Assembly: GCA_003222675.1 (NCBI GenBank)
Contig: QHWT01000050.1
Span: 50,539 to 86,285 of the forward strand
Length of the DNA stretch: 35,747 nucleotides
Source of the DNA: Acidobacteriota bacterium
Lineage (GTDB): Bacteria; Acidobacteriota; Vicinamibacteria; Vicinamibacterales; 2-12-FULL-66-21
Direction: 5' to 3'
Each line of letters opens with the position of its first letter. Position 1 is the stretch's first letter. Made by a program: the position numbers and the translations under genes. The notes beneath the pieces were generated by a model. The model was not told the origin of the DNA, did not search any database, and worked only from the letters and a program-made list of their open reading frames with translations. Shown here one piece after another: positions 1-35,747 of this stretch.

Positions 1-191
1 ATATCGAGGTCGACCTCGTCCCTTCGGCGAGTGGCCGCGTCGACTTCGACAGCTTCAGCGGATCGCTCGACACGGACATGCCGATGACGTACCGCGCCGG
101 CCACAAGCGACGCGTCTCGGGCGACATCGGGAGCGGCGCCTCGAGCACGTTCCACTTCAAGACGTTCAGCGGCGACGTGCGCATCAAGTAG
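1..191 (+). CDS. C-terminal end of a DUF4097-like (putative adhesin) protein, partial
   Basis: The open frame enters from the left edge (first full codon at base 3) and ends at TAG 189-191, so about 62 C-terminal residues are visible. They are rich in Ser, Gly and Asp and alternate polar and hydrophobic residues, with the repeated pattern FDSFSGSL then FKTFSGDVRIK at the very end. This 'SFSGDV' ladder is characteristic of the beta-solenoid-like DUF4097/DUF4098 family, usually secreted or envelope proteins of unknown function. No catalytic motif is visible. The M28 peptidase gene follows 21 bp downstream in the same direction, so the two may be co-transcribed. The family call rests on the repeat pattern only. 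Confidence 0.6.
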   Translation, partial: IEVDLVPSASGRVDFDSFSGSLDTDMPMTYRAGHKRRVSGDIGSGASSTFHFKTFSGDVRIK

Positions 192-212
192 CCTTTGGGC
201 TACCCTTCCGGC

Positions 213-2534
213 ATGGATCGCCGGCGGGTCACCCGCGTTCTGCTCCTGCCCGTCATTTGCGCCTGGGCGGCCGCCTGCGGCCGCCCGGTGCCTCGCTTCT
301 CCACTGAAAACGCGCGCGCGCACGTCGAGATGCTCGGTGGGACCATCGGCAGCCGGCCGATCGGCAGCGTTCAAAACGCACGCGCCCGCCAGTACATCGT
401 CGATCAGCTGCGGTTGTACGGTTTCGAAGTGCGCGTGCAGGAGACGGACGCGCGTCGGCCCGACCTCGGGCTGACCGCGCGCGTCGCGAACATCATCGCG
501 GTGCGCGCCGGCGCGGAGCGATCCGCGATCGCCCTGCTCTCCCATTACGACTCCGCTGCCGAATCCCCGGGCGGCGGCGACGATGGGTTCGGTGTCGCGG
601 TGTCGCTCGAGGCTGCGCGTGTGCTGGCGGCGCGAACGGATCGGCGGCACTCGCTGATGGTGCTGATCACCGACGGCGAAGAAGAAGGGTTGATGGGTGC
701 GGCAGGACTCGTCGCCGATCGTGAGGTGATGGCGCGGCTGGGTGCCTACGTCAATGTGGAATCGAGCGGCTCGTCGGGCACGGCTATCCTGTTCCAGGCC
801 GGACCGCAGAACGGGTGGATCGTGAAGCCATGGGCCCGGCATGCGCCGCACCCGCGCGGCGCCTCCTACGCGATCGAGATCTACCGGCGGCTGCCGAACG
901 ATACCGACTTCTCGATCTTCGCGCGTCACGACATCCCGGGGCTGAACTTCGCGCTGATCGGCGACAGCTATGCATATCACACGGCGCGCGACACGGCCGA
1001 CCGTCTGACGGACGGCTCGCTCCGCCTGAGCGGAGAGAACGTCGTCGCGACTATGGACGCGGTGGACGCGCTCGATCTGACGGCACACTCGATTGTGGAG
1101 CCGACCTTTTTTGATATCGCCGGTGTTGCGGCGCTCAGCTGGGGACCCCTGGCCGCCTGGTTCATTGCGGTCGCCGGGCTCGCGCTCGGAACGCTCGCCT
1201 GGTTCAAGGTGATCGCGGCGAGCGTGCGGCTCGTCGGCCTCGCGCGGTGGATTCTCGACGTGATCTGGACGCTGCTGGGCGTCGCGACGGTCGCGCTGTC
1301 GATGATCGGCGTGACGTGGCTGCTGCGTGAAGCGCGCGAGGTCTACCATCCGTGGTATGCGCATCCCGAAGGGCTTTTCGTGCTGCTCCTCTGCACTGGC
1401 ACGCTCGCAGCGTGGATCGTGACACGGATTGGCGCGATCCTGCCGCGGCGCGCGCACGCACCGCGGCATCCGGTGCTCGCGTGGAGCTTCACGCTTCCCT
1501 TGTGGGTTGCGCTTGCCGGGTTCGTGGCGTCGCAGGTGCCGTCGGCCGGTTATTTGTGGACGGTGCCACTGCTCGTGGCGGCCGTCGGACTGCTCGCGCT
1601 CCCGGCCACGGACGTTCACGCCGTACGGATCGTGTCGATCGTGACGCTTGCCGTGGCGGGCACGCTCTGGCTGCGCGATACGGTTGATTTGTTGCGCTTC
1701 GTGGTGGCCTTGCTCGGACGGCTGCCGATTGTCACGCCCGTCTATACGTTCGCCGCATTGATACTGGCGTGCGGGATGATGGTCGTCCCACCGTTTCTCG
1801 CGGCGATCGCATCGACGAAGCCGCTGTTTCGACCGTCGATTGTCACGGCGGTCCTGCTCATCACTGTCGTGATTGCGGCAGGGTTCGCTTACATTGCGCC
1901 CGCCTATACGCAGGCGCAGCCGCAGCGCCGCTTCGCGCGGGTCCTGATAGAGCCCGGCTCGACGAAAGCCACTTACGAGGTCGCGTCGCAGGAACCCGGA
2001 CTCGATCTTCAGCCGGGCGCGCCCGGCGGCTGGTATCGCGCAACGGATGCGCCGCGCGCGAGCCTGCCGATGGGACAGTTCCGCAGCCCCTTCGTCTTCC
2101 GCACGGAAGGGCCGTCACCTGGCCCGCCGCCGGCGGCGATCTCCACGTTTTCGCTGACGCCGGTCGTGGCCGGAACCGAGTTGACGATCACCATCGTGCC
2201 GCAGGCGGCAAGCCTCGCGGCGTCGTTCGTGCTGCCGCAGGGGATTGAGCCCGCGCGCACGAACCTTCCCGGGGTGATCTCGCGCGGCCGCTGGCAGGCG
2301 ACCTTCGTCTCGCTGCCGGCGGAGGGAATCACCTGGAGAGCATCGTTTCCACGCGGGAAGGAATCGGCGCTGCCGGCGGCGCGCGCGACCATCATGTCGG
2401 CTCGCTATCCGGGCGGCGAAGGCTGGCAGAGCCTCCCGCCATGGCTGCCGCAGGAGCATGCCGTCTGGAATATGACGGTCACCTGGATCCTGGAACCGCC
2501 GGCGGCGATTGCGCCGGTGCCGCCGTTACGTTAA
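213..2534 (+). CDS. M28 family zinc aminopeptidase with C-terminal multi-TM region
   Basis: 773 residues from ATG 213; an in-frame TTG at 195 is possible, but only the ATG puts a normal signal sequence at the N-terminus (MDRRRVTRVLLLPVICAWAAAC). The C after AAA could be a weak lipobox. M28 zinc ligands can be followed: H111-Y-D113, a GGGDDG block near 120-125, the catalytic/ligand Glu cluster TDGEEEG (154-159), and a late His in SYAYHTARDTADR near 256. After the catalytic domain there are about seven hydrophobic segments, then a C-terminal soluble beta-rich domain. This architecture (periplasmic M28 domain plus multispanning region) is like the ERMP1/Pff1 group of membrane M28 peptidases. It probably removes N-terminal residues from peptides outside the cytoplasm; the substrate is unknown. 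Confidence 0.85.
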   Translation: MDRRRVTRVLLLPVICAWAAACGRPVPRFSTENARAHVEMLGGTIGSRPIGSVQNARARQYIVDQLRLYGFEVRVQETDARRPDLGLTARVANIIAVRAGAERSAIALLSHYDSAAESPGGGDDGFGVAVSLEAARVLAARTDRRHSLMVLITDGEEEGLMGAAGLVADREVMARLGAYVNVESSGSSGTAILFQAGPQNGWIVKPWARHAPHPRGASYAIEIYRRLPNDTDFSIFARHDIPGLNFALIGDSYAYHTARDTADRLTDGSLRLSGENVVATMDAVDALDLTAHSIVEPTFFDIAGVAALSWGPLAAWFIAVAGLALGTLAWFKVIAASVRLVGLARWILDVIWTLLGVATVALSMIGVTWLLREAREVYHPWYAHPEGLFVLLLCTGTLAAWIVTRIGAILPRRAHAPRHPVLAWSFTLPLWVALAGFVASQVPSAGYLWTVPLLVAAVGLLALPATDVHAVRIVSIVTLAVAGTLWLRDTVDLLRFVVALLGRLPIVTPVYTFAALILACGMMVVPPFLAAIASTKPLFRPSIVTAVLLITVVIAAGFAYIAPAYTQAQPQRRFARVLIEPGSTKATYEVASQEPGLDLQPGAPGGWYRATDAPRASLPMGQFRSPFVFRTEGPSPGPPPAAISTFSLTPVVAGTELTITIVPQAASLAASFVLPQGIEPARTNLPGVISRGRWQATFVSLPAEGITWRASFPRGKESALPAARATIMSARYPGGEGWQSLPPWLPQEHAVWNMTVTWILEPPAAIAPVPPLR

Positions 2535-2565
2535 GATACGTAGCGATTACGTTGAATACCGTAGG

Positions 2566-2712
2566 GCGATTTGGTGATGTCGTGATTTGGTCATTGGGTG
2601 ATTGGGTGATTTGGCAATTGGGTGATTGAGCGATCTCCGGCGATTTGTGAGTCTCCGAAATTCGACCAGATCGCCCGATCCTGGATTCGCCAGAATCGCC
2701 AAGTTCCGCCGC
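2566..2712. repeat. GATTTGG/GATTGGG tandem array with degenerate inverted arm (empty cassette?)
   Basis: From about 2566 to 2631 short units related to GATTTGG, GATTGGG and TGATTTGG repeat with strong T/G bias on this strand. A second arm lies at 2666-2680: its reverse complement GATCGGGCGATCTGG matches 2600-2614 (GATTGGGTGATTTGG) at 12 of 15 bases. All three differences would be G-U pairs in a + strand transcript. The palindrome ends directly at the ATG of the following ATPase gene, where no Shine-Dalgarno sequence is visible. There is no gene inside. Confidence 0.7.
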
Positions 2713-3852
2713 ATGGAAAACCCCTTCGTCTATGGCGAGGTCATTCCTGCCTCCGCGTTCGTGGATCGCGAGGAGGAGCTGGATCGGCTCACGCGCGACC
2801 TGCTGGCGGGACAGAAGGTCTTCCTCATCTCGCCACGCCGCTACGGCAAGTCCTCGCTGGTGCGGCAGGCGCTCCGTGGCGCCGCGAAGGAGCGGGCGCT
2901 CACCGTCGACGTCACGGTCAGCAGCTATAGCTCCTATCCGGCGTTTCTCGAGGGGTACGCCCGCGCGCTGCTCACGGCCGATGCGCAGCCCGACCGAATC
3001 CGCGGCTGGATCAAGGATCTTCTGGGAGGTCTGCGGCCCGAACTGAGGCTCGAGGCCGGTTCTCAGATGTCCCTTTCGTTTCCGTCCGTCCGCACCAAGC
3101 AGGACGTCTCGCGGCTTGCCGAAACCGTGTTCGCGCTGCCTGGCCGCATCGCCGAACTGCGCCGGCGGAAGCTGGCGGTCGCGCTCGACGAGTTCCAGGC
3201 GATCAACGCCTTCGACGCTGGATCATACGAGGTGGAGCATGCGTTGCGCGCCGCGATTCAGCATCAGCGTCAAGTGGGCTACGTCTTCTCCGGATCGGAG
3301 CCGAGTCTGATGGAGCGCATGCTCGCGCGCAATCGCCCTTTCTACAAGGCGGGTCCTGTGATGCGGCTCGATCGGATTCCCGCGGACGAGTTCGCGGCGT
3401 TTCTCGAAGCGCGCTTTCAGAAGACCGGCGTGCGACCCGAGCCCGGCCTCGGCGCCGCCATCGTCGAGCTCGCCGGCAACCTGCCGTACGACGTGCAGCG
3501 GCTGGCCCACGAGGCGTGGGACGATGCGCGCGCGGCCGGCGCCAGGCGCGTGGATCTCGATCTGCTCCACGCGACGCTGCGTCGCCTGCTGAACGAGCAC
3601 CACGCGATCTTCGAGGCGATGTGGCAGCGGCTCACGATACCGCAGCGCGGCGCCCTCCGCGCGACAGTGCTCGAAGAAGGACGAGAGCTGCTCGGAGCTG
3701 ACGTGCGCGCACGCCATCGTCTCGCCGGCCCTTCCACCGTGCAGGCTTCGCTCGCAGCGTTGGTGCGAGACGATGTCCTGGCGCGCGAGGGGAACCGCTA
3801 CCTCGTCGTCGACTCGCTGCTGCGCGAGTGGGTCGCGCGGCGCACCTTCTGA
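2713..3852 (+). CDS. P-loop ATPase (archaeal-ATPase/COG1672-like) with C-terminal winged helix
   Basis: 379 residues from ATG 2713. The frame is open from 2626, but the upstream part reads through a repeat, while MENPFVYGEVIP is the usual start of this family. Domains: a short N-terminal 'F-DRE-EL' motif (about 17-22), Walker A SPRRYGKSS (about 39-48, K46), Walker B VALDEF (about 156-161), an arginine/sensor-like strand VFSGSE, and a C-terminal winged-helix region from about 290. This is the STAND-like group of AAA ATPases common in archaea and bacteria (COG1672, DUF234 relatives). The exact role is not known; members are often single genes or paired with nuclease or toxin genes. No such partner is next to it here. 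Confidence 0.8.
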   Translation: MENPFVYGEVIPASAFVDREEELDRLTRDLLAGQKVFLISPRRYGKSSLVRQALRGAAKERALTVDVTVSSYSSYPAFLEGYARALLTADAQPDRIRGWIKDLLGGLRPELRLEAGSQMSLSFPSVRTKQDVSRLAETVFALPGRIAELRRRKLAVALDEFQAINAFDAGSYEVEHALRAAIQHQRQVGYVFSGSEPSLMERMLARNRPFYKAGPVMRLDRIPADEFAAFLEARFQKTGVRPEPGLGAAIVELAGNLPYDVQRLAHEAWDDARAAGARRVDLDLLHATLRRLLNEHHAIFEAMWQRLTIPQRGALRATVLEEGRELLGADVRARHRLAGPSTVQASLAALVRDDVLAREGNRYLVVDSLLREWVARRTF

Positions 3853-3886
3853 ATCACGAAGACAACTCACAATCGGACAACATTCA

Positions 3887-3992
3887 CTTGTCACGGACGA
3901 TCTCACGCCGAGCGCGCCGAGCGCGCAGAGAACAAAAATGGGGCTATCTCTGCGGGCTCCGCGGTCTCCGCGTGAAGTCGTGCGTGGACAAG
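3887..3992. repeat. Imperfect palindrome of GCGGAG/GCGCAGAG units (empty inverted-arm pair)
   Basis: The left arm begins CTTGTCACGGACGATCTCAC and runs to about 3932. The right arm, read as reverse complement from 3992, begins CTTGTCCACGCACGACTTCA and continues into GCGGAG units and GCAGAG. The arms match closely over about 45 bp around a short A-rich centre. The same arm sequence recurs at 13097-13138 and, inverted, at 13335-13374. This fills most of the gap between the ATPase gene and the MFS gene. Confidence 0.75.
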
Positions 3993-4051
3993 CGTACTCT
4001 TCTGATTGAGGTCGCCGTAGGCGTCTGACGAGTTCGTACATACTCTAGACA

Positions 4052-5365
4052 ATGCAACAGCTGCTGACGCGTCTCGGGCTCGGCCGCCGCGATCTGCGCG
4101 CGTGGGCGATGTACGACTGGGCGAACTCCGCGTTCCAGACGACGATCATCGCGGCGATCTTTCCCATCTACTTCCAGAAGGTCGCGGCAGCCGATCTGCC
4201 CGGACCCGTCGCAACCGCGCGGTTCGCCTGGGGCACGACCATCTCCATCATCATCGTCGCGGTGGTTGCCCCGCTCCTCGGGGCGGTCGCGGATTATGCG
4301 GCGGTGAAGAAGCGGTTCCTCGGCATCTTCCTGGCGATAGGCGCGATCGCGACGGCCGCGATGTACTTCATCGGCCGCGGCGACTGGCAGCTGGCGCTCG
4401 CGCTGTTCGTGGTCGGCAACATCGGCGTCGCCGGCAGCATCGTGTTTTACGAGTCGATGCTTCCGCATCTGGTCGGTCAAGACGAGCTCGATCGCGTATC
4501 GTCAGCCGGTTACGCGATGGGGTACATCGGCGGCGGCGTCCTGCTCGCGATCAACGTCCTGATGATGAGCAAGCCAGGGCTGTTCGGCCTCGCCAGCCGC
4601 GAGGTCGCGGTTCGGGCCAGCTTTGCGAGCGTGGCTGTCTGGTGGGTCGTGTTTTCAATCCCGCTCTTTCGTGACGTGCCGGAGCCCCGCCGGCAACTCG
4701 AGCGCGACGAAACGCCGTCTGGCAACGCGCTCGCAACGGCGGCGCGTCGTCTCGTGGAAACCTTTCAGGAACTGCGCCGCTACCGCCAGGCGTTCTTTCT
4801 GCTGCTCGCGTTCCTTCTGTATAACGACGGCATCCAGACGATTATCCGGATGGCGACGACCTACGGAACCGAGATTGGAATCGACGACAACGCCATGATC
4901 GGGGCGCTGCTCGTGACGCAGTTCATCGGCGTGCCGTTCGCGTTCCTCTTCGGAATGTTTGCGGGAAAGGTCGGCGCGAAGGCCGCGGTGTTCGTGGGCC
5001 TGGCCGTGTATGCCTTGATCACCGTGCTGGGCTACTTCATGCATTCGGCCAGGGAGTTCTTTGCGCTCGCCATTCTGGTCGGGATGGTGCAGGGGGGCAC
5101 GCAGGCGCTGAGCCGGTCGCTGTTCGCGAGCATGATCCCGCGGCACAAATCCTCGGAGTTCTTTGCGTTTTTTGGCGTGTTCGAGCGCTACGCGGGAATC
5201 CTCGGACCGGCGATCTTCGCGTGGGTCGTGGAGCGCAGCGGCACGAGCCGCAACGCAATCCTCTCGGTGATTGTGTTCTTCGTTCTGGGCGCAGCGCTGC
5301 TGACGGTGGTGAACGTCGACGAGGGACGCCGCGCGGCTCGCGACGCCGAGCGCGCGTTAACGTAA
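4052..5365 (+). CDS. MFS transporter, UMF1 family (Atg22-like)
   Basis: 437 residues, about 12 hydrophobic segments over the whole length. The N-terminal motif MYDWANSAF (about 20-28) is diagnostic of the UMF1/Atg22 group of the major facilitator superfamily, and the hydrophilic central loop (about 205-240) separates two six-helix halves. Yeast Atg22 exports amino acids from the vacuole; bacterial members are uncharacterised permeases of the inner membrane. Substrate cannot be told from sequence. The gene is flanked by palindromic repeats on both sides and looks monocistronic. Confidence 0.88.
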   Translation: MQQLLTRLGLGRRDLRAWAMYDWANSAFQTTIIAAIFPIYFQKVAAADLPGPVATARFAWGTTISIIIVAVVAPLLGAVADYAAVKKRFLGIFLAIGAIATAAMYFIGRGDWQLALALFVVGNIGVAGSIVFYESMLPHLVGQDELDRVSSAGYAMGYIGGGVLLAINVLMMSKPGLFGLASREVAVRASFASVAVWWVVFSIPLFRDVPEPRRQLERDETPSGNALATAARRLVETFQELRRYRQAFFLLLAFLLYNDGIQTIIRMATTYGTEIGIDDNAMIGALLVTQFIGVPFAFLFGMFAGKVGAKAAVFVGLAVYALITVLGYFMHSAREFFALAILVGMVQGGTQALSRSLFASMIPRHKSSEFFAFFGVFERYAGILGPAIFAWVVERSGTSRNAILSVIVFFVLGAALLTVVNVDEGRRAARDAERALT

Positions 5366-5382
5366 GGACCTCGTCCGTCTGT

Positions 5383-5402
5383 CTTCCGCCTGAAGGCGGA
5401 AG
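5383..5402. repeat. 8-bp perfect hairpin after the MFS gene
   Basis: CTTCCGCC (5383-5390), loop TGAA, GGCGGAAG (5395-5402). It lies 17 bp after the MFS stop. There is no T-tract on either strand, so it is not a canonical intrinsic terminator; it may be a REP-like palindrome acting on the 3' end of the transcript. Confidence 0.6.
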
Positions 5403-5421
5403 CCACGAGAGGGGAGAGAGC

Positions 5422-5502
5422 GCCCCGCGCCCCGCACCCCGCGCCCCGCGCCCCGCACCCGCACCGCGCGCCGTGCCCCGCACCCCGCACCCCGCACCCC
5501 GG
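5422..5502. repeat. CCCCGCA/CCCCGCG heptamer tandem array
   Basis: About ten copies of a 7-bp unit, CCCCGCA or CCCCGCG, with one irregular stretch in the middle. It ends 2 bp before the stop codon of the S9 peptidase gene read on the other strand. It occupies the convergent gap between the MFS and the S9 genes. Confidence 0.9.
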
Positions 5503-5504
5503 CT

Positions 5505-7450
5505 CTAATTCAGCAGATACGTCTTGATGAACAACGTCCAGGAGTAGAGCATCAGATCGACGTTCGCAAGGCTGCCTGGGAAATTGTCGTGGCCGACGCC
5601 CGTGAACTCGAGGTACCACACGGGCGCGTTGTTCGCCTTGAGCGCCTTGACGAGTTCCTGTGCCTGGCTGACCGGCACACGCGTGTCATTCCCCGGGTGA
5701 AGGATCATCGTCGGCCGCTTCAGTTCCGACGCACGGGTAATCGGCGAGATCGATAGCAGAAATGCGCGCAGTCTCCGTACTCCACCCGCCGATTTGCCTG
5801 CCGATCGGGTCCCGTCTGTTCGAGGAAGGTGACGAGATTCGTCATGGCTGCGCCGGCCATCACGCACCGAATGCGATCGGCGTAGACGATACTGGCTTCC
5901 AGGGCGAGATAGCCACCGTAGCTCGGACCCTGAAGCAGCACGCGGCTCTTGTCGAGATCCGGCTGCGTCGCGATCCAGTCCAACAGCCCTCCAACGTCCT
6001 TGATGGCGCCGACACGCGCTTTTCCGTTGTCGGCGTCTTCGAACTTTCTGCCGAATCCAATGGAGCCGCGAACGTTCGGATAGATGATCGCGATCCCGAG
6101 CTCGTTGAGGAAGTAGTTGCTGCGCCCTTGAAAGCGGACCCGATCGCGTTGCTCGGGGCCGCCGTGCAGCGAGATCATGACCGGCCGCGGCCCGGTGAAT
6201 TTCGTCGATGGCCGATAGAGAATCCCCGAGACGAGCAGACCGTCCTCGCTCTTCCAGCGGATCACCTCCGGAGCAGGCAGGGCGTCGGGGTTGAAGCTCA
6301 CTTCGCTGAACGTCCATCGCGTCAGCGTGCCCAGCGAGGTGTCGACCGAGTACACGTCGCCCTGCGACCTGATCGATGCGAAGGTGAAGGCGAGCTCGCG
6401 CGAGCCGGGCCGCCAGATCAACTGGCTCATCACGCCCGTTGCAAGCGACGGGAGCGGGCGAGGCTTCAGCGTTCCAAGATCGAGGACCTGCACGTCAGTG
6501 TTCTCGCCGCGGTCCAGGATCATGGCCATCATCAGGCCGTCGGGCGAGAGCTCGAACGAGTCGACCGCATCCGCTTCACTGCTGACCGGAGTCCAGGCGC
6601 CGGTCGCGACGGCCCCGCGCCATACCCGCGTGCGGCCTCCCTTGTCCGACAGGGCATAGACGTGCCGGCCATCGGCGCTGAACCGCGCGTTGAACCAGCC
6701 GGCGGGCTCGCCGTCGCGCGGCGTGAGCGCTTTCTTCTCGCCAGTCGCGACATCCATCCTCCAGATGGTCGTTACGCTGTTCGACGCGAGCTCCAGCACG
6801 AGCAGCGACGATCCATCCGGGGACCAATCCTCGACATCCCAGTTGCCGGTCGTGTCTCCCACGCGACGCGCGGTCGTGGGGTTGGAGGGCTGCATCACGA
6901 AGATGTCGCGATCCTTGCCGTTGCGCTCGCTCGACCGATATGCGATCCACTTGCCCTGGCGCGACCAGACGGGAACGCCGGATGCGGATCGTCGATCGTT
7001 CAACGGCGTAATCTGGCCGGTCGGCATGTCGTAGCGATACAGGCTGTATCCCTCCGTGCCGCCGGTCGCGTCGCGTCGCAGCACGAATGTGCTGCCGTCG
7101 GAGGGATCGAACGACGCGGCAGAGAAAGGGGACGCAGCCGTCGCCCGCGGCACGCCCGGCGACAGGAATGTGAGCTGCGTGCGTGCGCGGCCTGGTCCAT
7201 CGACGAGATGAATCTGCGCGAACTGGCCGAAAATCGTGTTGATGAGGATCTGGCGCTTCGTCGGGTGCCACGCGACGAGCTGCGCATCCCGGAATGCCGC
7301 GTATCGGGCAAGGTCGTCGGCAATCGATTGCGGAATCGGCGGCATCCCGTCCACCTTCACGCTTGGTGGAATGGGGATCACCTGTTGCTGCCCGGCCCCG
7401 GCCGAAGACGACACGAGGGCGAGGATCGCGGCGCAAATCAGATGGCGCAT
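5505..7450 (-). pseudogene. S9 family peptidase (prolyl oligopeptidase/acylaminoacyl-peptidase type), frameshifted
   Basis: Starts at 7450 with a signal peptide (MRHLICAAILALVSSSAGA), then a WD40-like beta-propeller (about 45-380) and an alpha/beta-hydrolase domain. The nucleophile motif GPSYGG is in the first frame. At about 5771-5774 the frame breaks: the protein reads VEYGD and then junk, while the true continuation (LRAFLLSISPI...) resumes in another frame and contains the catalytic Asp in HPGNDTRVP and the His in GVGHDNF, ending at 5505. One inserted base restores the full enzyme, about 648 residues. So it is either a recent single-base deletion or a sequencing/assembly error; everything else looks intact and under selection. 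Likely an exported peptidase of peptide uptake or turnover. Confidence 0.8.
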
Positions 7451-7506
7451 CGGGTCCTAGGACGAAAGGAGGTGCAGGGGAGCTCTGGAGTCAGATTATA
7501 GTGCAC

Positions 7507-7543
7507 GTAACGAAGCGGCGTCGCGACGTGTCCGCTTCGTTAC
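7507..7543. repeat. 12-bp perfect inverted repeat in divergent promoter region
   Basis: GTAACGAAGCGG (7507-7518) and CCGCTTCGTTAC (7532-7543) are perfect complements around a 13-nt loop, whose core CGTCGCGACG is itself a palindrome. It lies in the 134-bp gap between the divergent S9 and epimerase genes. It could be an operator for a dimeric regulator or a small remnant of the AACGAAGC repeats seen at 32.0 and 32.6 kb. Confidence 0.65.
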
Positions 7544-7584
7544 TAGGCCAAACTTCCGGACCCGAGAGCACGTCCAACAGTCCG

Positions 7585-8517
7585 ATGAAACTGGTTGTCG
7601 CCGGCGGAAGCGGATTTCTTGGCGGCCCGCTCTGCGAGTCGTGGGCCGAGGACGGGCACGACGTGCGGATGCTCACGCGCGCGTTGCCGGCAGGCGAATC
7701 ACGCCACGATCCGGGCACAGGTGTCCCGGGCGTCACGCGCGTGGGGTGGCGTCCCGACGGCACGGTCGGGCAGACGACCGCCGCGATTGAAGGGGCCGCC
7801 GCCGTCATCAACCTCGCAGGTGAGTCGGTCGCCAGCGGACGCTGGACGCCGGCGCGCAAGCAGGCGCTCCGCGACAGCCGCATCCTCTCGACGCGGACGC
7901 TTGCGGCTGCGATCAGGGCAGCCGCGAACCCGCCGCGCACGTTCATCAGCGGAAGCGCGATCGGCTACTACGGCGCGCACGACCGCGCGGCACTCACCGA
8001 GGCCTCTCCGGCCGGCAGCGGTTTTCTTGCGAGGCTGTGCGTCGACTGGGAAGTGGAAGCGCAGCACGCGGCCGGTCCCCTGGTGCGGGTCGTCCTGCTC
8101 CGCACGGGGATCGTGCTGGAACGCGGCGGCGGCGCGCTCACGAAGATCATGCTCCCTTTCCGTTTCTTCGCCGGCGGCGCGATGGGATCCGGTCGCCAGT
8201 ACGTCTCGTGGATCCACCGCATCGACTGGATGGAGATGGTGCGGTGGCTGGTCGAGACTCCGGAGATCGCCGGTCCGGTGAACGCGACCGCGCCGCACCC
8301 CGTCACCAACGCGGAGCTCGCGCACGCGCTCGGCCGCGCGCTCCATCGGCCCGCCTTCGTTCCGGCGCCCGCCTTCGCGCTCCGCATCGTCCTCGGCGAG
8401 ATGGCGGAATCCATCATCACGGGCCAGCGCGTCCTGCCGTCACGCGCGCTCGGCGCGGGATTTCACTTCCGGTATCCCGAGATCGACATCGCCTTTCGAG
8501 GCATGTTTGGTGACTAG
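7585..8517 (+). CDS. TIGR01777 family NAD(P)-dependent epimerase (SDR39U1/YfcH type)
   Basis: 310 residues from ATG 7585; the longer open frame from 7294 overlaps the divergent S9 gene and lacks family resemblance. The N-terminus is a Rossmann beta-alpha-beta with VAGGSGFLG at 5-13. Further family marks are VINLAGESVASGRWTPARKQ (about 73-92), SGSAIGYYG (about 120-128) and the C-terminal DUF1731-like part. These are atypical SDRs related to plant and bacterial YfcH, linked loosely to cell division or stress; the reaction is not established. Upstream lies a perfect 12-bp palindrome that could be its operator. Confidence 0.88.
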   Translation: MKLVVAGGSGFLGGPLCESWAEDGHDVRMLTRALPAGESRHDPGTGVPGVTRVGWRPDGTVGQTTAAIEGAAAVINLAGESVASGRWTPARKQALRDSRILSTRTLAAAIRAAANPPRTFISGSAIGYYGAHDRAALTEASPAGSGFLARLCVDWEVEAQHAAGPLVRVVLLRTGIVLERGGGALTKIMLPFRFFAGGAMGSGRQYVSWIHRIDWMEMVRWLVETPEIAGPVNATAPHPVTNAELAHALGRALHRPAFVPAPAFALRIVLGEMAESIITGQRVLPSRALGAGFHFRYPEIDIAFRGMFGD

Positions 8518-8577
8518 CGGATGGCTTGGACGCTCCGATGATCGGCTGAATCCTGCTCCCGTGCCTGTCCGCGCGGA

Positions 8578-9795
8578 TTACAGGATTCGGGAGAAGCCGA
8601 ACAGATCATCCCCTTTCGCCGGATCGCCGGTGAACTCGCGCAGCAGCAGCCGCGCGGCCAGCCATGCGACGCCCGCGCCGTGGCGGCCGTGGCCAAGCGC
8701 GAAGAGGTGGCGCGGGAAATTGCGGTGCGGACCGATGACGGGCAGGCCGTCCGGAGACCCATAGTGCACGAGCGGCCATGCCCATTCCGGCTGCAGCCCG
8801 GAGATCGCCGGATAGAGCGTCGAGAGCTCGTACATCAACTGATTCGCGCGCTGGACGAGCGTCTTGTCGAGCGCGCGTGCGGGAACGGGATCCTGGTCAG
8901 CGCCCGCAAAGAGCAGGCGATCGTCTTTCATCCAGCGCAACAGGTGTGGTGGCGCCGCGGAATCCCGCAGCGCCGCGTCGTGGCGTCCGACGAGGCGGCG
9001 GACCCCGGCGGGAAGCGGCTGGCTGACGAGCGCGTAGGTCTGGTGCGGACGGAAGTGTCTGCGGAGCGCGCGCAGATCGTCGATGGGACCTCCCGTCGCG
9101 ATAATCACGGACTCCCCGGTGATCGCGCCGCTCTCCGTGCGCACTTCGACGGATTTGCGACCCGGGCGCACCCGACGGACAGTCGTACGTTCGTGAATGA
9201 TCGCGCCGCGCGCGGCAGCCGCGGCGGCCAGGCCGATGCAGGCGCGATACGGATCGAAGGCGTCTCCCTTGATGCGAAGAGCGCCGTCGCCGGCGACCGC
9301 AGCCTCGCGCATCAACGCACGGGCATTCAGCCACGACACGTCGAGGCCGGCCTCCCGCCGGGTCTGGTACTCGCGCGCCAGGCGCTTTCCCGCAGCCGCG
9401 CCGTCACGCGTGAAGACGAGCAGATCCTGCGGCGCGAGATCGGCGCGAATGCCGAAGCGCCGCGCTGCCGATGCGAAGTCGAGCGATGCGCGCCGGATCG
9501 CCTGCCACAGGTGCCGTGCGGCGCGCAGTCCGTGTCGACTCACCGTCGCCTGGAACGACGCGTCGAAATCCTGCCGCAGCAGTCCCGCGCTCGCGGCGGT
9601 GGCGCCGGTCCCGATGCGTCCCGCTTCCAGCAGGACGCATCGCACGCCGGCGGTCGCAAACGCGGCCGCACATGCGCAGCCCGTCAGCCCGCCGCCGACG
9701 ATGACGACGGTGGTCTTGAATTCTCCCTTCTGGCGCGAATACTCGGGACGACGGCTGCGTGGGTACGTGTCGAGGAAGTACGGAGCGGTCCGCAT
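8578..9795 (-). CDS. FAD-dependent oxidoreductase, DAO/GlpO-like amine oxidase family
   Basis: 405 residues from ATG 9795 (MRTAPYFLDTYPRS); the upstream open frame to 9906 overlaps the region of the divergent gene and is unlikely. The dinucleotide-binding motif VVIVGGGLTGCACAAAF lies at about 30-46, followed by LLEAGRIGTGATAASAGLL, the usual FAD pyrophosphate contact of DAO (PF01266) enzymes. ATGGP and the C-terminal GLPVIG...ALGHGRHGAG complete the FAD site. It would oxidise an amino acid or secondary amine with O2 or an acceptor in the cytoplasm. Substrate unknown. Its 3' end lies 60 bp from the convergent epimerase gene. Confidence 0.85.
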   Translation of the reverse strand: MRTAPYFLDTYPRSRRPEYSRQKGEFKTTVVIVGGGLTGCACAAAFATAGVRCVLLEAGRIGTGATAASAGLLRQDFDASFQATVSRHGLRAARHLWQAIRRASLDFASAARRFGIRADLAPQDLLVFTRDGAAAGKRLAREYQTRREAGLDVSWLNARALMREAAVAGDGALRIKGDAFDPYRACIGLAAAAAARGAIIHERTTVRRVRPGRKSVEVRTESGAITGESVIIATGGPIDDLRALRRHFRPHQTYALVSQPLPAGVRRLVGRHDAALRDSAAPPHLLRWMKDDRLLFAGADQDPVPARALDKTLVQRANQLMYELSTLYPAISGLQPEWAWPLVHYGSPDGLPVIGPHRNFPRHLFALGHGRHGAGVAWLAARLLLREFTGDPAKGDDLFGFSRIL

Positions 9796-9929
9796 TCGGT
9801 CGGGAGATTGTACCCGACCTCGCGCGGGCGGCAGAGCTGTCGCGGCGAGCACGCCGTTTGCTGGTGACTGGAGGAGGGTTTGCAGATCGAAATTCGATAA
9901 CGACAACCGCCAACCGTTTTAGGAGGCTT

Positions 9930-11090
9930 ATGCCCCTGACCGAACAGCTCGACCGGCTCGCGGCGTTCGAACCCGCTCCTTACCCGGTCGTGAGCCTGTA
10001 TCTGAATACCCAGCCCAATCAGCACGGCCGGGATAACTACCAGACATTCACAAAAAGGGAGTTCAAGGCCCGTCAGCAGACATACGGGAGCAACACGCCC
10101 GAGCGCGACAGCCTCGAACACGACATCGAGCGCATCAGCCGGTATCTGGAGACGGAGCTTCAGCCCTCAGCCCATGGCGTTGCGATCTTCGCGTGCCACG
10201 CGGGCGAGTTCTTCGAAGCGGTTCAGCTCGACGCGCCGATCGAGGACCACTGGCTGTCGATCGGTGATCAGCCGCACCTGTATCCTCTGGCGAGGATCGT
10301 GTCGCAATTTCCACGCTACGCCGCGGTCCTTGCCGACACACACGCCACGCGCATTCTCGTCGTCGCGCAGAACACCGTCTCTGACGCGCACTCGATCGAA
10401 GGCGTCAAGACGCGCCGGACGTCGCAGGGCGGCTGGTCCCAGGCGCGGTTCCAGCGTCACATCGAGAATTACCACCTTCAGCACGTGAAGGACGTCATCG
10501 AAGCGCTCGATCGCATCGTGATGCGCGAGGGTATCGATCAGATTCTCATCGCGGGTGACCCCGGCGTCCTTCCATTGCTGCGCGAGCAGATGCCGAAGCA
10601 CCTCGCCGAAAAAGTCGTCGACGAGTTGAAAACCGATCTCGCCGGGATATCGAACGACGAGGTGGTGAAAGCGGCGCTCGAGTCGATGCGCCGCCTGAAC
10701 GAGCGGATCGATCGCGAGAAGGTCGACGCGGCGGTGGGCGCCTATCGCGCGGGCGGCCTTGGCGTGGTCGGCCCCGATCGCACGCTGCTCGCGTTGACCA
10801 ACGGGCAGGTGGACGAATTGCTGCTGACCGCCTCGCTCTCTACGCTCGGCGCCCTGCACAACACGCCCGCAGCGGTGATGGCACTGGCCAACGATGGGGG
10901 GCTCGCCGAACCCGCGGTCGAAACCACCGTCGCCGGCGAACCCGCGCAGGCCGACGTCGGCACCGTACGGCTTGCCGATGAACTCGTGACGAAGGCGCAT
11001 CAGACGGCGGCGCGCGTCACGTTCATCGAGGACGCGGCGCTGCTCGAGCCGTACGGGGGCGTGGCGGCGCTGCTTCGCTTCCGCGTGTAG
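9930..11090 (+). CDS. baeRF/Vms1-type eRF1-like protein (peptidyl-tRNA hydrolase candidate)
   Basis: 386 residues from ATG 9930, with a strong Shine-Dalgarno AGGAGG at 9921-9926. The centre holds a GGQ-like loop: RTSQGGWSQARFQRH (about 165-180), in which GG is followed after two residues by Q and then ARFQRH. This is the signature of bacterial archaeo-eukaryotic release factor families (baeRF) and of Vms1/ANKZF1, which cut the peptidyl-tRNA bond on stalled 60S subunits. The C-terminal third ends VTFIEDAALLEPYGGVAALLRFRV, resembling the L7Ae-like eRF1 domain 3. In bacteria the function is largely unproven; ribosome rescue is an inference. The last 68 bp overlap the convergent VTT-domain gene. 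Confidence 0.85.
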   Translation: MPLTEQLDRLAAFEPAPYPVVSLYLNTQPNQHGRDNYQTFTKREFKARQQTYGSNTPERDSLEHDIERISRYLETELQPSAHGVAIFACHAGEFFEAVQLDAPIEDHWLSIGDQPHLYPLARIVSQFPRYAAVLADTHATRILVVAQNTVSDAHSIEGVKTRRTSQGGWSQARFQRHIENYHLQHVKDVIEALDRIVMREGIDQILIAGDPGVLPLLREQMPKHLAEKVVDELKTDLAGISNDEVVKAALESMRRLNERIDREKVDAAVGAYRAGGLGVVGPDRTLLALTNGQVDELLLTASLSTLGALHNTPAAVMALANDGGLAEPAVETTVAGEPAQADVGTVRLADELVTKAHQTAARVTFIEDAALLEPYGGVAALLRFRV

Positions 11091-11682
11091 CGCGTTTCTT
11101 CGATCCGCGCACGAGCGCGATCGCCGAGGCGATCGTGCCGATGACGGCGAGCGCGATGAGGATGCCGACAATCGTTTCGAATACCGGCGTCTTCATCCAT
11201 CGAATGATCTGGCTCCCGTAGCGCGATGCGAGCGCGGATTCGACGCCGAACCTGAGGACGCGCACCGCCGCGAGCGTGCTGAAGAAGGACCACGCATTCA
11301 TTCCCAGCGCGCCGCTCGTCAACACGAACGGTGTGAACGGGAACGGCGGCGGAATGATCGCGAGGGCCGCGACGACAGTCGCGCCGCGGCTCACGCGGAC
11401 CTTCACCTGCGCGAGGCGCTTCGGGTTCACGAACCTCGTGAGCCCCACTTCCCCTGCCTTCCGGCCAATCCAGAACGTCAGCGCCGCGCCCACACTGGAT
11501 CCAATCGTCGCCAGCAGCGGGTACAGCCAGAACAGGTCCGGCTTCCGCGCGGCCATGATGATGACGACGAAGTCGATGCCGAGCGGCAAAAAGAAGATCA
11601 TGGACGCATCGAGCACGCCCATCAACACCACGCCGCCAGGCGTCAGAAAATACCCGAGGACAGAGAAGAAGAACCTGCGCAC
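11023..11682 (-). CDS. VTT-domain (DedA/YqaA-like) inner membrane protein
   Basis: 219 residues, with four to five hydrophobic segments. The VTT/SNARE-associated features are visible: a G-D/E-containing first re-entrant region (LMGVLDASMIFFLPLG, about 20-35), GSSVGAALTFWIGRKAGE (about 62-79) and the second re-entrant loop IIPPPFPFTPFVLTSGALGMN (about 107-127). The C-terminus is a basic, Arg/Pro-rich tail of about 35 residues. DedA/TMEM41 relatives are thought to be lipid scramblases or transporters such as undecaprenyl-phosphate flippases. The tail is encoded across the 3' end of the baeRF gene on the opposite strand, an unusual 68-bp convergent overlap, and may be a read-through extension. 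Confidence 0.85.
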   Translation of the reverse strand: MRRFFFSVLGYFLTPGGVVLMGVLDASMIFFLPLGIDFVVIIMAARKPDLFWLYPLLATIGSSVGAALTFWIGRKAGEVGLTRFVNPKRLAQVKVRVSRGATVVAALAIIPPPFPFTPFVLTSGALGMNAWSFFSTLAAVRVLRFGVESALASRYGSQIIRWMKTPVFETIVGILIALAVIGTIASAIALVRGSKKRATRGSEAAPPRPRTARAAPRPR

Positions 11683-11773
11683 ACCACATCCTCAGCAAAT
11701 CGGAAGCCGCCCGGGTGACCTGAGCCATAGTGTGGTGACAATATAGGCAACGCTCGAGAGAACGGGACGAACG

Positions 11774-13066
11774 ATGAGGGAGTGGCTGATACGTGCAACG
11801 TGCCTGGCGGCGCTGGCCACCATGTCCGCGGGCACCGAGACCCGAGATTCGATGCAGGACATTGCGCGAAAGTACGTGCGGCTCGTTCTCGCGATGGGCG
11901 CGCACGACAAGGACTACGTCGATGCGTACTACGGGCCCGCGGATCTCAAGCAGCAGGCGGAAGCGGACAAGCTGGATCTCGCGACGATCGGCACGGAGGC
12001 CGCGGCGCTCGTGCAGTCGCTCGCGCAAGCGCCCCATGGGGATGAGGAATTGTCGCGATTGCGGCACCGCTATCTCGAGCGGCAGCTCTCCTCGCTCGGC
12101 GCGCGCGTTGGCATGCTGAAGGGGGCGCGACTCTCGTTCGATGAAGAGTCGAAAGCGCTGTACGACGCGGTTGCGCCGACCTATCCCGAGTCGCATTTCG
12201 ACGCGGTGCTCGATCGCCTCGAGCGTCGATTTCCGGGGAACGGACCGCTCGTCGACCGGTACGATACGTGGCGGCGCGCGTTCGTGATCCCGCGCGATCG
12301 GCTCGATGCGGTCTTCCAGGCCGCGATCCAGGCATGTCGCGAGCGCACGGTGGCGCACGTCACGCTGCCCGCCGGCGAACGGTTCACGGTCGAATACGTC
12401 ACGAACAAGTCGTGGAGCGGCTACAACTGGTACCAGGGAGGCTTCCGCAGCCTGATCCAGGTCAACACGGATCTACCGATCTACATCGATCGCGCGGTCG
12501 ACCTGGCGTGCCATGAAGGCTACCCCGGTCACCACGTCTACAACGCGCTGCTGGAACAGCATCTCGTCAAGCATCGCGGCTGGATCGAGTTCACCGTCTA
12601 TCCGTTGTTCTCGCCGCAGTCGCTCATCGCCGAGGGGACGGCGAATTTCGGAATCGAGGTGGCGTTCCCGGGCAAGGAGCGCGTGACGTTCGAGCAGTCG
12701 AAGCTGTTCCCGCTCGCAGGACTCGATCCGTCGAAAGCGCCTGAGTACTACGACGTGCAGACGCTCGTCGATCAGTTGTCGTACGCGGGAAACGAGGCCG
12801 CGCGGCGATATCTGGACGGAACGATCAACGCGGACGCAGCTGTGGCCTGGCTGGAAAAGTATGCGCTCATGCCGCACGATCGCGCCGCGCAGCGCGTGCG
12901 CTTCTTCGACCAGTACCGCAGCTACGTGATCAACTACAACTACGGCAAGGATCTCGTGCGGACGTTCATCGAGTCGCGCGGCGGCACCGCGAGCAATCCC
13001 GCACGCCGCTGGCAGGAATTCGCGCGCCTGCTGTCGTCGCCGCGGCTGCCATCCGAGCTTCGATAG
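11774..13066 (+). CDS. DUF885-like zinc metallopeptidase, exported
   Basis: 430 residues. The N-terminus (MREWLIRATCLAALATMSAG) looks like a signal peptide. The metal site is HEGYPGHH at 247-254, the form of HExxH spacing known in DUF885 proteins (HEAYPGHH), and the downstream helix LIAEGTANFGIEV (about 283-295) supplies the third ligand Glu as in gluzincins. The C-terminal part contains DVQTLVDQLSYAGNEAARRYLDG, also normal for the family. The protein is shorter than typical DUF885 members (about 550-600 residues), lacking part of the N-terminal helical region. Probably an extracytoplasmic peptidase; substrate unknown. The 91-bp divergent gap to the VTT gene should contain both promoters. Confidence 0.78.
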   Translation: MREWLIRATCLAALATMSAGTETRDSMQDIARKYVRLVLAMGAHDKDYVDAYYGPADLKQQAEADKLDLATIGTEAAALVQSLAQAPHGDEELSRLRHRYLERQLSSLGARVGMLKGARLSFDEESKALYDAVAPTYPESHFDAVLDRLERRFPGNGPLVDRYDTWRRAFVIPRDRLDAVFQAAIQACRERTVAHVTLPAGERFTVEYVTNKSWSGYNWYQGGFRSLIQVNTDLPIYIDRAVDLACHEGYPGHHVYNALLEQHLVKHRGWIEFTVYPLFSPQSLIAEGTANFGIEVAFPGKERVTFEQSKLFPLAGLDPSKAPEYYDVQTLVDQLSYAGNEAARRYLDGTINADAAVAWLEKYALMPHDRAAQRVRFFDQYRSYVINYNYGKDLVRTFIESRGGTASNPARRWQEFARLLSSPRLPSELR

Positions 13067-13423
13067 GGCGGCTGGAAGTGTAAAGGGGAGAGTACGCTTG
13101 TCACGTAGGATTCACGCGGAGGCGCGGAGGCGCAGAGGAAAACGCTCATCGCTGCGGCCACACGCGTGCGGAGAAGACAGGTGAAGAAGCGGCTGCTTTC
13201 GCACTCCGCCGACCGCGACGCTCAGATACAAGCGGCCAGTCGACTCCAAGCCGTTTGTATCTGAGTTCGCGCACTCTCCCGACCGCGCGAAGCGCGGGTC
13301 GGCGGAATGCACTTGCGGCAGCCTCCTCGGCGACCTCTGCGCCTCTTGCATTTCTCGGCGTGAGATCGTCTTGTCCGCACGCCACGGCCGCCTAGTCCAG
13401 CCTGGACCCTCGTCCGCTCTGGT
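13067..13423. repeat. Nested palindromic repeat region (13097-13374), no gene
   Basis: This 357-bp gap contains three nested inverted pairs. Outer arms: CTTGTCACGTAGGATTCACG at 13097 with GCGGAG and GCGCAGAGG units, against the reverse complement of 13335-13374. Middle arms: GCACTCCGCCGACC (13201-13214) against 13297-13310, 13 of 14 paired. Inner arms: GCTCAGATACAAGCGGC (13220-13236) against 13250-13266, 15 of 17 paired. A further hairpin CCGCGC-GAA-GCGCGG lies beside the inner one, giving a branched structure. No ORF or promoter is convincing. Confidence 0.8.
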
Positions 13424-14704
13424 ATGCGTACATGGCTTCATCAGCATTTCGTCCTGCTCACGGCAGTCCTCTGCCTCGCCGGGTACGTCTATGCCTATAC
13501 GGAGGGCCGCGCCGGCACGCCGATTCGATCCGACGCGTTCTCGTACTACGTCTATCTCCCCTCGTTCCTGCTGTATCACGACCTCACGCTTCAGGCGGTG
13601 GCGGACGACTGCTGCGGCGGAGAGTTTCCGTCCTGGACAGGATTCATGCGCTGGCCGCGCACGCACCGGTGGGTCAACGTGCACCCGATCGGCGAAGCGA
13701 TCCTGATAGCGCCCTTCTTCGTGATCGCTCACGTGCTGACGCGCTGGACCAATCTCTCGCCCGACGGTTTCACACCGTACTACCAGCACGCCGCCGGGCT
13801 CGCCGGCCTGTTCTACACCGTCTTCGGCATCTGGTGCCTGCGGCGTCTGCTGCTCCGTCACTTCACGCCGGGCGTGACCGACGCCACACTCGCGACGCTG
13901 CTCCTCGGCACGAGTCTCTTTCACTACGCCACGTTCGATAGCACGTGGAGTCACGCGTTCTCGTTCGCGCTCTTCAGCCTGCTGCTCGATCTCGCGGATC
14001 GATGGACGCCCGACCGCGGCGCGCTGGCGATCGGGATCATCAGCGGTTTTATCGTGCTGGTGCGCCACACCAACGTGATCATTCCCATCGCGGTCGTGGG
14101 CACGCTGGCGATATCCTCGAACCGTTCTGGTCGCCTCCGCCTGCACCCGGAAGGAGTACGCCTCGCTCTCACCGCCGCAGTCATCGCCACGATCGTGGTC
14201 CTGCCGCAGGTGTTTCTCTACGAATCCGCCACGCATCGCTGGTTCGTGAACTCGTACGGGAGCGACCGGTTCACATTCACATCGCCCCATGTCGCCGGCG
14301 TGCTCGTGAGCCCGCGCCGGGGCCTGTTTTTCTGGGCGCCCGTTCTCTTGTTCGGCGTGGCGGGCCTGTTGATGACGCCGCGATCGCTCGGCCGCTGGGT
14401 ACCTGCGGCGACGGCGATCCTGGCGATCGAGATCTACCTGATCGCTAGCTGGAATGAGTGGCAGTTCGGCGCGAGCTACGGCCATCGCGGCTTCGTAGAC
14501 GTGTATCCCCTGTTAGTCATCGGTCTCGCGTCGTGTTACACGAGGATCGCTCCACGACCTGTCATTCGCAGCGCGGTCGCGACCCTCGTCACCGTGCTGT
14601 GTGCCCTGTCGATGTTCCAGATGCTGCAGTACTGGCACGGCGTGCTGCCAATGATCGACATCACATGGCGTCAGTACACGTCAATCTTCCTGCAGCCATG
14701 GTGA
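13424..14704 (+). CDS. Polytopic membrane protein, GT-C glycosyltransferase-like
   Basis: 426 residues with about ten hydrophobic segments. The first periplasmic loop after TM1 is long and contains RSDAFSYYVYLPSFL and later VNVHPIGEAILIAPFF; acidic residues in the first loop (here SD, and DD before CCGG) are a feature of GT-C enzymes that use polyprenyl-phosphate sugars. A Cys-Cys pair at about 64-65 sits in the same loop. The C-terminus is hydrophobic with GASYGHRGFVDVYPL, a motif also present in GT39/ArnT-like proteins of this type. So it probably transfers a sugar outside the membrane, but no family was firmly recognised. It overlaps the next gene by 7 bp. Confidence 0.6.
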   Translation: MRTWLHQHFVLLTAVLCLAGYVYAYTEGRAGTPIRSDAFSYYVYLPSFLLYHDLTLQAVADDCCGGEFPSWTGFMRWPRTHRWVNVHPIGEAILIAPFFVIAHVLTRWTNLSPDGFTPYYQHAAGLAGLFYTVFGIWCLRRLLLRHFTPGVTDATLATLLLGTSLFHYATFDSTWSHAFSFALFSLLLDLADRWTPDRGALAIGIISGFIVLVRHTNVIIPIAVVGTLAISSNRSGRLRLHPEGVRLALTAAVIATIVVLPQVFLYESATHRWFVNSYGSDRFTFTSPHVAGVLVSPRRGLFFWAPVLLFGVAGLLMTPRSLGRWVPAATAILAIEIYLIASWNEWQFGASYGHRGFVDVYPLLVIGLASCYTRIAPRPVIRSAVATLVTVLCALSMFQMLQYWHGVLPMIDITWRQYTSIFLQPW

Positions 14705-15135
14705 GGCAACGGCGGGTCGGCGGCTGGTTGCTATTGACGATGGCCGTCGCAGGAGCGCTGTGGTACCTGCGCGACCCGGCGTGGCTCGCCGACCAGACAA
14801 CGGGACTGCATCCGTGGCAGCCTGCAGCCAACGGCACACGCTATCGGTGGTCCGGCCGCCACGCATCCTTCTTCGTCACGTCCGACGCGACTCGCATCGT
14901 CGTTCCCGTCGCCACGACGTTCGACACGCCCGCGGACAGGCCGATGATGGTGACCTTCAGCGTAGATGACGGGCGCGCCGCGCGCGTCTTGCTGACCAAC
15001 GCGTCGTGGACCGCGGTCGCACTCGACATGCCGCCGCGTGGATCACGGCGGGTCCGCCGTATCGACGTACGGACGAACGTCACGCGCGACGACAATCACG
15101 GCGTCATGATCGGAGAGGTCGCGGTGAGTCGTTAG
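14698..15135 (+). CDS. Small single-TM extracytoplasmic protein, partner of the preceding membrane protein
   Basis: 145 residues from ATG 14698, which overlaps the upstream stop as ATGGTGA, the classic arrangement for translational coupling. An N-terminal TM anchor (GGWLLLTMAVAGALWYL, about 8-24) precedes a soluble domain rich in beta strands, with FDTPADRPMMVTFSVDDG and VALDMPPRGSRRVRRIDVRT. This resembles small carbohydrate-binding or Ig-like modules that occur beside or fused to membrane glycosyltransferases. I did not recognise the family. The coupling suggests equal expression and a complex with the GT-C-like protein. Confidence 0.6.
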   Translation: MVRQRRVGGWLLLTMAVAGALWYLRDPAWLADQTTGLHPWQPAANGTRYRWSGRHASFFVTSDATRIVVPVATTFDTPADRPMMVTFSVDDGRAARVLLTNASWTAVALDMPPRGSRRVRRIDVRTNVTRDDNHGVMIGEVAVSR

Positions 15136-15152
15136 AGGCTCAGAGCCTGTGT

Positions 15153-15200
15153 CATGAGTCATGAGCCACCCTGAGCCCTGAGTCATGAGCCCTGAGCCAT
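15153..15200. repeat. GAGTCAT/GAGCCCT heptamer array
   Basis: Six or seven copies of a 7-bp unit read as CATGAGT, CATGAGC or CCTGAGC. The array covers the convergent gap and runs into the last codons of pncB, so the unit has replaced the 3' end of that gene (MAQGS tail). Just before it, AGGCT-CAG-AGCCT (15136-15148) forms a small hairpin. Confidence 0.85.
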
Positions 15201-16517
15201 TCGGATCGCCTCCGTCAGCCCCCGACTGGGCTGCACGTCATAGGACGCGTCACGATCGATGCGACGCAGATCCGGCGGGAGCTCGGCGATCCGCTCGGCG
15301 CACCAGACGCGGGCGTGGGCGAGCGGAAGGAGTGCGCTCGTGCGCGTGCCATCGACCATCACGCGTTCGAGGAGCGGCCTCGACCCGGCAGTCTGTGGTT
15401 CATCGTGAAGCGCGATGATGTCGCGCGCCGCGCGCGCGTTTTCCATCACACGCCAGATCTGCTTGCGCCCGGGCCACGTTCCCTTTCCAGCACTCGTCTT
15501 CATGACCAGCCGTCCGGGCCCATCGTCCACAACTTCAACGAGCTTGTAGACGCCGCCGAGCGCTGGCGCATCGATCGAGGTGACGACGCTCGTGCCGACT
15601 CCGAAGCCGTCGATCGGCGCCCCCGAGGCGATCAGGCGCGCAATCGCGTGCTCGTCCAGATCGCCGCTTGCGAAGATGCGCGTCCCGGTAAGGCCCGCCT
15701 CGTCGAAGATGGCGCGCACTTCGCGGCTGAGCCCGCCGAGATCGCCGCTATCGAGGCGGACCGCGGAAGGCTGCATGTGGTGGTCGACGATCGCCCGCGC
15801 GGCAGCGATGGTGTCGTACGTGTCGAGCAGCAGCACTGCATGCTCCGCGAATATCGCGTCGTACTCGCGGAAGGCGGTGACTTCGTCGACCGCGGACATG
15901 ACCCACGAATGCGCCATCGTTCCCGCTAGCGGAATCGACGAGCGCTGGGCCGCTTCGACCAGCGACGTGCCCGCGCATCCGGCGAGAAATGCCGCGCGCG
16001 CGGCGCACCGCGCCGCGTCGAGGCCATGCGCCCGCCGCGCGCCAAATTCCATGACAGGTCTCCCGTCCGCCGCGATCACGACCCGCGCGGCTTTGCTCGC
16101 AACTGATGTCTGGAAGTTGATTGTGGCGAGGAGCGCCGTCTCGACGAGCTGCGCTTCTGCAATCGGCGCGGTGACGCGCAGGATCGGCTCATTCGCAAAC
16201 ACCGGCGTTCCTTCGCGGACCGCCCAGACTTCGCCCGAGAACCAGAATCCGCGCAGGTAATCGAAGAACCCGGCGGGCGCGCGCGCCAACGCGGGCTGCC
16301 GCGCGAGCCAGGCCACTTCGGGCTCCTCGAAGTGGAGCAGCTCGAGCAGTGAGAGCGCCTGCTCGATTCCCGCAGCAACGAGAAAGCTGCGGCCCGGTGG
16401 AAGTCGCCGGACGAACAGTTCGAACGTGGCGCGCGTCGTGTGGTGACGCCCGGCCGCGAAATAGCCGGCCATCATCGTAAGCTGATAGAGATCGGTGGCG
16501 AGCGCACTGGCGGGCAT
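15183..16517 (-). CDS. pncB: Nicotinate phosphoribosyltransferase
   Basis: 444 residues from ATG 16517; the open frame continues upstream to 16817 but that part overlaps the divergent FRG gene, while MPASALATDLYQLTMMAGYF is the normal N-terminus. Family marks: TDLYQLTM, the FVRRLPPGRSFLVAAG strand, EFGARRAHG (about 155-163), HSWVMS and the phosphoribosyl-binding VRLDSGDLGG. It makes nicotinate mononucleotide from nicotinate and PRPP with ATP hydrolysis, in the Preiss-Handler salvage route to NAD. The start codon is only 19 bp from that of the divergent FRG gene, so each promoter must lie inside the other gene or be very compact. Confidence 0.93.
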   Translation of the reverse strand: MPASALATDLYQLTMMAGYFAAGRHHTTRATFELFVRRLPPGRSFLVAAGIEQALSLLELLHFEEPEVAWLARQPALARAPAGFFDYLRGFWFSGEVWAVREGTPVFANEPILRVTAPIAEAQLVETALLATINFQTSVASKAARVVIAADGRPVMEFGARRAHGLDAARCAARAAFLAGCAGTSLVEAAQRSSIPLAGTMAHSWVMSAVDEVTAFREYDAIFAEHAVLLLDTYDTIAAARAIVDHHMQPSAVRLDSGDLGGLSREVRAIFDEAGLTGTRIFASGDLDEHAIARLIASGAPIDGFGVGTSVVTSIDAPALGGVYKLVEVVDDGPGRLVMKTSAGKGTWPGRKQIWRVMENARAARDIIALHDEPQTAGSRPLLERVMVDGTRTSALLPLAHARVWCAERIAELPPDLRRIDRDASYDVQPSRGLTEAIRMAQGS

Positions 16518-16536
16518 GTTGGTAATGTAGCAAGCC

Positions 16537-17472
16537 ATGGCCAACCGCAGCTGGACGGATATCATCGAGGACTTGTACGCGGGATCCTGGAATGCCGCGC
16601 TGCAGAGGTTCAGGTCGCCGTTCGCATTCCGCGGTCTCTCCCGCGCCGACCATCCGTTATCGAGCTCGCTCGTGCGCCTGTCGTCCGGCGGAGCCGCGAC
16701 GGCGCGCGTCGAGATGGCCCTGCTGCGGAACTTTCGCAAGTACGCGCACGCCGAGGGAGCGCACGCCGATTCGATCTGGGACTGGCTGGCCCTGGCGCAA
16801 CATCGCGGGCTGCCCACCCGGCTCCTCGACTGGACCTATTCCCCTCTGGTCGCACTCCATTTCGCGACGGAGAACCCGGAAGATTACGGCATCGACGGTG
16901 CGGTGTGGTGCGTGAATTTCGTTCAGGCCAACAAACGCCTTCCGAGCCGCTTGAAAAAGATCCTGGAGCAGGAAGGATCCGAGACGCTCACCGTCGAGAT
17001 GCTCGGCGGGTTCGGCACCCTGCGCGACTTCGACGCGCTGGCGCGCGATCCGTTTCTCGTCTTCATGGAGCCGCCCGCGATCGACCGGCGCATCCTGAAC
17101 CAGTTCGCGCTGTTCTCGCTGATGTCGAGTCCGACTGCCCAGATAGATCACTGGCTCCGGCAGCATCCGGAGCTATGCCGCCTCGTCGTCGTGCCCTCGT
17201 CGCTCAAATGGGAGATCCGCGACAAACTCGATCAGGCCAACGTCAACGAGCGTATCCTGTTTCCGGATCTCGACGGGTTGAGCCGGTGGCTGACGCGCTA
17301 TTACCTGCCCTCGCGCGGCGATCGTTCCGCGCGTCAGGCGCAGGACGCGAATCCGTCGAACAATCGAGATGCAAACGCCGTCGTCAATGCACACGATCGA
17401 AATACTCGAACCCGGCGGGCCCGACGTGCTGCGCCTCGTAACGCGCGACATGCCCGTTCCCGGCGACGGTGA
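16537..17472 (+). CDS. FRG-domain protein
   Basis: 311 residues. The FRG domain (PF08867) is clear: the naming motif FRG at about 30-32 (FAFRGLSRADHPL), the helix with LLRNFRKYA, and the core AQHRGLPTRLLDWTYSPLVALHFA (about 87-110), which is the most conserved part of the family. The C-terminal half has a PPAIDRRILNQFALFS motif and LVVPSSLKWEIRDKL, also usual. The biochemical role of FRG proteins is not settled; they are frequent in accessory and phage-related regions. The last 86 bp overlap the start of the quinone oxidoreductase gene and encode an Arg-rich tail that is probably non-essential. It is divergent from pncB with 19 bp between start codons. Confidence 0.88.
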   Translation: MANRSWTDIIEDLYAGSWNAALQRFRSPFAFRGLSRADHPLSSSLVRLSSGGAATARVEMALLRNFRKYAHAEGAHADSIWDWLALAQHRGLPTRLLDWTYSPLVALHFATENPEDYGIDGAVWCVNFVQANKRLPSRLKKILEQEGSETLTVEMLGGFGTLRDFDALARDPFLVFMEPPAIDRRILNQFALFSLMSSPTAQIDHWLRQHPELCRLVVVPSSLKWEIRDKLDQANVNERILFPDLDGLSRWLTRYYLPSRGDRSARQAQDANPSNNRDANAVVNAHDRNTRTRRARRAAPRNARHARSRRR

Positions 17473-18355
17473 AGTTCTCGTCCGCGTCGCGGCCGCCGGT
17501 GTCAATCGGCCGGACATTCTGCAGCGACTCGGCAAGTATCCTCCGCCGCCAGGCGCCTCTCCGGTGCCTGGTCTCGAGATCGCGGGCACGATCGAGCGAT
17601 CGCGAAGCGATCGATGGATTGAGGGTGCTGAGGTCTGTGCGCTGGTCGCAGGTGGCGGCTATGCGGAATACTGCACCGTCCCCGCGGAGCAGTGCCTGAG
17701 GATTCCCGAGGGCCTTGCCCTACACGAAGCCGCGGCGCTGCCCGAAACCTTCTTCACGGTCTGGACCAACCTCTTCGAGCGCGGTGGCCTGCGCGGCGGA
17801 GAGACGGTGTTGATCCACGGCGGGACCAGCGGGATCGGCACGACCGCGATTCAACTCGCCCGCGCCTTCGGCGCGACCGCGATCGCGACGGCTGGGTCTG
17901 ACGAGAAGTGCGAAGCGTGCCGGCGCCTCGGTGCATCGCGCGCGATCAATTATCGAACCGAGGATTTCGTGGCGGCAGTTCGGGACACCCACGATGCCGG
18001 CGTCGACGTCATTCTCGATATCATTGGCGGCGACTACCTGCCGCGCAATCTCGAGTGCCTCCGCATGAACGGACGGCTCGTGCAGATTGGGTTGCTCGGC
18101 GGCGCGCGCGCAACGTTGAACCTTTCGCTGATCCTTCAGAAACGGCTGACGATAACGGGCTCGACGCTGCGCGCCCGCACGCCGTGCGAGAAAGGCGCTA
18201 TCGCTCGCGCGCTCGAATCAAATGTGTGGCCGCTCATCGCACGCGGCGACGTCCGGCCTATCGTCTACAGCACGTATCCGCTGGCGCACGCCGCGGAAGC
18301 GCATCGCGCGCTGGAATCGGGTCGTGTAATCGGCAAGCTCGTGCTGCTGCCATAA
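17387..18355 (+). CDS. NAD(P)H-quinone oxidoreductase, PIG3-type zinc-free MDR
   Basis: 322 residues from ATG 17387 (MHTIEILEPGG); ATG 17369 is an alternative. GroES-like N-terminal domain, with AAAGVNRPDILQR (about 33-45) in place of zinc ligands, then the Rossmann domain with IHGGTSGIGTTAIQLARAFG (about 146-165). Members of the TP53I3/PIG3 group (TIGR02824) reduce quinones with NADPH by one-electron transfer. The start lies inside the FRG gene in another frame, so its translation may depend on re-initiation. Confidence 0.9.
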   Translation: MHTIEILEPGGPDVLRLVTRDMPVPGDGEVLVRVAAAGVNRPDILQRLGKYPPPPGASPVPGLEIAGTIERSRSDRWIEGAEVCALVAGGGYAEYCTVPAEQCLRIPEGLALHEAAALPETFFTVWTNLFERGGLRGGETVLIHGGTSGIGTTAIQLARAFGATAIATAGSDEKCEACRRLGASRAINYRTEDFVAAVRDTHDAGVDVILDIIGGDYLPRNLECLRMNGRLVQIGLLGGARATLNLSLILQKRLTITGSTLRARTPCEKGAIARALESNVWPLIARGDVRPIVYSTYPLAHAAEAHRALESGRVIGKLVLLP

Positions 18356-18718
18356 AGGCAAATGTTCAATCTGCAATGCTCAATGCTCAACCGCCGATAT
18401 TGAACGTTGGCCAATGAACATTGAGCATTGACACCGGCGCGGCCTGAAGCCGCGCGCGTACAAACCGCCCCGTTGTGGCGTTTATGCGCGCGGCGGTCGG
18501 GCCACTGCATCCCGCAACCCGCTGACAATCATAGACTTGGCCGAAGCCACGCCTGCGCGCTGGTCGGCAGCGCGATTGCAATCTTGTCGGTCACAGAGAG
18601 GCGCCGGTTCGAAGCAATTCGGCCGGCAGCGGGACGCCGGTAAGCTGGGGGCTCCGGCGTCCCGTTTCTTTTGCTTCAGGCTCCGGGCGTCAGGTTTCTC
18701 GGTTTCTGGGAGTGGCAC
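18356..18718. repeat. Gap with CAATGCT palindrome, REP-like hairpin and a strong hairpin
   Basis: 363 bp without a gene. 18374-18430: heptamer arms CAATGCT/CAATGTT, with 18374-18387 pairing with 18417-18430 at 13 of 14 positions. 18437-18494: two mutually exclusive stems, GCGCGGC (18437-18443) with GCCGCGC (18449-18455), or 18449-18460 plus CAAACCGCC with 18477-18494. 18631-18671: the terminator listed separately. 18672-18708: loose heptamers of the type CTTCAGG, CTCCGGG, CGTCAGG. No open frame has coding character; 18500-18630 could belong to an RNA that ends at the terminator. Confidence 0.65.
18631..18671 (+). terminator. Rho-independent terminator
   Basis: GGGACGCCGG (18631-18640), 13-nt loop, CCGGCGTCCC (18654-18663), perfect 10-bp stem, followed by GTTTCTTTT. 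It lies 48 bp before tatA and 280 bp after the quinone oxidoreductase, closing a + strand transcript before tatA. It is the only canonical intrinsic terminator I saw in the window. Confidence 0.75.
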
Positions 18719-18955
18719 ATGCTTGGCTCGGTCGGAATGCCGGAACTGATCATCATTCTCGTCATCGCGCTGATCGTCTTCGGCCCGCGCAAGTTACCCC
18801 AGCTCGGCCGCGCCGTCGGTCAGACGATGAACGAGTTCAAGAAGGGGCTGAACAACATCCGCGACACGGTTGATGAAGAGGCACGGAAGGAAGAGCAGCC
18901 GAAGGCGACCGCTGCGAACGCCGCCGAGACCGAAACCCACCGTCAGATCTCATAG
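18719..18955 (+). CDS. tatA: Sec-independent protein translocase TatA/TatE
   Basis: 78 residues from ATG 18719, with GGGAG about 8 bp upstream. A short N-terminal stretch, then the TM helix PELIIILVIALIVFG (about 8-22), the FGPRKLP hinge (about 22-28) and the amphipathic helix LGRAVGQTMNEFKKGLNN, then an acidic low-complexity tail. This is the standard TatA layout; TatB would have a longer tail. It oligomerises in the inner membrane to pass folded twin-arginine substrates. No tatC is near, so it is an isolated copy. The end overlaps the convergent gene by 13 bp. Confidence 0.92.
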   Translation: MLGSVGMPELIIILVIALIVFGPRKLPQLGRAVGQTMNEFKKGLNNIRDTVDEEARKEEQPKATAANAAETETHRQIS

Positions 18956-19215
18956 GCCCGCCGCGCCCGCGCGAGATAAATCAGCCACGCAGCCGCATGT
19001 GCGGCCATCACCATCGAGTGCACACCCCTGGTGCCGGGAACCACGTTTGAGGGCAGACGCGTCCAGTAGAGCGCCAGCATTTCGCGCAGCGTGGTCGCGA
19101 TCAGCGCGATGCGCGCCAGCGGGATCCCGTGCGGCGCGCGATTCAGCAGCGACCAGGAGGCGGCCACCGACAGCACCGCAATGACGCCGGACGCCGCGAG
19201 CTCGACGAGAGCCAT
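18943..19215 (-). CDS. Small membrane protein, family not recognised
   Basis: 90 residues from ATG 19215 with three hydrophobic stretches (about 5-22, 33-50, 68-82). The same frame stays open upstream to 19314 and encodes another hydrophobic helix (LIILLAAILVLWEPLNF) that would give a regular four-TM protein of 123 residues. The only plausible start there is CTG 19314, which overlaps the TGA of the upstream DUF763 gene as CTGA. The extra helix suggests that the longer form is real. No functional clue is visible. Confidence 0.55.
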   Translation of the reverse strand: MALVELAASGVIAVLSVAASWSLLNRAPHGIPLARIALIATTLREMLALYWTRLPSNVVPGTRGVHSMVMAAHAAAWLIYLARARRAYEI

Positions 19216-19310
19216 CGCGCCGCGGAACTCGAGCGACCTGCCCGCTGCGGCCGCCGCGGATGCAAAATTCAGCGGTTCCCAAAGTACCAGAATCGCCGCG
19301 AGCAGGATGA

Positions 19311-20459
19311 TCAGGCCGGCTCCTTCGGTCCTTCGAGATCCCTCGACGCTTCAAGGTCCTTCACGGTCTGGAGCCTCTTCGACACCTTCGACTTACCGTA
19401 ATCCACGAGACGTTTCAGCGCCTTCACGCGTTCGGATCGATCGATGTTCGCCTTGTCGACCGCGGCGCGCAGGACCTGGACCGTCTTGTCGTAGGTCTCA
19501 ATGTCGACGGGAAAGGGGGTGCCATCCTTTCCGCCGTGCGCGAACGAGAACCGCGCCGGATCGCGCGTGCTCGCGGGGGTTCCGTAAATCACCTCGGACG
19601 CCAGTGCGAGCGCGCGAAGAGTACGCGCGCCAACGCCTTCCATGCCGAGCAGCGTCTCGAAATCTTTGGGAGCACGCTCGTATGTTTTCAGCAGGATCTT
19701 CTCGAGATGGTGCGCGTTGACGTCCGCGATCATGACGGCGTGCCGCTTCGGCATCGACAGGAAAGGCAGTTCCTTCAAGGCGGACAGGACGACCCGAGGC
19801 TTCTCTCTCGCGAGCTCCGCGCAATTATCGCGCGTCGCGTCGCTCTCCGATGCCACGAGGTTCAGCGTCGGCGCCTGCGCTTCCGCGCAGATCGCCGCGT
19901 GCGGCTCGTTGACGTAACTGCGCACCTGAGCGGCGAGCCAGTGATAGCGGCGCGCCATGCCATTGTCGCCGTTCATCCCCTGCTGCACGACGCACCAGCC
20001 GCCGGACGGCGTGAAGAAGAAGGCGTGGTGATAGAGCTGGTAGCCGTCCTGGACGGCGGCGCTGTCCACCTTTGCCGACATGCGGCTCGCATAGACGAGC
20101 GGACGCGGATCGATCGACAGCCGCTCGCAGTAGCCCGTGATTTCCGCAGGCGTCTTGCGAGACACGGCGCCTTTGCCGCCGCCCGCGTAGATGCCGAGCT
20201 CGTGCTCGGTTCCCCGCAGACCTTCCTTCAACGCCCCCGTCACCGTTGTCGTGACGCCGCTCGAGTGCCAGTCGAAGCCGAGCACGCAGCCGAAGGCCTG
20301 GAACCAATACGGATCCGCGAGTCGCCGCAGAACCTCGTCGCTCCCGTACTCGGCGGCGATGTGCGCCGTGATCTCGCGCGCGAGACGCACCATGCGCGAA
20401 AAGAGCCATGCAGGCGCGCGACCCGAATGAAGCGGGAGATTGGCGGTGCCGGAACGCAT
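19311..20459 (-). CDS. DUF763 family protein
   Basis: 382 residues. The N-terminus RSGTANLPLHSGRAPAWLF is highly diagnostic of DUF763 (PF05559), and so are FGCVLGFDWHSSGVTTTV (about 54-71), GKGAVSRKTP and the middle SGGWCVVQQGMN. The segment FETLLGMEGVGARTLRALAL (about 260-279) looks like a helix-hairpin-helix DNA-binding motif. DUF763 is widespread in archaea and extremophile or soil bacteria; its function is unknown, and a DNA repair or nuclease role has only been guessed at. It ends overlapping the possible CTG start of the small membrane protein. Confidence 0.9.
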   Translation of the reverse strand: MRSGTANLPLHSGRAPAWLFSRMVRLAREITAHIAAEYGSDEVLRRLADPYWFQAFGCVLGFDWHSSGVTTTVTGALKEGLRGTEHELGIYAGGGKGAVSRKTPAEITGYCERLSIDPRPLVYASRMSAKVDSAAVQDGYQLYHHAFFFTPSGGWCVVQQGMNGDNGMARRYHWLAAQVRSYVNEPHAAICAEAQAPTLNLVASESDATRDNCAELAREKPRVVLSALKELPFLSMPKRHAVMIADVNAHHLEKILLKTYERAPKDFETLLGMEGVGARTLRALALASEVIYGTPASTRDPARFSFAHGGKDGTPFPVDIETYDKTVQVLRAAVDKANIDRSERVKALKRLVDYGKSKVSKRLQTVKDLEASRDLEGPKEPA

Positions 20460-20472
20460 GAAGGATTGTTGA

Positions 20473-21183
20473 TTATCGGGTCGTCACGCTCATCGTTCGT
20501 TGTAGCAGGGGCTCGAGGTATGGCCACATGTTGTCCGCGATGAGCTGCGCGCCGCGCGCGTTCGGATGCACGCGATCACCCAGATTGTACTCCGGCAGGC
20601 CGACGATGCCCATCAGCAGGAAGGGCATGAGTGGAACATCGTAGGTGGACGCCAGGTCGGGGAAGAGCCGATGGAAATCAATGGTGTATTGAAACCCGTG
20701 CGTCGGCGGCGTCTCCATCCCGCACAGCAGGACACGAATGCCGCGCGCCTGCGCGCGTTCGATCATGCTCGTCAGGTTGCTGCGCAGCGTGGCCACCGGA
20801 ACTGCCTGGAGCCCGTCGTTCGCTCCCGCGGCGAGGATCAACACGCGGGTGCCGGCGACGACATCACGATCGAATCGGCGCGCGATGTCCGTCGAGGTAT
20901 CCCCAGTCACGCCTTGGTTGATGATGCGGTGCGGATATCCTGCGGCCGTTGCGTGCCGCTGGAGATCGGCGGGATACGTTTCATCGCGCTGCAGACCAGG
21001 GCCGGCGGTGAGGCTGTCGCCCAGCGCGACCACGATCGGCGGCTCGGACGCCGGTGCGGCCGGCGATGTTGGGGCGGACGAGCTCGCGCCGCAGCCGAGC
21101 ACGGCCGCGAGCAATGCCGCGGCAGCGACGGTGCCGCTCAGGGCCGGAAATGCATGCATCCGCTTCTGAGGACTGATCGTCAT
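20473..21183 (-). CDS. Arylesterase/acyl-CoA thioesterase-like GDSL lipoprotein (TesA type)
   Basis: 236 residues from ATG 21183 (MTISPQKRMHAF); the longer frame from 21345 overlaps parE and has no family support. Signal sequence ends AAAALLAAVLGC, a good lipobox with Cys at about 31. SGNH hydrolase blocks: I, ALGDSLT (Ser); II, NQGVTGDTS (Gly); III, GANDG (Asn); V, DRVHPN (Asp and His). This is the TesA/arylesterase layout, here anchored in a membrane facing the periplasm. It hydrolyses short esters or lysophospholipids; the true substrate is unknown. It lies 13 bp upstream of the DUF763 gene in the same direction, likely one operon. Confidence 0.9.
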   Translation of the reverse strand: MTISPQKRMHAFPALSGTVAAAALLAAVLGCGASSSAPTSPAAPASEPPIVVALGDSLTAGPGLQRDETYPADLQRHATAAGYPHRIINQGVTGDTSTDIARRFDRDVVAGTRVLILAAGANDGLQAVPVATLRSNLTSMIERAQARGIRVLLCGMETPPTHGFQYTIDFHRLFPDLASTYDVPLMPFLLMGIVGLPEYNLGDRVHPNARGAQLIADNMWPYLEPLLQRTMSVTTR

Positions 21184-21328
21184 TGAGCTTCGGCGTCGGA
21201 AGACTCTTCTCGTAGCTTCGCCCGTCAGGCCGAAGATCCGCACATTTCTCAGTGCGCCTGGGCCCCACCCCCGACGCGCTGCGGCTCGACTCGGGTGGCT
21301 CGCTCGCCGCGGCCGCAGGCGCCTCCCA

Positions 21329-23245
21329 TCACACGTCGAGTTCAACGGCTTCTTCGGCGCGCTCCATGATGAACCGGAAGCGCGCTGACGGATCCTTCCC
21401 CATCAATTCATTAATCACGCGATCGGTGAGGATGTGATCGGCAATGTCGACGCGCAGCAGGCGGCGCGTGCGTGGATTGAGCGTGGTTTCCCACAGGATC
21501 TTCGGCATCATCTCGCCGAGGCCCTTGAAGCGCGTGATCTCCGGGTTCGCGCGGCCGTTGCCGTGCGCCTTCAACAGCCGCTCCTTCTGCGCTTCGTCCA
21601 GCGCCCAGAACGTTTCCTTGCCGACGTCGATGCGGTAGAGCGGCGGCTGGGCGAGGAACACGCGGCCAGACGAGATGAGCTGCGGCATGTGCCGGTAGAT
21701 GAAGGTCATCAGCAGCGTGGCGATGTGGTGACCGTCGGAATCGGCGTCCGCCAGAATGATGACCTTGCCGTAGCGCAGCCGTGCGAGATCGAAGTTCTTT
21801 CCGAGCCCGCAGCCGAGCGCCGTAACGAGATCCGAGAGCTCCTTGTTCTCGAGGACCTTCGCGAGCGAGGCGCTCTCGGTGTTCAGGACCTTTCCGCGGA
21901 GCGGCAGGATCGCCTGCCGCGCACGGTCGCGCCCCTGCTTTGCCGAGCCGCCGGCGGAATCACCCTCGACAATGAACAGCTCGCTGTCCCCGCGGCCGGG
22001 CGACGTGCAATCGCTCAGCTTTCCTGGCAGCGTCAACCGATTGGACGTGGCCGTCTTGCGAGAGACTTCCTGCTGCGCAGCGCGGCTCGCCTCGCGCGCG
22101 CGCGCGGCGAGAATGATGCGCGCGACGATTGACTCGGCAACCGAGATATTCGTGTTCAGCCAGTGCTCGAGCGCCGGCCGGACCTGCGAGTCGACTCCGG
22201 CCGTCACCTCGGGATTGTTGAGGCGATCCTTCGTCTGTCCCTGAAACTGCGGGTCCTGCAGGAACAGGCTGAGCACGGCGACGAGCCCCTCGCGGATGTC
22301 TTCCGCGGTGAGCGTCACCCCCTTGGGCGACAGGTTGTGCGTATCGATGAAATTCCTGACGGCCTTGCCGAGCCCTGCGCGGAAGCCGTTCTCGTGCGTG
22401 CCGCCCGATCCTGTCGGGATCCCGTTGACGTAACTGCGCACGTGCTCGTCGGTCGACTGCGTCCACTGCAGCGCGATGTCGAGGCGGATGCCGCTCTCGT
22501 CGTGCTCGCGCGCGAGCGTGAATGGCGCGTCGTGCACCTGCGCGGCGCCTCGATCGGCGATGATCTTCCTCAGGTAGTCCGCGAGACCCTCAGCGTGCTG
22601 AAAGACAGCCTTCTCCTGCTTCGCCTCATCCTCGAAGACGATGCGAACACCTTTGTGCAGGTAGCTCGACGTCTCGATCCGCTCTTTGATCACGTCCGGG
22701 TCGAACTCGACCTTCGGAAAGATCGTCGAGTCCGGGCGAAAGAACACCGTCGTCCCGGTGCCGCGGGCGGCGCCGAGTTTCTTCACGGTTCCGACGGGAA
22801 CGCCGTGCTTGAACCGCTGCTCCCACGATGCGCCGTCCCGCTTGACTGTCGCGACGAGCTCCTTCGATAACGCATTGACGACGCTGGCGCCGACGCCGTG
22901 AAGGCCGCCCGCCGTTTTGTAGTTGCCCGCCTCGAATTTACCGCCGGCATGCAGTGTGGTGAAGATCACCTCGAGCGCGCTCTTCTTTGTTTTGGGATGC
23001 TTATCGACCGGAATCCCACGCCCATCGTCGGTGATCGTCAGCGACGCGCCGTCGTCGTGCAGCGTGACCGTGATGTTCGACGCGTAGCCGTTCATGGCTT
23101 CGTCGATCGCGTTGTCGAGGATTTCCCAGACCAGATGATGGAGTCCGGCACTCCCAACGCCGCCGATATACATGCCGGGGCGCTTGCGAACGGGCTCGAG
23201 GCCCTCCAGGACGGTGATGTCTTTTGCTGTATAGGTTGCTGGCAC
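21329..23245 (-). CDS. parE: Type IIA DNA topoisomerase subunit B (ParE/GyrB)
   Basis: 638 residues from a GTG codon at 23245; the first residues ([28 protein letters not shown]) are typical, so the start is sure. GHKL ATPase: E41, N45 in [17 protein letters not shown] (73-79), [36 protein letters not shown] and DADSDGHH. There is no insert in the TOPRIM domain, and the length fits ParE or short GyrB. A ParC/GyrA-type partner lies 6 kb away, so I prefer topoisomerase IV; a gyrB next to dnaA elsewhere would confirm that. No Shine-Dalgarno is visible: the bases upstream are the end of the 23249-24180 repeat element. Confidence 0.88.
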
Positions 23246-23248
23246 TTG

Positions 23249-24180
23249 AGAGGGTTCTACAGGTTCCCGAGTTCCAGAGTTCCACGGTTCTCGTTCCCGT
23301 GTTCCAATGGTTCTCGGTTCTCCAGGTTCTCGGTTCTCTGGGTTCTAGGTTCTCGGTTCTCGGTTCTAGGTTCTCGCCCGCAACGCGTCGGGTGTGGGAC
23401 AGAGCACCAAGTATCGCAGAAACTGCTCCCCAAAACGACTTGCAACGTGAAACGTACCGCGTACTTTTTGCTGTCACTCTCAAAAGTCGGCCGAAAACGG
23501 GCCCGGCACGATCGGTGCTCGGCAGCCGGTATGGCTACTGCGCATTGCTTCGAGGAACTGGTTGCCTGGCAGCTGTCTGACGCGCTCAAAGAGGAAGTGT
23601 TTCGATTGACACAGCGCGAGCCGGTCGCGCACGACACGCATTTCTGCAACGACATCCAGAGGTCCGCCCGATCTGCACCTGCCAACATTGCGGAGGGTTT
23701 TGGATGGTACGACCCAAAGCCTAACGCGCGCCACGTGTCGATCGCTAAAGCATCGCTTGAAGAAACAAAAAATCATACGCTCGAGGGATTCAAGCGGAAC
23801 CACTTTGATCCCGTCGAGCGCGATGGTCTCCTCGAACTGAATAAACGCGCTCTCATCGCGACGACACGCTACCTGCGCTACCTGAAGTCCTGCGCGCGCG
23901 CTCCTGAAGGCAAACCTTACAAGCCTCGGTCTACCATGAAGCCGTCGGTAAGCCCGCAACCGCAAGAAACCAAAGCGGACGGAACCAAGAACCAGCCATA
24001 AAAGAAGGTCGAACTCGCAATCTCGAACGTGAGAACCTCAAACCTGAGAACCGCGAACTCGAGAACCGCGAACCTGAGAACCTGAGAACCTAGAACCTAG
24101 AACCTGAGAACCTAGAACCTGAGAACCTGAGGAACAAGAACTTGGGGAACCCCTGGAACTGAGGAACCCGGGAACCCTCT
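23249..24180. mobile_element. Palindrome-bounded cassette carrying a four-helix-bundle gene
   Basis: The left arm (23249 to about 23376) is an array of GGTTCTC/GGTTCTA heptamers and variants (GGTTCCC, GTTCCAG). The right arm (about 24009-24180) is the same array inverted: GAGAACC, TAGAACC, CTAGAACC. The outer ends are a perfect 9-bp inverted repeat, AGAGGGTTC (23249-23257) and GAACCCTCT (24172-24180). The whole unit is 932 bp and fills the gap between parE and DinB, 3 bp from the parE start and 7 bp from the DinB stop. I saw no target-site duplication. Inverted arms round a TIGR02436 gene recall the 23S rRNA intervening sequences. Confidence 0.75.
23531..24001 (+). CDS. Four-helix-bundle protein (23S rRNA intervening-sequence protein family, TIGR02436)
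   Basis: 156 residues from ATG 23531. Family pattern: FEELVAWQLSDALKEEVFRLT (helix 1, about 6-26), FCNDIQRSARSAPANIAEGFG (about 42-62, with the diagnostic S-x-P-x-NIAEG), then SIAKASLEETKNHTLEG and a fourth helix ending TTRYLRYLKSC. The fold is a pentameric four-helix bundle in IVS proteins and in Avd of diversity-generating retroelements. Members are basic and thought to bind nucleic acid. The C-terminus has about 30 additional polar residues. The gene sits between inverted heptamer arrays and is divergent from parE. Confidence 0.88.
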   Translation: MATAHCFEELVAWQLSDALKEEVFRLTQREPVAHDTHFCNDIQRSARSAPANIAEGFGWYDPKPNARHVSIAKASLEETKNHTLEGFKRNHFDPVERDGLLELNKRALIATTRYLRYLKSCARAPEGKPYKPRSTMKPSVSPQPQETKADGTKNQP

Positions 24181-24187
24181 TAGGATT

Positions 24188-24673
24188 TCACAGGCCCATC
24201 ACCCGCTTGAGAATCGCTATTTGCCCCGCGTGATATGCATCGTGCTGCACGATGCCGTGAAGGAGCTCGTAGTAGCTGACGCCGGTGCCGAGTTCGCGGT
24301 TGCGAGGATCGTTCGTTGGTTGAAGCAGCTTCGCGTCCGGCATGCCGCGCACGACGTCGACGAGGCGAGCGTGTGAGGCGTCCAGTGCGGCGAGCGCCGC
24401 CTTCCAGCGCTCCGGCGTCGGATCGCCGACCTCGGGCCAGTCGCCCTGCTCGGGATCCTGCGCGGGGGCGCCTGTCGCACGGCGCGCGACTTCGTTGCGC
24501 CAGCCGGTCGCGTGCAGAACGAGCTCCCAGATGCTGTGCGCGCCATTGGGCGGAGGCTTCGCTGCCTGCCGGGCAGTGACACCTTTCAAGATCGCTGTGA
24601 TCGGCGACCCGTGCCACGGATCACCATCGTGCGCACGCTGGAACTGATCGATCAGGCGTTCGGCTTCCGACAT
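24188..24673 (-). CDS. DinB-fold metal-dependent protein
   Basis: 161 residues. Four-helix DinB/YfiT-like fold: HSIWELVLHATGW (about 46-58) gives the first metal His and the second helix; HGIVQHDAYHAGQIAIL (about 138-154) gives the usual HxxxH pair and the C-terminal helix. Members may be thiol-dependent transferases or detoxification enzymes that use Ni or Zn; this one cannot be assigned a substrate. It ends 8 bp before the four-helix-bundle cassette and lies 12 bp downstream of sucB, with which it is probably co-transcribed. Confidence 0.87.
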   Translation of the reverse strand: MSEAERLIDQFQRAHDGDPWHGSPITAILKGVTARQAAKPPPNGAHSIWELVLHATGWRNEVARRATGAPAQDPEQGDWPEVGDPTPERWKAALAALDASHARLVDVVRGMPDAKLLQPTNDPRNRELGTGVSYYELLHGIVQHDAYHAGQIAILKRVMGL

Positions 24674-24684
24674 TCCCGTCAGTA

Positions 24685-25980
24685 CTACTCGATCAGCAGC
24701 GCGCCGGGATCCTCGACGAGTTCCTTGATCCGCACGAGAAACCGCACGGCTTCCGACCCGTCCACGATGCGGTGATCGTAGGTGAGCGCGGTGTACATCA
24801 TTGGCTTCACCGAGACCTGGCCGTTGATGACGACGGCGCGATCCTTGATCGCGTGGAGTCCGAGAATGCCGACCTGGGGAGGATTCAGGATCGGCGTGCT
24901 GAGGAGCGATCCGAAAACGCCGCCGTTCGTGATCGTGAACGTGCCCCCCTGGATGTCTGCGAGCGAGAGCGTTCCCTCCTCGGCGGCTTTGGCGTACTCG
25001 CGCACCTTTTGCTCGATCTGGGCAAACGACATCCGATCCGCGTCGCGCAGCACGGGCACGACGAGCCCCTCGCTCGCGCCCACGGCGATGCCGATGTCGT
25101 AGTAGTGCTTCAGCACCATCTCGTCTCCCTGGATCTCCGCGTTGACCCGCGGAAAGTCCCGGAGGGCGCCGATTACGGCCTTGACGAAGAACGACGACAA
25201 GCCGAGGCCGATGCCGTGGCGATCCTTGAAGCCCTGCTTGTGCCGTTCGCGGAGAGCCATCACGCCGGACATGTCCACCTCGTTGAACGTGGTGAGCATG
25301 GCTGCCGTGCTCTGCGCTTCGACGAGACGCCGTGCGATGGTGGCGCGGCGCTTCGACATGCGCACGCGCTCCTCCGTCCGTTCTCCTTCGGAGCGGCGCC
25401 GATCCTCCGATACGGGCGTGGCGGGTCGGGTCTTCTGAGGAGTGGACGCGGCCGGTGCCTGCGATGCCCTCCCGCTTTGCTGCGCCGACACCTGCGCGCT
25501 GGCAGGCGCCTGCGCTGCCTGCTCGACGTCGCGACGCATCACGCGTCCCGCGTCGCCGCTGCCGCGCACCTGTTTGAGATCGACTTCGTTCTGCTGCGCC
25601 GCCTTCCGAGCAGTCGGTGTCGCACGGGTTTTGTCCTTGTCCGCCGGACCCTGGACAGCGGCGGACGCCTTGACCGTCGCCTCGCCCGCTTTCGCTGGAC
25701 TCGCCTCCTGGCCTTCGGCGCGGCTCGCGCCCGTCGACGCTCCGCGTTCTTCGATCACCCCGAGCACCTCACCCACCTTCACGTCGGCGCCATCGGTATG
25801 ATCGATCCGGCTCAACACGCCCGCCTGTGGCGCCGCCACTTCGAGATCGATCTTGTCCGTCTCGAGCTCGACCAGCGGGTCGCCCGCCGACACGACGTCC
25901 CCCTGCTTCTTCAACCACTTCGCCACGCGCGCGTCGACAATCGATTCGCCTACCTCAGGAACGACGATATTCGCTGGCAT
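24685..25980 (-). CDS. sucB: Dihydrolipoyllysine succinyltransferase, E2 of 2-oxoglutarate dehydrogenase
   Basis: 431 residues from ATG 25980, with AGGAGAG about 4 bp upstream. Lipoyl domain at 1-80, with the lipoylated Lys in ETDKIDLEV (about K43); an Ala/Pro/Gln-rich linker; peripheral subunit-binding domain with ATPTARKAAQQNEVDLKQVRGSGDAGRV; catalytic domain from about 200 with the catalytic HRIVDG (His, Asp) near the end. Transfers succinyl from E1 to CoA in the TCA cycle. It starts 7 bp after the sucA stop, so they form an operon. Only one lipoyl domain, as in Gram-negative SucB. Confidence 0.95.
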   Translation of the reverse strand: MPANIVVPEVGESIVDARVAKWLKKQGDVVSAGDPLVELETDKIDLEVAAPQAGVLSRIDHTDGADVKVGEVLGVIEERGASTGASRAEGQEASPAKAGEATVKASAAVQGPADKDKTRATPTARKAAQQNEVDLKQVRGSGDAGRVMRRDVEQAAQAPASAQVSAQQSGRASQAPAASTPQKTRPATPVSEDRRRSEGERTEERVRMSKRRATIARRLVEAQSTAAMLTTFNEVDMSGVMALRERHKQGFKDRHGIGLGLSSFFVKAVIGALRDFPRVNAEIQGDEMVLKHYYDIGIAVGASEGLVVPVLRDADRMSFAQIEQKVREYAKAAEEGTLSLADIQGGTFTITNGGVFGSLLSTPILNPPQVGILGLHAIKDRAVVINGQVSVKPMMYTALTYDHRIVDGSEAVRFLVRIKELVEDPGALLIE

Positions 25981-25987
25981 ATCTCTC

Positions 25988-28807
25988 CTATCCCGCAACC
26001 TGTTCAGGCGCGGGCTTCGACCCACGCTTTGGACGTCCCGGCGACTTCGACTCCGCGAAGGCCGCTTCGATGAGCGCCTGCTGCTGACGGGCATGACGTG
26101 CCGCGGATCCTTCCGCGGGGCTCGCGCTACGCGGTCTCGTGACCGCGCGGACGGGACGGCCGTTCGCGACGTCGGTCAGCCGGGTCCGGACGAATTCCCA
26201 CGCGCCCATGTTCTCCGGTTCTTCCTGCACCCAGACGATCTCCTCGGCGGATCCGTATCCGTCGAGCATCGCGCGCAGGTCGCGCATCGGGATCGGGTAG
26301 AGCTGCTCGAGGCGGCAGAGCGCCACGTCGCGTCGTGCGCCGCGCACATCGCTTCCGGCGAGGTCGACGTAGATCTTGCCGCTGCAGAGCAGCACGCGGC
26401 GGATCTCTCCGGCGCGCCCGCGCGCATCGTCGTCGTCGATCACCATGCGGAAGCGCGACTCGGCGAGCTCGCGCGGCGCGGATGCGACGCGCGGGTGGCG
26501 CAGGAGGCTCTTCGGCGTGAGCACGATTAGCGGCAGCGGATCCTTGATCAGGAGGGCCGCCTGCCGCCGGAGCAGGTGAAAGTACTGCGCGGCGGTGGTG
26601 CAGTTCGCAATCCGCATGTTGATGTCTGCGGCGAGCTGCAGGAAGCGCTCGGGGCGCGCGCTCGCGTGATCGGGCCCCTGTCCTTCGTGCGCGTGGGGCA
26701 ACAGCAGAACCAGCGAGGGCTGCTGCCCCCATTTGATCCGAGCGGAGGCGATGAACTCGTCGATGATGACCTGGGCGCCGTTGATGAAGTCGCCGTATTG
26801 CGCTTCCCAGATGACCAGCCGCGACGGTTCCTGCACGTTGTAGCCGTACTCGAACCCGAGCGCCGCGTTCTCCGACAGCGGACTGTTATGAACCTCGAAG
26901 CCGGCGCGCGCCTGCGGCAGCGACTGCAGCGGCACGTGCAGGCCGCCGGTCTTGACGTCGTGAAACACCGCGTGGCGATGGCTGAACGTCCCGCGCTCGA
27001 CGTCTTCACCCGTCAGCCGAATGCTCACACCATCCCCGAGAATCGATGCGAAGGCGAGCTCCTCCGCGGTCGACCAGTCGATCGAACGGTCGTCGGCGTG
27101 CGCGAACACCTGCGATCGCTTCTCGCGGACACGTTCCAGCTTTCGGTGGATCGAGAAGCCCGACGGAAACTTGAGCAGTGCATCGTTCAGTTCGGTAAGG
27201 CGATCGAGCGAAACGGCCGTCTGTGCGCTCGCGGCGGCACCGGGCGGCGGCGGCGCGGGGAGCGGCTCGATCAGGTCCTGCTCCGGCTGCAGCGCGTCCA
27301 TCGCGGCCTGCAGCTCCGCGTTGAACCGGGCCACAAGTTGATCCGGTACGGACGGCTCGACAACACCGCGCTCGACCAGCGTCCGCGCCCAAATCTCGCG
27401 AACGCTCGGCTGGTCGGCGATCTTCTGATACATCAGCGGCTGCGTGAACGCCGGCTCGTCCCCTTCGTTGTGGCCGTGACGCCGGTAGCCGACCAGGTCG
27501 ATCAGGAAGTCGCGCTGGAATTCGTTCCGATACGCAATCGCGAGGCGCGCCGCTTCGACGCACGCCTCGGGATCGTCCGCATTCACGTGCACGATGGGAA
27601 TCTTGAAGCCGCGCGCGAGCCCGCTCGCGTAGGACGTGCTGTAGCAGTCCTGCGAGTCCGCCGTGAACCCCAGCTGATTGTTGACGATGATATGGATCGT
27701 GCCGCCGGTGTCGTAGCCGCGCAGGCGCCCGAGATTCAGCGTCTCCGCGACGATGCCCTGCCCGGGGAATGCCGCGTCGCCATGAATGAGGACGGGCAGG
27801 CTGCGGGCGGGATCGAATTCCGGCGCACCGGCCCGATCGGTGACCGTTCCGGCCGCACGTGCCATGCCTTCGACGATCGGGTCGACCGCTTCGAGATGGC
27901 TCGGATTGGGCGGCATCGAGACGACGAGATCCATCTCGCGGCCCTCTTTGATCGCGCGGTGCGCGCCGGCGTGATACTTCACGTCGCCGGTCCACGCCAT
28001 GTCCTCGCGGAAATTCTTGGACGAGAGCGGGTCCTTGAACTCGGCGAGAATCTGCTGATAGGGCTTGTTGAGCACGTGCGCCATCACGTTGAGGCGGCCG
28101 CGGTGCGCCATGCCAATCAGGATCGATCGCGTGCCGGCCTCTGCGGCATCGCCGATCATCTCGTCGAGGATGGGCACGAGCATGTCGAGCCCTTCGATCG
28201 AAAACCTCGTCTTGCCTTGAAACGTGCGGTGGAGGAATCGCTCGAAGGCTTCAACTTGTGTGAGGCGCTCGAGCAGCGCGACGGGATCGATCGGATCCAC
28301 CGGTGCCCGGAACCTGCCGAGCTCCGCCGCCTGGCGGAGCCATTCACGTTCCTGCGGGACGAACACGTGCGCGTAATCGTAGCCCGTCGTCGAGCAATAC
28401 ACCCGCCGGAACGCTTCGACCACCTCGTACATGTTCGCGGCGGACTCTGCGAGCGGCGATGGGATCAACGTCGCGGGGAGCTCGCGCAGGTCCGCCTCGG
28501 TGACGCCATGGGTTTCCGGCAGCAGCGATGGATCGCCGTGCCGCGGCTTCCCGAGAGGATCGAGTTGCGCGGCGAGATGACCGTACCTCCTGATCGCCTG
28601 CGCGAGATTGACCGCGCCCACGGCCTTGCCGAGCAGCTTCGCATCGAGCGAGCGGGGCGTTTCGTCGGCAACGTCTGCAGGAGGCGTCCACCGCGCGAAC
28701 AGGGCGCGTGTTTCCGCGTCTACCGAGGCTGGATCGTTTCGAAAGCGCTCGTATAATTCGAGCACGTACCCACGGTTGAGTCCCGTGAATCCCTGCCAGG
28801 TGGACAT
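25988..28807 (-). CDS. sucA: 2-oxoglutarate dehydrogenase E1
   Basis: 939 residues, a normal length. The N-terminus (GLNRGYVLELYERFRNDPASV) is the E2-binding extension; then FRRVYCSTTGYDYAHV, the small N-terminal domain, and the large ThDP domain with GMAHRGRLNVMAH, GDAAFPGQGIVAETLNL and NNQLGFT (ThDP and Mg binding). The C-terminal transketolase-like half contains SHRHAVFHD, EYGYNVQEPSRLVIWEAQYGDF and the final WVQEEPENMGAW. Decarboxylates 2-oxoglutarate and passes succinyl to the lipoyl group of SucB. The E3 subunit is not in the window. It is first in the operon sucA-sucB-dinB. Confidence 0.96.
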   Translation of the reverse strand: MSTWQGFTGLNRGYVLELYERFRNDPASVDAETRALFARWTPPADVADETPRSLDAKLLGKAVGAVNLAQAIRRYGHLAAQLDPLGKPRHGDPSLLPETHGVTEADLRELPATLIPSPLAESAANMYEVVEAFRRVYCSTTGYDYAHVFVPQEREWLRQAAELGRFRAPVDPIDPVALLERLTQVEAFERFLHRTFQGKTRFSIEGLDMLVPILDEMIGDAAEAGTRSILIGMAHRGRLNVMAHVLNKPYQQILAEFKDPLSSKNFREDMAWTGDVKYHAGAHRAIKEGREMDLVVSMPPNPSHLEAVDPIVEGMARAAGTVTDRAGAPEFDPARSLPVLIHGDAAFPGQGIVAETLNLGRLRGYDTGGTIHIIVNNQLGFTADSQDCYSTSYASGLARGFKIPIVHVNADDPEACVEAARLAIAYRNEFQRDFLIDLVGYRRHGHNEGDEPAFTQPLMYQKIADQPSVREIWARTLVERGVVEPSVPDQLVARFNAELQAAMDALQPEQDLIEPLPAPPPPGAAASAQTAVSLDRLTELNDALLKFPSGFSIHRKLERVREKRSQVFAHADDRSIDWSTAEELAFASILGDGVSIRLTGEDVERGTFSHRHAVFHDVKTGGLHVPLQSLPQARAGFEVHNSPLSENAALGFEYGYNVQEPSRLVIWEAQYGDFINGAQVIIDEFIASARIKWGQQPSLVLLLPHAHEGQGPDHASARPERFLQLAADINMRIANCTTAAQYFHLLRRQAALLIKDPLPLIVLTPKSLLRHPRVASAPRELAESRFRMVIDDDDARGRAGEIRRVLLCSGKIYVDLAGSDVRGARRDVALCRLEQLYPIPMRDLRAMLDGYGSAEEIVWVQEEPENMGAWEFVRTRLTDVANGRPVRAVTRPRSASPAEGSAARHARQQQALIEAAFAESKSPGRPKRGSKPAPEQVAG

Positions 28808-28812
28808 GTCTT

Positions 28813-28818
28813 TATAAT
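28813..28818 (+). promoter_or_regulatory. Possible -10 box (TATAAT)
   Basis: TATAAT at 28813-28818 on the + strand, 8 bp before ATG 28827. A start 6-8 nt downstream would produce an almost leaderless message for the small ORF and the DinB gene that follows. No good -35 is seen at 17 bp; the match could be chance. Confidence 0.35.
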
Positions 28819-28826
28819 CCTACCGC

Positions 28827-28952
28827 ATGCGCATTGCCGCACGCGCGGCGCTGATCGTACTTCTCTCGGTCGCGACATCCGCACCATCGCGATACAGAGG
28901 AACGCGTACGCACGCGGAGCCGCAGGCACCAGCCCGTAACGCGAAACGGTAA
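28827..28952 (+). CDS. 41-residue exported-peptide ORF, hypothetical
   Basis: ATG 28827 to TAA 28950-28952. The N-terminus MRIAARAALIVLLSVATSAPS has the form of a signal peptide (positive, hydrophobic, then small residues) followed by a short basic tail. It ends 5 bp before the DinB start at 28958, so coupling is possible. It may also be the truncated start of a larger secreted protein, or chance. Low confidence. Confidence 0.3.
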   Translation: MRIAARAALIVLLSVATSAPSRYRGTRTHAEPQAPARNAKR

Positions 28953-28957
28953 CCAGC

Positions 28958-29455
28958 ATGGATCTTGGCCGCCACTATCTCGACGATGTGATCTCGCAGA
29001 TCGAAAAGCAGAAGAGTCTGGCGGATCGGGCGATCGCCCAGGTGACGGACCAGGAGCTGTTCCGAACGATCGACGCGGAGTCGAACAGCATCGCGATCGT
29101 CATGCGCCATGTTGCGGGAAACCTCCGATCGCGGTTCACGGACTTTCTCACGACGGACGGCGAGAAGCCGGATCGCCATCGGGACGGCGAATTCGAAATG
29201 CCCGCGGCAGCGACGCGCGAGACGGTTGTAGCGGATTGGGACAGCGGCTTCAGCCGCCTGCTCGCCGCGCTGCGCGAATTACGTCCTGAGGATCTGCTGC
29301 GCGATGTTTCGATCCGCGGTGAGCGTCACTCCGTCGTGCAGGCGCTGGACCGTGCAATCACGCATCTTGCGTATCACGTCGGCCAGATCGTCTTCCTCGC
29401 GAAACACCTGCGGTCCTCGACCTGGCGCACGCTCAGCATCCCGAAAGCGCGGTAG
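28958..29455 (+). CDS. DUF1572-type DinB-like protein
   Basis: 165 residues. IAIVMRHVAGNLRSRFTDFL (about 46-65) with the first His, and ITHLAYHVGQIVFLAKHL (about 129-146) with the second HxxxH pair are the DinB-fold metal site. DUF1572 proteins share it and are common in soil bacteria. Function unknown. It is the second DinB-fold gene near sucAB and is only distantly similar to the first, so not a recent duplicate. It is divergent from sucA. Confidence 0.85.
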   Translation: MDLGRHYLDDVISQIEKQKSLADRAIAQVTDQELFRTIDAESNSIAIVMRHVAGNLRSRFTDFLTTDGEKPDRHRDGEFEMPAAATRETVVADWDSGFSRLLAALRELRPEDLLRDVSIRGERHSVVQALDRAITHLAYHVGQIVFLAKHLRSSTWRTLSIPKAR

Positions 29456-29497
29456 CTGGATTCGCTCGTATCGGAGCGCCGAGCGCCAGCGTCAGCG

Positions 29498-31876
<2,379 letters not shown>

Positions 31877-32018
31877 CGCTTAGCAGAATAGCACTGGGCT
31901 CAACGGAGACGGACGGAGGAAACGAACGGAGGAACGGACGGAGGAAACGGGCGGAGGAAACGGACGGAGGAAACGGATCCTAGAAACGAAGCAACGAACG
32001 CAACGAAGACGAACGAAG

Positions 32019-32092
32019 GGCGATCGCCGAGCGCCCGGCCTCCGGCCGGGCGTCACTTCCACACCCGCGCGAAGCGCGGCTCGGCGATCGCC
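32019..32092. repeat. Three-way-junction palindrome (REP-like)
   Basis: A 14-bp perfect outer stem GGCGATCGCCGAGC (32019-32032) with GCTCGGCGATCGCC (32079-32092) encloses two hairpins: CGCCCGGCC-TCC-GGCCGGGCG (32032-32052) and CCGCGC-GAA-GCGCGG (32065-32079). The second hairpin and the adjoining TCGGCG also occur in the 13.2 kb palindrome. It is inside the GxxExxY cassette just after the gene's stop codon. Confidence 0.8.
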
Positions 32093-32100
32093 TCATGCGG

Positions 32101-32526
32101 TCAAACCGGATCGTCGGTGACCCCTTCAATCCGCATCTTCGGATTCACCACGCGCTTCACGCCATCAACGAGCCTCACGACGTTGAAGTTGATCAACAGC
32201 CCGACGGGCAGATTGGCCAGCTTCAACTGGGTGAGCACCTGCCGCCGATGAATCTCCATCAGCGTCTGCACGCTCTTCAGCTCCACGACGACGCAGCCTT
32301 CGATGACGATGTCGATGTAGTAGAGCGTTTTCAGCTGCACGCCTTTGTAGATGATTGGCACCCTGCGCTGAAGTTCGAACTGCAGCTTCTCTGCGGTCAG
32401 TTCGTACGCCATGCATTCTTCGTACACGTTCTCGAATACTCCTGGACCAACGACGTCGTGCACGCGAATGCCGCACCCGATGATCGCGCGAGTGATCAGG
32501 TTCGTGCCATGTGGATCTGTCAACAT
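32101..32526 (-). CDS. GxxExxY family protein (PDDEXK_3-like)
   Basis: 141 residues from ATG 32526 (MLTDPHGTNLITRAIIG); an ATG at 32586 would add 20 residues with no family support. The name motif GPGVFENVYE (about 27-36) is exact. Then YIDIVIEGCVVVELKSVQTL (about 78-97) gives a D...E-x-K as in PD-(D/E)XK nucleases, and HRRQVLTQLKLANLPVGLLINFN the C-terminal helix-strand. TIGR04256/PF13366 members are small, scattered and of unknown function; nuclease activity is predicted from the fold only. It sits between inverted repeats in a cassette and is oriented like parC. Confidence 0.88.
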   Translation of the reverse strand: MLTDPHGTNLITRAIIGCGIRVHDVVGPGVFENVYEECMAYELTAEKLQFELQRRVPIIYKGVQLKTLYYIDIVIEGCVVVELKSVQTLMEIHRRQVLTQLKLANLPVGLLINFNVVRLVDGVKRVVNPKMRIEGVTDDPV

Positions 32527-32680
32527 GCACGGCGGACATAGCAAGGAGCGGACCGCGGCGGAATTGGCCCGAAATGCTGCCAGCAAGCCTGATATGTTGC
32601 ACTTTCTTCGTACCCTCCGTTAGCTTCGTTGCTTCGTTTTTGAGATCCGTTCCCTTCGTCACCCTCCGTGGCAGACGACT

Positions 32681-33595
32681 ATGAGAACCCTCCGATACCT
32701 CCACTACGACGTCTTCACCGATCGCGCCTTCGAAGGCAACCAGCTCGCCGTGTTTCCAGAGCCGGCCGGGCTGACGACAGAGGAGATGCAGCGGATTGCG
32801 CGCGAGATGAATTTTTCCGAGAGCACGTTCATCTTTCCGCGCGAGACACCGGACACCGATATCCGGATGCGGATCTTCACGCCGGGTGAAGAGCTGCCGA
32901 TGGCTGGACACCCGACAATCGGGAGCGCGTTCGCGCTCGCGACGGAAGGGATCATCGCAAAAGGACGGGAGCGCTTCGTGTTCGGCCTTGGTGTGGGGCC
33001 GACGCCCGTGACGCTCGAATGGAAACGGGACGAGCTCGATTTCGCATGGATGACGCAGAAGCTGCCGGCCTTCGAGGGACGCGTCACGGATCGGCCCGCG
33101 CTGGCCGCATCGCTCGGCCTCGACGCGGCGGATTTCGTCGAGGGCGCGCCCGTGGAAGTCGTCTCGTGCGGTGTGCCGTTTCTGTTCGCGCCGCTGGCGT
33201 CACGCGCAGCGGTGGATCGCGTAGCGATGAATCGACCCGCCTATGCCGCCTGCTGCAAGGCCGCCGGCCTCGCGGAGCGGCCGCTGTTCCTGTTCACGCT
33301 CGACGGCGGCGCCACCGAACGGGAATCCATCTACAGCCGCATGCTCGCTCCCGGCTTCGGCGTCGCGGAAGACCCCGCGACCGGCAGCGCAAGCGGGCCT
33401 CTCGGCTGCTATCTCGCAATACATCGACTGCTCCCGGCCGACCGGCTGACCGGGTTCGTCAGCCTGCAGGGGGCAGCCATGCAGCGGCCCAGCCGGATTC
33501 ATATTTCCATCGGCGCCGAGCGCGATCGCATCACCAGCGTGCGCATCGGCGGCCGGAGCGTTCTCGTCGGCAAGGGCACGCTCGAAGTGCCGTAA
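32681..33595 (+). CDS. PhzF family isomerase/epimerase-like protein
   Basis: 304 residues. N-terminal half: DVFTDRAFEGNQLAVF (about 10-25), the catalytic Glu47 in MNFSESTFIF and MAGHPTIGSA (about 74-83). C-terminal half: GFGVAEDPATGSASGPLGCYL (about 226-246), the second conserved block. The two halves share the hot-dog-like fold of diaminopimelate epimerase. PhzF isomerises dihydro-hydroxyanthranilate in phenazine synthesis, but no other phz genes are near, so this is one of the many housekeeping relatives with unknown substrate. The start codon is 9 bp from the right arm of the GxxExxY cassette and lacks a Shine-Dalgarno. Confidence 0.9.
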   Translation: MRTLRYLHYDVFTDRAFEGNQLAVFPEPAGLTTEEMQRIAREMNFSESTFIFPRETPDTDIRMRIFTPGEELPMAGHPTIGSAFALATEGIIAKGRERFVFGLGVGPTPVTLEWKRDELDFAWMTQKLPAFEGRVTDRPALAASLGLDAADFVEGAPVEVVSCGVPFLFAPLASRAAVDRVAMNRPAYAACCKAAGLAERPLFLFTLDGGATERESIYSRMLAPGFGVAEDPATGSASGPLGCYLAIHRLLPADRLTGFVSLQGAAMQRPSRIHISIGAERDRITSVRIGGRSVLVGKGTLEVP

Positions 33596-33629
33596 CGCCC
33601 CGCTTCTTCCCGGAGCCCGTTCCGTGTTG

Positions 33630-33686
33630 TTCTGTGGCCCTTTGTGTTTTTCTGTGGCCGTTGACTCCGGGTGGTCGATTCTGTGG
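33630..33686. repeat. TTCTGTGG direct repeats before the DUF421 gene
   Basis: TTCTGTGG occurs at 33630, 33650 and 33679, separated by T/G-rich DNA. This is one arm of the CTGTGGT/CTTTGTG type of short repeats; no inverted partner was found nearby. Confidence 0.6.
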
Positions 33687-33707
33687 TCTGCTGTGGGCGG
33701 AGGCCCC

Positions 33708-34274
33708 ATGGTCTGGACCGATCTCTTCGTGCCCGGCGTGCCGCTCGTCGAAAAAGTGGTGCGCCCGCTGATTGTCTACGTTGTGCTCGTGATGCTCGTG
33801 CGGCTCGCGGGCAAGCGCGAACTCGCGCAGCTCAATCCGTTCGATCTCATCGTTCTGCTCACGTTGTCGAACACCGTCCAGAACGCAATCATCGGCAACG
33901 ACAACTCGCTCATTGGCGGCGTCATCGGCGCCGTCACCCTCGTCGGCGTCAACTGGCTCGTCGTGCGATTCATGTACCGGCACGAAAAGCTCGATCGCTG
34001 GATCGAGGGAGATCCCGTGACGCTGGTGGAGGACGGGCAGGTACTCAAGCATTGCCTCGATAACGAATTAATCACGGTGGCCGAGCTCGAGGCGGCGGCA
34101 CATCGGCAGGGTTTCGAGTCGCTCGGGGACGTCGGGCGCGCCGTGCTGGAGCCAGGCGGCACGCTGTCATTCGTAGGCCGCAACAGGGCGACGGCCGCGG
34201 CACCGCCCCGTACCCACGAGGAGATTCTCCTGAGGCTGGACGAGATCAAGCGGATGCTAGCTGCTAGAGGCTAA
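33708..34274 (+). CDS. DUF421 (YetF-like) membrane protein
   Basis: 188 residues from ATG 33708, with GGCGGAGG just upstream; the frame stays open to 33624 but reads repeat sequence. Three TM segments (about 18-36, 42-60, 64-82) with VRLAGKRELAQLNPFDLIVLLTLSNTVQNAI between the first two, the hallmark of the DUF421/YetF family. The C-terminal cytoplasmic part has the usual DGQVLKHCLDNELITVAELEAAAHRQGF (about 106-133) and ends in a short helix. YetF-like proteins in Bacillus relate to spore germination or stress; exact activity unknown. Same direction as phzF. Confidence 0.88.
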   Translation: MVWTDLFVPGVPLVEKVVRPLIVYVVLVMLVRLAGKRELAQLNPFDLIVLLTLSNTVQNAIIGNDNSLIGGVIGAVTLVGVNWLVVRFMYRHEKLDRWIEGDPVTLVEDGQVLKHCLDNELITVAELEAAAHRQGFESLGDVGRAVLEPGGTLSFVGRNRATAAAPPRTHEEILLRLDEIKRMLAARG

Positions 34275-34490
34275 CGCCTCAATGTTCAATGCTAAACGTC
34301 CAATGCACAGTGCGGCAATGTCGCGATAGCGCCGCAAATGGTCGGGCTTCAGCGACAAGCCCGTCGGAGCACCTCGAACAGTGGAGGTGCAATCGTTGAG
34401 CCACGCGCAAGCCGAGGCGTGTCCCGAAAGCGTGGCAGGAGTCAAGCTGTCGCGCGGTCGGCGGAATTAGCCTTGCACGTTTTTTGTCGC
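34275..34490 (+). promoter_or_regulatory. 216-bp structured leader region before the ThDP enzyme
   Basis: 34280-34293 is a copy of CAATGTT CAATGCT, as at 18374. Then three hairpins: CGGGCTT/AAGCCCG (34343-34363), GCACCTC/GAGGTGC (34369-34390), and a switch-like third one, where CACGC (34402-34406) can pair with GCGTG (34417-34421) or GCCACGC (34400-34406) with GCGTGGC (34430-34436). A T6 run at about 34480 comes just before the ATG. It does not match any riboswitch class I know; a REP-like repeat is as likely as a regulatory RNA. Confidence 0.4.
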
Positions 34491-35747
34491 ATGGCTCAAA
34501 CAGTCGGCGATTACCTCATCGCTCGCTTCCACGCGTGGGGCGTCACGCGCATCTACGGCTACCCGGGCGACGGCATCAACGGGATCCTTGGCGCGCTCAA
34601 CCGCGCCCAGGACCAGATGAAGTTCGTCCAGGTCCGCCATGAAGAGATGGCGGCATTCATGGCGTGCGCGCACGCCAAGTTCTCCGGCGAAGTCGGCGTG
34701 TGCCTCGCCACGTCGGGTCCCGGCGCCATTCACCTGCTCAACGGGCTTTACGACGCACAGCTCGATCACCAGCCGGTAGTCGCTATCGTCGGGCAGTCGG
34801 CGCGCATGGCGATGGGCGGCAGCTTCCAGCAGGAGGTCGACCTGCTCTCGCTCTTCAAGGACGTCGCGCACGAGTACGTGCAGATGGGCACGACCCCCGA
34901 ACAGGTGCGGCATCTCGTGGATCGCGCCGTGCGCATCGCCCGCGCGGAACGCACCGTCACGTGCATCATCCTTCCAAACGATCTGCAGGAACTCGATGCC
35001 GCCGAACCGCCTCGAAAGCATGGCGCGATTCAGTCCGGCGTTGGCTTCACGAGTCCTCACGTCATCCCGAAGGACGCGGATCTCCGCCGGGCTGCAGATC
35101 TCCTCAACGCCGGCCAGAAGGTCGCGATGCTCGTCGGCGCCGGAGCCCTGCACGCGGGCGATGAGGTCATCGAAGTCGCCGAGGTCCTCGGGGCCGGGGT
35201 CGCGAAGGCGCTTCTCGGCAAGGCGGCGGTACCGGACGACTACCCGTTCGTGACCGGGTCGATCGGCCTGCTGGGGACGAAGCCGAGCTACGACCTCATG
35301 ATGGAATGCGACACGCTGCTGATGGTCGGGAGCAACTTTCCGTATACCGAGTTTCTGCCCGAACCCGGACGCGCGAAAGGAATCCAGATTGACATCGATG
35401 CGCGGTTGCTGAGCATCCGTTATCCGATGGACGTCAACCTTGTCGGCGATAGCCAGGAGACGCTGCGCGCGCTGCTCCCGCTCCTGCAACGGAAAACGGA
35501 GCGATCGTGGCGGCAGCGAATCGAGCGGAACGTCGCCGACTGGTGGCACGTCGTCGAGGCCCGCGCAATGAACGACGCGAATCCAATCAACCCGGCGCGC
35601 GTCTTCTGGGAGCTCTCGTCACGCCTGCCGGACGAGTGCATTCTTTCGGCAGACTCGGGGACCACGGCGAACTGGTATGCCCGGGACCTCAAGTTCCGCC
35701 GCGGCATGATGGGCTCACTCTCGGGCAATCTCGCGACGATGGGTCCG
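34491..35747 (+). CDS. ThDP-dependent enzyme, pyruvate oxidase (PoxB)-like, partial
   Basis: ATG 34491; the frame is open to the window edge, giving the first 419 residues of a protein usually about 550-600 long. N-terminal PYR domain with ARFHAWGVTRIYGYPGDG, the catalytic Glu in VRHEEMAAFMA (about 51) and ATSGPGAIHLLNGLYDA (about 69-85). Middle domain (about 190-330) with VALVG-type strand and a TGSIGLLGTKPSY motif. Start of the PP domain with ECILSADSGTTANWYARDL. PoxB-type pyruvate:quinone oxidoreductases or related decarboxylases are the best match; acetolactate synthase is less likely because the middle domain lacks its FAD-contact pattern as I remember it. Confidence 0.85.
   Translation, partial: MAQTVGDYLIARFHAWGVTRIYGYPGDGINGILGALNRAQDQMKFVQVRHEEMAAFMACAHAKFSGEVGVCLATSGPGAIHLLNGLYDAQLDHQPVVAIVGQSARMAMGGSFQQEVDLLSLFKDVAHEYVQMGTTPEQVRHLVDRAVRIARAERTVTCIILPNDLQELDAAEPPRKHGAIQSGVGFTSPHVIPKDADLRRAADLLNAGQKVAMLVGAGALHAGDEVIEVAEVLGAGVAKALLGKAAVPDDYPFVTGSIGLLGTKPSYDLMMECDTLLMVGSNFPYTEFLPEPGRAKGIQIDIDARLLSIRYPMDVNLVGDSQETLRALLPLLQRKTERSWRQRIERNVADWWHVVEARAMNDANPINPARVFWELSSRLPDECILSADSGTTANWYARDLKFRRGMMGSLSGNLATMGP

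Follow-up and report, generated by a model that had tools for sequence, protein, structure and literature searches.

The window, by which we mean the whole 35,747-nt stretch of DNA that was analysed, carries a cassette in the intergenic gap between parC and phzF, outside any 23S rRNA gene. Within it a small gene is enclosed by inverted repeats, and the features read as follows from left to right:

29498–31876, minus strand: parC, left neighbour of the cassette
31888–31893: ATAGCA copy beside the parC start, read from the sequence
31905–31977: outer left tandem array of ACGGAGG-type units (TRF: period 13, 5.7 copies, 88% matches)
31963–32018, plus strand: left arm of the inverted repeat, from the gapped flank alignment, with core AACGGATCCTAGAAACGAAGCAACG at 31972–31996
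32019–32092: stem of 14 nt without mismatches, a GC-rich hairpin nested in it, adjoining the left arm on its inner side
32101–32526, minus strand: GxxExxY gene, intact, assigned to the PD-(D/E)XK family; with the chosen start codon, the ATG at 32526, it encodes 141 aa
32527–32605: leader, from the GxxExxY gene start to the right arm; homologous to the sequence upstream of parC in relative G001
32538–32543: second ATAGCA copy, upstream of the GxxExxY start, read from the sequence
32606–32660, minus strand: right arm of the inverted repeat, from the gapped flank alignment
32681–33595, plus strand: phzF, right neighbour of the cassette

The preliminary description had claimed two perfectly paired blocks in the same order on both sides of the gene. 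Indeed, a 15-nt block at 31984–31998 pairs perfectly with 32625–32639 and an 8-nt block at 31972–31979 with 32644–32651, in that order. Both lie within an inverted pair of 46 nt, 80% of which is paired. When the 700-nt flanks were aligned locally with each other, the inverted repeat scored 53, compared with a mean of 24.1 and a maximum of 30 for 40 dinucleotide shuffles. The ACGGAGG arrays that had been placed outside both arms were recovered on the left (TRF 31905–31977), while outside the right arm we found no array and single units only: ACCCTCCG occurs three times on the right, once within the right arm (32612–32619) and as single units at 32661–32668 and 32687–32694 (the last already in phzF). 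In the predicted fold the 14-nt stem at 32019–32092 pairs next to the arm stem, and when the cassette is folded as its minus-strand transcript, the arms pair with each other (z –2.66; none of 20 shuffles was as good). Other repeats were seen in the same window. A TIGR02436 gene (match 23567–23809, plus strand) lies at 23253–24150 with GGTTCTC-type arrays on its left and their inverse on its right (alignment score 105, against at most 29 in 40 shuffles), and tandem arrays of 7–8 nt at 2564–2628, 5420–5501 and 15153–15200 (TRF units GGGTGATT, GCGCCCC and CATGAGC) are located away from the window's TIGR02436 and GxxExxY genes.

The enclosed gene was correctly recognised as a GxxExxY gene. The open frame 32101–32586 matched TIGR04256 with 132.5 bits (cut-off 35) and PF13366 (PDDEXK_3), its sole Pfam match, with 128.2 bits (cut-off 22); judged by these profile scores, the window protein is a clear member of both families. 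Residues G29, E32, Y35, D72, E82 and K84 were invariant in all 51 aligned GxxExxY proteins, the window's included. The nuclease motif of the window protein (E32, D72, E82-x-K84) is intact, and from established knowledge of the PD-(D/E)XK superfamily we take E32, D72, E82 and K84 to be the catalytic residues. An AlphaFold2 model of the protein (pLDDT 88.8, pTM 0.81) had as its top PDB fold match SSO0001 (4ic1; VIA Z 8.9, rmsd 3.2, 98 residues aligned), which we take to be a Cas4. Further fold matches were restriction-endonuclease-like proteins (Z 7–8), the Hjc resolvase (Z 6.2) and phage-type exonucleases (Z 5–6), with BamHI, Hjc and LHK-Exo among the nuclease matches at Z 5–7; all matches beyond the first rank had Z < 8, and according to the tool such scores can reflect the arrangement alone. 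A Foldseek search with the model gave no match at E ≤ 0.001 (best 0.015), and a PDB sequence-profile search with the window protein gave none at E ≤ 1. As modelled, the window protein looks like a PD-(D/E)XK fold.

The parC–phzF site and arms in the window's own genome

A phzF match at E ≤ 1e-40 was obtained in 28 of 60 genomes, the window's own counted, and 30 loci were fetched. parC adjoins phzF in the window locus and in six relatives, and the GxxExxY query matched the window locus only. None of the six relatives has the gene there, and the outcome that the preliminary description had named as refuting, a gap syntenic with the cassette in all relatives, was not obtained. The gaps in G003 (L016) and G009 (L019) are short and have no visible shell, and those in G006 and G008 hold other sequence. 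In G010 (L017) the gap contains both ACGGAGG arms without the gene (internal repeat score 70), that is, an empty shell. The gap of G001, which belongs to the same genus, aligned to window positions 32526–32669, corresponding to the leader and the right arm, with a score of 99, where 200 shuffles reached at most 54. Its alignment to the left part of the window's gap (31870–32100) scored 27, a value that was reached by 34 of 200 shuffles. The site in G001 thus has the right arm alone, without the gene and without the left arm. Gene and left arm are accordingly an insertion or a deletion with respect to this close relative, whose gap matches only the leader and the right arm. Two ATAGCA copies (31888–31893 and 32538–32543) bracket the segment that is absent from G001 and are its putative break points. 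ATAGCA belongs to a motif that several relatives have upstream of parC, and for that reason we do not call it a target-site duplication.

Profile searches of the window's own genome yielded five TIGR04256 matches, three of them whole, and eight TIGR02436 matches. At 11 of these 13 loci the flank inverted repeat exceeded all 40 shuffles; the exceptions, L004 and L005, are broken or partial GxxExxY genes. The other two intact GxxExxY copies share 41% and 34% identity with the window protein, and no near-identical gene-bearing copy was found among the intact copies of this genome. At such identities, GxxExxY does not form a recent multi-copy family in this genome. At C135:88956–101608 a partial GxxExxY gene and two TIGR02436 genes lie together inside 13 kb.

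The arms themselves are more numerous than the gene. The core-arm pattern AACGGATCNTCARAACGAAGCAACG (up to 3 mismatches) had 14 + 14 matches in the own genome and none when read backwards; each of 11 other genomes of the same family had 0–2 matches. The 28 matches correspond to 18 places, ten of which have both arms, and a single place, the window's own, coincides with a GxxExxY match. Together with the gene-less shell in the parC–phzF gap of G010, these places show that the shell does occur without the gene, which supports the earlier proposal on this point. A scan for inverted pairs (score ≥46, within 2 kb) that covered 795,176 of the 7,161,935 bases of the genome returned 31 pairs, of which one was a run of N and several were not arrays. 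Gene-less palindromes of the window's arm type lie at C126:86548, C126:117929, C126:152077 and C6:117600. There are also gene-less palindromes of heptamer types (e.g., ATCCCTG and GGTTCTC) that enclose a TIGR02436 gene elsewhere in the same genome. At C6:117560–118080 the shells are nested, window-type arms surrounding a CGCAGAGG-type shell that in turn surrounds a long hairpin.

Repeat arms at GxxExxY and TIGR02436 loci

A scan of named genomes with one peptide pattern revealed at least 567 relatives, and the best 80 of 567, a choice favouring the query's subfamily, were analysed. These 80 loci are spread over many phyla and include Methanosarcinales archaea; 74 had flanks long enough for the inverted-repeat score and 79 for unit arrays. 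Among the best 80, a flank inverted repeat of at least 35 was present at 49 of the 74 testable loci (500-nt flanks), the other 25 scoring below this value, compared with 1 of 137 controls placed 1500 nt off at the same loci. CRCVRAG units spaced 7–13 nt apart occurred on both sides at 59 of the 79 loci, on one side at 14 and on neither at 6, while the controls had them on both sides in 0 of 136 and on one side in 13. The CRCVRAG motif was read off the tested loci themselves; the inverted-repeat score is independent of it. Spacings of 9 nt (130) and 8 nt (105) were the commonest. A stricter three-unit pattern detected 89 arms, on both sides in 35 of the best 80 loci, with a consensus of approximately TTMAC-CRCRGAG-R-CRCRGAG-RR-CRCRGAG and the AC end pointing outward. 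For the order-level relatives we used 25 of 28 new loci (fragments L063, L070 and L071 omitted), and one locus without a match and one with a short flank reduced these to 23; 15 of them scored at least 35, 8 scored below, and 16 beat their own shuffles. Flank inverted repeats were better than shuffles and offset controls at most loci, and the contrary result envisaged in the preliminary description, matches no better than in shuffled intergenic DNA, did not appear.

The unit varies between loci. Window-like AACGGAG units were found at L058, L050 and L222, whose proteins are 57%, 49% and 53% identical to the window protein. The match between unit and protein is not one to one, since L187 has CACGGAG units despite 54% identity. 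Unit variant and protein distance were correlated (Mantel r 0.325, reached in 0 of 2000 permutations; r 0.329 after partialling out GC content; 79/111 loci) in a test that ignores phylogeny, and joint inheritance as well as recognition can produce this result. Out of seven unit positions, 0.55 mismatched on average inside one locus versus 1.49 between loci. The protein columns that might explain the unit variant amounted to weak, phylogeny-confounded candidates.

TIGR02436 genes were likewise found in shells. Out of 37 loci (8 from the own genome and 29 from relatives), 32 scored at least 35, compared with 1 of 68 controls. A sample from the cyanobacterial phylum gave 26 of 29 (controls 2 of 56); it comprised 30 loci, one of which had a short flank, the gene position was assumed in 9 of the 29 for lack of a tblastn match, and the arms of L339 and L356 are identical. 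The best repeat period was 7 or 14 nt in 49 of 64 TIGR02436 arms (17 of 26 in the cyanobacterial sample) versus 8 or 9 nt in 74 of 98 GxxExxY arms. The TIGR02436 unit differs between most loci, CGGGAGT being common to L080 and L085. CRCVRAG arrays were present on both sides at 0 of the 37 TIGR02436 loci and on the left only at one.

These comparisons bear on the earlier suggestion that the two families share one kind of shell with interchangeable cargo. The common plan of tandem array, gene and inverted array held, but the units differ (8–9 vs 7/14 nt). Interchangeable cargo is unsupported, because GxxExxY and TIGR02436 have a common architecture and different repeats: the array period differs by family, two-sided CRCVRAG arrays are absent from all 37 TIGR02436 loci, and within GxxExxY the unit follows the protein to some degree, with the Mantel r of 0.325. 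The shell type going with the family, and the unit variant partly with the protein, it seems that a gene and its shell are passed on jointly.

Dispersed arms and genomes that carry the gene

Away from the gene, arms occur by the tens in many genomes. The genome of Baaleninema simplex PCC 7105 had 65 + 42 = 107 matches to the pattern ACCACRGAGNCACRGAG at up to 1 mismatch, with 0 in the backwards control, and nine other locus-bearing genomes had 0 to 30 each. At the gene locus of Baaleninema there are four arms to the left and, in inverted orientation, three to the right. Among 19 regions of this genome away from the gene, 18 had their arms on a single strand (two arms in one case), and the single paired region, L294, holds an opposite arm pair 260 nt apart. 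For these calls up to 1 mismatch was allowed. With up to 3 mismatches the backwards control had 24 matches in 20 regions, a level that is not specific in Baaleninema because tandem arms partly match their own reverse. Seven of 20 solo arms fell inside an ORF of at least 100 aa in any frame, which is uninformative on position.

For comparison between genomes we used an arm model, R1, derived from the sequences of 32 arms beside genes, with up to 118 or 60 candidates scored per genome; all of the following associations ignore phylogeny. R1 matches were present in 28 of 60 order-level relatives, namely in 18 of 21 with the gene versus 10 of 39 without (p 9e-6). When up to two arms per gene were discounted, 13 of 21 versus 7 of 39 remained (p 0.001). 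Of 117 genomes sampled from the cyanobacterial phylum, arms were found in 21 of 26 with the gene versus 4 of 91 without (p 9e-15); 28 of these genomes had a gene match, and G146 and G182, which fell under the cut-off, were counted as gene-free. The cyanobacterial subset with known genome sizes (n = 59) showed arms in 9 of 10 genomes with GxxExxY versus 2 of 49 without, and the same arms set against TIGR02436 presence gave 9 of 24 versus 2 of 35 (p 0.005). Restricted to cyanobacterial-phylum genomes of at least 4 Mb (n = 23), the figures were 9 of 10 versus 2 of 13 for GxxExxY (p 0.0006) and 9 of 14 versus 2 of 9 for TIGR02436 (p 0.09).

Several genomes depart from this association. Many arms and no detected gene were seen at order level in G024 (at least 118), G003 (87), G008 (56) and G046 (49) and, in the cyanobacterial sample, in G166 (54) and G135 (36). 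The gene was present with no scored arm in G001, G052 and G059 (order level) and in G107, G129, G139, G158 and G160 (cyanobacterial). These gene-less, arm-rich and gene-bearing, arm-less genomes weigh against a strict dependence between gene and arm. A chance origin of the arms was considered and was ruled out by the shuffles, the offset controls and the genomes without the gene. In G080 a dense cluster of arms on both strands lies within 6 kb around a GxxExxY gene (C1:2805969–2811794). One composite query matched 8 of 72,556 plasmid records, too few for an empty-site comparison, and 0 of 50,697 phage records.

A proposed gene-plus-repeat system and its alternatives

We favour, with a probability of roughly 0.55, the reading that the cassette belongs, as a gene-plus-repeat unit, to a widespread system, selfish or domesticated, which is a REP/RAYT-like partnership with a PD-(D/E)XK nuclease. 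It starts from direct observations, namely the architecture, its conservation across domains, the dispersal of arms and their co-occurrence with the gene, the co-variation of unit and protein, the intact nuclease motif and the presence or absence at parC–phzF. Recognition, cutting and mobilisation would be the part of the GxxExxY protein. The nuclease would recognise an arm built of about three 7-nt units in tandem (C-R-C-R-R-A-G, one starting every 8–9 nt); the window arm has the A-A-C-G-R-A-G variant of this unit. Such arms lie in inverted orientation on both sides of the gene and are also scattered alone or as gene-less palindromes. The protein would most likely cut DNA at the arms, perhaps at an extruded cruciform junction or on a single-stranded arm in replication. 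By analogy with RAYTs and REPINs, cutting could lead to short arm-bearing segments being copied or moved while the gene stays in one or few copies. Dispersed arms are mostly single in Baaleninema and are paired at 10 of 18 places here, and one mechanism must cover both. The many gene loci that have no clear arms also count against this reading, as do the arm-rich genomes in which no gene was detected.

An RNA element akin to an intervening sequence (IVS), in which RNase III would excise a long hairpin made by the arms within host transcripts and the protein would be incidental or hairpin-binding, appears unlikely. It has a precedent in the 23S IVS of Coxiella with its terminal inverted repeats, S23p ORF and tandem heptamers (described in PMC4990558), and it accords with the folding of the minus-strand transcript with paired arms (z –2.66, 0 of 20 shuffles as good). 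However, G-U-compatible arm mismatches showed no clear excess in the sense RNA (GxxExxY 100 vs 79, TIGR02436 34 vs 45), and the single arms in 18 of 19 Baaleninema regions cannot form a hairpin. For want of a clear wobble bias, and because single arms cannot pair, we regard the hairpin as the less likely form of action; RNA-level pairing as a constraint was rejected on the same wobble asymmetry. The site is moreover intergenic and not in rRNA, and an Rfam search of 31800–32760 gave no match at E ≤ 1. Inverted terminal arms, gene-less palindromes and presence or absence at parC–phzF would equally be expected of an ordinary insertion sequence of about 700 bp, with GxxExxY as its transposase and the gene-less shells as MITEs. 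This is quite unlikely, as unlike an IS the cassette has no near-identical gene-bearing copies at several sites of its own genome (34–41% identity), many solo arms occur in Baaleninema, a target-site duplication is hinted at by ATAGCA only, and the composite query had few plasmid and no phage matches.

The shell alone might be mobile, moved by something else and carrying GxxExxY or TIGR02436 as chance cargo. The arm places without GxxExxY do outnumber the one with it, and gene-free genomes with many arms exist; against this, the shell type tracks the protein family and partly the protein variant, and gene and arm co-occur strongly, which makes such passive carriage improbable. We consider it just as improbable that the arms are binding sites by which the nuclease regulates itself or marks self-DNA, with no mobility involved. 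Family-specific arrays beside the gene and the co-variation of unit and protein would fit this function, which nevertheless leaves unexplained both the presence or absence at parC–phzF and the expansion of one arm type in the own genome compared with 0–2 matches in each of 11 relatives.

Turning back to the gene-plus-repeat system, we compared it with repeats described elsewhere. The Coxiella 23S IVS resembles the cassette in having terminal inverted repeats around a small ORF, and its heptamers, which precede the ORF (PMC4990558), resemble the TIGR02436 shells seen here; the GxxExxY cassette differs in lying outside rRNA, in its protein and in a unit spacing that is not heptameric. Dispersed heptamers have also been described in PMC4692102 and PMC4679880 (GGGAATC in Xanthomonas, GGGGATT in Nostoc, TAACTGA in Beggiatoaceae) as mostly intergenic short tandem arrays with some inverted pairs; the GxxExxY units differ by starting every 8–9 nt. 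By term search, the available text of PMC4679880 yielded no mention of S23, four-helix or GxxExxY, and that of PMC4692102 none of S23 or four-helix. Among the open-access literature matches listed, as far as their excerpts go, neither family was tied to flanking arrays, the Coxiella IVS paper excepted, no cognate repeat was described for TIGR04256 or PF13366, and five arm strings retrieved no paper.

The S23p ORF is presumably of the TIGR02436 type, and cyanobacterial STRRs are dispersed short tandem repeats. At a little under even odds, we envisage an undescribed, cross-domain class of partnerships, in which GxxExxY nucleases go with the CRCRRAG arm and, in parallel, four-helix-bundle TIGR02436 proteins go with mostly locus-specific heptamers, the arms changing together. 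ORF-bearing 23S IVSs and cyanobacterial heptamer arrays would then be special cases of the TIGR02436 branch. If this is true, the presence of locus-specific heptamers on both sides would mean that the arms are rewritten by arm-to-arm copying. Two small families of unknown role would be given a definite partner sequence and a function that can be tested, and the scattered short tandem arrays in cyanobacteria, in relatives of the window organism and elsewhere would have a candidate explanation. The partly matched variants of unit and protein might let a recognition code be read.

A REP repeat carries a GTAG/CGTC tag. In REPIN/RAYT systems, as summarised in PMC3116915, few distinct gene copies each have a short repeat beside them, further repeats are scattered as singles or inverted doublets, and the types of repeat and protein match. 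The GxxExxY system is similar in its few distinct gene copies with repeats around them, in the many matching gene-less repeats dispersed in high copy through the genome, and in the position of the repeat beside the gene, here inverted on two sides (59/79 vs 0/136 controls). REPINs are mainly inverted doublets; the GxxExxY arms gave a mixed picture on this point, being paired at 10 of the 18 own-genome places (up to 3 mismatches) and at 1 of the 19 gene-free Baaleninema regions. It differs in its PD-(D/E)XK protein, where RAYT is a Y1/HUH transposase, in an arm of tandem 7-nt units without a tag, where REP is a tagged imperfect palindrome, and in being found here in bacteria and archaea. It thus falls outside REPIN/RAYT, given its tandem-array repeat and a protein other than a Y1 transposase. 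Should the nuclease spread the repeats, bacteria and archaea would possess a second system that lives as REP/RAYT does and is unrelated to it. A separate dispersed inverted repeat of AACGGGGACACTCACA type, at C9:10315, C9:30054, C126:106894, C126:120918 and C6:49025 of the window's own genome, resembles a classical REP-type element.
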